A model generated the notes under the pieces. It was not told the origin of the DNA, searched no databases, and was given only the letters and a program-made list of their open reading frames with translations. The position numbers were made by a program, and so were the translations under genes. Positions 1 through 47,949 of a stretch of DNA of 47,949 nt are shown here, piece by piece. The DNA comes from Wohlfahrtiimonas populi. Lineage in GTDB: Bacteria; Pseudomonadota; Gammaproteobacteria; Cardiobacteriales; Wohlfahrtiimonadaceae. Location: the NCBI RefSeq assembly GCF_002006795.1, contig NZ_MVDN01000002.1, forward strand, positions 221,267 through 269,215, read 5' to 3'. How positions within the stretch are numbered: the stretch's first letter is position 1; each line of letters starts with the position of its first letter.

Positions 1-69
1 CAAAAAGGCAATTGGCGCTTATTGAAAACTCGCATCAAAACCATTCAATCTATTTTGAAGTACACATAA
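1..69 (+). CDS. C-terminal fragment of an unidentified gene
   Basis: The window opens inside an open frame of 22 codons that ends in TAA at 67-69, one base before the ATG of the LysE-type gene. The visible tail is basic (residues include KGNWRLLKTRIK and end in LKYT). It is too short to assign to a family. The one-base gap suggests that it is cotranscribed with, and translationally coupled to, the exporter that follows. The reading frame is supported only by this spacing, so it could be chance. Confidence 0.45.
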   Translation, partial: QKGNWRLLKTRIKTIQSILKYT

Positions 70-70
70 T

Positions 71-715
71 ATGTTTTTATTACTGATCTCCATTGCAACC
101 ACTCAGTTGGTTGCTTTAGCTTCTCCTGGCCCTGATTTTTTCTTTGTATCTCAAGTTGCTGCAAGTTCAACTCGTAGGCAGAGCTTCCGTGCAGTTTGTG
201 GGATTACTGCGGGTGTTTTTGTGTGGGCTTTTGCTGCTATTTTAGGATTAAATATTATTCTAAAACAGTTCCCGATATTGCACCGTGGCATTATGATTTT
301 AGGTGGTGCTTACTTACTGTATTTAGCCTATTTATTAACGAAATCTGCAATTTCAGCACACAAAGCTAAAAATACACCATCAGAACCGAAATTACCTACG
401 GTTCGCAGTAAATTCTTTTTGAAAGGTTTACTGACCAATCTATCGAATACCAAAGCATTGATCTATTTTGTGAGCGTATTCTCTGCCATTGTCACAGGCT
501 CTGTAGATATCAGCACAAAAGGCATCATCTTAGGCTTAATCGTAGTGGAAACATTCTTGTGGTTTTTATTTGTGGCTTATGTTTTCTCATTACCAAAAGT
601 GAAAGCAAAATACCAAGAATATACACAATATGTGGATGGCGCCGCTGGTTTATGCTTCCTATTTTTTGGTGCTTTTTTAGTTTATACAGGATTATTGGGT
701 AACCTAAATATTTAG
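71..715 (+). CDS. LysE/RhtB-family amino-acid exporter
   Basis: This 214-residue inner-membrane protein has the size and hydrophobic layout of the LysE/RhtB family: an N-terminal helix that runs into a conserved SPGPDFFFVS motif at about residues 18-27, then five further hydrophobic segments ending near residue 210. Family members export amino acids or their analogues using the proton gradient. The SPGPxxxxV motif is the main support, and the substrate cannot be read from sequence. It starts one base after the stop of the preceding frame. It precedes the cob operon on the same strand, but a 68-bp gap separates them, so a functional link to cobalamin is not implied. Confidence 0.9.
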   Translation: MFLLLISIATTQLVALASPGPDFFFVSQVAASSTRRQSFRAVCGITAGVFVWAFAAILGLNIILKQFPILHRGIMILGGAYLLYLAYLLTKSAISAHKAKNTPSEPKLPTVRSKFFLKGLLTNLSNTKALIYFVSVFSAIVTGSVDISTKGIILGLIVVETFLWFLFVAYVFSLPKVKAKYQEYTQYVDGAAGLCFLFFGAFLVYTGLLGNLNI

Positions 716-783
716 CGTTAATCACATACAAAATATTATCTAAGTGCTAGAATGAAGATTATCCCATCAGCTAGCGATTGATA

Positions 784-1308
784 ATGGAACGAAAAATCAC
801 TTTAATCACAGGCGGACAAAGATCTGGCAAAAGTAGTTTTGCTGAGCGTTATGCACTCTCTTTGTCTGATTCTCCTGTTTATATGGCCACTTCTCGTGTT
901 TGGGATGACGATTACTTACAACGTATTCAGCGCCATCAAAAAGATCGTGGTGATCAATGGCAAAATATCGAAGAAGAAAAGCATCTTAGCCAACATTCAT
1001 TGAATCACTCTGTGATTGTCATCGATTGTGTCACTTTATGGACAACCAACTTCTTCTTTGATCAATCCGAAGATTCGCTCGATGATATCTTCCAAGCAGT
1101 GCTCGCAGAGTTTCAGAAATTTACTCAAAATAATAACCATTATATTTTTGTCACCAACGAAATTGGATTGGGCGGCATATCTATTGATCCCATACAACGA
1201 AGATTTACAGATTTATTAGGTTGGATCAATCAAGCCATTGCCAAACAAGCAGACAATGTGACCTTCATGGTCTCAGGCTTGCCCATGCAACTGAAAGGAA
1301 AACTATGA
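784..1308 (+). CDS. cobU: Adenosylcobinamide kinase / adenosylcobinamide-phosphate guanylyltransferase
   Basis: This bifunctional cytoplasmic enzyme phosphorylates adenosylcobinamide and then attaches GMP, giving AdoCbi-GDP for the CobS step of B12 assembly. The P-loop GGQRSGKS lies at residues 10-17. A RIQRHQKDR stretch places the His that accepts GMP in the family at about residue 51. A DCVTLW strand and the NEIGLGGIS loop follow. Length is about 174 aa, close to the usual 180. I chose the ATG at 784; an in-frame TTG sits six bases upstream, and neither has a strong ribosome binding site. Its TGA overlaps the cobT ATG in an ATGA junction, so it heads a translationally coupled set. Confidence 0.95.
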   Translation: MERKITLITGGQRSGKSSFAERYALSLSDSPVYMATSRVWDDDYLQRIQRHQKDRGDQWQNIEEEKHLSQHSLNHSVIVIDCVTLWTTNFFFDQSEDSLDDIFQAVLAEFQKFTQNNNHYIFVTNEIGLGGISIDPIQRRFTDLLGWINQAIAKQADNVTFMVSGLPMQLKGKL

Positions 1309-2348
1309 GAACTTACCACATCGAAACATTGGATGAAATCTTTCGAAAAACAGCGCAAGATCGCATTGATAGCTTAGCAAAACCTGTGGGTTCTTTAGGA
1401 AAATTGGAAGGGGTTGCACGCAAAGTTGCCACCATTCAAAATACATTGAACCCTCAATTAAAGAATCCTCATCATATTTTATTTATTGCTGATCATGGCA
1501 TCGTGGCAGAAAATGTGAGCCCAAGCCCTAAAGAAATTACATGGCAACAAGCACTCAACATTACTCAAGATGGTGCGGGCATTAACATCTTTACAAAACA
1601 GCACAATTTTAATTTAATCATTGTGGATGCAGGGACTGATTATGATTTCCCAAAAGATATCAGCATCATTGATCGCAAAGTTCGTAAAGGCACACGAAAT
1701 TTTCTACATGAAGCAGCGTTAACACCTGATGAAGTTAATTTTGCTTTAACATACGGTGAAGAAGTTGTGGATTTAGTTGCCAAAAATGATTGCAACATTT
1801 TATCCATTGGCGAATTGGGCATTGGCAATACTTCAGTAGCATCTATCTGGATGTCATTATTAACAAACATTCCATTACAACAATGTGTTGGCGCAGGCTC
1901 TGGTTTAAGTGAAGAATTCACATTACGCAAATATGACATTTTGCAGCAATCAGTAGATCGCTATACAGGCCCATTAACACCTATGACGATTATGTCAGAA
2001 TTTGGTGGATTGGAAATGATCATGGCTGTTGGCGCAATGCTTCGTGCCGCTGAACTTAAAATGACGATCATCATTGATGGTTTCTTAATGAGTAACTCTT
2101 TATTAATGGCATCCAAAATTAATCCAGAAGTTGAGCAATATGCTGTTTTCAGCCATAAAAGTGAAGAAAGAGGTCATATCTTACTCTTGGAATATTTAGG
2201 CGTAGAACCACTTTTAAGCCTAAATTTCTGCTTAGGTGAAGGTACTGGTGCAGTTTGTGCTTATCCTTTGATTGAATCAAGCGTGCGCATGATGAATCAG
2301 ATGAAAAGCTTTGAAGAAAGCCGAATTTCTCACATTAATAAGTTCTAA
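1305..2348 (+). CDS. cobT: Nicotinate-nucleotide:5,6-dimethylbenzimidazole phosphoribosyltransferase
   Basis: CobT makes alpha-ribazole phosphate from nicotinate mononucleotide and the lower-ligand base, supplying the nucleotide loop of cobalamin. The 347-residue product shows the family landmarks: an AKPVGSLGKLE segment near the N-terminus, FIADHGI, the GELGIGNTS turn, and a C-terminal LGEGTGA whose Glu corresponds to the catalytic base of characterised CobT proteins. The open frame extends further upstream inside cobU, but the ATG at 1305 has an AAAGGAA site just upstream, forms an ATGA overlap with cobU, and gives the normal length. The TAATG junction at 2346-2350 couples it to cobS. Confidence 0.96.
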   Translation: MRTYHIETLDEIFRKTAQDRIDSLAKPVGSLGKLEGVARKVATIQNTLNPQLKNPHHILFIADHGIVAENVSPSPKEITWQQALNITQDGAGINIFTKQHNFNLIIVDAGTDYDFPKDISIIDRKVRKGTRNFLHEAALTPDEVNFALTYGEEVVDLVAKNDCNILSIGELGIGNTSVASIWMSLLTNIPLQQCVGAGSGLSEEFTLRKYDILQQSVDRYTGPLTPMTIMSEFGGLEMIMAVGAMLRAAELKMTIIIDGFLMSNSLLMASKINPEVEQYAVFSHKSEERGHILLLEYLGVEPLLSLNFCLGEGTGAVCAYPLIESSVRMMNQMKSFEESRISHINKF

Positions 2349-3103
2349 TGTTAATCACGGCTTTGATGTTTTTCACACGCTTGCCATTGTGGCGCTGGTT
2401 TACTGTACCGAGCGAAAATTTTCAGCGCGTGATTTATTATTGGCCATTTGCGGGCTGGCTCACAGCAAGTGTAATGTCATTAACCTTATTAGTGACGAAC
2501 TCTTTTTTGCCATTATCTGTTGTGATTGTTTTAACCATCATGAGCCGTGTGATTTTAACAGGTGCATTGCATGAAGATGGTTTAGGTGATTTCTTAGATG
2601 GCTTTGGTGGTGGTCACTCTAAAGAGAAAATTCTCGCCATCATGAAGGATAGTCATGCTGGTACTTATGCTATTTTAGGGCTCATTCTCTATTTCCTATT
2701 AACATACAATATTATGATCAATATTGAACCGAGCTTGTTAATCATGTTTATGTTGATTGCTGACCCTTTTTGTAAAATGATGAGTAGTTTTATTACAGCG
2801 CGTTTACCTTACGCAAGAACCGTAGACGCTAGTAAAATACAAGCCATCTATAGTCAGCCAACGTCAAAAGAAATTGCAATATCGTTATTTTTTGGTTTAT
2901 TGCCTTTATTAATATTGATTTGGCTCTTGCCTAGTTTTACGTATATTTTTGCAATCATTACACCAATCGTACTGTTTCTCATACTCACACAATGGATGAA
3001 GCATAAGATCCAAGGTTATACAGGTGATTGCGCTGGTGCATTATTTCTATTATTAGAAATCTCCATGATGCTCACATTCTTAGCGATTCATACTGTTCTA
3101 TGA
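2348..3103 (+). CDS. cobS: Adenosylcobinamide-GDP ribazoletransferase (cobalamin synthase)
   Basis: CobS is the integral membrane enzyme that joins AdoCbi-GDP with alpha-ribazole (or its phosphate), the last condensation in B12 assembly. The 251-aa product is mostly hydrophobic and carries the family signature HEDGLGDFLDGFGGG at residues 75-89, whose acidic residues bind magnesium. An FFTRLP motif stands at the N-terminus, as in other CobS proteins. Its ATG shares one base with the cobT stop, and its own TGA overlaps the cobC ATG. It therefore lies in the middle of a four-gene coupled operon. Confidence 0.95.
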   Translation: MLITALMFFTRLPLWRWFTVPSENFQRVIYYWPFAGWLTASVMSLTLLVTNSFLPLSVVIVLTIMSRVILTGALHEDGLGDFLDGFGGGHSKEKILAIMKDSHAGTYAILGLILYFLLTYNIMINIEPSLLIMFMLIADPFCKMMSSFITARLPYARTVDASKIQAIYSQPTSKEIAISLFFGLLPLLILIWLLPSFTYIFAIITPIVLFLILTQWMKHKIQGYTGDCAGALFLLLEISMMLTFLAIHTVL

Positions 3104-3630
3104 AACTCATCCTGATTCGCCATACTTCACTCAACATTGCATCTGGTATTTGTTACGGGCAAACAGACATTGATGTCAGCAATTCATTCATTAATGAAGC
3201 TACAGCAGTTAAAGCCCAATTAGTTGATTATAAATTGGATGCCATTTATACAAGCCCATTACAGCGCTGTGTTAAATTGGCTAATTTTTGTGGCTTTCCT
3301 AATGCTATTCAAGAACCCAAACTAATGGAGTTAAACTTTGGTGACTGGGAAGGCAAACTGTGGGATGACATTGATGATCCTAATTTGAAAAATTGGTTCA
3401 ATGATTGGCTTAATGTGCCTGCAACTAATGGTGAATCATTCATGATGCAGTATCAACGTTACGTTGAATTTGTCAATGAACTTAAAACAAAGCATGCTGA
3501 TCAAACAGTCGCCCTATTCACGCATGGCGGAATTTTACATTGTGCTCGTATTCATGCGAGGATTGATAGCTTTGATAATACTTTTGACCATAAACCTAAA
3601 TATGGCGAAATCTTAGCACTTAACGTCTAA
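3100..3630 (+). CDS. cobC: Histidine phosphatase family protein, probable alpha-ribazole phosphatase
   Basis: This 176-aa protein belongs to the phosphoglycerate-mutase-like histidine phosphatases. It has the phosphohistidine motif IRHTS (His at residue 7), YTSPLQRC, the acidic ELNFGDWEG stretch, and the second catalytic His in FTHGGIL. In cob operons this family removes the phosphate from alpha-ribazole 5'-phosphate or cobalamin 5'-phosphate. The frame is open upstream, but the ATG at 3100 forms an ATGA overlap with cobS and begins directly with the canonical first beta strand. Its 3' end overlaps the convergent Tat-signal gene by 11 bp. Confidence 0.9.
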   Translation: MKLILIRHTSLNIASGICYGQTDIDVSNSFINEATAVKAQLVDYKLDAIYTSPLQRCVKLANFCGFPNAIQEPKLMELNFGDWEGKLWDDIDDPNLKNWFNDWLNVPATNGESFMMQYQRYVEFVNELKTKHADQTVALFTHGGILHCARIHARIDSFDNTFDHKPKYGEILALNV

Positions 3631-3850
3631 AATTTAATAGAAAATTATGAGAATCAAAATCTAAAGAGCGTACATCTGATCGTATTGGCAACACATCTTG
3701 CTTGAGAGAAATATCAGAATGATTTTGGCTCACTTCATGATTTGAAAAAATAGCCATCGCGGGTGTTAACGCAATACCAACTGTTAATAATGAACCGATT
3801 TTTAAAAAACTACGACGAGATTTATCTACATAATTCATATCAGCATCCAT
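3620..3850 (-). CDS. Short protein with a twin-arginine signal peptide
   Basis: The predicted product has 76 aa, or 72 if it begins at the second Met. It opens with SRRSFLKIG, a textbook Tat motif, followed by a hydrophobic stretch (LLTVGIALTPAMA) with a plausible cleavage site near residue 33. Only about 43 residues remain after cleavage, with no cysteine or recognisable domain. It could be a genuine small Tat substrate or accessory peptide, or the 5' remnant of a larger exported protein cut off by the convergent cobC gene, which its 3' end overlaps. The Tat motif is clear; the function is unknown. Confidence 0.6.
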   Translation of the reverse strand: MDADMNYVDKSRRSFLKIGSLLTVGIALTPAMAIFSNHEVSQNHSDISLKQDVLPIRSDVRSLDFDSHNFLLNFRR

Positions 3851-3876
3851 TCTTAAATATCCAATAACTTTAACCG

Positions 3877-4188
3877 CTATACCGAACCTTCTTTTTCTAT
3901 GACTAAAATCCTTGCTTCACCTTGAGGATGTGCAACATGCTCTGTACCAACAGTCGCATGAAAAATATCACCCGCATTCAATAATACAATTTTAATAGCA
4001 TCATCATCTTTATAGTGCATTTCAACAATGCCATCTAATACAACAAAAACTTCTTCACCATCATTAATATGCCATTTATAGGGTTGGTCAGTCCAATGTA
4101 ATCTAACAGTTGTCCCTTCTAAATTTGCAATATCCAAAGCGCCCCAAGCGCGTTCCGCAGTGAAAGTTTTACCATTAATGATTTTCAT
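3877..4188 (-). CDS. Cupin-domain protein
   Basis: This is a small single-domain protein of 103 aa. The core contains the cupin pattern, with WHINDGEEVFVVLDG matching motif 1 (a His followed by a Glu that could hold a metal) and AGDIFHATVGTEHVAHP matching motif 2. Such stand-alone cupins may bind metals or small ligands, and nothing here identifies the ligand. It sits nine bases downstream of the GIY-YIG gene on the same strand, so it is probably the third gene of a CNNM, GIY-YIG, cupin transcript. Confidence 0.85.
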   Translation of the reverse strand: MKIINGKTFTAERAWGALDIANLEGTTVRLHWTDQPYKWHINDGEEVFVVLDGIVEMHYKDDDAIKIVLLNAGDIFHATVGTEHVAHPQGEARILVIEKEGSV

Positions 4189-4197
4189 TTTCTTGCC

Positions 4198-4479
4198 CTA
4201 TTCTTGATCTTTCACTTGTGACAAATATAACTCTTTTTGTTTTCGTGTTAATTGCTTAAAAGCATATTCTTGTTTCATGGCTTCGCTTTTAGTCGCAAAA
4301 CTTTCATGATGCAATAACAGCAAAGGCCTGCGTTTGGCAAGCCTTGTATATTTTGCGCCAATGCCATCATTATGCTCTTTTAAACGCCTTTCAACATCAA
4401 TTGTGTAACCAGCATAGAATGTATCATCATCGCATTGTAAAACGTAAAAACAATGTAGAACGTCGTCTGCATCAGTCAT
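4198..4479 (-). CDS. GIY-YIG nuclease-domain protein (UPF0213/YhbQ type)
   Basis: The 93-residue product is a minimal GIY-YIG fold. FYVLQCDDDTFYAGYT holds the two aromatic strands, in which GIY and YIG are replaced by FYV and YAG as is common in this subfamily. ERRLKEHN supplies the conserved Arg, and an AMKQEYAFK stretch supplies the Glu. Members of the YhbQ/UPF0213 group have been linked to DNA processing, but biochemical roles are poorly settled. Its ATG overlaps the stop of the upstream CNNM gene by one base (TAATG), which implies translational coupling. Confidence 0.9.
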   Translation of the reverse strand: MTDADDVLHCFYVLQCDDDTFYAGYTIDVERRLKEHNDGIGAKYTRLAKRRPLLLLHHESFATKSEAMKQEYAFKQLTRKQKELYLSQVKDQE

Positions 4480-5489
4480 TATTGATTGCGGCTTTCCCAG
4501 CGCTTTTTAGCGAGTAAACGCATATCTACCACGATATCTGTTTCATCGACAATCTCTTCGCCAATGATCTTTTCAATAATATCTTCCAAGGTAATCACAC
4601 CTAGCCAACTACCGAATTCATCATAAATGAATGCCAAATGTTGTTTGTGATCCAATAGTTTTCTAAACGCAGTTTTCACACTAGTTGTATCTGGCAATAC
4701 TAAAGGCGGCTCAGCAAAATCTAAGACTGTTTTACCTGATTCCACCAAATCAATAAAGTCATGACGGAAAAACACACCCAATGGAGCTTCTTGATCATTG
4801 ATGATCGGATAACGAGAGAATTGGTTTTGATCAATCAACTCTTTCAATTCATCACTGCTAATATTGGGATGAATTGAAGCAGTCACAACTCTTGGTGTCA
4901 TAATAGATGTTAAATCCACTTCACCTAAATCTAAAATATTAGAAATGACTGATTGTTCCTTAGGTTCAATTTGCCCGAGTTCTTTTGCTAAAACTGATAA
5001 GGCTTTGATTTCCTGTTTAAGATTAGCATCTACTTTATTGTTGCCAATCAAACGCATGATTAAATCAGATAACCAAATAAAGGGTGCCAAAATGATGATC
5101 ATAGGATTCAAAATGACTGGCAATGTCTTTGCCAATTCTCGCCAATATTTAGCACCTAACACTTTTGGAATGATTTCAGATAACACTAAAATCAATACTG
5201 TCATCACAGCAGAGGCAATTCCTAAATAAGCATTGCCATATAGTTTTGTAACTTGTGCACCAACACCAGCTGCGCCAGCTGTATGCGCAACAGTATTCAA
5301 TGTCAAAATCGCGGCCAATGGGCGATCAATTTTATCTCTCAATTTTTTTAATTTTGGATATAAATCTGGTGCGTCCATTTTTTGCTGAGAAATAAAGCTC
5401 GGTGTTAATGATAATAACGCTGCTTCTAAAATAGAACAAATAAACGAAATTGTGATGGCAATTAAAACGATTACAAATAAAATTAACAT
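4479..5489 (-). CDS. CNNM/DUF21 membrane protein with paired CBS domains
   Basis: The N-terminal half (about residues 1-170) has the hydrophobic helices of the CNNM (DUF21) transmembrane domain, starting with an LILFVIVLIAITISF helix. Residues 190-320 form two CBS repeats (SIMTPRVV..., then FAEPPLVLPDTTS... to LGVITLEDIIEKIIGEEI). Family members are implicated in magnesium or cobalt efflux and sensing. At 336 aa it stops right after the CBS pair and lacks the C-terminal CorC_HlyC domain found in longer relatives such as CorC-type proteins. It heads the minus-strand transcript that continues into the GIY-YIG and cupin genes. Confidence 0.92.
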   Translation of the reverse strand: MLILFVIVLIAITISFICSILEAALLSLTPSFISQQKMDAPDLYPKLKKLRDKIDRPLAAILTLNTVAHTAGAAGVGAQVTKLYGNAYLGIASAVMTVLILVLSEIIPKVLGAKYWRELAKTLPVILNPMIIILAPFIWLSDLIMRLIGNNKVDANLKQEIKALSVLAKELGQIEPKEQSVISNILDLGEVDLTSIMTPRVVTASIHPNISSDELKELIDQNQFSRYPIINDQEAPLGVFFRHDFIDLVESGKTVLDFAEPPLVLPDTTSVKTAFRKLLDHKQHLAFIYDEFGSWLGVITLEDIIEKIIGEEIVDETDIVVDMRLLAKKRWESRNQ

Positions 5490-5626
5490 TGATGTCTCAT
5501 ATTTAAAATATTACTGCACATTATATAACTTTTTAAAGTTTTCATCATTCTACTGATAAAAATACAGCAACAATATGTCAACTCATTACAACCAAATAAA
5601 GTTAACAATTAATTACAATTCTCTGA

Positions 5627-5654
5627 TTAACAAAAAAATTAATGCTGATATAAT
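5627..5654 (+). promoter_or_regulatory. Sigma-70-type promoter for the 147-aa secreted protein
   Basis: TTAACA at 5627-5632 (five of six matches to the -35 consensus) and a perfect TATAAT at 5649-5654 are separated by 16 bp. Transcription would begin near 5661, about 36 bases before the ATG at 5697. The flanking region, between the divergent CNNM gene and this gene, is otherwise featureless AT-rich DNA. Confidence 0.7.
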
Positions 5655-5696
5655 CTGCCAAAATTTTTAACCACAAAATCATAAGAGATAATACTG

Positions 5697-6140
5697 ATGA
5701 AAAAATTATTAAAAATATTTTTACTTATAGCAGCATTCGGATTCTTCAATACAGCACATGCTAAAATTCCACTATTCTTTGGCGACCAAGACTATTTCGA
5801 AAACATCGAATCTGTTCAACCGATTAAAGACGGCAAAGATACTTACAAATTTGGTTATCGTGTTTCTATCAAATGGTTCTTGGCAGGTATTTATGCAAAA
5901 GATGAAGGCTATGTGTTAACTAATGCCAACACATACATTCCATTGAATGAAGAAATGATTGCTGAATTACAAGCAATGGGCGAATTACCAAAAGAAATAC
6001 CAACATATTCATTGCCAGTAGATTACTACTTAAAAGGCTATTCTTTATGGATCATTATCGCTGGCTTTGTAATCTTTGGTTTGATCAAAAGCCGTAAGAA
6101 AAAACCTGCTGAAGAAAACACAGTAGAGCCAACTGCTTAA
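5697..6140 (+). CDS. Secreted, C-terminally anchored protein of unknown function
   Basis: The product has 147 aa. Residues 1-22 form a signal peptide ending AHA. The mature part contains a FFGDQDYFENIESVQPIKDG segment and a central soluble region. A hydrophobic helix at about 115-130 (WIIIAGFVIFGLI) is followed by a basic KSRKKK anchor and a short polar tail. This predicts a periplasmic domain held to the inner membrane by its C-terminus. I recognise no domain. It has its own strong promoter and a strong terminator, so it is monocistronic. Confidence 0.85.
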   Translation: MKKLLKIFLLIAAFGFFNTAHAKIPLFFGDQDYFENIESVQPIKDGKDTYKFGYRVSIKWFLAGIYAKDEGYVLTNANTYIPLNEEMIAELQAMGELPKEIPTYSLPVDYYLKGYSLWIIIAGFVIFGLIKSRKKKPAEENTVEPTA

Positions 6141-6160
6141 TCACACAATTTGTATTGTTT

Positions 6161-6190
6161 AAATAGCCCAAATCATTTGGGCTATTTTTT
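6161..6190. terminator. Rho-independent terminator, bidirectional
   Basis: Two 12-base perfect arms (AAATAGCCCAAA and its complement) flank a 3-base TCA loop, followed by a T run on the plus strand and preceded by A residues that serve the minus strand. It ends the 147-aa gene and, in the other direction, the DsrE gene. Confidence 0.9.
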
Positions 6191-6198
6191 TGCATATT

Positions 6199-6546
6199 TT
6201 ACGGCTTAATGTACGCAAAGCCTTCATGTTGCTTTCGTGCTAATTCAAAGACAGCCACCGAAACAATCACTACAAAATTAGGCAATTCACTCTCATCAAT
6301 CTCAAAGCCTTTCATAGAATTTTGGCAAATATTCAATACAACATCTTGGTCCGTTAAATTATTCAAAGCTTGATGCTTTTCTGGCATCAAATAGCCTTTC
6401 ACAGCTTCTGAGTTAGCAACTACAATGATTTTTGCATGCTTTGGATCAATTTCTTTCAGTAAATTATTCACATTAGCAATCACACGATCCCATTTATTAA
6501 TCTCATCAATATGAAAAACCACTTTAAAAGTTTGTTGAGTCGACAT
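6199..6546 (-). CDS. DsrE/DsrF-like family protein
   Basis: This 115-aa soluble protein has the DsrE-type alpha/beta layout: a KVVFHIDEINKWDRVIANVNNLL opening, an IIVVANSEAVKGYL strand-helix, and a VVLNICQNSMKG strand that carries the single conserved cysteine position. The C-terminal segment FVVIVSVAVFELARKQHEG matches the hydrophobic strand and helix seen in this family. Family members trim or carry sulfur in relay systems, but many stand-alone copies are uncharacterised. It is flanked by a terminator at its 3' end and appears to be transcribed alone. Confidence 0.85.
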   Translation of the reverse strand: MSTQQTFKVVFHIDEINKWDRVIANVNNLLKEIDPKHAKIIVVANSEAVKGYLMPEKHQALNNLTDQDVVLNICQNSMKGFEIDESELPNFVVIVSVAVFELARKQHEGFAYIKP

Positions 6547-6613
6547 TTAATTCTCTCTATTTATATTCAATTACACTCCAAAAGATTAGCATTAATTATC
6601 TATCTCTATCACA

Positions 6614-6645
6614 AATAAAAAAGCCATTTCAGTTTATGAAATGAC
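6614..6645 (-). terminator. Terminator of the MFS-M81 transcript
   Basis: CATTTCA and TGAAATG arms around a GTTTA loop (6625-6643) are followed, reading the minus strand, by a CTT/T-rich run (AAAAAA at 6617-6622 on the plus strand). It lies just after the stop of the M81 gene. Confidence 0.7.
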
Positions 6646-6668
6646 TTTCTCAATAACGTTATGATTAA

Positions 6669-8153
6669 TTAAAATTCACGACCATGTGGTTTTAAACGAA
6701 TCCCTTTTTTCAAATGCTTCCAAGGAATATCCGCAGGATCAACTGTAAGTGGGCCAGGTGATTTTGCAATCAAAATCTCTTTTGCTATTGGTTGGAAGTC
6801 CGCTCTAAAATGCACTGAACTTTTCACCACAACAATTCCCATATCTTCTGGAATCACGCCTGCTTGCTTAAATAAATTACGATCCAACATTTGTGCTTTA
6901 TCACTACATGCAACGATCTTTAAGCCATCAATCGCTAAACAAACAGTTGGACCAACACTGACTTTAACACCGTTCATCATAGGGCCATCATATTGGCAGC
7001 AGCCATCTGAAATATTTTCCACTTTAAATGTTGCAACCAATGGCGAATCCTCAGGTACTGAATCACAACCACCTAATGCTAATTCCACATTGTTACCAAT
7101 ACCTGCTTCAATCGCAATCGCAACTGATTTAGGATCCGTAATCAATCCCACAGCAGTATTGGTTGCCTTAGCTGCCAACAATGCTTTGATCAATCCCATC
7201 GTATTAGAATCACCGCCAGCACCTGGATTATCTTGTGTATCTGCAATGATCACAGGTTTTTTTGCATCTTTAGATAACTCAATCGCCTTTGCCACCGCTT
7301 CTTCTGGTGATAAAAATGCAACATCCCACAATGCTTCATCATCTAAAATTCGTTGATACAGGATATTCACTGCTGTATCGATATTCAGTTGATCAGTACC
7401 ATAACCCCAAACTGTACCGCCACAACCTTCAAAGTCTGATGCAGGAAAACCTGTGGTTAAAGATATGGATGCAACATTTTTCTCTAATTGCTCCATGAAC
7501 TCAATGGTACTTTTCGCAGGATCAATAAAAGTACATTGAGCATTGATGGATGTTAAAAATGGCCAGTGTTTATAAGATAAGTAGCGCTTTTCTCCGTTCA
7601 ATAAAGCATGCATTTCAATGGCAGATCTGAGGCCTGAATCCGCCATATCCACATGAGGATAGGTCCGATAAGTTACTAGCACGCTTGCCGATTCCAACAT
7701 TAAATCAGTGACGTTGGCATGCAAATCTAAACTTGCAACCAATGGCATATCATTGCCAATCAATGCTCGAACTCGTGCCAGTAACTCACCTTCCCCATCA
7801 TCTAAATGCTCACAAACCATTGCACCATGTAGATCTAAATAAACACCTTGAAGAGCTGCTAAGTTACTTTGTACTGCATCAAGAATTTCTGAACAAATTC
7901 TCTCATAAGCATCTTCAGTAACATGTGCAGATGGAGCAGCTCCCGCCCAAAGCACTGGAATTAAATCATAACCATATTCTTCTGCTTGCTTCATGAAGCC
8001 ACCCAAAGGAATGTTCATTTCCTTAATGGCATCCAATTCACTGCCTCTGCTCAATGGTGGATAGCCACCACCATGAACAAACTTTTCATAATCTGCTTTT
8101 GTCGGTGCAAAAGTGTTAGTTTCATGCTGAAAACCAGCAATTAAAATACTCAT
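6669..8153 (-). CDS. M81-family metallopeptidase-like hydrolase (MlrC-like)
   Basis: The 494-aa product fits the M81 / MlrC family over its full length. It opens with GFQHETNTFAPT, has DLHGAMV and SLDLHANVTD segments that supply likely metal-binding His and Asp residues, and a DTQDNPGAGGDSNTMGLI loop in the second half. MlrC degrades linear microcystin products in Sphingomonas. Most relatives have no known substrate and often sit beside transporters. Here it lies 10 bp downstream of an ACS-type MFS transporter, which suggests that the pair imports and hydrolyses one organic acid or peptide-like compound. No signal peptide is present, so it acts in the cytoplasm. Confidence 0.9.
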   Translation of the reverse strand: MSILIAGFQHETNTFAPTKADYEKFVHGGGYPPLSRGSELDAIKEMNIPLGGFMKQAEEYGYDLIPVLWAGAAPSAHVTEDAYERICSEILDAVQSNLAALQGVYLDLHGAMVCEHLDDGEGELLARVRALIGNDMPLVASLDLHANVTDLMLESASVLVTYRTYPHVDMADSGLRSAIEMHALLNGEKRYLSYKHWPFLTSINAQCTFIDPAKSTIEFMEQLEKNVASISLTTGFPASDFEGCGGTVWGYGTDQLNIDTAVNILYQRILDDEALWDVAFLSPEEAVAKAIELSKDAKKPVIIADTQDNPGAGGDSNTMGLIKALLAAKATNTAVGLITDPKSVAIAIEAGIGNNVELALGGCDSVPEDSPLVATFKVENISDGCCQYDGPMMNGVKVSVGPTVCLAIDGLKIVACSDKAQMLDRNLFKQAGVIPEDMGIVVVKSSVHFRADFQPIAKEILIAKSPGPLTVDPADIPWKHLKKGIRLKPHGREF

Positions 8154-8163
8154 ATCTTCACTC

Positions 8164-9483
8164 CTACGCCATTGCCAACGTCGTTTTTCTGTTCATTCTG
8201 TAATATGCCAACAATAAGCTGATTGACCCTAATACCAACAATACAGCCATCACAACCCAACCTGCCATTAAAGAACCTGTCATTGATTTTGCATAACCCA
8301 TTAGGATTGGGCTCACTAATCCACCCAATAAACCAATAGTGTTGATCAATGCGATGCCACCTGCCGCTGCTGTACCTTCTAAATAGTGTGATGGAATCGC
8401 CCAGAACACTGTATATGCAGCCCACATACAACCTGTTGCTAAGCTAATTGCTGCCAAAGCTAAAACAAAGTTATGACCATAAACAACTGAGATAATCAAA
8501 GCGATTGCTGCTAACCAAATTGGAATGATGCAATGCCATTTTCTTTCTTGGTTCACATCTGAGCTTTTTGCTAAGAACCACATGAAAAGTGCTGCAACCA
8601 CATAAGGAATTGCTGAATAGATACCAATTGTCGTCAAACTATCAATACCGCTACTTTTGATTAAGGTTGGCAACCAGAATGCTACTGCATAGATGCCACT
8701 AATGATGCAGAAGTATGCGAATGAAATTAAATACACCCAAGGATCTTTCAATACTGATTTAAAGCCGCTGTGAGATGTCTGTTTGATATCACCAATATCT
8801 TTTGCCAATGCATCTTTTTCTGCTTGAGTTAACCACTTCGCCTTACTTGGGTGATCATCCAAATAAAAGAACACTACAAAGCCTAAGAATACTGTTGGTA
8901 AACCTTCGATCAAGAATAACCACTGCCAACCTTCCATCACTGTACTATCTTTCATCACGTCCATGATCCATGCAGATACTGGACTACCGATAATTCCGCC
9001 AATTGGACCTGCCAACATCACGATAGACATAATACGTGCCATGCGAGCACCAGAGTACCAATAGGTTAAATAGAAAATCATTCCTGGCGCGAAACCTGCT
9101 TCAAATACACCCAATAAGAAACGTAATACATAGAAGCTTGTTTCTGATTTTACAAACAACATACTTGCAGATGTTAAGCCCCATAAAACCATGATGCGGA
9201 ATATGGATTTACGTGCACCAATTTTTTCTAACAATAAATTGCTAGGGATTTCAAACATTACATAGCCTAAAAAGAATATCCCTGCTGCTACACCAAAAAT
9301 CTCATCCGTTAATCCCAAACTACTTTGCATTTGTAATTTTGCAAAGCCAATATTAATGCGATCCAAATACGCAAAGAAATAACATAACAATAATAATGGA
9401 ATGATCCGTAAAGTTATTTTTCTGTAGGTATTTTGTATATCTACTGTTTGGATCTGATCATTTCTAGCAGATACCGTTGTCAT
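8164..9483 (-). CDS. MFS transporter, anion:cation symporter (ACS) type
   Basis: This is a 439-aa protein with 12 hydrophobic segments. The N-terminal LLCYFFAYLDRINIGFAKL is the hallmark of the ACS group of MFS carriers (phthalate, tartrate and hexuronate permeases), and the GVFEAGFAPGMIFYLTYWY segment and RMARIMS loop agree. Substrates are usually organic anions. Its ATG is preceded by a strong AGGAGG site six to seven bases upstream. It is the first gene of a two-gene unit with the M81 hydrolase and faces the LysR gene across a region with two dyads, so LysR control is likely. Confidence 0.92.
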   Translation of the reverse strand: MTTVSARNDQIQTVDIQNTYRKITLRIIPLLLLCYFFAYLDRINIGFAKLQMQSSLGLTDEIFGVAAGIFFLGYVMFEIPSNLLLEKIGARKSIFRIMVLWGLTSASMLFVKSETSFYVLRFLLGVFEAGFAPGMIFYLTYWYSGARMARIMSIVMLAGPIGGIIGSPVSAWIMDVMKDSTVMEGWQWLFLIEGLPTVFLGFVVFFYLDDHPSKAKWLTQAEKDALAKDIGDIKQTSHSGFKSVLKDPWVYLISFAYFCIISGIYAVAFWLPTLIKSSGIDSLTTIGIYSAIPYVVAALFMWFLAKSSDVNQERKWHCIIPIWLAAIALIISVVYGHNFVLALAAISLATGCMWAAYTVFWAIPSHYLEGTAAAGGIALINTIGLLGGLVSPILMGYAKSMTGSLMAGWVVMAVLLVLGSISLLLAYYRMNRKTTLAMA

Positions 9484-9521
9484 AAGCTCCTCCTAGATGC
9501 ACCATTGCATCTTAAATGTAG

Positions 9522-9546
9522 TTTTCACGTAGTATATGCGTGAAAA
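9522..9546. promoter_or_regulatory. Dyad 1 in the MFS/LysR divergent region
   Basis: Perfect 8-base arms TTTTCACG (9522-9529) and CGTGAAAA (9539-9546) surround a 9-base spacer. The dyad lies 39 bp upstream of the transporter start and probably binds the divergent LysR regulator or another factor near the MFS promoter. Confidence 0.65.
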
Positions 9547-9554
9547 TTCTTGCC

Positions 9555-9575
9555 CTACAATGATATTTTTTGTAG
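9555..9575. promoter_or_regulatory. Dyad 2 in the MFS/LysR divergent region
   Basis: CTACAA (9555-9560) and TTGTAG (9570-9575) flank a 9-base AT-rich spacer, which fits the T-N11-A style of LysR sites. Its centre is about 31 bp (three helical turns) from dyad 1, so two dimers of one tetramer could occupy the same DNA face. Confidence 0.6.
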
Positions 9576-9612
9576 ATTAGTGATGACTTAAAAGCATCAT
9601 TAAGGAGCATCA

Positions 9613-10560
9613 ATGAGTACTCAATTATCTCTTTTAAATAACAATACTGGCTTAAATGAGAAACGAATTCGATATTTTTACGCCATTATGCAAGTGGGCT
9701 CCATGCGACAAGCAGCCGATCAATTGGATGTTGAACAATCCGTCATCAGTCGCCAAATTCAGCAATTAGAAATAGATCTTGGTGTAAGCCTATTTGAGCG
9801 AAAAGCCAACCGTTTAGTACCCACAGAAGCTGCCTGGCTAATGATGACGCATGTCAAAGAACGTTTCGCACAAGAGGAAGCACTAATCTATGCGTTATCT
9901 GAACTCAATGAAGCGCGCCGTGGTCGTGTGCATTTAGTTTCAGGCGAAGGCTTCGTGCCTTACTTAGTCAACAATGTTCTCACTAAATTCTATGCTCAAC
10001 GCCCCAATGTTGATTTTGCTTTAATTCTCCTGAGCATGAATGAACTAGTGCGCCACATTGTGGAAGATAAAGCTCACATCGGTTTAGCTTACATCGCTAA
10101 CTTACCACCAGAAATTGAAGTATTGGCAGAAAAGCATGAACCTGTTTGCGTGATTTGCGCTAAAGATCACCCTTTAGCCAATTTGCCACAACCCATTTCT
10201 TTAAGAGAAACTCTGCCTTATTCTGTCGCCATTATGCCTTCAGGCTACGGTTTTAGACAAATGGTAGATGCTGCCGAACTGCATGAAAAAATTAAATTCA
10301 AACGTGGCTTAATCACTAACTCAGTTCGTGCATTAAAACATTTCGCTGCAAGTGGTTTGGGGATCAGCTTCATGCGTCAAGATGATGCATTATCAGAGGA
10401 AATGGCAGATAAACTCGTAGCGCTCAGAACAACCTGCCCTATTTTAGAATCTGCTAAAGCTCAGCTCATTATTCATAAAGGAAGATTACTGCCTGCAGCT
10501 GCTTTAGAACTTATCGATGTATTGATTAATTCAAAAATATTTCAAAAAACTGAGGATTAG
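9613..10560 (+). CDS. LysR-family transcriptional regulator
   Basis: The 315-aa protein has an N-terminal winged helix at about residues 17-76 (RYFYAIMQVGSMRQAADQL, then QSVISRQIQQLEIDLGVSLFER), followed by a periplasmic-binding-like effector domain. It has an AAGGAG site five bases before the ATG. It is divergent from the MFS-M81 pair, which makes it the probable substrate-responsive regulator of that pair. The 20-residue segment before the helix is slightly longer than usual. Confidence 0.93.
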   Translation: MSTQLSLLNNNTGLNEKRIRYFYAIMQVGSMRQAADQLDVEQSVISRQIQQLEIDLGVSLFERKANRLVPTEAAWLMMTHVKERFAQEEALIYALSELNEARRGRVHLVSGEGFVPYLVNNVLTKFYAQRPNVDFALILLSMNELVRHIVEDKAHIGLAYIANLPPEIEVLAEKHEPVCVICAKDHPLANLPQPISLRETLPYSVAIMPSGYGFRQMVDAAELHEKIKFKRGLITNSVRALKHFAASGLGISFMRQDDALSEEMADKLVALRTTCPILESAKAQLIIHKGRLLPAAALELIDVLINSKIFQKTED

Positions 10561-10712
10561 CCACCAAATCCAGCCCAAAGCCCCAACATTCTCGTCAGTT
10601 TTGCCAATATATACATAGATAATCCGCCACCTAAACATAAACCAATCAGCCATAACCATTGGCTTTTTTTGGATTGATTTTCTTGTGTTCTGTTTTCTTT
10701 TGCTTCACTCAT
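10557..10712 (-). CDS. 51-residue small membrane protein
   Basis: A short frame runs from ATG at 10710-10712 to TAA at 10557-10559. The product has a charged, polar N-terminus (MSEAKENRTQENQSKKS), then a hydrophobic helix with WLWLIGLCLGGGLSMYILA, then a short amphipathic tail rich in Gly. It overlaps the 3' end of the LysR gene by four bases on the opposite strand. A weak GGTGAAA precedes the ATG. Its single membrane helix with a soluble cytoplasmic head resembles many unstudied small bacterial membrane proteins. No family is recognised. Confidence 0.55.
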   Translation of the reverse strand: MSEAKENRTQENQSKKSQWLWLIGLCLGGGLSMYILAKLTRMLGLWAGFGG

Positions 10713-11188
10713 GTAAATTTCACCATCTATTTCACATTACTCATAAATTATAAGTGATCTCACTTTTCAAATATAGACATAATTATTTATGTTGTTAAAT
10801 TGTAGTTAAAAACAATTATTAAAGTTAGTAAAAATCACATTTACATGTTAAATATCTATGCATATACATTTAAATATCAAATTTAATATATAAAACATAT
10901 TTTTAAAATATATCACAATTAATTTGATAAATTTTAACCAATTGAATTTAAATTATTTTTATACAATTCAATCACTTATTTTAAAAATAATTTGACAATT
11001 TCTTGGATTCATCGATACTACAAATTAGCTCCAATTTAAATAAAGCATTACAAATGCATTATTTATACAAATCACTATAAATCCAAGATGATTGGTGCTA
11101 AATAGATCAAAAACCAAAGGAATCCGGCTTTTTATTCAAAATAAACGGCCTAAGCATAATATTGATAAAAATTAATAGGAGGACATCT
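10713..11188. other. Very AT-rich intergenic region upstream of the symporter operon
   Basis: No gene is visible in these 476 bases. From about 10790 to 11000 the sequence is almost entirely A and T with many A/T tracts, the type of DNA that bends and attracts H-NS-like silencers. A dyad AAGTGA-TC-TCACTT lies at 10752-10765. CATAAT at 11155-11160 could be a -10 box, but no good -35 accompanies it. A weak stem (TTTATT/AATAAA with GGC/GCC ends) lies at about 11126-11150. Confidence 0.5.
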
Positions 11189-11539
11189 ATGTCACATCAC
11201 ATAGATCAGAATTTACATGCGTATAGCAATGATCATTTGATCATCATTGAACAAATGCCCGCTTTTAATAAAGTCGTGCGAGAGAAGCATTTATTCCTTT
11301 TTTCCATCACAGCAAGCTTCTTATTCATTTATATTCTCTTGCCTATTTTAGCCTTTCAGCCCATTTTGCAAAAACCTCTGATTGGTGCAATTACAGGTGT
11401 TTGGTTCTATTCTGCAGGCCTCTTTTTAATGACCATTATTCTTTGCACGCTTTATATTCGCCAAGCTGCTAAATTTGACAAAAAAATTGCTGATGTGATT
11501 GCAGAATATCAACAAATGAAGTTGGAGGAAGCACCATGA
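11189..11539 (+). CDS. DUF485 membrane protein partner of ActP-like symporter
   Basis: The 116-aa product has two hydrophobic segments (LFLFSITASFLFIYILLPIL and AITGVWFYSAGLFLMTIIL) separated by a short loop, and a charged C-terminal helix, the layout of the DUF485 / YjcH family. These genes almost always precede a cation/acetate symporter. The ATG at 11189 has a perfect AGGAGG six bases upstream, while the upstream in-frame TTG has none. The stop overlaps the next gene in an ATGA junction, so the two are made together. Confidence 0.93.
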   Translation: MSHHIDQNLHAYSNDHLIIIEQMPAFNKVVREKHLFLFSITASFLFIYILLPILAFQPILQKPLIGAITGVWFYSAGLFLMTIILCTLYIRQAAKFDKKIADVIAEYQQMKLEEAP

Positions 11540-13074
11540 GTTTTATTTCAGTAAGTTTCTTCTTAGCAATCGTTGGCTTAACTCTATTTGTGACATACAT
11601 CGCAGCAAAACGCATGACATCTGCTAAAGATTTCTACACAGCTGGTGGCGGTTTAACAGGCTGGCAAAATGGCTTTGCCATCGCAGGCGATTATCTCTCT
11701 GCTGCCGCATTTTTAGGCGTTTCTGGTGCAATTGCTTTGACAGGATTTGATGGTTTCTTCTTCTCCGTTGGCTATGTTGTAGCAAACCTTGTATTGCTCT
11801 ATGTGATCGCTGAACCTATGAGAAATCTTGGCAAATATACATTGGCAGATATGCTGATCTCACGTTTCAATGAAAAACGTGTGCGTGGCACAGCAGCAAC
11901 TGGCACAATCATCATTGTGATTTTATATATGATTGCGCAATTAGTCGGCGCTGGTGCTTTGATCAAATTATTGTTTGGCATCGATTATTGGATAGCAGTA
12001 TTGATTGTCGGCATTATGATGACAACGTATGTTTTGTTTGGTGGGATGACGGCAACTTCATGGGTTCAGATCATTAAAGCAGCACTTTTACTCTTTGGTA
12101 CAGGTTTATTAGCAGGTTTGGTGTTCAGTAAATTTGGCTATTCCATCACACACATGTTCAATACAATTGCCCAAGATGATGGCGAAAAATTCTTAATCCC
12201 TGGCATAAAATATTCAAGCTCCATTGATTCAGTTTCCATGATGATGGCTTTAGTTTTAGGCACATCGGGTTTACCACATATTTTGATGCGATTCTTTACG
12301 GTAAAAGATGCTAAAACTGCACGCTCATCCATTTCATGGGCAACATGGATCACCACAATTTTCTTCTCCTTAACAATTTTCTTAGGCTTTGGTGCATTAC
12401 AATTTGTCGGCATTGAAAATATTTTGGCTGAAAGTAAAGCCGGCAATACAGCGGCACCATTATTGGCAAAATATTTGGGTGGTGAAGTATTAATGTCATT
12501 CATCAGCGCTGTTGCGTTCGCAACAATCTTAGCTGTTGTTTCAGGCTTAGTATTAACAGGCGCATCTGCTATTTCCCATGATATTTATGGGCAAATCATT
12601 AAAGATGGCAAATTAAGCTCAGGGCAAGAAGTTGCAGCTGCTCGCTTAGGTTCCATTGGCATTGCAATTTTATCTATCATTTTGGCACTCTTTGCACAGA
12701 ACTTAAATGTATCCTTTTTAGTATCATTTGCCTTCTGTATTGGCGCTTCTGCCAACTTGCCTGTAATTCTCTACACCATTTATTGGAAGAACTTTAACTC
12801 AACAGGTGCTGTTGCATCCATTGCAACGGGCGTGATTTCTTGCTTAATTTTTGGTGCAATGGGGCCAAATCTTTGGTCAGAAACTGGCAATGCTATTTTT
12901 GTTGGCAAACCTTTAGTTGACTTAGCTGTACCTGCCATCATCACAATTCCTTTAGGATTTTTAGCAGGTTACGTCGGATCAATGATCGGTGCGAAGAAAC
13001 ATAATACGGCTGAATCTGCTATTCTCTATCAAACGATACGAGTGAAAGCGAACACAGGATTAATGCTTGGCTAA
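11536..13074 (+). CDS. actP: Sodium:solute symporter, ActP-like (acetate/monocarboxylate)
   Basis: This is a 512-aa member of the solute:sodium symporter family with about 13 hydrophobic segments. The AKDFYTAGGGLTGWQNGFAIAGD opening, GDYLSAAAFLG, and GMTATSWVQIIKA motifs match the ActP branch, which takes up acetate and other short carboxylates. Pairing with DUF485 supports this. It is somewhat shorter than E. coli ActP (549 aa), mainly because it lacks the N-terminal signal-like extension. No acetyl-CoA synthetase gene lies beside it, so acetate as substrate is an inference. Confidence 0.88.
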   Translation: MSFISVSFFLAIVGLTLFVTYIAAKRMTSAKDFYTAGGGLTGWQNGFAIAGDYLSAAAFLGVSGAIALTGFDGFFFSVGYVVANLVLLYVIAEPMRNLGKYTLADMLISRFNEKRVRGTAATGTIIIVILYMIAQLVGAGALIKLLFGIDYWIAVLIVGIMMTTYVLFGGMTATSWVQIIKAALLLFGTGLLAGLVFSKFGYSITHMFNTIAQDDGEKFLIPGIKYSSSIDSVSMMMALVLGTSGLPHILMRFFTVKDAKTARSSISWATWITTIFFSLTIFLGFGALQFVGIENILAESKAGNTAAPLLAKYLGGEVLMSFISAVAFATILAVVSGLVLTGASAISHDIYGQIIKDGKLSSGQEVAAARLGSIGIAILSIILALFAQNLNVSFLVSFAFCIGASANLPVILYTIYWKNFNSTGAVASIATGVISCLIFGAMGPNLWSETGNAIFVGKPLVDLAVPAIITIPLGFLAGYVGSMIGAKKHNTAESAILYQTIRVKANTGLMLG

Positions 13075-13093
13075 AAATTAAACACATTAATGC

Positions 13094-13122
13094 TTGACGA
13101 ACTCATTAATGTTGCCTATAAT
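13094..13122 (+). promoter_or_regulatory. Promoter of tRNA-Gln
   Basis: TTGACG at 13094-13099 and a perfect TATAAT at 13117-13122 are separated by 17 bp. Transcription would start near 13129, about 26 bases upstream of the mature tRNA. It is one of the best sigma-70 promoters in the window. Confidence 0.85.
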
Positions 13123-13154
13123 TCTCAGCTCTTACAGTCACTGACTTAAGTAAT

Positions 13155-13229
13155 TGGGCTATAGCCAAGCGGTAAGGCAGCGGGTTTTGATCCCGCCATT
13201 CCTAGGTTCGATCCCTAGTAGCCCAGCCA
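13155..13229 (+). tRNA. tRNA-Gln (anticodon UUG)
   Basis: The 75-base gene folds into a full cloverleaf. The acceptor stem is TGGGCTA with TAGCCCA, the anticodon stem GCGGG/CCCGC holds loop TTTTGAT with anticodon TTG, and the T arm CTAGG-TTCGATC-CCTAG is present. Discriminator G and a genomically encoded CCA (13227-13229) follow. It is monocistronic, with a strong promoter and a terminator immediately after. It is the only tRNA seen here, and no integrase or repeated 3' end marks it as an integration site. Confidence 0.97.
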
Positions 13230-13233
13230 AATT

Positions 13234-13269
13234 AAAAGCGATTAACATTGATTTGTTAATCGCTTTTTT
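13234..13269 (+). terminator. Rho-independent terminator after tRNA-Gln
   Basis: Fourteen-base arms AAAAGCGATTAACA and TGTTAATCGCTTTT flank a six-base loop and are followed by further T residues. It lies five bases after the encoded CCA. Confidence 0.9.
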
Positions 13270-13343
13270 CATATCTGTGATTTAAATATATCTAGGCATC
13301 ACTTATTTGGAGTAATGCCAGTGATTTTTCTTAAATATCACAA

Positions 13344-14627
13344 TTAAAATGACATTCTTATCGCTAAAGCAGCCAATGTGATCAATAAAATTGGCGTTGT
13401 GAGCACAATGCCCACTTTGAAATAATATCCCCACGTAATTTTTAAATTCTTCTGTGATAACACATGCAGCCATAACAACGTTGCTAAACTACCAATCGGT
13501 GTAATTTTTGGCCCTAAATCACTGCCAATCACATTCGCATAAACCATTGCCTCTTGCGTTACACCTGTTGCCGTACTTGCATCAATGGATAATACGCCTA
13601 CTAAAACCGTTGGCATATTATTCATAATGGAGGATAAAAATGCCGCCAAAGCACCTGTGCCAAATGTTGCCGCCCAAATACCTTGATCCGCAAAGGCATT
13701 CAGTAAGCTTGTAATATAATCTGTTAACCCAGCATTGCGTAAGCCAAAGACTACTAAATACATGCCCAATGAGAAAATAACAATCTGCCACGGTGCACCG
13801 ATCACAACTTTCTTTAAATCAACAACTTTTCCACGATGAGCAATCACCATTAAAATCAATGCGCCAATCCCTGCAATTAAACTTACTGGAATATTTAAAA
13901 CATCCGATGCGAAAAAACCAATCAGTAAAAATAACAAAATAAGCCAACCTGCCATGAATGTCTTTTTATCTGCGATTGCACTCTTAGGCTGTGGCAAATC
14001 AGCTGGCAAATAATTCAATTGAATGTCTTTCCTAAAATAGAGATACAACACAGTCAATGTCGCTAAAATCGATACAATATTCACAGGCACCATAATGGAT
14101 GCATAACGACCAAAGCTGATATCAAAATAATCAGCAGATACAATGTTCACTAAGTTTGAAACAATCAATGGCAAGCTTGCAGTATCTGCAATGGATCCTG
14201 CTGCCATCACAAATGCTAAGGTTGTTGCCCTGCTCGCACCTAATGATAAAAGCATCGCCATCACAATCGGCGTCATAATCAATGCGGCACCATCATTAGC
14301 GAAGAATGCCGCAACCAAAGCACCCAACAAAATCAAATAGACAAATAGTCTTTGGCTACTGCCATTACCAAATCGTGCAATATACAGTGCAGACCATTTA
14401 AAAAAACCTGCTTCATCTAAAATTAAACTGATGATAATAACCGCAATAAACGTCAAAGTTGCATTCCAAATGATTCCCCAAACGACAGGAATATCCTGTA
14501 ACTGAATCACACCACAAATCAATGCAACAATTGCTCCCATTGAAGCACTCCAACCAATGCCTAAGCCTTTTGGTTGCCATATCACCAAGATCAGCGTTGC
14601 GATAAATATTAATAAAGCCAATAACAT
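13344..14627 (-). CDS. arsB: Arsenite efflux transporter, ArsB type
   Basis: The 427-aa integral membrane protein fits the ArsB/ArsAB family in length and segment layout. It contains the [26 protein letters not shown] region, [17 protein letters not shown], a [15 protein letters not shown] loop, and [26 protein letters not shown]. ArsB extrudes arsenite and antimonite. I took the ATG at 14627, preceded by AAAGGG with normal spacing, rather than the longer open frame starting at 14657. Its neighbour upstream is arsR, and an ArsR-like dyad lies in the gap between them, so it may have its own controlled promoter. No arsC is present nearby. Confidence 0.93.
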
Positions 14628-14672
14628 ATTGTTTCCCTTTCTCCTATCTCTATTCAATCAACTTAATAAATC

Positions 14673-14691
14673 TCGCTCCCTGCGGGAGCGA
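14673..14691. repeat. GC-rich hairpin between arsR and arsB
   Basis: Eight-base arms TCGCTCCC and GGGAGCGA enclose a TGC loop. No T run follows on either strand, so it is not a normal terminator. It could stabilise the arsB message after processing or act as a REP-like element. A similar GC-rich hairpin occurs at 42310-42338. Confidence 0.55.
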
Positions 14692-14733
14692 TAATTATAT
14701 TTAAACCGTATATAGCTAAATCAATTCATTTTA

Positions 14734-14757
14734 ATATTTCAACTAATATTGAAATAT
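14734..14757. promoter_or_regulatory. ArsR-type operator upstream of arsB
   Basis: Perfect 9-base arms ATATTTCAA (14734-14742) and TTGAAATAT (14749-14757) surround a 6-base spacer. The same left arm, half-site TTGAAAT and spacer length occur upstream of arsR at 15123-15146, which strongly suggests binding by the same repressor. No convincing -35/-10 pair could be assigned next to this copy. Confidence 0.75.
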
Positions 14758-14804
14758 AAGTTATAAAAAATATTCACATAGATCCCTACATGAATATTCG
14801 CTAG

Positions 14805-15116
14805 CTAAGATTTTTTAAAGCACTGCTCAGGCTGCCCATCACAACATTCTGCCGTTAAAAAATTGATCAAAAACTGCATCTGATCAACTTTAGCTTTGTA
14901 CCGTAAAAATCGCCCTTCTTGTGTCACATCGATCATATCTGCATGCACCAATGCTTTAAGATGAAATGATAAATTTGTATTAGGTAATTCCAGTGCTTCT
15001 GCGATTTCCCCTGCAACTAATCCTGAATCCGCGTACTTTATCAATAAGCGAAAGATATCCAACCTAATTTCAGAGGACAGTGATTCAAACATTTTAACCG
15101 CTAATTTCTTATCCAT
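14805..15116 (-). CDS. arsR: ArsR-family arsenic-responsive repressor
   Basis: This is a 103-aa winged-helix repressor. The DNA-recognition region is LVAGEIAEALELPNTNLSFHLKAL (residues 33-56), followed by the wing with GRFLRYKA. The canonical ELCVCDL metal site is absent. Instead C91, C92 and C99 lie at the C-terminus, resembling the C-terminal triad known to bind As(III) in the Acidithiobacillus-type ArsR. A clear promoter (15146-15174) and an operator just downstream of its -10 indicate autorepression. No recognisable ribosome binding site precedes the ATG, and the predicted leader is only about 22 bases. Confidence 0.93.
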   Translation of the reverse strand: MDKKLAVKMFESLSSEIRLDIFRLLIKYADSGLVAGEIAEALELPNTNLSFHLKALVHADMIDVTQEGRFLRYKAKVDQMQFLINFLTAECCDGQPEQCFKKS

Positions 15117-15122
15117 AATTCA

Positions 15123-15146
15123 ATATTTCAATTAATCTTGAAATGA
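15123..15146. promoter_or_regulatory. ArsR operator at the arsR promoter
   Basis: Arms ATATTTCAA (15123-15131) and TTGAAATGA (15138-15146) surround a 6-base spacer, with 7 of 9 positions symmetric. The site covers the predicted transcription start of arsR, right after the -10 box, which is ideal for repression. It pairs with the near-identical dyad at 14734-14757. Confidence 0.8.
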
Positions 15147-15174
15147 TCATAAACCAGAAAAAGATTGAATACAA
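15146..15174 (-). promoter_or_regulatory. Promoter of arsR
   Basis: On the minus strand, TTGTAT (15174-15169) and TATGAT (15151-15146) are 17 bp apart. Transcription would start near 15139, inside the operator dyad. The promoter lies in the 65-bp gap before the preceding LysR gene. Confidence 0.65.
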
Positions 15175-15181
15175 TATGATC

Positions 15182-16066
15182 CTAAATATTCTTAAACCAA
15201 TCAGATAAATGATCTAGCAAACAGCGCAATGCTTGTGGCATATGTTCTCGGCTACTATAAACCGCATAAATGGTTAAAGGTTTCGGTTGATAATCGGGCA
15301 ACAACTGAATAAGAGAACCATCCTTTAATTGATTACGAACACTTGAATATGGCAACATCGCAATACCTGCGCCTTCTATCGTTGCTTGCGTTAAGAACGT
15401 GGATTCATTGGATTTTAATTGCCCTTTTACCGCAACAGAATAAACTTTGCCATCATGATCAAAGCACCATTCGTTTTGCCCAAAGTAACGATAAACTAAG
15501 CAATTGTGCAGTAACAAATCATCAGGCTCATTCGGCAAAGTTTGATTCTGCAAATATTTAGGCGATGCACAAATCACTGAATGGCAAATACCTAGGCGCT
15601 TTGCAATTAATTGCGGTTCCAATTCATCTGTAATACGAATCGCTAGATCAATACTATCTTCAATCAAATTTACCGTTTGATTGCTGATGCGCACATCAAT
15701 CTCAATCTTGGGATATTGCGCTAAAAATGGCACCAATGCTTTTGCCAATTCATCATAAGCAATGGAATGTGGGCAACTTATCCTCAAACTTCCAAAAGGA
15801 GAATCGCTTTGATCTTGGCCTAACATTGGCAGGCGATTGGCGATATTATTCAACTTTTGTGCTTCCTGATAAATCATTTCACCTGCGGAAGTTAAGCTCA
15901 ATCGCCGAGTTGTACGATGCAATAATTGCGCGCCTGCCCAATCTTCCATTTCAGCCAAATATCTCGTCACCATCGCACGCGACATATCTAATTTATCAGA
16001 GGCAGCACTCAAACTGCCCTGCTCTACAATCGTAATAAAAACTTCTGTCGCTTTAATTCTATCCAT
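15182..16066 (-). CDS. LysR-family transcriptional regulator
   Basis: The 294-aa product begins with a LysR winged helix (KATEVFITIVEQGSLSAASDKL, then SRAMVTRYLAEMEDWAGAQLLHRTTRRL), followed by a CrgA-like effector domain. It belongs to the subgroup whose HTH ends in HRTTRRLSLT. It diverges from the exported MBL-fold gene with 114 bp between starts, so control of that gene is plausible. A small dyad, GCAAT-N5-ATTGC at 16084-16098, lies just upstream of its own start and could be an autoregulatory site. Confidence 0.92.
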   Translation of the reverse strand: MDRIKATEVFITIVEQGSLSAASDKLDMSRAMVTRYLAEMEDWAGAQLLHRTTRRLSLTSAGEMIYQEAQKLNNIANRLPMLGQDQSDSPFGSLRISCPHSIAYDELAKALVPFLAQYPKIEIDVRISNQTVNLIEDSIDLAIRITDELEPQLIAKRLGICHSVICASPKYLQNQTLPNEPDDLLLHNCLVYRYFGQNEWCFDHDGKVYSVAVKGQLKSNESTFLTQATIEGAGIAMLPYSSVRNQLKDGSLIQLLPDYQPKPLTIYAVYSSREHMPQALRCLLDHLSDWFKNI

Positions 16067-16083
16067 TGATTTGTCCGATTAAT

Positions 16084-16098
16084 GCAATAGTTAATTGC
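16084..16098. promoter_or_regulatory. Small dyad upstream of the LysR gene
   Basis: GCAAT and ATTGC arms flank a 5-base AGTTA spacer. It is 18 bp from the LysR start in the divergent gap. The short arms make this only a candidate operator. Confidence 0.35.
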
Positions 16099-16180
16099 TT
16101 TAAGTGCTATTTATCATCTCATTATTGCAGATTATTATACCAATCATCCAATCTATAGTAATTAACACAAAGGAAAAATT

Positions 16181-17056
16181 GTGAAACTTTCAAAACTTAT
16201 TACCACGACATTATTGATGACAAGCTTGGTATTTTCAGCACAAGCAAACACACTCAACATTGAAACTTATAATCCTAAAACTACTAGTATTTTCCCTGTG
16301 ACTTCAAGCTTAATTACTGGGGAAAATGAAGCAATCTTAGTGGATGCCCAATTTCACAAAAAAGATGCAGAAAAGTTAGTACAACTCATTCAAGATAGCC
16401 ATAAAAAGCTCACAACGATCTACATTAGCCATTCTGACCCTGATTATTATTTTGGTTTAGAAACAATTGCCAAAGCTTTTCCTGAAGCTAAAATTGTCGC
16501 AACACAGGCAACCCTGAATGCAATTGAATCCACTAAAGATGGCAAATTAGCTTATTGGGGGCCAATCTTAAAAGAAGGTGCACCACAAACTGTGATTTTA
16601 CCCAATGCATTGGCTGAGGATTCATTAACGTTAGAAGGTGAAATAATCCAAATCAAAGGATTGGATGGCAAAGCACCTGAGCGTTCCTTTTTATGGATTC
16701 CAAGCATTAAAACAGTGATGGGCGGTGTTGTTGTATCAGATAATATCCATGTTTGGATTGCAGATACACAAACAACAGAATCACAAGATGCTTGGCTGGA
16801 AACTTTAGACCTCATTCAATCATTACAGCCTGAAACTGTGATTCCTGGACATTTCGTTGGAGATTCAGCTTTGAACTTAGATTCTGTACGATTCACAGAA
16901 CAATATCTTACAGATTTTAGAGCAGCTAGCGATACAACGAAAAACTCTCAAGAACTCATCGCTAAAATGAAAACACTCTATCCAAATCTAGCAGAAGAAT
17001 CGAGCTTAGAAATGAGTGCACAAGTGATTAAAGGTGAAATGGCTTGGCCACAATAA
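16181..17056 (+). CDS. Exported MBL-fold metallo-hydrolase-like protein
   Basis: The protein has 291 aa. The start is GTG, preceded by AAAGGA at good spacing. Residues 1-22 form a signal peptide ending AQA. The fold is recognisable from LITGENEAILVDAQF, the SHSDPDYYFGL loop at 83-92, and IPGHF near residue 223. The usual metal motif HxHxDH is changed to H84-S-D86-P-D88-Y, so the second His and final His are lost. That DPDYYFG form occurs in a distinct MBL subgroup, so metal use and activity may differ. It is the likely target of the divergent LysR regulator and probably acts in the periplasm. Confidence 0.88.
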   Translation: MKLSKLITTTLLMTSLVFSAQANTLNIETYNPKTTSIFPVTSSLITGENEAILVDAQFHKKDAEKLVQLIQDSHKKLTTIYISHSDPDYYFGLETIAKAFPEAKIVATQATLNAIESTKDGKLAYWGPILKEGAPQTVILPNALAEDSLTLEGEIIQIKGLDGKAPERSFLWIPSIKTVMGGVVVSDNIHVWIADTQTTESQDAWLETLDLIQSLQPETVIPGHFVGDSALNLDSVRFTEQYLTDFRAASDTTKNSQELIAKMKTLYPNLAEESSLEMSAQVIKGEMAWPQ

Positions 17057-17077
17057 ATCACCTATAATTTCACTCAT

Positions 17078-17114
17078 AAAAAAGCCATCAATGAATTAAC
17101 TTGATGGTTTTTTG
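17078..17114. terminator. Bidirectional terminator between MBL and HlyD-family genes
   Basis: CCATCAA (17085-17091) and TTGATGG (17101-17107) arms extend into A-rich and T-rich flanks, so the structure has a T run in both directions. It serves the plus-strand MBL gene and the minus-strand efflux operon. Confidence 0.85.
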
Positions 17115-17131
17115 TTATTTAAAAATAGATA

Positions 17132-18016
17132 CTAAAAACTTAATAAAGATGCAAAAGTGATGTTACCCATGCGAACACTTGCTGTCATTCCTGTTGCAAT
17201 GTGCATATCTTTTGGCAAATCATTAATCTTAATGCGCACAGGAATGCGTTGTGCTAAGCGAACCCAGTTATAAGTTGGTGTGACATTCGCAAGGAGTTTT
17301 TCATCCGTTGTGGAGCTTTGATCTGTAATCCCGTAGCTGATGCTTTCAATGCTGCCTTCTAGTTCAACATCACCGCTCATGAGCTTAATAGCAACAGGCA
17401 TTCCTACAGCAATTTTGGTTAATTTAGTTTCTTCTAAATATGCTTGAATATAAAAAGAATCATCCGCAATGATCGCTAAAATTGATTCACCCAAACGCAC
17501 ATAGTTCCCTTCTGTTAATTGTAAGTTAGAAACAATGCCAGATTTCGGTGCTCGGATAGCGCTACGCTCTAAGTCAATTTGGGCATGTTTTGCATTGGCT
17601 TTAGCCTCTTCCAATTCTGCACGCACAATCGCCATTTCACTTTTAATGTTCGAGCGCACTTCTTCACTGATAATATGCCCATCCAAAGACATTCTGCGCT
17701 GTGCTTCTTGCTCTTTTAGACTCAATTGTTCTTCTTTAATAGAAAGCTGTGCCAATGCTTTATCCAAAGCTGCTTGATAACGTTCAGGATTAATTTTCAG
17801 CAAAATGTCATCTTTCTCAACATGCTGATTATCCTTGATCAATAATTCTGTAATGTAGCCTGAAACATCCGTTGTTAATGTAATCACATTGGCACGAATG
17901 CGTGCATCACGCGTCCAAGGCGATAACATGTAATAATTCCATACAATTTTAAATAGCACCAAAGCGATGAATACAGTCAGTAATGTGACTGAATATTTCT
18001 GTAAAAAAGGTTTCAC
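17132..18016 (-). CDS. HlyD/EmrA-type membrane fusion protein (AaeA-like)
   Basis: The 294-aa product has one N-terminal membrane helix (SVTLLTVFIALVLFKIVW), the SPWTRDARIRANVITLTTDVSG segment typical of AaeA-like periplasmic adaptors, a central coiled-coil (about residues 80-150), a RSAIRAPKSGIVSNLQLTEG lipoyl half, and a beta-barrel region with NWVRLAQRIPVRI. I chose GTG at 18016, preceded by AGGAA, because it begins the protein where family members do; the open frame extends to 18106 without homology. It is the last gene of the FUSC-DUF1656-adaptor set and should bridge the pump to the outer membrane. Confidence 0.9.
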   Translation of the reverse strand: MKPFLQKYSVTLLTVFIALVLFKIVWNYYMLSPWTRDARIRANVITLTTDVSGYITELLIKDNQHVEKDDILLKINPERYQAALDKALAQLSIKEEQLSLKEQEAQRRMSLDGHIISEEVRSNIKSEMAIVRAELEEAKANAKHAQIDLERSAIRAPKSGIVSNLQLTEGNYVRLGESILAIIADDSFYIQAYLEETKLTKIAVGMPVAIKLMSGDVELEGSIESISYGITDQSSTTDEKLLANVTPTYNWVRLAQRIPVRIKINDLPKDMHIATGMTASVRMGNITFASLLSF

Positions 18017-18030
18017 AATAATTCCTAGAG

Positions 18031-18234
18031 TTAAAGCGGGCTGAGCAAAGTGATGATTGAAAAAATAATGACATAAAGTGCAACAATGAAGAGCATTTCG
18101 TGCCAAATAAAACGGGATAATTTGTAGCGATGAATCATGTATCTCACGCCGTATGTGATTGGCAATGCAAACAGCGCATACAATAAAAGTGGACTGAGAT
18201 ACACACTAGCGATTGAAACTTCGTGAATTTCCAT
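18031..18234 (-). CDS. DUF1656 small membrane protein (AaeX-like)
   Basis: The 67-aa protein starts MEIHEVSIASVYLSPLLLYAL and has two hydrophobic helices separated by a basic RYMIHRYKLSRFIWH loop, matching DUF1656. These short proteins accompany FUSC/AaeB pumps. Its start overlaps the FUSC 3' end by 29 bp, and 14 bp separate it from the adaptor gene. Confidence 0.9.
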   Translation of the reverse strand: MEIHEVSIASVYLSPLLLYALFALPITYGVRYMIHRYKLSRFIWHEMLFIVALYVIIFSIITLLSPL

Positions 18235-20221
18235 TCTTTCTCTCTTTTTCGTTGAGTTGGCACCAATTGCCCCAAATGTATTGAATTTGGCGTGTTGCGG
18301 ATTGCAAAGTCATCACTTTTTTCGCGCTACTGATGTATAAAATTTGTCGATCCAATCGCTGTGTTGCCGCTTCTAAAGTATCGAAACTGCATCGCCTTGG
18401 TTGAGCTTTTAAAACTCTTGTCAGCGTTTCAAAATAGATAGAAGCTTCAACATTCAATTCAGGATAATGCTTTAACATGCTTCTTAAAAAGAAGATTTCA
18501 TCACCCAAATCCAACGCAACGATCGCATTTTGCCAGCCATATTTCGTGTGCTTTTCGATCACATCTTTATGCTTAGCAAGCAGAATCAAACGATCCGCCA
18601 TGCGTGCATTGAACCAAGTATCAGAGTTATTCAATGGGCGATAAATCAAGCGAATCAAATCCTGCTGAATTAGCTTCTTCATGATTTTGCCATGCCAATA
18701 TGGTACATCAATCGTAATTAACTGCGTTGCCAATGCCGCAATCGCCGTACCCATTAATAAACCAATGGACTTATTTAACAGTAACTCTGCGGATTCTCGT
18801 ACATAGTTATCGGGTTGCATGAACATGAAAAATACAATCGGCAATGCTGAATAACAAGAATATTTCGGTGCTAATGCCATCATGGAGAAAATAAATACAG
18901 GGACACTCATCACCAAAAATAACAACCAAACTTGGTTAGCATGCGGCAGAATATAGACACAAATAATCAAGCCCACAATTACTGCATAAATGGAGCCATA
19001 GAAGTACGTTTTCACCACAACATCTGCATTTTCTCGGTTAGCAAATAAGCTACAAATGATCGCACTGACTGCCAATGGAATCGTAGCTTGAGCAAGCGAC
19101 CAATCGCACACAATCCAAAGCACAACTGTTGCGACAAATGCCAAAGATGCACGCAAGCCAAATAAAATACCCAAGGTATAATTTCGATGCTGAGATAATG
19201 ATTTCTCATTCATCAATTTAATGGGCAAACCTTTTCGTGCGCTGTGCAAAAATCGGCGCGCACGTAAAGCATGTTTCAGCAATAACTGAATACGATGCAA
19301 AGTGATATTCACAGATTGCGAATAAGTAATAGTTTCATCCGCAATATACACATCCAATAATTTTAAAACTTTAGTTATATTTGCTCTTCGGCCATGCTCT
19401 AAAGCAATGATTGTTTCATCAATCCAAGGTGTGATAATGTCCCAATCTTTGGGCGTTAAACCTTGTTTATCACGATAAATACTGCGCGCTAAACTTAGCA
19501 CACTTAAAATATGTTGGCTCATGCCCAAAATGGCATTCGCACTATTTTGCCCTTTATGCCCTTCAAACGCTGCATGTTCGCGCTGTGCATCCACCGCCAT
19601 AATATTGGATAAGCTCTGCAAAAACGTATCATTGAACTGCTCACCACGCATACTTTTAATGGCCGTACTGAAACCTAAATGAATGGTTTGATCTGCATCT
19701 TGTATCAACACATCATGAGTATTAATCGGCCAAATGATGGCAAATACAATGGATGAAACCACAATGCCGATACAGCTTTCTATACAGCGGGATGATGCAT
19801 AATCAAACACAGAAATGGGTGAGCCAATATTGGGCACTAAAATGATCGTGACTGTGATGCCAATCATCACAAAAGCATACGACCAAGGGCTTCGAATAAT
19901 GGAAGCAAATGCTACAGAAGCCGTTAAAATTATGGCAATCACAGATAAAAATAGCAAAGGCACTTGCGATAATGTACCCATAATAATAATGGAAATCACC
20001 GTGCCAACTAAAGTACCAATTAAACGTGCAACGCCTTTACTCATCACCATGCCAGCTTGTGGTTGTGCCACAATTAATGCCGTCATCGCTGACCAATAAG
20101 GCTGATCTAAATCGAGTAAAAATGCAATATACAATGAGAAAAGCGCCGAAAATGTTGCCTTAGATGCAAATTTTAATGCTTTAACTGAAGGGAAATAACT
20201 ATGCTGAAACAGCGTGTCCAT
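18206..20221 (-). CDS. FUSC-family inner-membrane transporter (AaeB-like)
   Basis: The 671-aa protein has the duplicated architecture of FUSC/AaeB pumps: a cluster of N-terminal helices (about residues 15-170, including DLDQPYWSAMTALIVAQPQAGM), a cytosolic region to about 350, a second helix cluster (350-500), and a C-terminal soluble domain. Relatives export aromatic carboxylic acids or related compounds. It is the promoter-proximal gene of an operon with DUF1656 and the HlyD-type adaptor, an order unlike the E. coli aaeXAB order. Substrate is not deducible. Confidence 0.9.
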   Translation of the reverse strand: MDTLFQHSYFPSVKALKFASKATFSALFSLYIAFLLDLDQPYWSAMTALIVAQPQAGMVMSKGVARLIGTLVGTVISIIIMGTLSQVPLLFLSVIAIILTASVAFASIIRSPWSYAFVMIGITVTIILVPNIGSPISVFDYASSRCIESCIGIVVSSIVFAIIWPINTHDVLIQDADQTIHLGFSTAIKSMRGEQFNDTFLQSLSNIMAVDAQREHAAFEGHKGQNSANAILGMSQHILSVLSLARSIYRDKQGLTPKDWDIITPWIDETIIALEHGRRANITKVLKLLDVYIADETITYSQSVNITLHRIQLLLKHALRARRFLHSARKGLPIKLMNEKSLSQHRNYTLGILFGLRASLAFVATVVLWIVCDWSLAQATIPLAVSAIICSLFANRENADVVVKTYFYGSIYAVIVGLIICVYILPHANQVWLLFLVMSVPVFIFSMMALAPKYSCYSALPIVFFMFMQPDNYVRESAELLLNKSIGLLMGTAIAALATQLITIDVPYWHGKIMKKLIQQDLIRLIYRPLNNSDTWFNARMADRLILLAKHKDVIEKHTKYGWQNAIVALDLGDEIFFLRSMLKHYPELNVEASIYFETLTRVLKAQPRRCSFDTLEAATQRLDRQILYISSAKKVMTLQSATRQIQYIWGNWCQLNEKERKNGNSRSFNR

Positions 20222-20292
20222 GGGATATGGCTAGAGTAAAAAATGCTAATTCTATATTAAAATTTTCTGCCTTGTGGAATATTTTAAAGATA

Positions 20293-20322
20293 GAATAAAA
20301 ATCAATGCACTGCATTGATTTT
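20293..20322 (-). terminator. Terminator after the 2OG-Fe(II) oxygenase gene
   Basis: Ten-base perfect arms (AAAATCAATG and CATTGATTTT) enclose a CACTG loop at 20298-20322. Read on the minus strand, the stem is followed by TTTTTATTC. It ends the 193-aa gene and insulates the FUSC operon promoter. Confidence 0.8.
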
Positions 20323-20350
20323 CAGACTTGATATTGATAATTTCGCAGTT

Positions 20351-20932
20351 TTACGCCGCAGAATTTAAAAACCAACCCGCAATACTTTCTCTCACTGTAT
20401 TGGTTGGCAAAACTTCATGAGGAAATTGCTCTGACATAAAAAAGATCATGCGCCCTGCTTTCGGTGATAATTCCAATAATTTTGTATCTTCACGATCATA
20501 AACGACTAATTCACCACCATCACCCGCTTGCCAATCTTCATTCATATATAAAACCGTTGTCACTTTACGGCGACTTTTAGATTGCGGATTATCTAAATGC
20601 TTTTGATAAAAAGCCCCTGGCTTATAACGGCAAAAATGCGTTTCAAAATCACGCAAACCTAAATATAAACCTGCATTCAATTCCTGACGCACATCTTCCA
20701 TTTTATCGAAATAATGTTTAACAGGATCATCCATCTCATAATCTAACCATAAAGTCACATCGCCACGCACATTAGCATTGAGTTGTAGCGATCCACCATT
20801 GCCAATTTTAGCTTCTTGCAATGTATCTGGAATGCAATCTTTAATGGAATGAATCTCTGAAGTATTTAAAAAATCATCCCAAACGTACCAGCCGGAAGTC
20901 GTCAAGGAATCTAAAAGGTTATTTATTGTCAT
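20351..20932 (-). CDS. 2-oxoglutarate/Fe(II)-dependent dioxygenase, prolyl-4-hydroxylase-like
   Basis: This is a 193-aa cytosolic enzyme with the double-stranded beta-helix motifs of the P4Hc-type oxygenases. The HLD pair supplies H112 and D114, H172 in QFPHEVLPT completes the iron triad, and R181 in RESIAGWF would bind 2-oxoglutarate. A CRYKPGAFYQ strand precedes the HxD. Family members hydroxylate prolines or other residues in proteins, but no target is apparent. It is monocistronic with its own terminator. Confidence 0.9.
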   Translation of the reverse strand: MTINNLLDSLTTSGWYVWDDFLNTSEIHSIKDCIPDTLQEAKIGNGGSLQLNANVRGDVTLWLDYEMDDPVKHYFDKMEDVRQELNAGLYLGLRDFETHFCRYKPGAFYQKHLDNPQSKSRRKVTTVLYMNEDWQAGDGGELVVYDREDTKLLELSPKAGRMIFFMSEQFPHEVLPTNTVRESIAGWFLNSAA

Positions 20933-21022
20933 TTTGGTAGAGATATCATATAGATGTGGATACCTTTTATACTAATAAAACGACGATAAATAAAATTTAA
21001 AACTTTAATTATATTCTCATAA

Positions 21023-21050
21023 AAAAAAGCGCCAAAATAAGCGCTTTTTT
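21023..21050. terminator. Terminator after the dipeptide epimerase gene
   Basis: Ten-base arms AAAAAAGCGC and GCGCTTTTTT surround an 8-base loop. It lies just beyond the stop of the epimerase on the minus strand, with T runs in both directions. Confidence 0.88.
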
Positions 21051-21063
21051 CGTTACATTCCCA

Positions 21064-22122
21064 CTAGATTACGACGCCTAATCCCATTGTATCTGGAAGC
21101 TTAACATCCTCACCTTGATAAATAATTCCTCTCGGTGATTCTGTTAGCCACAAAGGTGCATCAAAGTCACAATACAGAACATTCGGATGGCTTGCCGCAA
21201 AGTGTGCTGCTGCGGTTACTGAAATAGATGATTCCATCATCGAACCAATCATACATTCCACACCATGCAATGCACCTAAATCAGCAATTTTAATCGCTTC
21301 ACCAATGCCACCACATTTCAGCAATTTAATGTTCAATAGATCTACACAGCGATCCTTCAACAATGCAAATGCATCTTGTGGTGAAAATACGCTTTCATCC
21401 GCCATGATTTTCATGTTCACATGATCTGTCACATATTTCATGCCTTCGAAATCTTTCGCATGAACAGGCTGTTCCACCCAATCAATATTGAAAGCTAAGC
21501 GCTCCAACTCATGAATCACACGAATCGCATCTTTCGCTTTCCAACCTTGGTTGGCATCTAATCGCAAACGAATATGTGAAGGAATTGCATCCACAATCGT
21601 AGAAATGCGTTCGATATCTTTATCTGGTGCATTGCCCACTTTGATCTTTAATGCAGAAAAGCCTTGTGCCACAGCATCCATCGCCGCTTGCTTCATCACA
21701 ATCGGATCATCCAAGCCAATTGTCATGCAAGTTGTGAGTGGCTTATTACCACCCAAAACTGCATACAATGGTTGATTGAGCCATTTGGCAAAGAGATCAT
21801 GTAAAGCAATATCAATCGCCGCTTTTGCACTGCTATTATTGATGCAAGATTTCTGAACCTTTAACAACAATACATTCAAGTTACGCGCATCTTGATTCAA
21901 TAAAGCATTCGTAATTGGCCCTTCCAATGCTGCGACAATACTTTCTTTGCTATCGCCAGTGATTACCCAAGTTGGCACAGTTGCACCGATGCCAATTAAA
22001 CCATTATCTACATGAACTTTGACAAGGATATTTTCAATTTCATATGCCGTTCTCAACGCTGTTTTAAACGGCACACGCAATAGACATAACTCAGTGGCAA
22101 CTTCAATTTTAACAATTTTCAT
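21064..22122 (-). CDS. Dipeptide epimerase (L-Ala-D/L-Glu epimerase type)
   Basis: This is an enolase-superfamily enzyme of 352 aa. The catalytic lysines are K161 in SALKIKVG and K266 in NIKLLKCGG. Metal ligands are D189 (RLDANQGW), E217 (DWVEQP) and D242 (MADESV). The C-terminal DFDAPLW contains the DxD typical of dipeptide epimerases that grip the substrate amino group. Members epimerise L-Ala-D-Glu from murein or other dipeptides. It lies nine bp downstream of a DUF819 transporter, so the pair probably takes up and converts a cell-wall-derived or similar dipeptide. Confidence 0.9.
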   Translation of the reverse strand: MKIVKIEVATELCLLRVPFKTALRTAYEIENILVKVHVDNGLIGIGATVPTWVITGDSKESIVAALEGPITNALLNQDARNLNVLLLKVQKSCINNSSAKAAIDIALHDLFAKWLNQPLYAVLGGNKPLTTCMTIGLDDPIVMKQAAMDAVAQGFSALKIKVGNAPDKDIERISTIVDAIPSHIRLRLDANQGWKAKDAIRVIHELERLAFNIDWVEQPVHAKDFEGMKYVTDHVNMKIMADESVFSPQDAFALLKDRCVDLLNIKLLKCGGIGEAIKIADLGALHGVECMIGSMMESSISVTAAAHFAASHPNVLYCDFDAPLWLTESPRGIIYQGEDVKLPDTMGLGVVI

Positions 22123-22131
22123 AGCAAGCCT

Positions 22132-23292
22132 TTAGATCATCGACAACAATTGGCCAATCAATAAACCAAAGTATGTGCCTAAGAATGAGCCCATCAATGC
22201 CATTAAAATACCAATTGGGATTAATGATTTATGGTAGCTTGCTGCCAACATTGGCGCAGAAGCCATACCGCCGATGTTTGCTAAACTCGCAACACCTAAA
22301 GTAAATAAGTCATAACGGAAGATTTTGCCTAAAAGTACCATCACAACTAAATGAATCAATAGAATCAAGAAACCTGCCACTAAGTAGATTGGCGCTTGCG
22401 TTAAACTGCTGAAATCAGAGCGTGAAGCAATCAAAGCAATGATCACATACAACATTACATTGGAGATTTCCATTGAACCCGAGATTCTAGAAACTGGCGT
22501 TACAGCCAAAATCAAACCAATGAAAGATGCGATCATAATCGTCCAAGTCATGCCGTTAATCACATCACCAACCACTGGCAAAATGCGACCTAACCATAAA
22601 CATACTGCTGAAACACTTAAGCCAATCGCCAATAGATATAAAATATTGTGGAATGTGATTGGTTTTTCTTTCTCTTCTTCTAACTCTAATTTTGCTGCTG
22701 AATCGCCCAAAACATCTGGTGCTTTTGTCCATTTATTGAATTTTGGTGCAAATGGAATCAACCAGAACATGAACATTACCCAAACTGCATAGTTGATTGT
22801 ATCCATCATCAAGATATAGCCGAATAAGTTTTCAGGCACTTGTAAAATATCTTGCAATGCAACCATGTTGGCAGATCCGCCCGTCCAGCTACCTGCTAAT
22901 GCACCAAATGCTCTCCATGTGCCATCAATGAAGAAACCTTGCAATGCCATATAAACAACAACAAATGCAACAAAAATACTCACAACTGCACACGAGAATG
23001 CTAACAACATGCGAGGGCCTAATTTGATGATGCTACGCACATCACACTTCAATAACATCAATACCAACATTGCTGGCAATAATGCACCACGCACAGATGA
23101 ATAAGCACCACTGATTTCAGCATTATTGGCAAATAAACCTGCTGTGTTCATCATAGCTGCCACCACGTAAACTAAAACAATTGCAGGCACAAATGTTAGT
23201 ATTTTACGTTGATGCGTAAACTGCTGTAACGCAGTCATTGCAGCGGCTAAACACACCAGAACTGCAACATAAGAAAAGCCATTTTCAATCAT
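22132..23292 (-). CDS. DUF819 membrane protein, probable transporter
   Basis: This is a 386-aa protein with about 12 hydrophobic segments. A SWTGGSANMVALQD loop in the first half and a SLANIGGMASAPMLAASYHKS loop in the second half are related inverted-repeat re-entrant motifs characteristic of DUF819 (YjcL-like) carriers. Its AGGAGG site is six bases from the ATG. The epimerase follows immediately, and a DUF3870 gene precedes it. That gene set suggests import of a dipeptide or similar ligand. The 132-bp gap upstream contains a complete terminator, so it may be transcribed by read-through or by its own promoter. Confidence 0.88.
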   Translation of the reverse strand: MIENGFSYVAVLVCLAAAMTALQQFTHQRKILTFVPAIVLVYVVAAMMNTAGLFANNAEISGAYSSVRGALLPAMLVLMLLKCDVRSIIKLGPRMLLAFSCAVVSIFVAFVVVYMALQGFFIDGTWRAFGALAGSWTGGSANMVALQDILQVPENLFGYILMMDTINYAVWVMFMFWLIPFAPKFNKWTKAPDVLGDSAAKLELEEEKEKPITFHNILYLLAIGLSVSAVCLWLGRILPVVGDVINGMTWTIMIASFIGLILAVTPVSRISGSMEISNVMLYVIIALIASRSDFSSLTQAPIYLVAGFLILLIHLVVMVLLGKIFRYDLFTLGVASLANIGGMASAPMLAASYHKSLIPIGILMALMGSFLGTYFGLLIGQLLSMI

Positions 23293-23322
23293 AATTTCCT
23301 CCTAATAACCTTTATTTTTTAT

Positions 23323-23385
23323 AAAAAAAACGGCCAAAACCCAATGATTCAAATCAAAAAGACTTGAAACATCTGATTTTGGCCG
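23323..23385 (-). terminator. Long hairpin terminator between DUF3870 and DUF819 genes
   Basis: Nine-base arms CGGCCAAAA (23331-23339) and TTTTGGCCG (23377-23385) enclose an inner imperfect stem (ATGATTCAAATC and GACTTGAAACAT). On the minus strand the stem is followed by a run of eight T residues. It lies inside what would otherwise be an operon and therefore may act as an attenuator. Confidence 0.85.
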
Positions 23386-23424
23386 GATTTTATTTATTCA
23401 GTATAAATAAAGCTGCTCAAAAAG

Positions 23425-23751
23425 TTACTTAGATTCGCTTTGCATTATTTGCTGGTATTTCTTTTGCGCATCTTTCAATGCAACACCAAATGCCTTTTGC
23501 GAGGATCCAAAATAACGTGTGTTAATGCAATCAATGACATCGGGGCTCAATACATTTTTACCAATCAATAGACTTTTGACAAAGCTATTGGTTAAACTTA
23601 AAGTTGCAGAGCATTCGACATCGACAATGATGGCAGTTTTTCTATCCACAACGATTCCGACAAAAAAGGCTTTGTACACTTCCATAATTGGGTTGTTCTG
23701 CGGTGATTTCGCATCCCCAACAATATAGATAGTTGTATCCTCAAAATGCAT
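23425..23751 (-). CDS. DUF3870-domain protein
   Basis: This small cytosolic protein of 108 aa matches DUF3870 in size and pattern: TIYIVGDAKSPQNNPI at the start, FFVGIVVDRKTAIIVDVECSAT in the centre, and a C-terminal LKDAQKKYQQI helix. I chose the ATG at 23751, with AAGAAGG seven bases upstream; an in-frame TTG lies 33 bases further out. DUF3870 genes recur beside DUF819 and epimerase/racemase genes, which supports a shared pathway, but a molecular role is unknown. Confidence 0.8.
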   Translation of the reverse strand: MHFEDTTIYIVGDAKSPQNNPIMEVYKAFFVGIVVDRKTAIIVDVECSATLSLTNSFVKSLLIGKNVLSPDVIDCINTRYFGSSQKAFGVALKDAQKKYQQIMQSESK

Positions 23752-23957
23752 GATGAAGCCTTCTTGGTGAAATGTTGTATCCAATAATTAACTTATATCT
23801 AAGCTAATTTCCTTGGAATATAGCATTCAATGTTTTAATCAACAAGTAGTATTTACATTCAGATATCCATGAGTTTAATCAAAATATCATTAACTCATTG
23901 AAATAATAAAATGATTCATATCATAAAAACCTACAATGTAACAACAATCAAGCCTTT

Positions 23958-24707
23958 TTATGATTCAAAGAAGATAGAAGTTACGTCTGAATCTAAAACT
24001 GATGCATCAACTTGTTCTACAGATTGATCAGGTTTAAATAGATAAATTGCATCAGATAACCTAATCGCTTGCTCCAAACTATGAGAAACCATCACAATGG
24101 TATATCTATCTTTAATGGATACTAAAAGTTCTTCAATGTGTTGAGTTGCAACAAAATCTAATAAGCTTGTGGGTTCATCCAATAATAAAATTTCTGGTTT
24201 TAAAGCCAATATACGTGCTAAACATAAACGCTGTTGTTGCCCGCCTGATAAAGTATCTGCTGAATCTTTTAAGCGGCTTTTCACTTCACCCCACAAGCCA
24301 ACTTCCTTTAATGCTCTTTCAACTTCATCTTGTATATTTGCCTTAGATAAATCTGTTAATAGCTTTAAAGGGTTAGCAATGTTTTTCTCAATGCTCATGG
24401 GCAAAATATGTGGTGTTTGAAATAACATCCCAACTTTCTGGCGCAATAAATTCACATCAGTGTTGAATTTAAAAATGGAGGATAATCCATAGCCATAATC
24501 AACTGTAATATCACCTTGAAGCTTAATTTCAGGATAGAGATCAATCAAACGATTCAATGATCGTAAAAATGTTGTTTTACCACAACCAGATCGACCAATA
24601 AACGTTGTAATTGAATGCTTAGGAATCGTGATAGATACATTATTAAAGATCTTACGACCTTCAATTGTTGCACTGAGATTATGTGTCATGATTTGTTGAT
24701 TTTGCAT
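23958..24707 (-). CDS. pstB: Phosphate ABC transporter ATPase
   Basis: The 249-aa ATPase has Walker A GRSGCGKTT at about residues 38-46, the signature LSGGQQQR, Walker B ILLLDEP and the switch VMVSHS. It drives PstCA to import phosphate. The stretch DYGYGLSSIFKFNTDVNLLRQKVGMLFQ differs from the typical PstB middle segment, so it is a divergent member. It is the last gene of pstSCAB, and there is no phoU or phoBR next to it. Confidence 0.92.
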   Translation of the reverse strand: MQNQQIMTHNLSATIEGRKIFNNVSITIPKHSITTFIGRSGCGKTTFLRSLNRLIDLYPEIKLQGDITVDYGYGLSSIFKFNTDVNLLRQKVGMLFQTPHILPMSIEKNIANPLKLLTDLSKANIQDEVERALKEVGLWGEVKSRLKDSADTLSGGQQQRLCLARILALKPEILLLDEPTSLLDFVATQHIEELLVSIKDRYTIVMVSHSLEQAIRLSDAIYLFKPDQSVEQVDASVLDSDVTSIFFES

Positions 24708-24721
24708 GATGAAGTCAACCT

Positions 24722-25615
24722 TTATACATGTTTAGCACTCTGCCAATAACTGCGATACCACCATTCTATCAAGCTTGCGAGCACAAAAAGAAATACTGAT
24801 AAAAGCAATAATACAATTGCTGCACCAAAACCTTGAGAAAGCTCTAGCTGGCTTTGGTACTCAGCAGAAACTATGTAAATATGAAATGGCAATGCTTCAA
24901 ATTTATCAAAAACCGTTGCAGGCAACCCACTATTTGCGACAACACCTGTCAACATGATCACAGCAGTATCTTCAGCTGCTCTACCAATGGCTAAAATAAT
25001 ACCACTTAAAATGCTACGGCTGGCTAATGATAAATAAAATGATCTAATGATCTGATGTTGAGATAATCCTAATGATACCAAGGCAACTCGAATAGCATTA
25101 GGAATATTTTCAATCGCCTCTTGCGTACTGATAATGATCACTGGTAACACTAAAATTGCCAAACAACATGCTGATAAAATCAAGTTTGTATTAGCGTCAG
25201 GTGAAATCCATTGACGCATTAATAAAATAATTAAAAAACCAAATAATCCCATGACAATGGAAGGAATCCCTGCCAATACATTAATAATCGTCAATATATT
25301 TTTCTTAAAAGTTGGTGATGCATAACATGCCAAAAACAGGCCGCAACCAATACCCGGGATTGCAGCAATCAGCATAGTTAATATCACTAAACTCAATGTT
25401 CCCATCATTGCTGGCCAAATACCATCCCAAACTGGCATTTTATCAATGATGACTTCTTTCCATGTCAAATCACCAATGAACAATGAGCTGTTAAGCGCAC
25501 CATAGCCACGATAAAATAGGTAGCCCAGTAAATATATAATGATGAATAAAAGCAGAATCACAATGCCATGGCAAATAAGTTCTAAGCTTTTTTGTTTAAT
25601 TTTATGGTATTTCAT
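24722..25615 (-). CDS. pstA: Phosphate ABC transporter permease PstA
   Basis: This is a 297-aa inner-membrane permease with six hydrophobic segments and the EAA-type loop ALVSLGLSQHQIIRSFYLSLASRSILSG-like region that couples to PstB. GIPSIVMGLFGF is the typical PstA segment. The ATG overlaps the pstC stop in an ATGA junction. Confidence 0.92.
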   Translation of the reverse strand: MKYHKIKQKSLELICHGIVILLLFIIIYLLGYLFYRGYGALNSSLFIGDLTWKEVIIDKMPVWDGIWPAMMGTLSLVILTMLIAAIPGIGCGLFLACYASPTFKKNILTIINVLAGIPSIVMGLFGFLIILLMRQWISPDANTNLILSACCLAILVLPVIIISTQEAIENIPNAIRVALVSLGLSQHQIIRSFYLSLASRSILSGIILAIGRAAEDTAVIMLTGVVANSGLPATVFDKFEALPFHIYIVSAEYQSQLELSQGFGAAIVLLLLSVFLFVLASLIEWWYRSYWQSAKHV

Positions 25616-26469
25616 CGTGATAAGTGGCTCAGTATTTTCTGTGAAATTAAACGAATGGAAACACTAATCAGCAATAACAACAATCCTGCCACAAACAATG
25701 AATTATATGCAGCACCGCCAACTTCGTTTGCCGTCACTAAAGCCATATGCGCTGTTAGAGTTCTCAAATTATCCGATAAACCTGATGGAATATGAATGGC
25801 ATTACCAGCCAACATCAATGGCAATAATGTGTCTCCCATTGCGCGCCCCATTCCCAATAATATTGCAGCAATCATTGTTTGATAAGAAGTAGGTAAAACA
25901 AGATGACATAAAATTTCAAAGGGAGTTAAACCCAATGCTGTACCACATAATTGCATGCGCTTAAATTGTGCTTCAAATCCTGTTAGTAGGATAAATACCA
26001 TCGTTGGTAAGATTAATAATGCAACCATAATAGAAGCTGTTAACCAACTTAATCCCGACCCACCTAAACCATTTCTAATGATTGGCGTTAATAGAAAAAT
26101 GGCAATGAATCCATACACAACCGTAGGAATCGATGCCATAATTCTGATTAAATATAAAATAATTAAGCAAGGAAAACCTTTGCCTAACCCAACCAACCAT
26201 AAAGTTGTAACTAAAGCGATGGGTGTTGCAAAAATCAATGCCAGAAATGATACCAAGCAAGTGCCAATGAATATTGCCAAAATACCATATTCATTATTCT
26301 TAGGATTCCACGCCAATTGCAAGGAATTCAATAAGCCATCATTGATTAATACAGGTACTGCAAAACCAATGATGGCAATAAAAAGTAATCCAATTGAAAT
26401 AAGCACTAACAATGTAGAACTATAAATAATGCTTTTTGTTAGCCAATCGTAAAACTTTAAATGTTTCAT
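25612..26469 (-). CDS. pstC: Phosphate ABC transporter permease PstC
   Basis: This is a 285-aa permease with six predicted helices. IMASIPTVVYGFIAIFLL and the coupling loop GTALGLTPFEILCHLVLPTS identify a PstC-type subunit. It starts six bp after the pstS stop and overlaps pstA by four bases. With pstA it forms the transmembrane channel. Confidence 0.92.
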   Translation of the reverse strand: MKHLKFYDWLTKSIIYSSTLLVLISIGLLFIAIIGFAVPVLINDGLLNSLQLAWNPKNNEYGILAIFIGTCLVSFLALIFATPIALVTTLWLVGLGKGFPCLIILYLIRIMASIPTVVYGFIAIFLLTPIIRNGLGGSGLSWLTASIMVALLILPTMVFILLTGFEAQFKRMQLCGTALGLTPFEILCHLVLPTSYQTMIAAILLGMGRAMGDTLLPLMLAGNAIHIPSGLSDNLRTLTAHMALVTANEVGGAAYNSLFVAGLLLLLISVSIRLISQKILSHLSR

Positions 26470-26475
26470 AAAAAA

Positions 26476-27297
26476 TTAAGGTTTTTGTGCCACAGGAATA
26501 TAGCCTGCTGATTCAATAATTTTTGCACCATCTTCTGTAAAAATATAATCAATGAAAGATTTAACAATACCTTTTGGTTCACCCTTTGTATTCATATAGA
26601 GTAAACGCGTGATTTTATAATCGCCATTAGATGCATTCGCTTGTGATGGCACCATACCATCTAAAACAACCCCTTTAATTTCATCATTTAAGTGACCAAT
26701 ACCAATATAACCAATGCTATTCTGATCTTGTGCAATCGCTGATTTCATTGCACCATTTGAATTAATGATATTAGCTGATGCACTTGTTTCACCTTTATCA
26801 ATCGCTAATTCTTCAAATGTATCGCGCGTACCACTGCCATCTTCACGTGCATAGATCGTAATTTTTGCATCACTACCACCCAATGTTTTCCAGTTATCAA
26901 TTTCACCCGCGTAGATTTTCTTTAAATCAGCCGTTGAAATTTCAGCAACATTATTTTCTGGGTTCACAACAACGGCAACACCATCAATCGCAAAAGGAAA
27001 AGAAACTAAACCATACTTATCAACTTCGCTATCCTTCAATGCTCGACCAGTATTACCAATTTCAACTAAGCCCTCACCGACTTTTTGTACACCCACACCA
27101 GAGCCACCACCAGTTACAGTAATTTTTATCTTAGGATTAACTTTCATAATATTTTGGGCTGCCTGCTTCATCACAGGGATATGTGCTGTACCACCTGCAA
27201 TATCTATTCTACCTGTTCCACTTTTAAACTCATCTAAATTGGCTGCTGATGCTGTAAAGCCCAACATTAATGCTGTTGATAGTAATAGTTTATTCAT
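26476..27297 (-). CDS. pstS: Periplasmic phosphate-binding protein
   Basis: The product has 273 aa with an 18-19-residue signal peptide ending TASAA. TVTGGGSGVGVQKV (about residues 61-74) is the phosphate-binding P-loop of this family. Later segments NTGRALKDSE and REDGSGTRDTFEEL provide the second domain contacts. It is shorter than E. coli PstS (346 aa), like the compact PstS group. The first gene of the operon, it delivers phosphate to PstCAB. No clear Pho-box repeat was found in the 91-bp upstream gap. Confidence 0.92.
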   Translation of the reverse strand: MNKLLLSTALMLGFTASAANLDEFKSGTGRIDIAGGTAHIPVMKQAAQNIMKVNPKIKITVTGGGSGVGVQKVGEGLVEIGNTGRALKDSEVDKYGLVSFPFAIDGVAVVVNPENNVAEISTADLKKIYAGEIDNWKTLGGSDAKITIYAREDGSGTRDTFEELAIDKGETSASANIINSNGAMKSAIAQDQNSIGYIGIGHLNDEIKGVVLDGMVPSQANASNGDYKITRLLYMNTKGEPKGIVKSFIDYIFTEDGAKIIESAGYIPVAQKP

Positions 27298-27388
27298 TGT
27301 TTTATCCTTTTATTAATGATCCATCCAACTGATTATAAACATTAACATAATCAAAATATTTAATAATGATATAAATTAATAACCTAAT

Positions 27389-28141
27389 TTAAAATTCTGC
27401 TTTCAGTGGATAATCTTCAGGAATATTGTATTGCTGCATCTTTTCATCAAATGTCATGATGAAGGACTGATCTTTAAATTCAGTACCAATATAATGACCA
27501 TTCAACGTGATTTTAATGTCATACATTTTTTGCTGATCATTTGTGATAAATTCATAGCTGCCTTCTATCATATCGCTGAGATCAGCATGATCTCCACCTG
27601 CGTAATGCTCACTATCATCATAGAAAGTTGGGATATATGAATCAAAAATTTTGCCATTATGATCACCCACAATCATGATGCCACCTTGAGAAACGCCTTG
27701 TGCTGTATCACCTGTTTCTGTCACAAAGCCATAACTATTGAACCCAATTTTACGAAATTGATAATCAACAGGTGCATAACCAGATGAACCTGCATCAATG
27801 AATAGTTCTTGTGCAATCACATTGCTCTCAAACCCTTCGCCATTATCTTCAATGATTAAGCCAATATTGCCCTGTAAGACATGTGCTTTTTCAAAGTTAT
27901 CACCTACGGCTAAATAATAAGTTTTATAATGCCCTTCTTGCTCTTCATTTGGCACAGCTTCATTGGCATACAACGATACACAATATTGGCTTGTGCCATT
28001 TTCGGTCTCTTTGGTGGCAAAGTAACATAACTCAGATTCAGAATATTCTTTATAAGCCTCTTTCATCACATCTGTTTTGGCAGATGCTAGTGGTATTGCT
28101 AGCATTAATCCTAAAATTGCATATTTTTTCATTTTAACCAT
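27389..28141 (-). CDS. Secreted acidic protein of unknown function
   Basis: The product has 250 aa with a signal peptide (KKYAILGLMLAIPLASA) and an acidic mature region containing two cysteines early (ELCYFATKET and SQYCVSLY), probably disulfide bonded. No domain is recognised. Repeated motifs such as GLIIEDNGEGFES and a central GGIMIVGDHNGKIFD suggest a beta-rich periplasmic fold. The start could be ATG at 28141 or 28132; the second leaves a cleaner signal peptide. It lies 91 bp upstream of pstS on the same strand, so it may be linked to the phosphate operon, but no functional link is shown. Confidence 0.75.
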   Translation of the reverse strand: MVKMKKYAILGLMLAIPLASAKTDVMKEAYKEYSESELCYFATKETENGTSQYCVSLYANEAVPNEEQEGHYKTYYLAVGDNFEKAHVLQGNIGLIIEDNGEGFESNVIAQELFIDAGSSGYAPVDYQFRKIGFNSYGFVTETGDTAQGVSQGGIMIVGDHNGKIFDSYIPTFYDDSEHYAGGDHADLSDMIEGSYEFITNDQQKMYDIKITLNGHYIGTEFKDQSFIMTFDEKMQQYNIPEDYPLKAEF

Positions 28142-28218
28142 TCCAATAGAATTTCTATGTTATGTAATTGTATAGAATGGCAACTCAATTAACTACTAGT
28201 GCACAATACAAATAATGC

Positions 28219-28247
28219 TTGTGAGAACCCATGGATGCTGATATAGA
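28219..28247 (+). promoter_or_regulatory. Candidate promoter for the PheC-like gene
   Basis: TTGTGA at 28219-28224 and TATAGA at 28242-28247 are 17 bp apart, each matching four of six consensus positions. Transcription would begin about 37 bp before the ATG at 28291. Confidence 0.5.
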
Positions 28248-28290
28248 GTTATAAGTTTCAAAAAAAATGTATAACTAATTGGGAGGAATC

Positions 28291-29061
28291 ATGTTGGCGA
28301 AAAAAGTACTATTAGCCTCAATCATTACATTGAGTTTAACAACTGCAAATGCGCGTCCATTGAGTGAAATTGAAACATCTGGCATTTTAAAAGTTGGTGT
28401 TCCTGGTGATTATGCGCCGTTAGCTTTTTATAAAAATGACGTGCTTGTGGGCTACGATATTGATGTTGCAACAGCATTAGCCAAAGACTGGAATCTTAAA
28501 CTAGAGTTTGTTGCAACTAGCTGGCCAACTTTATCTGAGGATTTAGAAGCAGATAAATTCGACATTGCCATGGGAGGAATATCCTTCACACAGGATCGTA
28601 ATGATCGCTTCCTATTAACCAAACCACTCATTCCAGATGGCAAAGTTGCAATGACACAATGTGAGAAAGCACCAAATTTAAAAACTGTAGAAGCCATCAA
28701 TCAGCCTTCTACAGTTGTTGCCGTCAATCCTGGTGGTACTAATGAGCGCTTTGTGAATGCTCATCTAGATAAAGCAACGATTGTACGCACACCAAATAAC
28801 ATCGAAAATATTCAAATGGTTCGTGAAAAGACGGCAGATATGATCATCACAGATATGATCGAGGGTAATTACTATCATCACAATGAACCTGCAAACTTCT
28901 GTGTTGCCAATGACAAGCCATTTGAAGGCACTGAAAACTCACAAATTTACATGAGCCAAAAATGTAATGTGGAATTAGTGGAGAAACTAAATGGTTGGTT
29001 AATCCTGAATAATTTAGCGAGCATTGCAGATCAATGGGGCATTCAGCTTAATAAAGAATAA
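28291..29061 (+). CDS. pheC: Periplasmic cyclohexadienyl/arogenate dehydratase-like protein
   Basis: The product has 256 aa and an N-terminal signal peptide ending ANA. It has the solute-binding fold (SBP_bac_3), but its motifs follow the PheC branch: GDYAPLAFYKND, a TSWPTLSEDL segment, DIAMGGISFTQDR, and NPGGTNERFVNAHL, which contains the Glu proposed to act in catalysis. PheC converts prephenate to phenylpyruvate or arogenate to phenylalanine in the periplasm. I used the ATG preceded by GGGAGGA rather than the upstream TTG. An amino-acid-binding role cannot be excluded, but no transporter genes adjoin it. Confidence 0.75.
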   Translation: MLAKKVLLASIITLSLTTANARPLSEIETSGILKVGVPGDYAPLAFYKNDVLVGYDIDVATALAKDWNLKLEFVATSWPTLSEDLEADKFDIAMGGISFTQDRNDRFLLTKPLIPDGKVAMTQCEKAPNLKTVEAINQPSTVVAVNPGGTNERFVNAHLDKATIVRTPNNIENIQMVREKTADMIITDMIEGNYYHHNEPANFCVANDKPFEGTENSQIYMSQKCNVELVEKLNGWLILNNLASIADQWGIQLNKE

Positions 29062-29085
29062 TGGCCTTATTCACGCCATAAAAAC

Positions 29086-29122
29086 AAAACTTTGGTGCGA
29101 ATGAAAACACCAAAGTTTTTAT
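29086..29122. terminator. Bidirectional terminator
   Basis: Twelve-base arms AAAACTTTGGTG and CACCAAAGTTTT flank a 10-base loop, with T residues beyond both ends. It ends the plus-strand PheC-like gene and the minus-strand carbonic anhydrase gene. Confidence 0.9.
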
Positions 29123-29145
29123 ATTATATAAAGATTAATTAATCT

Positions 29146-29787
29146 TTATTTCTTCACAAACATCTCTTTCACAAAATCAACTTCGCCTGTTTCTACTTTA
29201 TAGAAAGCACCCACGATACCGATTTCGCCACTTTCATACATATCTTTTAAAACTGGGCTTTTTTCTAAAATATGGTCAATTGTGTATTCAACGTTATGGA
29301 AAGCCACCATATCCACTGCTTCTTTAGATTTAATATCCAAGTCCTTATGATTTGCTTTCACATGATCAATGGATGGCTGAATTTTCGCTAAAAGGTTCGT
29401 TAAATGTCCTAATTCCTTACAATGGCAAGCGCCTGTAATCGCACCACAATGAGAATGGCCTAAAACCATAATCAGTTTAGAACCTGCTAATTTACATGCA
29501 AATTCCATCGAGCCAATGATATCTTCATTCAAAACATTACCTGCGATACGCGCACTGAAAATATCACCCAAGCCTTGGTCAAAGATCAATTCAGCAGAGG
29601 TTCGACTATCAATACAGCTCAAAATGATCGCAAAAGGAAACTGCCCTTCTTTCGTTTCATTCACTTGTTCAAGCAAGTTGCTATGTGCTTTTAAGTTTGC
29701 CACAAAGCGTTTATTGCCTTCTTTCAAAAATGACAGCGCCAATTCTGGTGTTAAAGACTTCTGATCTTCGATGTTATGTAATCTCAT
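29146..29787 (-). CDS. Beta-class carbonic anhydrase
   Basis: This is a 213-aa cytosolic enzyme that hydrates CO2. The zinc ligands are C58 in LSCIDSRTSAE, and H111 and C114 in GHSHCGAI. The Asp60-Arg62 dyad is intact, and the GNVLNEDIIGSMEFA motif is present. It is somewhat short for clade B enzymes but complete. It is transcribed alone, downstream of the hsd locus on the same strand. Confidence 0.94.
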   Translation of the reverse strand: MRLHNIEDQKSLTPELALSFLKEGNKRFVANLKAHSNLLEQVNETKEGQFPFAIILSCIDSRTSAELIFDQGLGDIFSARIAGNVLNEDIIGSMEFACKLAGSKLIMVLGHSHCGAITGACHCKELGHLTNLLAKIQPSIDHVKANHKDLDIKSKEAVDMVAFHNVEYTIDHILEKSPVLKDMYESGEIGIVGAFYKVETGEVDFVKEMFVKK

Positions 29788-29872
29788 TGTTTAACTTCCA
29801 AATGATGGTAAAGAATTAGACAATTTACTCCGATTTTGCCAAAAATGGAGAGAATGAAAAATATTAATCCAA

Positions 29873-29890
29873 AAGCTGTATATACAGCTT
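29873..29890. repeat. Perfect 18-bp palindrome between the hsd locus and carbonic anhydrase
   Basis: AAGCTGTAT followed directly by ATACAGCTT. On the minus strand it is followed by only a short TTT, so it could be a weak terminator of the DUF6500 gene or an operator upstream of the carbonic anhydrase gene. Confidence 0.5.
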
Positions 29891-29911
29891 GACGAAATTA
29901 ACACTGATAAA

Positions 29912-30130
29912 TTACATATCATTTAAGATCAATTGCTTGATTTTAACGGCTTTCTCAAAGTGATCGAGCTTGTGTGTTTTGATCCACCAAGTGGCAGCTT
30001 CCATCAATAATTCAGGATCATCATTTTTGTTTTTAAAAAATGCATAGAAAGACAAACCAACATTGTCGCCTTTCTTTTCAATTTTCTCATCACAACCTGC
30101 GATGAATCGTTGTTTTAGTGAATCTCTCAT
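29912..30130 (-). CDS. DUF6500-like protein in the hsd locus
   Basis: The 72-aa product reads as a compact helical protein with the segments DSLKQRFIAGCDEKI, GDNVGLSFYAFFKNK and EAATWWIKTHKLDHFEKAVKI. I associate this pattern with DUF6500 from memory; a profile search should confirm it. It begins inside the hsdR stop (TAATG overlap) and is thus translationally coupled to it. That placement suggests an accessory role in restriction, but no function is known to me. Confidence 0.65.
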   Translation of the reverse strand: MRDSLKQRFIAGCDEKIEKKGDNVGLSFYAFFKNKNDDPELLMEAATWWIKTHKLDHFEKAVKIKQLILNDM

Positions 30131-33100
30131 TAATTTTTTACTCTCAATGGCAATATATCTTCCACGATCATTTGCGTATAAGCCTCTTTCACTGCTTTAT
30201 TGTATCTAAGCTTGCTCACAGGATTTTCAGTGCTGGATTTATATTGATCAAAATTGCTTGTTTTTCTTAAATCATCTTCACCAATTTGTGCTTCATCCAT
30301 TTTGCTTGGATTGTAGTTATCTACAATAAATCTTAACTCATCCTCTTGAACAGCCCATTTTTGTGCAAAATTTTTCACTAAATGATCAATCGTACTCGTG
30401 ATCATATCATTCAGTAATTCATTGATATTTTTACCACGATATGTATTAGGATTTTTTTGAATACCTTGCCACAATTGTGCCATTAATCCTGCAAGTTTTG
30501 CATTTTCTATGCGTAAACGATCAATATAATCTGTGACTTCTTGTGATTTCACACTGTTTTCAAATTGAAATTCTGCTGCTTTAGTTTCTAATGGCAAGAA
30601 GCGCTGAATCAAAGACAAAATATAGTGATAGTTAATTTCATCACTATGATGCGTTTGTAGATCATATTCAATATCTAACGGTTCAATTTCAGGATCATCA
30701 TTGGCAACTGCACGTAGCTCTTCTAGTACATTTTTATACTTGCCGTGATATTCCTCCATTTCATCATTCTGAATACCAAAAACTTCTTCGAGCATTTCAG
30801 GCTGATATTCATAATAACTCTTAATTGCAGTCATCGCTTTATCCAATTCTTGAAAAGCTTTGGCAAACATGCGCTTTTCTTCCACCAATAATTCATCAAT
30901 GACTTCAGAGGTTTCAGAAATATTCTTCAAGGCTGTGAATGCTTCTGCTAAATTTTCTGCGGCTTCCTCATAACTTGGTGCTAAGACATAATTTTCACCA
31001 CCATTGGAATATAAAAAAAGTGCGTCATTCACTGCTTCTGTAAATAATAATGGCGTTTGGAATGTTACGATCTGCCCAAATTTTTTGCCTTGGTCAAATA
31101 AGCGATTGGTGCGCGAAAATGCTTGAATGATATTGGGTGCACTCATTGGCGGACGATCAATAAACAATGTCGAAATACATGGTGCATCAAACCCCGTTAA
31201 TAATCGATCCACCACAATGATCAAATCAATTTGCTCTGCTCTACTCTGATAACGCTCACTTTTACGAGCCAAGCGAGCATTCACATTTTGATTATAAGCA
31301 CGCATGTTTTCCAATGAATAACTTGTGCCATACATCGCATTATAATCTGCTATGGATTCTGCCATTTTAGTTTGATTATCGATGGAGCTTTCTTCATTCT
31401 CTGAAATGGAATAAGTAATGGCAACTTTTGGGAAATCAGGTAGGATTGCTTTTGTGCGCTCACTCACTGTGACCGATTTATTACCCGCAATCACACTTTT
31501 AAATAGATCATAATATTCTTGTGCGATGGCAATAGTTGGCACAGTCAATATTGCACCATATGCTTTACCCACACCGCTTTCTGTTGTAAATCCAAGCTTA
31601 TTGCGCGACTGGTTGATAATAGAATCAATCACCTTTAAACGATGTTCTTTACTATCATAAACATCTTTAGGAATACATTTTTCTTTGTCGATTAATGATA
31701 GTCCTGCAATATTTTTAGTAGGATGATAATGACGAATGATGTCATCCATCATATCCTCTTGCAATGGGTTCTTATACTCAATTTGAAAGCCTAAAACTGC
31801 AGCATCATTGATGGCTTCTTTCACTGTATATTGATGCAAGCATGAACGATTTGGATTATCTTCTGTTGGACGATTTTGTGGGCTACTGTACATCATAGCC
31901 GTTGTTGTTGGCTTTTTTAATTCACCAAAAATTGGCGTGCCTGTAAAACCATACCACATTGCATAACGAAAAATTTGATCTAACTCTTTTTTCTTTTGTG
32001 GCGTAACAGCTCTATGGCATTCATCCACAATGAAGGCAACTTTCAGCTGTTTAATTTTTTCATACGTTTTAGTTAATCGTTCTGTCGCCTCTTCTGCCAT
32101 GCGTTTCATCAAGTGATTCAACTTTTGGATCGTTGTTACAATCACTGTACGATCATCACTCGCTAAACGCTTCACCAAATCATTCACATTGTCCGTTTCA
32201 TCAATGGAAATAGGATCAAACTCAGCATATGATGCAAATGAACTTGTGGTTTGCTGATCCAAATCCACACGATCCACAATGAAAATTGTTTTATCAATGG
32301 ATGGAATCTGCAATAAATTACAGGCAACTTTATAGGAAGTTAACGTTTTCCCCGATCCCGTTGTATGCCAAACAAAACCTGACGATTGATACTTGGAAGC
32401 TTCTTTCACTGCTTCTATCGCATGGATCTGATAAGGGCGCAATAATATAAGTGCTTCTTTATCTCGATCTGTGATGGAATATTGGGTTACCATTCTATGG
32501 GCTTGTGGAATGGACAGAACATCTTTCGCAAAGGCTAGATAATCCGTGACAGGTTGATTCTTTGCATCCACCCATTTACTTAAAAACTTCTCGTTTAAAT
32601 GTTTATGCCCGCTCGATGCAATATAACGTGTATCCGTTCCATTGCTTACCACAAACATCTGTGTGGATGAGAAAATGCCTTTGAATTTATCTTCTTTCAG
32701 GTATTTTTTAATCTGACGAAAACCATCCATATAAGGATGTTGGCGGTTCTTTAATTCCACGTGAATCATCGGCAAACCATTGATTAGCATTGTGACATCA
32801 AATCGTCTTTCTCTACTTTGTTCTTGTGAGCTTGTGAATTGATTAATTACCTGATAAACCGTTGTACCGCCTGCAATATCAGCACGATTGATTACATTTA
32901 AACGAATTGTACCCAAGCTTGCATCTTCTCTCTGTACTTGTACTTTGGCAATGCCATTTTCACCTGATAACCATTTGGCAGCTTCATAGAAATTTGGGAA
33001 AGTGAGCTGTGCTCTAACTTGGTTAAATTCTTGCGTTGTCAGCATTTTATCTTTCAACACTGCACGATTATTGCGCTCTAAAATAGTTTTGAGATTCGCC

Positions 33101-33213
33101 CATAAATCAGCTTCTGTACGTAAATCCTTACGGTAAATCCATTGAGATTCCCCAGAGATTAATTGATTAATCAAATCTTCTTCAAGTTTTGCTTCTTTCG
33201 TAAATTTAACCAC
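30130..33213 (-). CDS. hsdR: Type I restriction enzyme R subunit
   Basis: This is a 1027-aa motor-nuclease subunit. Residues 139-155 form the PD-(D/E)XK site (D139 in RRFDV, E153 and K155 in HVELKNR). The SF2 helicase motor includes Walker A TTGSGKT (284-290), DECH (397-400), GFTGTPIF (about 420) and a later RLLTGFDAPCI motif. The C-terminal region is the usual helical part that contacts the methylase. The start is GTG with AAGGTGAG upstream. Together with HsdM and HsdS it cleaves DNA unmethylated at the target site after translocation. The frame is complete. Confidence 0.96.
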   Translation of the reverse strand: MVKFTKEAKLEEDLINQLISGESQWIYRKDLRTEADLWANLKTILERNNRAVLKDKMLTTQEFNQVRAQLTFPNFYEAAKWLSGENGIAKVQVQREDASLGTIRLNVINRADIAGGTTVYQVINQFTSSQEQSRERRFDVTMLINGLPMIHVELKNRQHPYMDGFRQIKKYLKEDKFKGIFSSTQMFVVSNGTDTRYIASSGHKHLNEKFLSKWVDAKNQPVTDYLAFAKDVLSIPQAHRMVTQYSITDRDKEALILLRPYQIHAIEAVKEASKYQSSGFVWHTTGSGKTLTSYKVACNLLQIPSIDKTIFIVDRVDLDQQTTSSFASYAEFDPISIDETDNVNDLVKRLASDDRTVIVTTIQKLNHLMKRMAEEATERLTKTYEKIKQLKVAFIVDECHRAVTPQKKKELDQIFRYAMWYGFTGTPIFGELKKPTTTAMMYSSPQNRPTEDNPNRSCLHQYTVKEAINDAAVLGFQIEYKNPLQEDMMDDIIRHYHPTKNIAGLSLIDKEKCIPKDVYDSKEHRLKVIDSIINQSRNKLGFTTESGVGKAYGAILTVPTIAIAQEYYDLFKSVIAGNKSVTVSERTKAILPDFPKVAITYSISENEESSIDNQTKMAESIADYNAMYGTSYSLENMRAYNQNVNARLARKSERYQSRAEQIDLIIVVDRLLTGFDAPCISTLFIDRPPMSAPNIIQAFSRTNRLFDQGKKFGQIVTFQTPLLFTEAVNDALFLYSNGGENYVLAPSYEEAAENLAEAFTALKNISETSEVIDELLVEEKRMFAKAFQELDKAMTAIKSYYEYQPEMLEEVFGIQNDEMEEYHGKYKNVLEELRAVANDDPEIEPLDIEYDLQTHHSDEINYHYILSLIQRFLPLETKAAEFQFENSVKSQEVTDYIDRLRIENAKLAGLMAQLWQGIQKNPNTYRGKNINELLNDMITSTIDHLVKNFAQKWAVQEDELRFIVDNYNPSKMDEAQIGEDDLRKTSNFDQYKSSTENPVSKLRYNKAVKEAYTQMIVEDILPLRVKN

Positions 33214-33229
33214 AACTCACCTTTTAATA

Positions 33230-33697
33230 TTAATAATGTGATCTATTATCTGCGTTTGCAAAAATTGTTAACATAAACATTATGGCAAAATAACACGCAA
33301 CTAAAATCACTCCGAAATACGCAATAATAGAAAGAAGAGTAAACTGAACTAATGTACCAAAAAATCCATAAATCCAATTTGTCACAACAAAATTATATAT
33401 CGCGACACCTAAATAAATTAAAAGTGCAATAATAACCAATACAATGCCATTTAAGGTTTCTGAGGTAAATATCACACCAAGCAATTCGTATCCTTTAGCA
33501 TTCACAACGGCAGAGTTATACCAACTTACACCCCATATAAATAGAGCGCCTGCGATGCCAAGAATAATCAACATTGGTTTTGTAAAAAATGCATGATCAA
33601 ATTTATCTTCACAATGTTCATTGAAAAACATAATAATACCTGTCAAAACCACCAATGCCACAATGATTCCGACAACAATCAATACTGTCACTTCCAT
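33230..33697 (-). CDS. Small polytopic membrane protein in the hsd locus
   Basis: The 155-aa product has four or five hydrophobic segments: VTVLIVVGIIVALVVLTGIIMF, MLIILGIAGALFIWGV, LNGIVLVIIALLIYLGVAIYNF, FGTLVQFTLLSIIAYFGVILV and a C-terminal helix. I recognise no named domain. It lies 16 bp before hsdR and has an AAGGAG site. A degraded relative lies immediately upstream (33742-33911). Its position in a defence operon suggests a membrane-linked accessory function, but this is inference. Confidence 0.7.
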   Translation of the reverse strand: MEVTVLIVVGIIVALVVLTGIIMFFNEHCEDKFDHAFFTKPMLIILGIAGALFIWGVSWYNSAVVNAKGYELLGVIFTSETLNGIVLVIIALLIYLGVAIYNFVVTNWIYGFFGTLVQFTLLSIIAYFGVILVACYFAIMFMLTIFANADNRSHY

Positions 33698-33741
33698 ACT
33701 CCTTTATATTTTCTATTTTAGATATACATTATTTTAATATT

Positions 33742-33911
33742 TTACAAACTAACTAGAACGATTGTGCCAACTAAACTATTAATCTAATTGGTTCTAATAT
33801 AATTGAAAACTGCAATGCCCAGATACATAAGGATATAAGATATAAGATATAAGATATAAGATATAATCCAATCAAACCGATAATTGCGGTAATAATTGTT
33901 AACATAACCAT
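33742..33911 (-). pseudogene. Decayed paralogue of the adjacent membrane protein
   Basis: Read on the minus strand, this region encodes MVMLTIITAIIGLIGLYLI and, in another frame after the heptamer repeats, MYLGIAVFNYIRTN, then a TAG, then INSLVGTIVLVSL. The second part aligns with IYLGVAIYNFVVTNWIYGFFGTLV of the intact 155-aa protein, with the TGG codon of its Trp corresponding to the TAG. The first part also shares TTATGTTAACAATT with the 3' end of the intact gene. A frame shift across the GATATAA repeats and a nonsense codon make it a relic; a short frame of 46 codons (33771-33911) remains open. Confidence 0.6.
33832..33866. repeat. Five tandem GATATAA heptamers
   Basis: Five exact head-to-tail copies of a 7-base unit, written on the plus strand. 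The unit length is not a multiple of three, so slippage changes the reading frame through it. Adding one unit or losing two would join the two reading frames of the surrounding relic. It also lies 134 bp upstream of the intact membrane protein gene. Confidence 0.95.
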
Positions 33912-33960
33912 TTAATTATTTTCCTACAAAATATCAGGTGCGTATCCACATAACTTATTT

Positions 33961-34881
33961 TTATCCAAGGTTTTGTTTAATAACACTTAAGATATATTCC
34001 AAGTGCTCAGTATCTTTTAGTGAAACCTCGTAATCACCATTCCCCCAATGTCCTTTAGAACTCATATCACGAAAAAGTCCTTTAGGATCATCTAATGTTC
34101 CCCAAGCAGCATTGATATACAGAATCAAAGATCCTTTTAACATTACAATATCAACAACATTACTTTTATTTTTTTTAAAAGCTGCGTACTGCTTGGTATA
34201 TATCAAATCTATTTGATCATCTAAATTCAAAATAGCTTGTTTAAATCTCTCATAAAGCTCTATCGTTTTTTCAGAGCCTAATCGAAAAAATGTGTCCTCA
34301 TCATAAATGATAATTTCTTTAGTAATATTAGCCACAACATTGATTTCGTTATCAGCAATATTAGAATGAGTGAGAGTAGGCGCATGTTTTGATCGTTCAA
34401 TAAAATTCACGGTCAATAAATCTTTTTCATATCTCTTGAATTCAACCAATTCGATACCTAAATTTTTAAAATTTGTTGAGTTTTTTTGATAATCATTGAA
34501 TGAATTTGCTACGAATAAGATTCGAGTCTGACTCCAATCAACATCGTTGCGCTTTAATGTTTTTCCTAAACTTTGTTCATTATATTCAAGAATTAAACTA
34601 TCTTTGTAATCTAGCATAGCATTCAGATAAGAAACGCCCTGATCTACAACGCTTTGGCTACGATCTCGTTTATACTCAATAACAACAAAAGCTTTTCTCT
34701 CATTATCAAATGCTAAAGTATCAAACCTAAATTGCTTCAAAGTAAACTCAGATTTTACAAGAGTTAATCCTGTTAATATCGTTAAATTCTCTTCAAATAA
34801 CTTTTGCATATCTTTTTCAAGCTTAAATGGCTGTTCTTTAATTAGATTTAAACTCTGAGCATTAATTTTATAAATATCCAT
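33961..34881 (-). CDS. PD-(D/E)XK nuclease-like protein with DUF5655-type C-terminus
   Basis: The product has 306 aa. The N-terminal half has the arrangement of a NucS/RecB-like nuclease: D54 in FRFDTLAFD, then E69 and K71 in VVIEYKRD, and a downstream QGVSYLNAML helix. The C-terminal part (about 200-306) with GSEKTIELYERFKQAIL and a terminal HLEYILSVIKQNL helix resembles DUF5655. I chose the ATG at 34881, with AAGGA upstream, over the longer frame. It starts ten bp after hsdS and is the gene most likely to add a second nuclease activity to the restriction system. Confidence 0.8.
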   Translation of the reverse strand: MDIYKINAQSLNLIKEQPFKLEKDMQKLFEENLTILTGLTLVKSEFTLKQFRFDTLAFDNERKAFVVIEYKRDRSQSVVDQGVSYLNAMLDYKDSLILEYNEQSLGKTLKRNDVDWSQTRILFVANSFNDYQKNSTNFKNLGIELVEFKRYEKDLLTVNFIERSKHAPTLTHSNIADNEINVVANITKEIIIYDEDTFFRLGSEKTIELYERFKQAILNLDDQIDLIYTKQYAAFKKNKSNVVDIVMLKGSLILYINAAWGTLDDPKGLFRDMSSKGHWGNGDYEVSLKDTEHLEYILSVIKQNLG

Positions 34882-34891
34882 ATTAATCCTT

Positions 34892-36142
34892 CTATACAAA
34901 AATTCTTTGTAACATTGCTTTCTTCAATTGCTGATAGTTTTCTAACTTCTTCTCATGCTGCTCAATTTGCTTATCTAATTTCTGAAAAAACTCCCCAATC
35001 TTCTGCTGTTCTTCCAATGCAGGAAAATATAAAGTTAAACTTGCAAGATCATTTAAATAAACTCCTGATTGTGCTGATGTTGAAGCTGAACGCATTAATT
35101 GCCTAGAGATACTATTTGTATCCATAGAGCATAATAAAAATGTAGGATTAATGCTGTCATTACAGCGAATAATAGCTACAGATCTTTGAAAAGCTATTTT
35201 ATTTTCAGAACCTTGATATAAAGCAGATTCTCCAATTGTTCCAACTATAGTAAAAAGTAAATCGTTAATTTTTATCGAATAATTTTTATAAATCAGTTCA
35301 TAATCTTTTTGTGAAATTTGCCTATCTTTATTTTTATCCAATACAACTTTTTTATTTTTAATATTTTTTGCACTTAACAAATATGCGCCTACACCATCAG
35401 CATGACTTCCATGCGTACCATCTTTCAATAAAACAACTATATCTTTAAGTTTTTTCTCTTCCCAATCCCCACTAAATCCATCAAAGCGCACTTTTGGCAT
35501 TTTCTCGCCTTTTTGTGGGAACATCTTTTGCAACATAGATTTTTTATAATCTTGCGCTGTTTCGAGTGCTTTTTGTTGCAACTCGATCACTTGGTCGATT
35601 TTTTGGAAAAAATCCCCAATTTTGGTTTGTTCTTTGAATTCAGGTATATCAATTGGCATTTTTTGGAAAGTTGCCATACCAATAGCAAAACGATCTGATC
35701 TTGCACCTTGATCACCATGCGTAAACATAAACTTATGCCAATTAGTTGTAGAAAAATAATGTTCTAAAAAGTCAAAGTTAATAATAGTTTGATTAGGGCG
35801 AAAAACAGAATATAACGGAGACATAACACCTGATCGTCCTAATTTATTACGTTTAATTGGTCCAACAGGAGCAAAATTTGATATTCTTGGGTTATATACA
35901 AAATCATCAGGCTGAACCACATAATAATTATCTAAATTTGCCTCATTAGAAATATCTTTATCAAAAAAATCTCTTTGACTAATAATTCCTCGCTCCGCAG
36001 AATTTGTAAATGTTTCAGTCACCTGATTATTCTTATTTTTTTCTTGTACACGAAAAGAAATTTCACTTAATTTCTTCTTTTGCCAAATATCAGAGAATCC
36101 AGCAAAGCGGAGCTTTGGGATATGGGATTCTATTTTAGCCAT
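34892..36142 (-). CDS. hsdS: Type I restriction specificity subunit
   Basis: The 416-aa subunit has two target recognition domains (about 10-175 and 225-370), each followed by a conserved helix: TKIGDFFQKIDQVIELQQKAL with KSMLQKMFPQK, and QQKIGEFFQKLDKQIEQHEKK with KAMLQRIFV. The paired helices set the spacing of the bipartite DNA site. I start it at ATG 36142, which has AAGGTG upstream and overlaps the hsdM stop by eight bases. The upstream open frame to 36229 is inside hsdM. The actual recognition sequence cannot be read from the protein. Confidence 0.95.
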   Translation of the reverse strand: MAKIESHIPKLRFAGFSDIWQKKKLSEISFRVQEKNKNNQVTETFTNSAERGIISQRDFFDKDISNEANLDNYYVVQPDDFVYNPRISNFAPVGPIKRNKLGRSGVMSPLYSVFRPNQTIINFDFLEHYFSTTNWHKFMFTHGDQGARSDRFAIGMATFQKMPIDIPEFKEQTKIGDFFQKIDQVIELQQKALETAQDYKKSMLQKMFPQKGEKMPKVRFDGFSGDWEEKKLKDIVVLLKDGTHGSHADGVGAYLLSAKNIKNKKVVLDKNKDRQISQKDYELIYKNYSIKINDLLFTIVGTIGESALYQGSENKIAFQRSVAIIRCNDSINPTFLLCSMDTNSISRQLMRSASTSAQSGVYLNDLASLTLYFPALEEQQKIGEFFQKLDKQIEQHEKKLENYQQLKKAMLQRIFV

Positions 36143-37742
36143 TGTGATCACCTTTAAGCATTGCTTTAAAGGCTTCGAGTTCATTGTTGGCTTTGTCCGT
36201 TGTACCAACCAATTCGCTAAGCATTGCAAACAACTCTTGTTCTGCTGTTTTCAACTCTGCATTAATGCTGATCATATTCGCTGAAATATCCGCCAAAGGA
36301 ATTTCAGGTTCAGCTTCAAATGTATCAACATAGCGCGGAATATTGAGGTTAAACTCATTTTCCTCAATCTCTTCAAAGCTCGCCACATAGCTATATTTAT
36401 CAATCGTTTTACGATGAATGTATGTATCCAAAATCTTCGCGATATTTTCTTCTGTCAAAATGTTCTGTGTGCGAACTTTCTCAAACTCACTAGAAGCATC
36501 AATAAAAAGCACATCTCGCTTGTCATGATTCTTTTTCAACACAATGATCGTTGTTGGGATGGATGTATTGAAGAAAATATTAGAAGGTAAACCAATCACC
36601 GCATGAATGTGCCCATTTTCCAAAAGCGTTTTACGAATTTTCTCTTCTGCACCGCCACGAAATAGAACACCATGCGGTAAAACAATCGCCATTGTGCCGT
36701 TGGATTTTAAATGATAAAAACCATGTAACAAAAATGCAAAGTCCGCTTTGGACTTCGGAGCCAACACGCCATAAGGTGAAAAACGTACATCATCCAAAAA
36801 GCCCTTTGCTGCACTCCAATCCGCTGAATATGGCGGATTCATTAAAACACCATCAAAGTTTGTTGGCTCTTCTGTTGGCCAGTCATCATCCAATGTATCC
36901 GCATTATTGAGATATTGATTCGCGATCGGCACACCATGCAACATTAAATTCATGCGCGCTAAATTATAAGTAGATGTATTGATCTCTTGCCCAAAATAGA
37001 GAACAGTATTGGGCTCTTTTGTTTCTTTTTTAATGTTCAACATTAATGATCCTGAGCCCATTGTTGGATCATACACGCTGAAGCCTTTCTGGTCTTTCTT
37101 ACCATGAATCACGATTTTGGTCATCAATTCTGCAACAGGCTGTGGTGTATAGAACTCACCTGCTTTTTTACCTGAATCTGATGCAAACTGCCCAATCATA
37201 TATTCATAAGCATCGCCCAAAATATCACCAGAATGACCTGCAAAATCTATCTCCGCCAATTCTTTCATAATGCCTGAAATGGTTTCATTCTGCTTTTGTG
37301 GCGTTGATCCAAGCTTACGAGAATAGAGATCAATATCTTGGAACAAATTCGCAAATGCATCCGATGATTGCTCTATGTTACGAAAACCCTGCTGTAAACT
37401 TTCTAATTGAAAAGATTGGCTGTGCACTTCATTGATCAAATGCGTGAATGTATATTCAGGTTCGATTACATAGGAAAACTCATCTTTTAAGGCATCTTTT
37501 AAATCTTCATGAATCTCGGGATCATGATAAGCCTTAGCATAAATATCCTGTGCATCTTTCAAAGTATCAGCTTTCTCTTCTAACTGATCCACCGCATAAT
37601 GGAGCATTTTGTCAGAGAGATATTTATAAAAAATAATACCCAATAAATAGTTTTTATATTCGTTGGCATCCATTTTAGAACGCAAAATATCTGCCGAAGC
37701 CCAAAGTGCGCTGTATAAAGATTTAGAGTTTTGCTCTGACAT
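36135..37742 (-). CDS. hsdM: Type I restriction DNA adenine methyltransferase subunit
   Basis: This is a 535-aa N6-adenine methylase. Motif I is DPTMGSGSL (225-233), and the catalytic NPPY motif is at residues 302-305. An N-terminal helical HsdM_N domain (about 8-145) precedes the core, and GEFYTPQPVAELM matches the conserved linker. It methylates the site chosen by HsdS and protects host DNA. A 9-base inverted repeat lies directly before its ATG and may affect expression. It is the first gene of the hsd locus. Confidence 0.97.
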   Translation of the reverse strand: MSEQNSKSLYSALWASADILRSKMDANEYKNYLLGIIFYKYLSDKMLHYAVDQLEEKADTLKDAQDIYAKAYHDPEIHEDLKDALKDEFSYVIEPEYTFTHLINEVHSQSFQLESLQQGFRNIEQSSDAFANLFQDIDLYSRKLGSTPQKQNETISGIMKELAEIDFAGHSGDILGDAYEYMIGQFASDSGKKAGEFYTPQPVAELMTKIVIHGKKDQKGFSVYDPTMGSGSLMLNIKKETKEPNTVLYFGQEINTSTYNLARMNLMLHGVPIANQYLNNADTLDDDWPTEEPTNFDGVLMNPPYSADWSAAKGFLDDVRFSPYGVLAPKSKADFAFLLHGFYHLKSNGTMAIVLPHGVLFRGGAEEKIRKTLLENGHIHAVIGLPSNIFFNTSIPTTIIVLKKNHDKRDVLFIDASSEFEKVRTQNILTEENIAKILDTYIHRKTIDKYSYVASFEEIEENEFNLNIPRYVDTFEAEPEIPLADISANMISINAELKTAEQELFAMLSELVGTTDKANNELEAFKAMLKGDHNG

Positions 37743-37784
37743 AATCCATCCATCATTGTGTTCATTGATATATAGGGATGGATT
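37743..37784. promoter_or_regulatory. Inverted repeat covering the hsdM ribosome binding site
   Basis: Arms AATCCATCC (37743-37751) and GGATGGATT (37776-37784) are perfect complements with a 24-base spacer. On the minus strand the arm next to the ATG reads GGATGGATT and includes the only purine-rich ribosome-binding stretch, so an RNA hairpin could hide it. It could equally be a DNA operator. Confidence 0.6.
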
Positions 37785-37811
37785 CTAGCAGATACAGCAA
37801 TATTGCGCCCT

Positions 37812-37839
37812 ACAAAAAAGAGGATCAAAGATCCTCTTT
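37812..37839 (-). terminator. Terminator after ddc
   Basis: Arms AAAAGAGGATC and GATCCTCTTTT surround an AAA loop and are followed on the minus strand by six T residues. It separates the dat-ddc operon from the hsd locus. Confidence 0.9.
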
Positions 37840-37865
37840 TCAATACTCGCAATGATTAATCGAAA

Positions 37866-39398
37866 TTAAGCAATTGGCGGAGTATATGTGCCGTTCGCGA
37901 TGGAATCTTTAATGCGATCAGCTTCTCTTTGCACTTGCGACAAGAGATTTTGAACATTTTCCAAAGTTGCGATTGGGCTTAATGTTGTCATTTTAAGTGA
38001 TTGAACATCACCCACTTTTGTTACACCGATATTTGCTTCACCACGTGCAAATAGTTCATCTGCTACGTTTTGATTCAAATTATCCACGAACTCAGTAGGA
38101 TAACCGTGAGGCACAACGCGGAATAACACTGATGCAAATTGTGGTTCAACCAACAACTCTAAGCCATCTGTTGCTTTAATATAATCCGCAACATCTCGTG
38201 TTAATTTCACGCCATGATCAATCATCGAACCATACAACTCTTCACCCAATGCTTCCACTGTCATCCATAATTTCAACGCATCGAAACGGCGCGTTGTTTG
38301 TAAGGATTTAGACACAAGATTTGGCACGCCATGCTCTTCATCATAAGCTGAGTTTAAATATTCAGCCTCATAATGCATGTAACGATAGTTTGCTTCATCT
38401 TTTAGTAAGAAAGCACCACATGAAATGGTTTGGAAATAATGCTTATGGAAATCCAATGTCACAGAATCAGACAATTCCAAGCCATCCAACATTGCACGAT
38501 ATTCATTCGACAAAATCAAAGCGCCGCCCCAAGCTGCATCAATGTGCATCCAAGCACCATATTGATCAGCAATGTTTCGAATCTCTTTCATTGGGTCGAT
38601 TGCACCCGCATCTGTTGTGCCTGCTGTTGCCACAATACATGCAACAATTTTGCCATCAGCTTTGAGATCAGCCATTGTTTTAGCTAATGAGACAGTATCG
38701 ATCTGGGCATCGCTATTCACAGGAACCGTCACAACTGATTGAAAGCCCATGCCCATCATTGCTAGATTTTTCTGTACAGAAAAATGTGCATTTTCAGAAC
38801 ATACGAATTTCACATTGCGCATTGCATCTGACGGAATACCATCACGCTGAACAGACCAAGGTTGCCCGTTGTCATCTTTCCAGTTTTTAGCAATACAAGC
38901 ATCACGTGCTAACAAAATACCCATCAAGTTGGATTGTGTGCCACCTGATGTGAATACGCCAGCTTGCCCTTCTCCATAACCAACTTTTTGACGAAGCCAA
39001 TCAATTAATTGTACTTCCATCAATGATCCTGCTGGGCTTTGATCCCATGAATCCATTGATTGGTTAGTTGCGTTGATTAACACTTCAGCAATTTGGCTTG
39101 TGACCATTGTTGGACAATGTAAGTGCGCCAATGAATGAGGATGATGAACTTTTAAGCTTTTGTTTAAGAAAAGCTCCACCATACGATCCAATGACTTTTG
39201 TACGCCCATGCCTTCTTTAGAAGGTTGAAATGCGATCTCTTTGCGGAGCGCTTTAATACTGCCGCCCGTGTACATTTTTTCGTTTTGCAACCATGCAGAA
39301 ACAGCTTCCACTGCTTCGCCCATCGCTGACTGATAGTCAGCGATGGATTGTGCATCATTGCAGAACAATGCTTGACGGTGTTCTGCAAAATCTGCCAT
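37866..39398 (-). CDS. ddc: L-2,4-diaminobutyrate decarboxylase
   Basis: This is a 510-aa PLP-dependent group II decarboxylase. It has the [10 protein letters not shown] loop, the MHIDAAWGG segment with Asp287, and the cofactor lysine K319 in TLDFHKHYF. It decarboxylates 2,4-diaminobutyrate to 1,3-diaminopropane. Position immediately after dat (two-base gap) fixes the substrate assignment over other group II decarboxylases. Its product is a polyamine and may feed other nitrogen pathways. Confidence 0.95.
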
Positions 39399-39400
39399 AT

Positions 39401-40774
39401 TTAAGCTCCTCTCACCATTGTTAATGCTTCCGCGACTGCTTTCTTAAAGCGAACAATCACTTCTTCACACTCAGCTTGAGTAATGATCAATGGGCACAAT
39501 AAACGAATCACTGTACCGTTACGACCGCCTTTCTCTAATAATAATTTATTATTGAAACATGCCGTTTGGATCGCCGCTGACAATTTAGAATCGCCAGGGA
39601 ACAATCCCATATGATCTGCTTTTTTGGTTTCATCTACAATTTCAATACCGATCATCAAACCTTTACCACGCACATTGCCAATGCATGGGAATTCTTTCGC
39701 TAAATTTTTTAATTCAGCCTGTAAGAAATCGCCACGTTCTTGGGAATTCTGTGCCAAGTTCTGTTCGTTGATCATTTTGATTGTTGCTAAACCTGTTGCC
39801 ATAGCCAGTTGATTGCCACGGAAGGTTCCAGTGTGACCTGCTGGCTGCCAAGCATCAAACTTACGTTTAATACCTAAAACTGCCAAAGGTAAACTACCAC
39901 CCACCGCTTTTGACATCACGATGATGTCAGGCTCAATACCTGCATGTTCAAAAGCAAACATCTTTCCAGAACGTCCAAAACCTGCTTGAACTTCATCTAG
40001 AATTAACACAATGTCATGCTTCTGAGTGACTTCACGGATTTTCTTTAACCATTTTACAGGTGCTGTTACAACGCCGCCTTCCCCTTGAATTGCTTCAAGA
40101 ATTACAGCTGCTGGCTTTGTTACACCGCTTTCGACATCTTCAATGAAGTTTTCGAAATAATATGTCAAAGCATCAACACCAGCTTCCCCGCCTAAACCGA
40201 GCGGACAGCGATATTCATGCGGATATGGCATAAATTGCACACCTGGCATTAAACCATTGACTGCATTTTTTGCAGAAAGGTTGCCTGTTACGGATAAAGA
40301 TCCATGAGTCATACCATGGAAACCACCTGAAAAACTGATAATAGAACTACGTCCTGTATAAGTTTTTGCAAGCTTCATTGCTGCTTCTGTTCCATCTGCA
40401 CCAGACGGTCCACAAAACTGTAAGCAATACTCTTCTTTGCCTCCCGGCAATTGTTCAAGTAATGCTTCAGTAAAAGCATCCTTTAAAGGAGTTGTTAAAT
40501 CTAAAGTATGTAGTGGCAAACCACTTGTTAAAGTATCTTGGATACTTTTAATAACCACAGGATGATTATGGCCTAATGCCAATGTTCCTGCCCCAGCTAA
40601 ACAATCTAGGTACTTAGTACCTTCCACATCGGTAACCCAACAACCTAAAGCTTCCGCTATAACCAACGGCAATTTGCGTGGATAGCTACGAACATTCGAT
40701 TCCATCTGACTTTGGCGAGCCAAATAGTATTCGTTGGAAGGATTAGTGGCAGGGTTTACAGAAAAAACGCTCAT
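39401..40774 (-). CDS. dat: Diaminobutyrate-2-oxoglutarate transaminase
   Basis: This is a 457-aa class III aminotransferase. [35 protein letters not shown] and the PLP lysine K289 in [11 protein letters not shown] are all present. It converts aspartate semialdehyde plus glutamate to L-2,4-diaminobutyrate. Its neighbour ddc makes the next step. A structured leader of at least 80 bases precedes the ATG and may regulate the pair. Confidence 0.95.
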
Positions 40775-41296
40775 ATCGAATTACCATCTCTGATAGGGTT
40801 TTGAAAGAAAATAAGTCTGGTGACTTGCGGTCCTTTGACTCGGTGCTTTATATAACTTGATGGATGACGTGTTTGTTCATCACAACCAAGAAAACGGATA
40901 ATACAGACTTTTGAATGAAAAAAAATATTTTTCGGCCCTAGGGGCTCTAAAACCCATTTAAAAAATATATCGATAAAAAATAATGACTTAAATCAGCCTT
41001 TTACCTTTTCGATATCATTACTAATTTCCTACATTGTATACAAAATTATGCAAAGATTTCATGCCAAAATTTCATTATTCATCCATAGTATTTGTTATAT
41101 ATGATCATTTTTTATTCATTTTATATCTACATCATCAATCATACTTTTGGATCAATCACTACCCTACAGAAAACCTCAAAAAATCTATTCATGAATTCTA
41201 CTCATGTTTATATGAAATCAAATCATTTCTATTCATAGACCGACTTATATATAAATACATATATGTTTTATGTTAATGAATTAAGGATCACACATC
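40775..41296. other. Divergent intergenic region between dat and mesX
   Basis: There is no gene with good support in these 522 bases. On the dat side, the minus-strand leader contains an AAGTC-ACCA-GACTT hairpin (about 40812-40825) and an upstream AGTC that could pair instead. TATATAA near 40850 may be the dat -10 box. A GC-rich GCCC-CTA-GGGC hairpin lies at about 40938-40950. On the mesX side the sequence is AT-rich, with TATATA-rich dyads just before an AAGGATC ribosome site. An 80-codon frame at 41034-41276 has biased AT-rich content and no family support, so I do not call it. Confidence 0.5.
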
Positions 41297-42274
41297 ATGA
41301 GTCAGACTTTTCTCACATCTATTAAAAGTATTCCGTTTGATGAAAACTATCATCCCTCCGATAACACTCGCCTCACAACAAACTTTGCGAACTTAGCAAG
41401 AGGTGATAACAGACAAGAAAATTTACGCAATACATTGCAAATGATTAATAATCGTTTCAATTCATTGGCGACTTGGGATAATCCAAAAGGTGATCGTTAT
41501 TCTATTGAAATATCTATCATCTCCGTAGATTTGGACGTTGAAGGCAATGGCAAAAGCTTCCCAACGATAGAAGTATTGCAAACAACAATTATTGATCATA
41601 AAACTGGTGAACGCATTGCTGGCATGCCTGGTCATAGCTTTTCATCGTATGTTCGTGACTATGATTTCAGCGTATTGCTACTGGATCATAATAAAGGTCA
41701 AGAGAGTTTCAGCGTGCCTGAAAATTTTGGTAACTTACACGGCAAGCTATTTAAGTCATTCATCAACTCAGATGATTACAAGACTAGATTCAATAAAGCA
41801 CCTGCAATTTGTTTGAGTGTTGCAACCACTAGAACTTATCATAGGACAGCTAATAAACACCCAATTTTAGGCTTTGAATATCAACAAAATGACTATTCAT
41901 TAACGGATGAATATTTCAAAAAAATGGGCTTAAAAGTTCGCTATTTTATGCCTGAAAACAGCACAGCGCCTTTGGCTTTCTATTTTTCAGGTGATTTATT
42001 GAGTGATTACACAGATCTTGAGTTGATCAGCTTAATCAGCACGATGGAAACCTTCCAAAAGATCTATCGCCCTGAAATTTACAATACGAATTCAGTGGCA
42101 GGTCAATGCTACCAACCCAGCTTGAACTACCAAGATTATTCACTCACTCAAATTATCTATGATCGTGATGAACGTAATCAATTAGCAGTGAAACAAGGGA
42201 AATTTACTGAAGAGCACTTCATCAAACCCTACAAAAATATTTTGGAACAATGGGCAGCAAGTTACGCGCTTTAA
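41297..42274 (+). CDS. mesX: DUF1852 protein MesX, partner of core-MetE
   Basis: The product has 325 aa and spans the DUF1852 family: FDENYHPSDNTRLTTNFANLARG at the start, a VDLDVEGNGKSFPTIEVLQ strand, GMPGHSFSSYVRDYDFSVLL, and a long C-terminal half ending ILEQWAASYAL. Members sit beside short MetE-like proteins in Acinetobacter and relatives, where the partner (MesX) has been reported as necessary for folate-independent methionine synthesis and dependent on oxygen. No cofactor motif is evident. It is the first gene of the mesX-mesD-flavin reductase set. I cite the role from memory. Confidence 0.88.
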   Translation: MSQTFLTSIKSIPFDENYHPSDNTRLTTNFANLARGDNRQENLRNTLQMINNRFNSLATWDNPKGDRYSIEISIISVDLDVEGNGKSFPTIEVLQTTIIDHKTGERIAGMPGHSFSSYVRDYDFSVLLLDHNKGQESFSVPENFGNLHGKLFKSFINSDDYKTRFNKAPAICLSVATTRTYHRTANKHPILGFEYQQNDYSLTDEYFKKMGLKVRYFMPENSTAPLAFYFSGDLLSDYTDLELISLISTMETFQKIYRPEIYNTNSVAGQCYQPSLNYQDYSLTQIIYDRDERNQLAVKQGKFTEEHFIKPYKNILEQWAASYAL

Positions 42275-42309
42275 TTATAGTCAAATCACTTTTAAACACA
42301 TCTAACAAT

Positions 42310-42338
42310 TGATCCTCTCGCCGTAGGCGAGAAGATCA
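42310..42338. repeat. GC-rich hairpin between mesX and mesD
   Basis: TGATC-CT-CTCGCC and GGCGAG-AA-GATCA arms enclose a GTA loop. No T run follows. It resembles the arsR-arsB hairpin and may stabilise or process the message. Confidence 0.65.
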
Positions 42339-42401
42339 GAGAATATTAGCTACTATTTTATTCAATCCATTTCACTATAATTGAAACAAAGGTTATTGAT
42401 T

Positions 42402-43427
42402 ATGAAAATTTTATTACCAACATCCACTGCTGGCAGTTTACCTAAACCTTCTTGGTTAGCAGAGCCTGAAAAATTATGGTCACCTTGGAAATTAGAAGGT
42501 GAAGCATTATTAGAAGCAAAACAAGATGCTTTGCTCGTTTCTCTGCAAGATCAATTACACGCTGGCATTGATATCGTGAGCGATGGCGAACAAACTCGCC
42601 AACATTTTGTGACAACATTCATTGAACATCTCAGCGGTGTTGATTTTGAAAAGCGTGAAACAGTCCGCATTCGTAATCGCTATGATGCAAGCGTGCCAAC
42701 AGTTGTGAGCGCTGTAGAACGTCAAAAACCAGTATTTGTGGAAGATGCTAAATTCCTACGCAAACATACAGATAAACCCATCAAATGGGCTTTACCTGGC
42801 CCAATGACAATGATCGATACGCTCTATGATGCACATTACAAAAGCCGTGAAAAATTGGCGTGGGAATTTGCCAAAATCCTCAACCAAGAAGCATTGGAGC
42901 TAGAAGCTACGGGCGTTGATATCATCCAATTTGATGAACCAGCATTCAACGTATTCTTTGATGAAGTGAATGATTGGGGTGTTGCAGCACTAGAACGTGC
43001 AATCGAAGGCTTAAAATGCGAAACAGCTGTACATATTTGCTATGGTTATGGCATCAAAGCCAATACAGATTGGAAAAAAACATTGGGTTCAGAGTGGCGC
43101 CAATACGAAGAAGCATTCCCAAAATTGCAAAAATCCAACATTGATATTGTGTCACTTGAATGCCAAAATTCTCATGTACCGATGGATTTGATTGAGTTGA
43201 TTCGTGGTAAAAAAGTTATGGTGGGCGCGATTGATGTAGCAACCGATGCAATTGAAACAGCAGATGAAGTTGCAGCCACATTACGCAAAGCACTACAATT
43301 CGTGGATGCAGATAAGTTGTACCCTTCTACAAACTGTGGCATGGCACCATTATCTCGCAGCGTTGCCCGTGGTAAACTTAAGGCACTCAGCAAAGGTGCA
43401 GCAATTGTACGCCAAGAACTCATTTGA
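42402..43427 (+). CDS. mesD: Folate-independent methionine synthase, core-MetE type
   Basis: The 341-aa protein covers only the catalytic C-terminal barrel of MetE; the N-terminal barrel of full-length MetE (about 400 aa) is absent. The zinc-binding set is intact: H211 and C213 in VHICYGYG, E253 in SLECQNS, and C312 in STNCGMAP. An IQFDEPAF segment has the typical acidic loop. Core-MetE proteins of this type make methionine from homocysteine without the polyglutamyl-folate donor. The ATG at 42402 is preceded by AAAGG; an upstream TTG in the same frame lacks support. Confidence 0.9.
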   Translation: MKILLPTSTAGSLPKPSWLAEPEKLWSPWKLEGEALLEAKQDALLVSLQDQLHAGIDIVSDGEQTRQHFVTTFIEHLSGVDFEKRETVRIRNRYDASVPTVVSAVERQKPVFVEDAKFLRKHTDKPIKWALPGPMTMIDTLYDAHYKSREKLAWEFAKILNQEALELEATGVDIIQFDEPAFNVFFDEVNDWGVAALERAIEGLKCETAVHICYGYGIKANTDWKKTLGSEWRQYEEAFPKLQKSNIDIVSLECQNSHVPMDLIELIRGKKVMVGAIDVATDAIETADEVAATLRKALQFVDADKLYPSTNCGMAPLSRSVARGKLKALSKGAAIVRQELI

Positions 43428-43489
43428 TGGATTCACATGCTATAGTTAATCAGTAAGGGCAAAACTATGGATCAATTTAGGAAAAAACA

Positions 43490-43993
43490 ATGATTGAAGT
43501 AGCAGACTTTAGAAATGCGATGTCTTTGTTAACAGGCGCAGTTAATGTCGTCACAACAGCAGGAGAATCAGGTCGTCATGGCTTTACTGCATCCGCTGTA
43601 TGTAGTGTCACAGATACTCCGCCAACGTTGTTAGTCTGCATGAATAGAGCATCCAGTTCACATGATCATTTTATTGATAATAAAATTTTAACTGTGAATG
43701 TATTAGGCTCTCATCATCAAGAAATTTCTAAAGTTTTTTCTTCTAAAATGTCTCCAGAAGAACGTTTTGAACATGGCAATTGGATTGAATTAGAAACAGG
43801 TGCACCTGTATTAGAAGATGCCCTTGTGAGCTTCGATTGTGAAATCGACCAAATTCAAGAGATTGGCACACATACCATTTTTATTTGTCGCATTGTGGCG
43901 ATTCAACAAAGCCAACATAACCAAGGCTTAGTCTATTTTAATCGTGCTTATCATCATGTGGGTGAGTCAAAAATTTCTCTTCCTGAATGTTAG
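43490..43993 (+). CDS. Flavin reductase-like protein of the mesXD cluster
   Basis: The 167-aa product matches the flavin reductase / HpaC-like domain: FRNAMSLLTGAVNVVTTAG, HGFTASAVCSVTDTPPTLLVCMN, and the final YFNRAYHHVG. These proteins reduce FMN or FAD with NAD(P)H for partner oxygenases. It follows mesD by 62 bp. Its presence, together with the oxygen requirement reported for MesD/MesX systems, suggests that reduced flavin feeds MesX or a related step, but the partner is inferred. Confidence 0.88.
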   Translation: MIEVADFRNAMSLLTGAVNVVTTAGESGRHGFTASAVCSVTDTPPTLLVCMNRASSSHDHFIDNKILTVNVLGSHHQEISKVFSSKMSPEERFEHGNWIELETGAPVLEDALVSFDCEIDQIQEIGTHTIFICRIVAIQQSQHNQGLVYFNRAYHHVGESKISLPEC

Positions 43994-44030
43994 TCTAACC
44001 TTAAGATTACAATGCTTTCTATAGAAACAA

Positions 44031-44067
44031 AAAACCGCTAATCGTTAATCATTAGCGGTTTTCTTTA
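44031..44067. terminator. Bidirectional terminator after the flavin reductase gene
   Basis: Twelve-base arms AAAACCGCTAAT and ATTAGCGGTTTT enclose an 8-base loop, with A/T runs outside. It serves the mesXD cluster and, on the minus strand, the amidase gene. Confidence 0.88.
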
Positions 44068-44089
44068 TTTTAATGGATTAATGAATACA

Positions 44090-45517
44090 TTAATTCAAAT
44101 TGGGCACTTGCCTTGTATTACCCAATGCTGTTTCTACTTCTTTTGCGACTGATAATAAAACATGATCATTAGCAGTATGAGCGATCAATTGAATGGACAA
44201 TGGCATGTGTTCACTATCAAATCCTGAAGGCAATGTGATTGCTGGTGCATCAATGAAGTTAGCAGGTCGTAAAAATGCCCCCAACCCCGTATGCTTAACA
44301 TCTTCAAAATCTAATGTTTGAGCAGCTTGATCCATAGCTGGCAATAGTAATACTGCATTTTCTGGCAATTCTTTTCTAAAGGCTTCTTGATATGCCTTAC
44401 GATCTTCTAAAGTTTTCTCATAGTCAGCAATAGAGATATTTTTACCATTCAAAATACGATTTCTAACTGTTAACCATACATCCGCAGTTGGATCTTCTAC
44501 TAAATCACCATAATGCTGATAAGCTTCGTAAGCTAAAACTACGGAGTTATCATCACCAATTTGCTTGAAGAAACCTAAGTCACTCGGTTGCCAATCGATG
44601 ATTTCATAACCCTGCTCTTTTAAACCTCCAATTGTCTCATGCCAATACACAGAATAATCAGCATTTACAGAATATGGCCATGCGGCTTCATTTAAGCAAT
44701 AGAGTTTCTTTGAAGCAGTCGATTCATCATTTGAATCAGCCATAAAATTACGCTGAGCTTCTAAGCCAAATGTAGACAATGTTGCATCATCATTTAAATC
44801 AGGGCCAGACAATAATCTTGTCATGATTTCTGAATCTTCAACTGTACGTGACACAATGCCAACTACATCCAATGTTGGTGATAATGGCATCGCATCCGCG
44901 CGTGAAATCATGCCGCTGCTCGGCTTAAATCCAATAGTGTAAGTATGTGCTGCTGGTGCACGAACTGAACCACCTGTATCACCGCCCAAAGAAATTGGGC
45001 ATAAACCTAATGCTAATGCAGCACCAGCACCTGCAGAAGAACCTCCTGGAGATCTCAATGTTTTTAAATCCCAAGGATTATGCGCTGTTCCCACTGTAGG
45101 GTTCTGCCCTGCCAAACCAAATGCAAATTCAGTCATGGATGTTTTACCTAAAATCACCATGCCCAAAGCAATCAATTTATCAACGACAGCACTATTTTTT
45201 TCACTCACACAATTTAAACGAGCATTAGAACCATAATGTGCAACAGAACCTTTATAATCAAAGTGTTCTTTGATGCTCACAGGCACACCATGAAATGGGC
45301 TCAAAATAATCCCTGCCTTTCTTAACCTGTCTGCATTTTCAGCCAACGCTAACGCTTGCTCTTCAAATACTGATGTATAAATACAATACTTGCCATTGTA
45401 TTCAGCAATCCTATTTAAAAAATGTCGTGTAATCTCAACAGAAGATAATTCCTGTTGTGCCATTTTATTTGCCAATTCCTGTGCACTTAAATAATGCATA
45501 GCAATCCAGTCATTCAT
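44090..45517 (-). CDS. Amidase-signature family hydrolase
   Basis: This is a 475-aa cytosolic enzyme with the amidase catalytic triad: K83 in VSIKEHFD, cis-Ser S160 in SPGGSSAGAG, and nucleophile S184 in GGDTGGSVRAPA. It hydrolyses an amide to acid and ammonia. It is not GatA-like by context, because no gatB or gatC is present. It starts 21 bp after an MHS-type transporter and probably acts on the compound imported by it. The natural substrate is unknown. Confidence 0.92.
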   Translation of the reverse strand: MNDWIAMHYLSAQELANKMAQQELSSVEITRHFLNRIAEYNGKYCIYTSVFEEQALALAENADRLRKAGIILSPFHGVPVSIKEHFDYKGSVAHYGSNARLNCVSEKNSAVVDKLIALGMVILGKTSMTEFAFGLAGQNPTVGTAHNPWDLKTLRSPGGSSAGAGAALALGLCPISLGGDTGGSVRAPAAHTYTIGFKPSSGMISRADAMPLSPTLDVVGIVSRTVEDSEIMTRLLSGPDLNDDATLSTFGLEAQRNFMADSNDESTASKKLYCLNEAAWPYSVNADYSVYWHETIGGLKEQGYEIIDWQPSDLGFFKQIGDDNSVVLAYEAYQHYGDLVEDPTADVWLTVRNRILNGKNISIADYEKTLEDRKAYQEAFRKELPENAVLLLPAMDQAAQTLDFEDVKHTGLGAFLRPANFIDAPAITLPSGFDSEHMPLSIQLIAHTANDHVLLSVAKEVETALGNTRQVPNLN

Positions 45518-45538
45518 TTTATATCCCTACAATTAATA

Positions 45539-46816
45539 TTACTTTAATTCACTACCTGCCGTTTCAGGCATTTTGATAAATGTGATTAACGAAATCAATG
45601 CACTCAAAAGCACTACGAAATAAAAGATTTTTTCCATTTGAATGCTCTGTAACCAAGTCAATAAGTAAGGCGTTGTTCCACCTAAAATGGCAACCATTAA
45701 GTTATAAGGGGTACCAATACCAACTGCTCGGATATTTGCTGGGAATTGCTCAGCCATGATTGCTGGTGCAATGGATGAATACATTGCATACAATGTTAAA
45801 CCGAATAGCTCAATTAATAATAATGTTGTAAATGATGCATTTACAAACTGAATCACAAAATAGAAGAATAATAAGTTGCCGAGTGCAAATGTGATCAATT
45901 GTGGTTTACGACCAATTTTATCGGATAAATAACCAAATAAAGGCTGCATAAACATAAAGGCAACAATTGCAATTGTGTTTGCACCGAATGCAATCTTAGG
46001 ATCAGCACCACCTTGGCGAATTGCGTAAGTTGGTAAATAAGCCATGAATACATAGAACGCATAAGTTGATAATGTAGAGAAACCAATGATTCTCAATGTT
46101 TCTACAGGATAATCACGCAAAAGAGTTCTCAATGGTTGTTTTACCGCTTTTTGAGTATGAGCTTCGCTTTCATCATCTGCTTTAATGCTGTAACGCAACC
46201 AAATGCCAATCACGCCACCTAAAGCGCCAATGATGAATGGAATTCTCCATCCCCAAGCATTCATATCAGCTTTTGATAAAGTTGTTGTCAAAACCCAACC
46301 TAAACCAGATGCTAAAAGGATACCCATTGCCGCACTCATGAATAAGAAGCTTGAGTAGAAGCCACGCTGTTTTATTGGTGCCATTTCAGTTAAATATGTA
46401 GATGCAGATGCATATTCACCACCCAAGGACAAACCTTGAATCAATCTTGCTACCACTAACAATAAAGGTGCTGCAATGCCGATGCTCTCATATGTTGGTG
46501 TGATACCAATGATCAATGAACCTGCTGCCATCATCACAATGGTCAATGACAATGCATTTCTACGGCCAAATCTATCTGAAAATAAACCGATCAAAAAGCC
46601 ACCCAATGGTCGCATGAAAAAACCAACAGCAAAAATTGCAAATGTTGCTAATAATGCAGCCGTTTCATTTGTGGATGGGAAAAACTGGTTGCTGAAAAAA
46701 ATGGCAAATGCTGCGTAAATTGTCCAGTCAAACCATTCAACTAAGTTACCAACACTACCTATTAATATTTTTTTGTATTTAATAGGTTCAGCTGTTGTTG
46801 TGTTACTTGCTATCAT
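45539..46816 (-). CDS. MFS transporter, metabolite:H+ symporter (MHS) type
   Basis: This is a 425-aa carrier with 12 hydrophobic segments. The GSVGNLVEWFDWTIYAAFAIFFSNQFFP N-terminus, the GLFSDRFGRRNAL loop and RLIQGLSLGGEYASASTYL are hallmarks of the MHS group, which includes alpha-ketoglutarate and proline/betaine permeases. AGGAGAG is four bases before the ATG. It is the first gene of the transporter-amidase pair and faces the tandem Lrp regulator across a 30-bp dyad. Confidence 0.92.
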   Translation of the reverse strand: MIASNTTTAEPIKYKKILIGSVGNLVEWFDWTIYAAFAIFFSNQFFPSTNETAALLATFAIFAVGFFMRPLGGFLIGLFSDRFGRRNALSLTIVMMAAGSLIIGITPTYESIGIAAPLLLVVARLIQGLSLGGEYASASTYLTEMAPIKQRGFYSSFLFMSAAMGILLASGLGWVLTTTLSKADMNAWGWRIPFIIGALGGVIGIWLRYSIKADDESEAHTQKAVKQPLRTLLRDYPVETLRIIGFSTLSTYAFYVFMAYLPTYAIRQGGADPKIAFGANTIAIVAFMFMQPLFGYLSDKIGRKPQLITFALGNLLFFYFVIQFVNASFTTLLLIELFGLTLYAMYSSIAPAIMAEQFPANIRAVGIGTPYNLMVAILGGTTPYLLTWLQSIQMEKIFYFVVLLSALISLITFIKMPETAGSELK

Positions 46817-46837
46817 ATATCTCTCCTCGATTCTTTA

Positions 46838-46867
46838 TTATGATACATTCACGACAAATTATCATAA
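46838..46867. promoter_or_regulatory. Operator candidate between MHS transporter and Lrp regulator
   Basis: Perfect 8-base arms TTATGATA (46838-46845) and TATCATAA (46860-46867) have a 14-base spacer, giving a centre-to-centre distance of 22 bp (two turns). The arms extend imperfectly to 12 bases. It lies in the 93-bp divergent gap. Confidence 0.65.
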
Positions 46868-46909
46868 AAAAGACATTATTCAATTCTTTTTTTCAAAAAA
46901 AGGACATTC

Positions 46910-47824
46910 ATGTATAAAAAAATTGATGATACAGACAAAGAATGCATCGATTATTTAGTTAAACAGCCATTATCGACATGGAAAGAAATCGCAGAACATC
47001 TGGATGTCACCGAAAGAACGATCGCCAGACGAATGCAACGCCTTTTAAATGAAAATATCTTTAGAGTCTTAGGAGAAGTTGATCCTTTAATTTTAAAAAA
47101 AGGTGGCGTTCACCATATTTGGATCAAATGCCAACTGGGGTTGATCAACGAAGTTTCCACCAGTTTAAAGAACATGCCAAACTGCAAATTATTACTGAGT
47201 TTAACAGGCTCACATGATTTGATGGCTGAATTTCATTTTGATAGTTATGAAGAAATGTTGGAATATACCTTTAACATTATTCCTGCCATCCATGGCATTC
47301 ATTCATACGAAAACAATGCTGTGCTTAGATATTTCAAACGCGCCAGCAATAGATATTATCATCAAGAAAAAACATTGAGTGAAGATGAAACGAACTTAAT
47401 TGAACTCTTACTCAAAAATGGTCGCTCAACCATTACTGAGTTGTCATCATCCTTAAACCTCAGCACACCAACCATTAAAGGGATGATTGATCACCTTGTT
47501 GAAGAGAAATTTTTGAGTTATAAAATTGACATTGAACCAAATTTGATTGGTTATGCGACTGAAGCCATCATTTGCTTAGAAATCACGCCAAATGAAATGC
47601 TAGAAGTTATTAATGTGTTACAAGAGTCACCGTTCACTCGCTGTTTATTAGGCACTAGCGGTAAATCCCAAGTGTTTTGGCATGTGGTGCATTATGACAA
47701 CCATTCTTTGTGGAACCTTGTAACAGAATTACTGAAAGATTTTAAAAATATTAACCACATGGATTTAAACATTGCGATTCATGCTTATAAACGCAGCGGC
47801 CATATCCGACCTGATCTTGCATAA
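46910..47824 (+). CDS. Lrp/AsnC-family regulator with two fused modules
   Basis: The 304-aa protein contains two copies of the Lrp layout. The first winged helix is at about residues 6-53 (DKECIDYLVKQPLSTWKEIAEHL to TIARRMQRLL), with a RAM-like sensor domain at about 65-150. A second helix-turn-helix (ETNLIELLLKNGRSTITELSSSL) starts near 158, followed by another sensor domain to the end. Normal Lrp proteins are about 150 aa. Fusion yields a pseudo-dimer within one chain. Position suggests control of the divergent transporter-amidase pair. Confidence 0.9.
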   Translation: MYKKIDDTDKECIDYLVKQPLSTWKEIAEHLDVTERTIARRMQRLLNENIFRVLGEVDPLILKKGGVHHIWIKCQLGLINEVSTSLKNMPNCKLLLSLTGSHDLMAEFHFDSYEEMLEYTFNIIPAIHGIHSYENNAVLRYFKRASNRYYHQEKTLSEDETNLIELLLKNGRSTITELSSSLNLSTPTIKGMIDHLVEEKFLSYKIDIEPNLIGYATEAIICLEITPNEMLEVINVLQESPFTRCLLGTSGKSQVFWHVVHYDNHSLWNLVTELLKDFKNINHMDLNIAIHAYKRSGHIRPDLA

Positions 47825-47825
47825 T

Positions 47826-47852
47826 AAAAAAGCCCCAAAAGGGGCTTTTTTT
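47826..47852. terminator. Bidirectional terminator after the Lrp gene
   Basis: AAAAAGCCCC and GGGGCTTTTT arms surround an AAAA loop, with T residues on both strands. It ends the Lrp gene and the minus-strand gene at the window edge. Confidence 0.9.
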
Positions 47853-47859
47853 ATTCTAT

Positions 47860-47949
47860 TTAGAAATCTGAATGTTGCTTTGGCAATTGCTTAATTTGCT
47901 GCTGCAACCAACCTTTGAACAATACGTTTTTATTGTATTTATGCAAATC
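47860..47949 (-). CDS. C-terminal fragment of a gene, LysR-like tail
   Basis: Twenty-nine codons are open on the minus strand from the window edge to TAA at 47860-47862. The tail contains LFKGWLQQQIKQLP, which resembles the C-terminal helix of LysR-type regulators (aromatic-x-x-WL pattern). The terminator before it on the minus strand supports a real gene end. The family assignment is tentative. Confidence 0.5.
   Translation of the reverse strand, partial: DLHKYNKNVLFKGWLQQQIKQLPKQHSDF

Follow-up and report, generated by a model that had tools for sequence, protein, structure and literature searches.

A GATATAA heptamer tract in a type I restriction-modification operon of Wohlfahrtiimonas populi is probably a slippage product in an apparent pseudogene

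The closest described systems are repeat tracts of Haemophilus influenzae. The heptanucleotide tracts upstream of hmw1A and hmw2A comprise 13-38 copies, vary in number between strains, and are reported to lie within the promoters and alter expression (Dawid et al. 1999, cited in PMC2651432). Tetra-, penta- and heptanucleotide tracts within H. influenzae coding regions cause phase variation by frameshifting, including in restriction-modification genes (PMC2651432). Our literature searches found no paper on phase variation in Wohlfahrtiimonas and nothing useful on tandem repeats at deletion junctions. The tract considered here lies in a 47,949-nucleotide stretch of a W. populi contig (the window). 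It resembles the hmw tracts in being a perfect 7-base tandem roughly 100 bp upstream of a gene for which it is non-coding, and differs from them in having five copies, in sitting within a pseudogene and in showing no promoter-like site. As in the coding-region repeats, tract length decides which frame continues. In those genes, however, one state is full-length, whereas no state in the window is, and the window tract lies outside hsdM, hsdS and hsdR.

The repeat consists of five perfect GATATAA units that the minus (coding) strand reads as TTATATC. It is the top-scoring tandem array of the window and, in 297,492 bases of the contig, the sole perfect tandem with a unit of 5-12 bases and at least three copies; the second-best perfect tandem on the contig is a tetramer of four copies. 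No heptamer with at least three perfect copies appears among the five highest maxima from 40 Markov-simulated windows, and at least three consecutive GATATAA units occur in only one place in the 2.78-Mb assembly. The tract is a real and rare feature. Viral contigs were also scanned for three GATATAA units, and the four that matched are presumed to do so by chance.

The tract is embedded in a minus-strand operon for type I restriction-modification with the gene order hsdM, hsdS, DUF5655 gene, memA relic, memB, hsdR (Table 1). The sole relative found to carry the locus is W. larvae kbl006 (NZ_MVDO01000087.1), so that the locus comparison is with one relative and its counts are small. The genomes searched, one per species, include no second isolate that carries the tract. 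Its operon is ordered hsdM, hsdS, Mrr-like gene, memA, memB, hsdR, where the label Mrr-like was judged from the sequence, outside any family search.

Table 1. Coordinates of features in and around the heptamer tract (window numbering)
Feature	Coordinates	Strand	Remarks
hsdM, type I methyltransferase subunit	36135..37742	-	
hsdS, type I specificity subunit	34892..36229	-	single copy in genome
DUF5655-domain protein	33961..34899	-	weak similarity to NucS/HSDR_N nuclease domains; PADLOC candidate PDC-S18
5' block of memA relic	33861..33911	-	ATG + 16 codons, MVMLTIITAIIGLIGLY; W. larvae memA, MTMLTIIIAIISLIGLW; overlaps first TTATAT of tract
(TTATATC)x5 = (GATATAA)x5 tandem tract	33832..33866	-	sits at junction of memA deletion 1
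3' block of memA relic	33754..33828	-	MYLGIAVFNYIRTN*INSLVGTIVL; W. larvae, IYLAIAIYNFVKTNWVYGLIGTIVQ
68-bp block identical in W. larvae	33687..33754	-	memA-memB spacer, AGGAG, memB start; begins directly past memA deletion 2
memB, small hydrophobic membrane protein	33230..33697	-	possible GTG start at 33691
hsdR, type I restriction subunit	30130..33213	-	16 bp past memB

Several other differences between the two operons lie outside the tract. Within the second half of hsdS, one segment (35014-35460) has no alignment with W. larvae at the DNA level, while most of the remaining gene is about 85-89% identical; this is the pattern expected if a target-recognition domain was swapped. No second hsdS that could act as a shuffling partner was found in the genome. 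Runs of 64-89 identical bases, in an alignment that is 88% identical as a whole, cluster at 29735-30423, across the end of hsdR, a DUF6500 gene and a gene for a 213-aa protein (29146-29787), and this clustering possibly reflects recent exchange. Between hsdS and the membrane-protein genes, the window has the DUF5655 (PDC-S18) gene where W. larvae has the Mrr-like gene, and the flanks of this slot are about 88% identical. Neither a remnant of the Mrr-like gene ahead of the relic nor one of the DUF5655 gene in the W. larvae gap could be recognised, as the candidate alignments scored at the level of shuffled sequences. Homologues of the DUF5655 protein (72%), the Mrr-like protein (43%) and the membrane protein (42%) stand close together in a different genus of this family (G010: L022, 8606-10213 and 6907-7359; also L021). 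A 300-aa gene stands between the cargo homologues there, and the stretch that was read holds no homologues of the hsd genes of the window. The DUF5655, Mrr-like and membrane-protein cargo may constitute an independent unit.

The sequence-only reading had proposed that two frames of a relic gene are joined by the tract, and this relic can now be identified as memA, which W. larvae retains intact (about 155 codons) at the same operon position. The 5' block shares 36 of 51 bases with the first 17 memA codons, a local alignment that beats shuffled sequences, and the 3' block shares 58 of 75 bases with a later part of the gene (score 66, compared with a shuffle maximum of 30). Both blocks align to W. 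larvae memA in the correct order. Between them, 225 bp of W. larvae (3907-4131) are absent from the window, where 32 bases (33829-33860) that are mostly tract stand instead. A second deletion, of about 133 bp (4207-4339 in W. larvae), follows the 3' block, which also contains a Trp codon changed to a stop (TGG to TAG, 33786-33784). What remains of memA amounts to about 42 of some 155 codons. With its deletions and stops, and with a syntenic intact orthologue in a relative, the relic is a pseudogene of the memA/memB family. Decay in the window lineage, as opposed to gain in W. larvae, is suggested by the one locus comparison together with the stop codon and by the homology to memB.

In W. larvae, memA and memB stand in the same operon position between the same flanking hsd genes; the differences are that memA is intact, that there is no tandem tract and that the Mrr-like gene replaces the DUF5655 gene. 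Window memB shares 92% identity with its W. larvae counterpart and 48% with W. larvae memA. The genes memA and memB are paralogues, and the relic is the dead tandem copy, memA. Within Ignatzschineriaceae, the family of the window, 7 of 18 genomes encode memB homologues, compared with none of the 14 other genomes in the order. The protein has no match above the cut-off in Pfam, NCBIfam or PADLOC, and no plasmid relatives were found for either memB or the relic. The ATG of memB at 33697 is 134 bp from the tract, as the sequence-only reading had it, and the distance becomes 140 bp if translation begins at GTG 33691. The GTG is suggested as the start because a Shine-Dalgarno-like AGGAG lies 7 nt before it and only one base before the ATG, and because memB homologues in another genus begin with MTVLI.

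As at contingency loci, the perfect heptamer tract has a unit that is not a multiple of three and lies inside an ORF, which starts at 33911. The earlier arithmetic, by which gain of one unit or loss of two restores continuity up to the TAG, is correct: with three or six copies, ATG 33911 runs into MYLGIAVFNYIRTN and ends at that stop. The ORF is 37 aa long with three copies, 36 aa with four, 46 aa with the current five and 44 aa with six, and copy numbers 1-11 give 29-60 aa, far from the full length of W. larvae memA. The stops of the three frames (33796-33794, 33786-33784 and 33773-33771) all fall within 26 nt. Because the products span only 36-46 aa and the stops lie so close together, a change of frame is predicted to restore no full protein and barely to shift where ribosomes leave the message. 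The peptides of all states from three to six copies are hydrophobic, the four-copy form less so at its end.

Differences from W. larvae bear on whether any of this sequence is under coding constraint. Their distribution over the three codon positions is 10:4:43 in memB, 2:3:10 in the 5' block and 6:6:5 in the 3' block. The pattern of the 3' block departs from that of memB (Fisher p = 0.001), and the two relic blocks differ less clearly from each other (p = 0.07). Although the numbers are small, differences past the tract are spread evenly, which suggests that the 3' block has no coding constraint and that the joining of frames bears no sign of selection. The 5' block, with 15 differences, looks constrained; either its divergence preceded the decay or the short ORF is still used.

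The same reading had also suggested that tract length tunes a promoter for memB, and nothing positive was found for this. A consensus scan, which can miss promoters, detects no sigma-70-like site on the memB strand in 33692-33960, and the leader RNA is predicted to fold no better than shuffled sequences (z = +0.66). A 68-bp run upstream of memB is identical in W. larvae, and about 78 bp separate its start from the tract, which lies farther upstream. We rejected this run as proof of a promoter, given that three other identical runs are longer (78-89 bp), and regard it as weak evidence for one.

The account that best fits these observations, to which we assign a probability of about 0.8, is that slipped-strand expansion produced the tract at a deletion scar in a pseudogene and that the tract is not a switch. 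The ancestral operon would have carried tandem paralogues memA and memB ahead of hsdR, an arrangement that W. larvae retains. In the window lineage, memA would have undergone an internal deletion of about 225 bp and another of about 133 bp at the 3' end, and acquired the Trp-to-TAG stop. The internal deletion may have left an A+T-rich junction with one TTATATC beside similar sequence (CTTATGTATC), at which the unit could have slipped up to five copies. We infer both the order of deletion and expansion and slippage as the cause. Copy number may vary today. None of the copy states would switch a full protein, as each encodes a short hydrophobic peptide and no more, and expression of memB and hsdR would most likely be independent of copy number. 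Three considerations weigh against this pseudogene account. The rarity of perfect heptamer tracts could mean that this one is maintained, the coding-like 5' block (2:3:10) may belong to a short ORF that is still translated, and the tract separates the modification genes from memB and hsdR, where tuning by length would make sense.

The last consideration corresponds to a promoter- or leader-tuning repeat, in which copy number would set the transcription of memB and hsdR and thereby shift the ratio of restriction to modification, as in the hmw system. The tract is perfect and rare, hsdR follows memB closely, and the distance of 134-140 bp to memB is comparable to the 69-106 bp given for the hmw tracts in PMC2651432. 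We nevertheless consider such a role unlikely. The strand of memB lacks a promoter-like site in or near the tract, five units (35 bp) exceed the room between a -35 and a -10 element, the copy number falls well short of the hmw range, and the run identical with the tractless W. larvae starts some 78 bp farther downstream. It is a little less probable again that a tract born of decay was later co-opted as a length-variable leader, tuning memB-hsdR against hsdM-hsdS within one operon. Were leader tuning true, a population would vary in restriction strength while its modification stayed constant.

Two further possibilities place the function in the relic peptide itself, and both are very improbable. 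The tract might act as a phase-variable frame switch for a shortened membrane peptide, where one unit more or two fewer would fuse the blocks (44 or 37 aa) and give a distinct C-terminus. The frame arithmetic holds, a Shine-Dalgarno-like AGGA precedes the ATG and the 5' block looks coding; against this, the 3' block lacks constraint, all states are short hydrophobic peptides of similar length, and every one of them has lost some three quarters of the ancestral protein. The sequence-only claim of a slipped-strand switch is left unsupported, with a frame-joined product of 37-44 aa out of about 155, an unconstrained 3' block and a tract at a deletion scar. Just as doubtful is the idea that the relic ORF encodes a novel small membrane protein, which the tract lengthens or shortens by seven mostly hydrophobic residues per three units. 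Whatever the copy number, the ORF remains hydrophobic across the tract, and its 5' block has a pattern resembling that of memB, but there are only 15 differences, the same 2:3:10 is expected if most divergence predates the decay, and no second example of the shortened ORF was found. Least credible of all is a copy number created by assembly or sequencing error. The assembly is a draft of 74 contigs, yet reads are usually longer than 35 bp, and the assembly contains the region only once.

If the tract is indeed a by-product of slippage in a pseudogene, then not every heptamer tract found in a restriction locus is a switch, and here a single relative allows the tract to be traced to a deletion scar in a dead paralogue. 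If copy number instead proved to vary and to change hsdR expression, the locus would illustrate gene decay as a route to a restriction-tuning element.

What the first reader, a model, noticed from the sequence alone, without database searches (positions are those of the whole stretch)
41297..43993. Folate-independent methionine synthase cluster: DUF1852 (MesX), core-MetE (MesD) and flavin reductase
A 341-aa MetE catalytic barrel, with zinc ligands H211, C213, E253 and C312 intact but no N-terminal folate-domain half, sits between DUF1852 and a flavin reductase on the same strand. Core-MetE/MesX pairs are reported to make methionine without 5-methyl-THF and to need oxygen. To my knowledge the methyl donor is unknown. 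The linked flavin reductase suggests that an oxygenase-like reaction with reduced flavin liberates a methyl group, with MesX as the candidate oxygenase. This is the best candidate here for biochemistry that is not fully described.
Basis: partly seen in the sequence, partly recalled or inferred. Interest (0 to 1): 0.78.

Follow-up and report, generated by a model that had tools for sequence, protein, structure and literature searches.

The report
Oxygen-dependent, folate-free methionine synthase operon
This is a copy of a known three-gene set that lets aerobic bacteria make the amino acid methionine without vitamin B12 or methyl-folate; where its methyl group comes from is still unknown, and comparison of many genomes strengthens the published guess that reduced flavin is involved.

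Summary
In detail: mesX (DUF1852, 41297-42274), mesD (341-aa core MetE, 42402-43427) and a flavin reductase (43490-43993) lie on one strand, and the zinc and homocysteine residues of MesD are intact. The system, its oxygen need, the linked reductase and the flavin-oxygenase idea were published by Price et al. 2021 (PMC7857596). What I add: (1) The reductase is not conserved. Of 138 loci with mesD, 29 have a PF01613 reductase, 8 an unrelated MsuE-type one, 101 neither. But all found are same-strand, at one place per type, and fall into four groups (three of PF01613, 20-30% identical to each other, and one of PF03358). I read this as convergent evidence that MesX uses reduced flavin. (2) The MesX model has no confident fold match. 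(3) MetR-box-like sites precede mesX here and in most relatives, which fits published B12 repression in Acinetobacter. The host has MetH and MetF but no MetE. Best reading: MesX, with O2 and flavin reduced by any reductase, makes an activated methyl group that MesD passes to homocysteine. The donor is unknown; use of methylene-THF in the manner of ThyX is a testable rival.

The parts
41191..41205 (+). MetR-box-like site ATGAA-N5-CTCAT (1 mismatch to ATGAA-N5-TTCAT)
   Evidence: at nearly the same place a same-genus relative has a perfect box (L185, -107); consensus from PMC4239095
41212..41226 (+). second MetR-box-like site ATGAA-N5-ATCAT (1 mismatch)
   Evidence: region aligned with Acinetobacter promoters
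41250..41256 (+). TATAAAT, likely -10 element, seen at the aligned place in Acinetobacter mesX promoters
   Evidence: alignment; position; not listed by the consensus scan
41297..42274 (+). mesX (DUF1852/PF08908), 325 aa
   Evidence: 75% identical to A. baylyi mesX in L005
42310..42338 (+). GC-rich hairpin in the 127-nt mesX-mesD gap, no T run; single copy in the genome
   Evidence: z -3.5 for the whole gap; one search does not list it as a terminator
42402..43427 (+). mesD (core MetE), 341 aa, Zn ligands H211 C213 E253 C312; Hcy residues S12 E63 D178
   Evidence: 89% identical to A. baylyi mesD in L005
43490..43993 (+). flavin reductase (PF01613, RutF/HpaC-like), 167 aa
   Evidence: 79% identical to the A. 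baylyi gene at the same place (L005)
44029..44064 (.). two-way terminator-like hairpin after the reductase

Best explanation
The three genes form an operon for B12- and folate-independent methionine synthesis. MesD holds homocysteine as a zinc thiolate and accepts a methyl group. MesX makes or carries that methyl group in a reaction that uses O2, reduced flavin (FMNH2 most likely) and a common metabolite. The linked reductase regenerates reduced flavin from NAD(P)H; other cellular flavin reductases can stand in for it, which is why many genomes lack a linked one. A MetR-like regulator sensing homocysteine switches the operon on when B12-fed MetH cannot keep up. Shown here: genes, residues, linkage pattern, operator-like sites, absence of MetE. 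Shown in print (other strains): need for MesX and O2, no need for MetF or B12. Inferred: one transcript; MesX binds reduced flavin; the reductase serves it; MetR-like control in this genome. Unknown: the methyl donor.
For: Gene identity and residues. mesD beside mesX in 138 of 139 loci; the one miss is a contig end, L040. 37 of 138 loci carry a linked flavin reductase: 29 PF01613-type, all same strand directly after mesD; 8 MsuE-type, all same strand directly before mesX; no further hit at E 1e-4 in the flanks read, about 5-6 kb a side where the contig allows. The Acidovorax MsuE-type gene passes the MsuE cut-off, 251.8 against 212.5, and is PF03358, not PF01613. Of the PF01613 ones, 12 (window included) were compared: three groups 20-30% identical to each other. 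MetR-like box, up to 1 mismatch, in the 300 bases before mesX: 60 of 67 non-Acinetobacter loci (dinucleotide shuffles mean 2.3, max 8); 8 of 14 in the set of 13 Acinetobacter loci plus the window (mean 0.7, max 3); 10 of 11 in the host family (mononucleotide shuffles mean 0.45, max 3). Own genome: MetH, MetF, no MetE N-domain, one MetR-like LysR at E 1e-15. Published: E. coli complementation needing MesX, MesD and O2; in A. baumannii B12 lowers mesX by log2 -8.3 and a flavin reductase two locus tags away by -2.5 (passages; no mesD value in what I saw).
Against: No linked reductase found in 101 of 138 loci, including 38 of 44 in the most even sample, and mesXD without a linked reductase works in E. 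coli, so it is not essential in cis. The MesX model matches no solved flavoenzyme or oxygenase fold with confidence and MesX has no solved relative by sequence. No flavin-binding motif was shown. The own MetR-like protein is under the MetR equivalog cut-off, 197.7 against 382; Leyn et al. report MetR absent from Moraxellaceae. 6 of 14 Acinetobacter-plus-window promoters have no box within 1 mismatch.
Confidence: 0.65

Rival explanations
1. MesX is an O2-dependent enzyme without flavin (a non-haem iron or cofactor-free oxygenase, in the manner of methylphosphonate synthase, which, as I recall, makes a methyl group by C-C cleavage with O2); the reductase only supplies electrons to the metal or serves something else.
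For: Oxygen need (published). Two His (H148, H188), one Cys (C172) and many acidic residues are invariant in 81 MesX, so a metal site is possible. No known flavin fold found. Most loci lack a linked reductase.
Against: Four reductase groups at fixed operon positions; MsuE and HpaC/RutF types are partners of flavin monooxygenases elsewhere (family names).
Confidence: 0.2
2. MesX works like ThyX or TrmFO: it takes the methylene of 5,10-methylene-THF with reduced flavin and hands MesD a methyl group, so MetF is bypassed but folate is still the source.
For: Would explain the reduced flavin link, the dispensability of MetF (published) and the presence of a donor in E. coli. Mechanisms of ThyX and TrmFO are recalled, not looked up.
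Against: Does not explain the oxygen need; Price et al. argue against methylene-THF because it would have to be reduced.
Confidence: 0.08
3. The reductase is a chance or convenience neighbour with no role in methionine synthesis.
For: Not found in most loci; variable even within the host family, 4 of 12 readable loci.
Against: Fixed position and strand in 37 of 37 loci that have one, replacement by an unrelated family, co-repression with mesX by B12 in A. baumannii (passage).
Confidence: 0.05
4. MesD is an ordinary MetE remnant that uses methyl-THF or methylcobalamin on its own.
For: It is homologous to the MetE catalytic half.
Against: No folate domain; published complementation shows mesD alone fails and MetF is not needed.
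Confidence: 0.02

Closest known systems
MesD/MesX of Acinetobacter baylyi and Sphingomonas koreensis (Price et al. 2021, PMC7857596)
   Same: Same three genes in the same order as A. baylyi; against L005 (A. baylyi) MesX 75%, MesD 89%, reductase 79% identical; same key residues.
   Different: Only an ortholog in another genome; 127-nt mesX-mesD gap with a hairpin where the A. baylyi ORFs are 17 nt apart.
PF08908-metE2 as member of the MetR regulon (Leyn et al. 2014, PMC4239095)
   Same: MetR-like boxes before mesX here.
   Different: That paper finds no MetR in Moraxellaceae; here box-like sites are seen in Acinetobacter promoters too, and the host genome (not Moraxellaceae, as far as I can tell) has a MetR-like LysR under the family cut-off.
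Two-component flavin monooxygenases (HpaBC, RutAF, SsuDE/MsuDE)
   Same: Linked NAD(P)H:flavin reductase of the HpaC/RutF or MsuE type; O2 dependence in print.
   Different: No match of MesX to their oxygenase parts by sequence or by confident fold match.
MetE and the other core synthases MesA, MesB, MesC
   Same: Zinc barrel that activates homocysteine.
   Different: No folate half; MesX beside it, and no B12-binding gene among the families seen in the window flank searched.

Membership tests
MesD (core methionine synthase) | MetE catalytic domain without the N-terminal folate half | tested here: met
   PF01717 only, 341 aa
MesD (core methionine synthase) | Zinc ligands H, C, E, C and homocysteine residues S, E, D | tested here: met
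   H211 C213 E253 C312, S12 E63 D178; kept in 138 or 139 of 139 rows
MesD (core methionine synthase) | Close similarity to ACIAD3523 and adjacency to DUF1852 | tested here: met
   89% to the A. baylyi gene, adjacent mesX; PRK09121 697 bits
MesD (core methionine synthase) | Activity needs MesX and O2, not MetF or B12 | not testable with these tools
   Published for other strains
MesX (PF08908) | Full-length match above the curated cut-off | tested here: met
   589.8 bits against 25, positions 1-323 of 323
Two-component flavin-dependent monooxygenase | Dedicated flavin reductase encoded with the oxygenase | tested here: met
   PF01613 gene 62 nt after mesD, no terminator-like site listed in that gap; but linked in only 37 of 138 loci
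Two-component flavin-dependent monooxygenase | Oxygenase with a known flavin-monooxygenase fold | tested here: inconclusive
   Model pLDDT 84.6; no PDB match at E 0.001 or better, best VIA Z 3.4 over 116 residues, rmsd 3.7
Two-component flavin-dependent monooxygenase | Consumes FMNH2 or FADH2 and O2 | not testable with these tools
   needs purified protein
MetR regulon | ATGAA-N5-TTCAT operator before the gene | tested here: inconclusive
   Two sites near the promoter, each with 1 mismatch, no perfect one in the window; strongly enriched over shuffles in relatives
MetR regulon | MetR ortholog in the genome | tested here: inconclusive
   One LysR, best family MetR 197.7 bits, under the cut-off of 382

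The most novel reading that the evidence does not exclude
MesX is a reduced-flavin, O2-using enzyme of a fold without a solved relative that cuts an activated methyl group out of a central metabolite and gives it to MesD: a further aerobic route to the methionine methyl group, beside methyl-folate and methyl donors such as betaine. Different flavin reductases, including one from an unrelated family, were recruited to it about four times.
Probability: 0.4. Interest if true: 0.85.

Novelty: already known. Interest (0 to 1): 0.42.

Why it matters
The source of the methyl group in this widespread pathway has been open since at least 2021. If MesX builds a methyl group with flavin and oxygen, it is new one-carbon chemistry and a B12-free, folate-free escape route that also bears on growth under nitrous oxide (strains with MesD homologs reported insensitive, passages of PMC13059711). 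The reductase pattern found here tells experimenters which missing part to add to an in vitro assay.

Tried and rejected
Riboswitch as cause of B12 repression: no Rfam family reached its gathering score in 38000-47949; all 10 listed hits are under their cut-offs with E 0.63 or more. Rejected for known families.

Possible acetyltransferase (GNAT) fold for MesX: the order of strands and helices in the model and a few weak rows (9iy3 Z 2.9, 6edz Z 2.5, 5zbb Z 2.4, 6gtr Z 2.2; their kinship to GNAT is recalled) suggested it. A model of residues 1-237 alone was poor (pLDDT 74.2, pTM 0.57); its 50 listed rows were MHC-platform chains, Z up to 3.9, and Foldseek gave no match at 0.001. Dropped; neither a known nor a new fold is shown. 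The profile of 81 MesX found only 2grk at E 1, taken as chance.

Other reductase families beside the reductase-free loci: of 79 nearest same-strand neighbours I gave 76 to the scan (left out: L115 and L127 at 4561-4878, which lie opposite a LysR gene, and L129 2-4600). No flavin reductase family is among those matched by two or more of the 76; single cases cannot be excluded because 25 of 86 families are shown.

Reductase queries were the window gene, three plasmid-borne PF01613 genes and one MsuE at E 1e-4. A very distant reductase would be missed, so 101 without is an upper bound. For L128 both mesX and the MsuE-type gene are in pieces. The table kept the best two hits per class and locus; only L128 reached two.

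Literature: searches, 106 of the open-licence library showed, in listings and in the passages I opened, no paper that identifies the MesX substrate or describes the MsuE-type link; not every listed paper was opened, and subscription papers and preprints are not held. The Phaeocystis 'MetE-fusion' paper (PMC10861871) is not held; whether its fused part is DUF1852 I do not know.

Full report
What is there. The window holds mesX (41297-42274), mesD (42402-43427) and a flavin reductase gene (43490-43993) on the + strand. Pfam names them MesX (PF08908, 589.8 bits), Meth_synt_2 without Meth_synt_1, and Flavin_Reduct. MesD passes the cut-off of its NCBIfam model with 697 against 392 bits. A two-way terminator-like hairpin at 44029-44064 follows the reductase; none is listed between mesD and the reductase, and one weak terminator-like site lies inside mesD (42584-42601). 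That the three genes share one transcript is inferred.

The host. The genome (2.78 Mb, 74 contigs, 99.5% complete) has one mesX, a MetH that passes both MetH models, MetF and no MetE folate half; betaine-type and other core synthases were not searched for. Its family holds 18 genomes in 4 genera in the collection, too few for Moraxellaceae as I recall its size. Among the 80 named loci the closest are nevertheless Acinetobacter (MesX 77%, MesD 91%, reductase 84%); within its own family G699 is closer (MesX 97%). MesX is in 13 of the 18 family genomes and in 44 of 398 genomes drawn across the phylum.

What is already known. Price et al. 2021 (passages, and sections 11 and 13) defined MesD and MesX. 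They showed that mesX plus mesD rescue E. coli metE and metF mutants only with oxygen, noted that a putative flavin reductase (ACIAD3522) is often near, and proposed, as an illustration, a flavin/O2 reaction on pyruvate. Pfam and some plasmid annotations already say 'putative oxygenase MesX'. I found no later paper that settles the donor.

Reductase survey. I took the 80 loci nearest to the window MesX, 15 plasmid loci and 44 genome loci (43, one; fetched): 139 in all. One (L040) ends before mesD. Of the other 138, 29 have a PF01613 reductase, 8 an MsuE-like one, 101 neither. All 29 lie on the mesX strand directly after mesD; all 8 lie on the mesX strand directly before mesX; no further hit lies elsewhere in the flanks. 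By sample: 23 of 80, 8 of 15, 6 of 44. The first sample is biased to close relatives (21 of its 23 are Acinetobacter or Psychrobacter), the second was picked for diversity, the third is nearest to an even draw. I compared 12 PF01613 proteins (window and 11 of the 29). They form three groups: the window with Acinetobacter, Psychrobacter, Shinella and G074 (37-80%); Croceibacterium with Paracoccus (63%); Cupriavidus, Burkholderia and G316 (78-86%). Between groups identity is 20-30%. The MsuE-like gene of Acidovorax is PF03358 and passes the MsuE cut-off; the other seven are 66-87% identical to it. In the host family, of 13 genomes with mesX, 4 have the close reductase next to it (window included), 8 do not, and G699 ends inside mesD; several of the 8 have a 38-44% relative of the reductase elsewhere in the genome. 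I read this as repeated, separate attachment of a flavin reductase to mesXD, with use of unlinked reductases elsewhere. I built no tree, so 'about four' rests on sequence groups.

MesX itself. 81 MesX align with 76% mean column identity; stretch 251-260 shows no change in any. A predicted model reaches pLDDT 84.6; its weakest blocks are 21-30 and 261-290, the latter bordering the unchanged stretch, as would fit a site ordered by a ligand or by MesD (inference). Foldseek gives no PDB or viral match at E 0.001 or better; VIA gives Z 3.4 at most (116 residues, rmsd 3.7). No solved relative by sequence. This neither proves a new fold nor excludes a known one.

Regulation. Leyn et al. 2014 (passages) list PF08908-metE2 among well-conserved MetR targets with the box ATGAA-N5-TTCAT, and report MetR absent from Moraxellaceae. 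The window has two one-mismatch boxes at 41191-41205 and 41212-41226, with TATAAAT at 41250; a third one-mismatch match at 41048-41062 lies far upstream. Up to one mismatch in 300 bases: 60 of 67 non-Acinetobacter loci against a shuffle mean of 2.3 (max 8), 18 of them perfect; 8 of 14 Acinetobacter-plus-window against 0.7 (max 3); 10 of 11 host-family loci against 0.45 (max 3, plain shuffles; L189 left out because its mesX start is missing). Six of the 14 do not reach one mismatch, though by eye each shows TGAA-N5-YTCA at the aligned place. LysR genes near mesX have MetR as best family in 4 of 5 tested, under the cut-off; the own genome has one such gene about 99 kb away. In A. baumannii, B12 lowers mesX by log2 -8.3 and the reductase by -2.5 (passages of PMC12892962), as expected if homocysteine, drained by B12-fed MetH, is the signal (inference; that paper's text does not mention MetR, LysR or homocysteine).

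Mechanism and confidence. Best reading: MesX with reduced flavin and O2 makes a methyl group for MesD, any suitable flavin reductase serving (0.65). Rivals: a metal or cofactor-free oxygenase (0.2), methylene-folate with reduced flavin (0.08), chance neighbour (0.05), ordinary MetE remnant (0.02). The methyl donor cannot be settled from sequence.

Noticed in passing
L120, L151, L168, L174: A divergent MesD (58-59% to the window) next to MesX of 63-66%; two of the four (L120, L174) have the MsuE-type reductase. Possibly a second MesD subclass.
   Followed up: partly
25 of the 80 loci; L121 7715-8515; L166: A TauE/SafE transporter gene lies in the flank, often beside the cassette: same strand after the reductase in Psychrobacter and A. 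schindleri, opposite strand in Vibrio and Pseudoalteromonas.
   Followed up: partly
window 42275-42401: 127-nt mesX-mesD gap with a strong single-copy hairpin; in 12 of 13 Acinetobacter loci the ORFs are 15-36 nt apart (L002 overlaps, by ORF start choice). It could set the MesX:MesD ratio.
   Followed up: partly
PLSDB records; H61, H62: mesX in 209 plasmid records (34 conjugative, 40 mobilizable; some records are of chromosome size) and in two records labelled Acinetobacter phage of 134 and 139 kb.
   Followed up: no
G082:C1:2175963-2176446: A second, broken MesX (two pieces, one internal TGA) besides the intact one in the same genome.
   Followed up: no
L025: mesD ORF truncated beside an intact mesX in Bowmanella yangjiangensis.
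   Followed up: no
window 37866-40774: Class III aminotransferase and PLP decarboxylase pair on the - strand, divergent from mesX; resembles the diaminobutyrate/diaminopropane genes (recalled); families.
   Followed up: no
window 34892-37742: Two overlapping - strand ORFs that look like type I restriction HsdS and HsdM (read from the translation, not searched).
   Followed up: no
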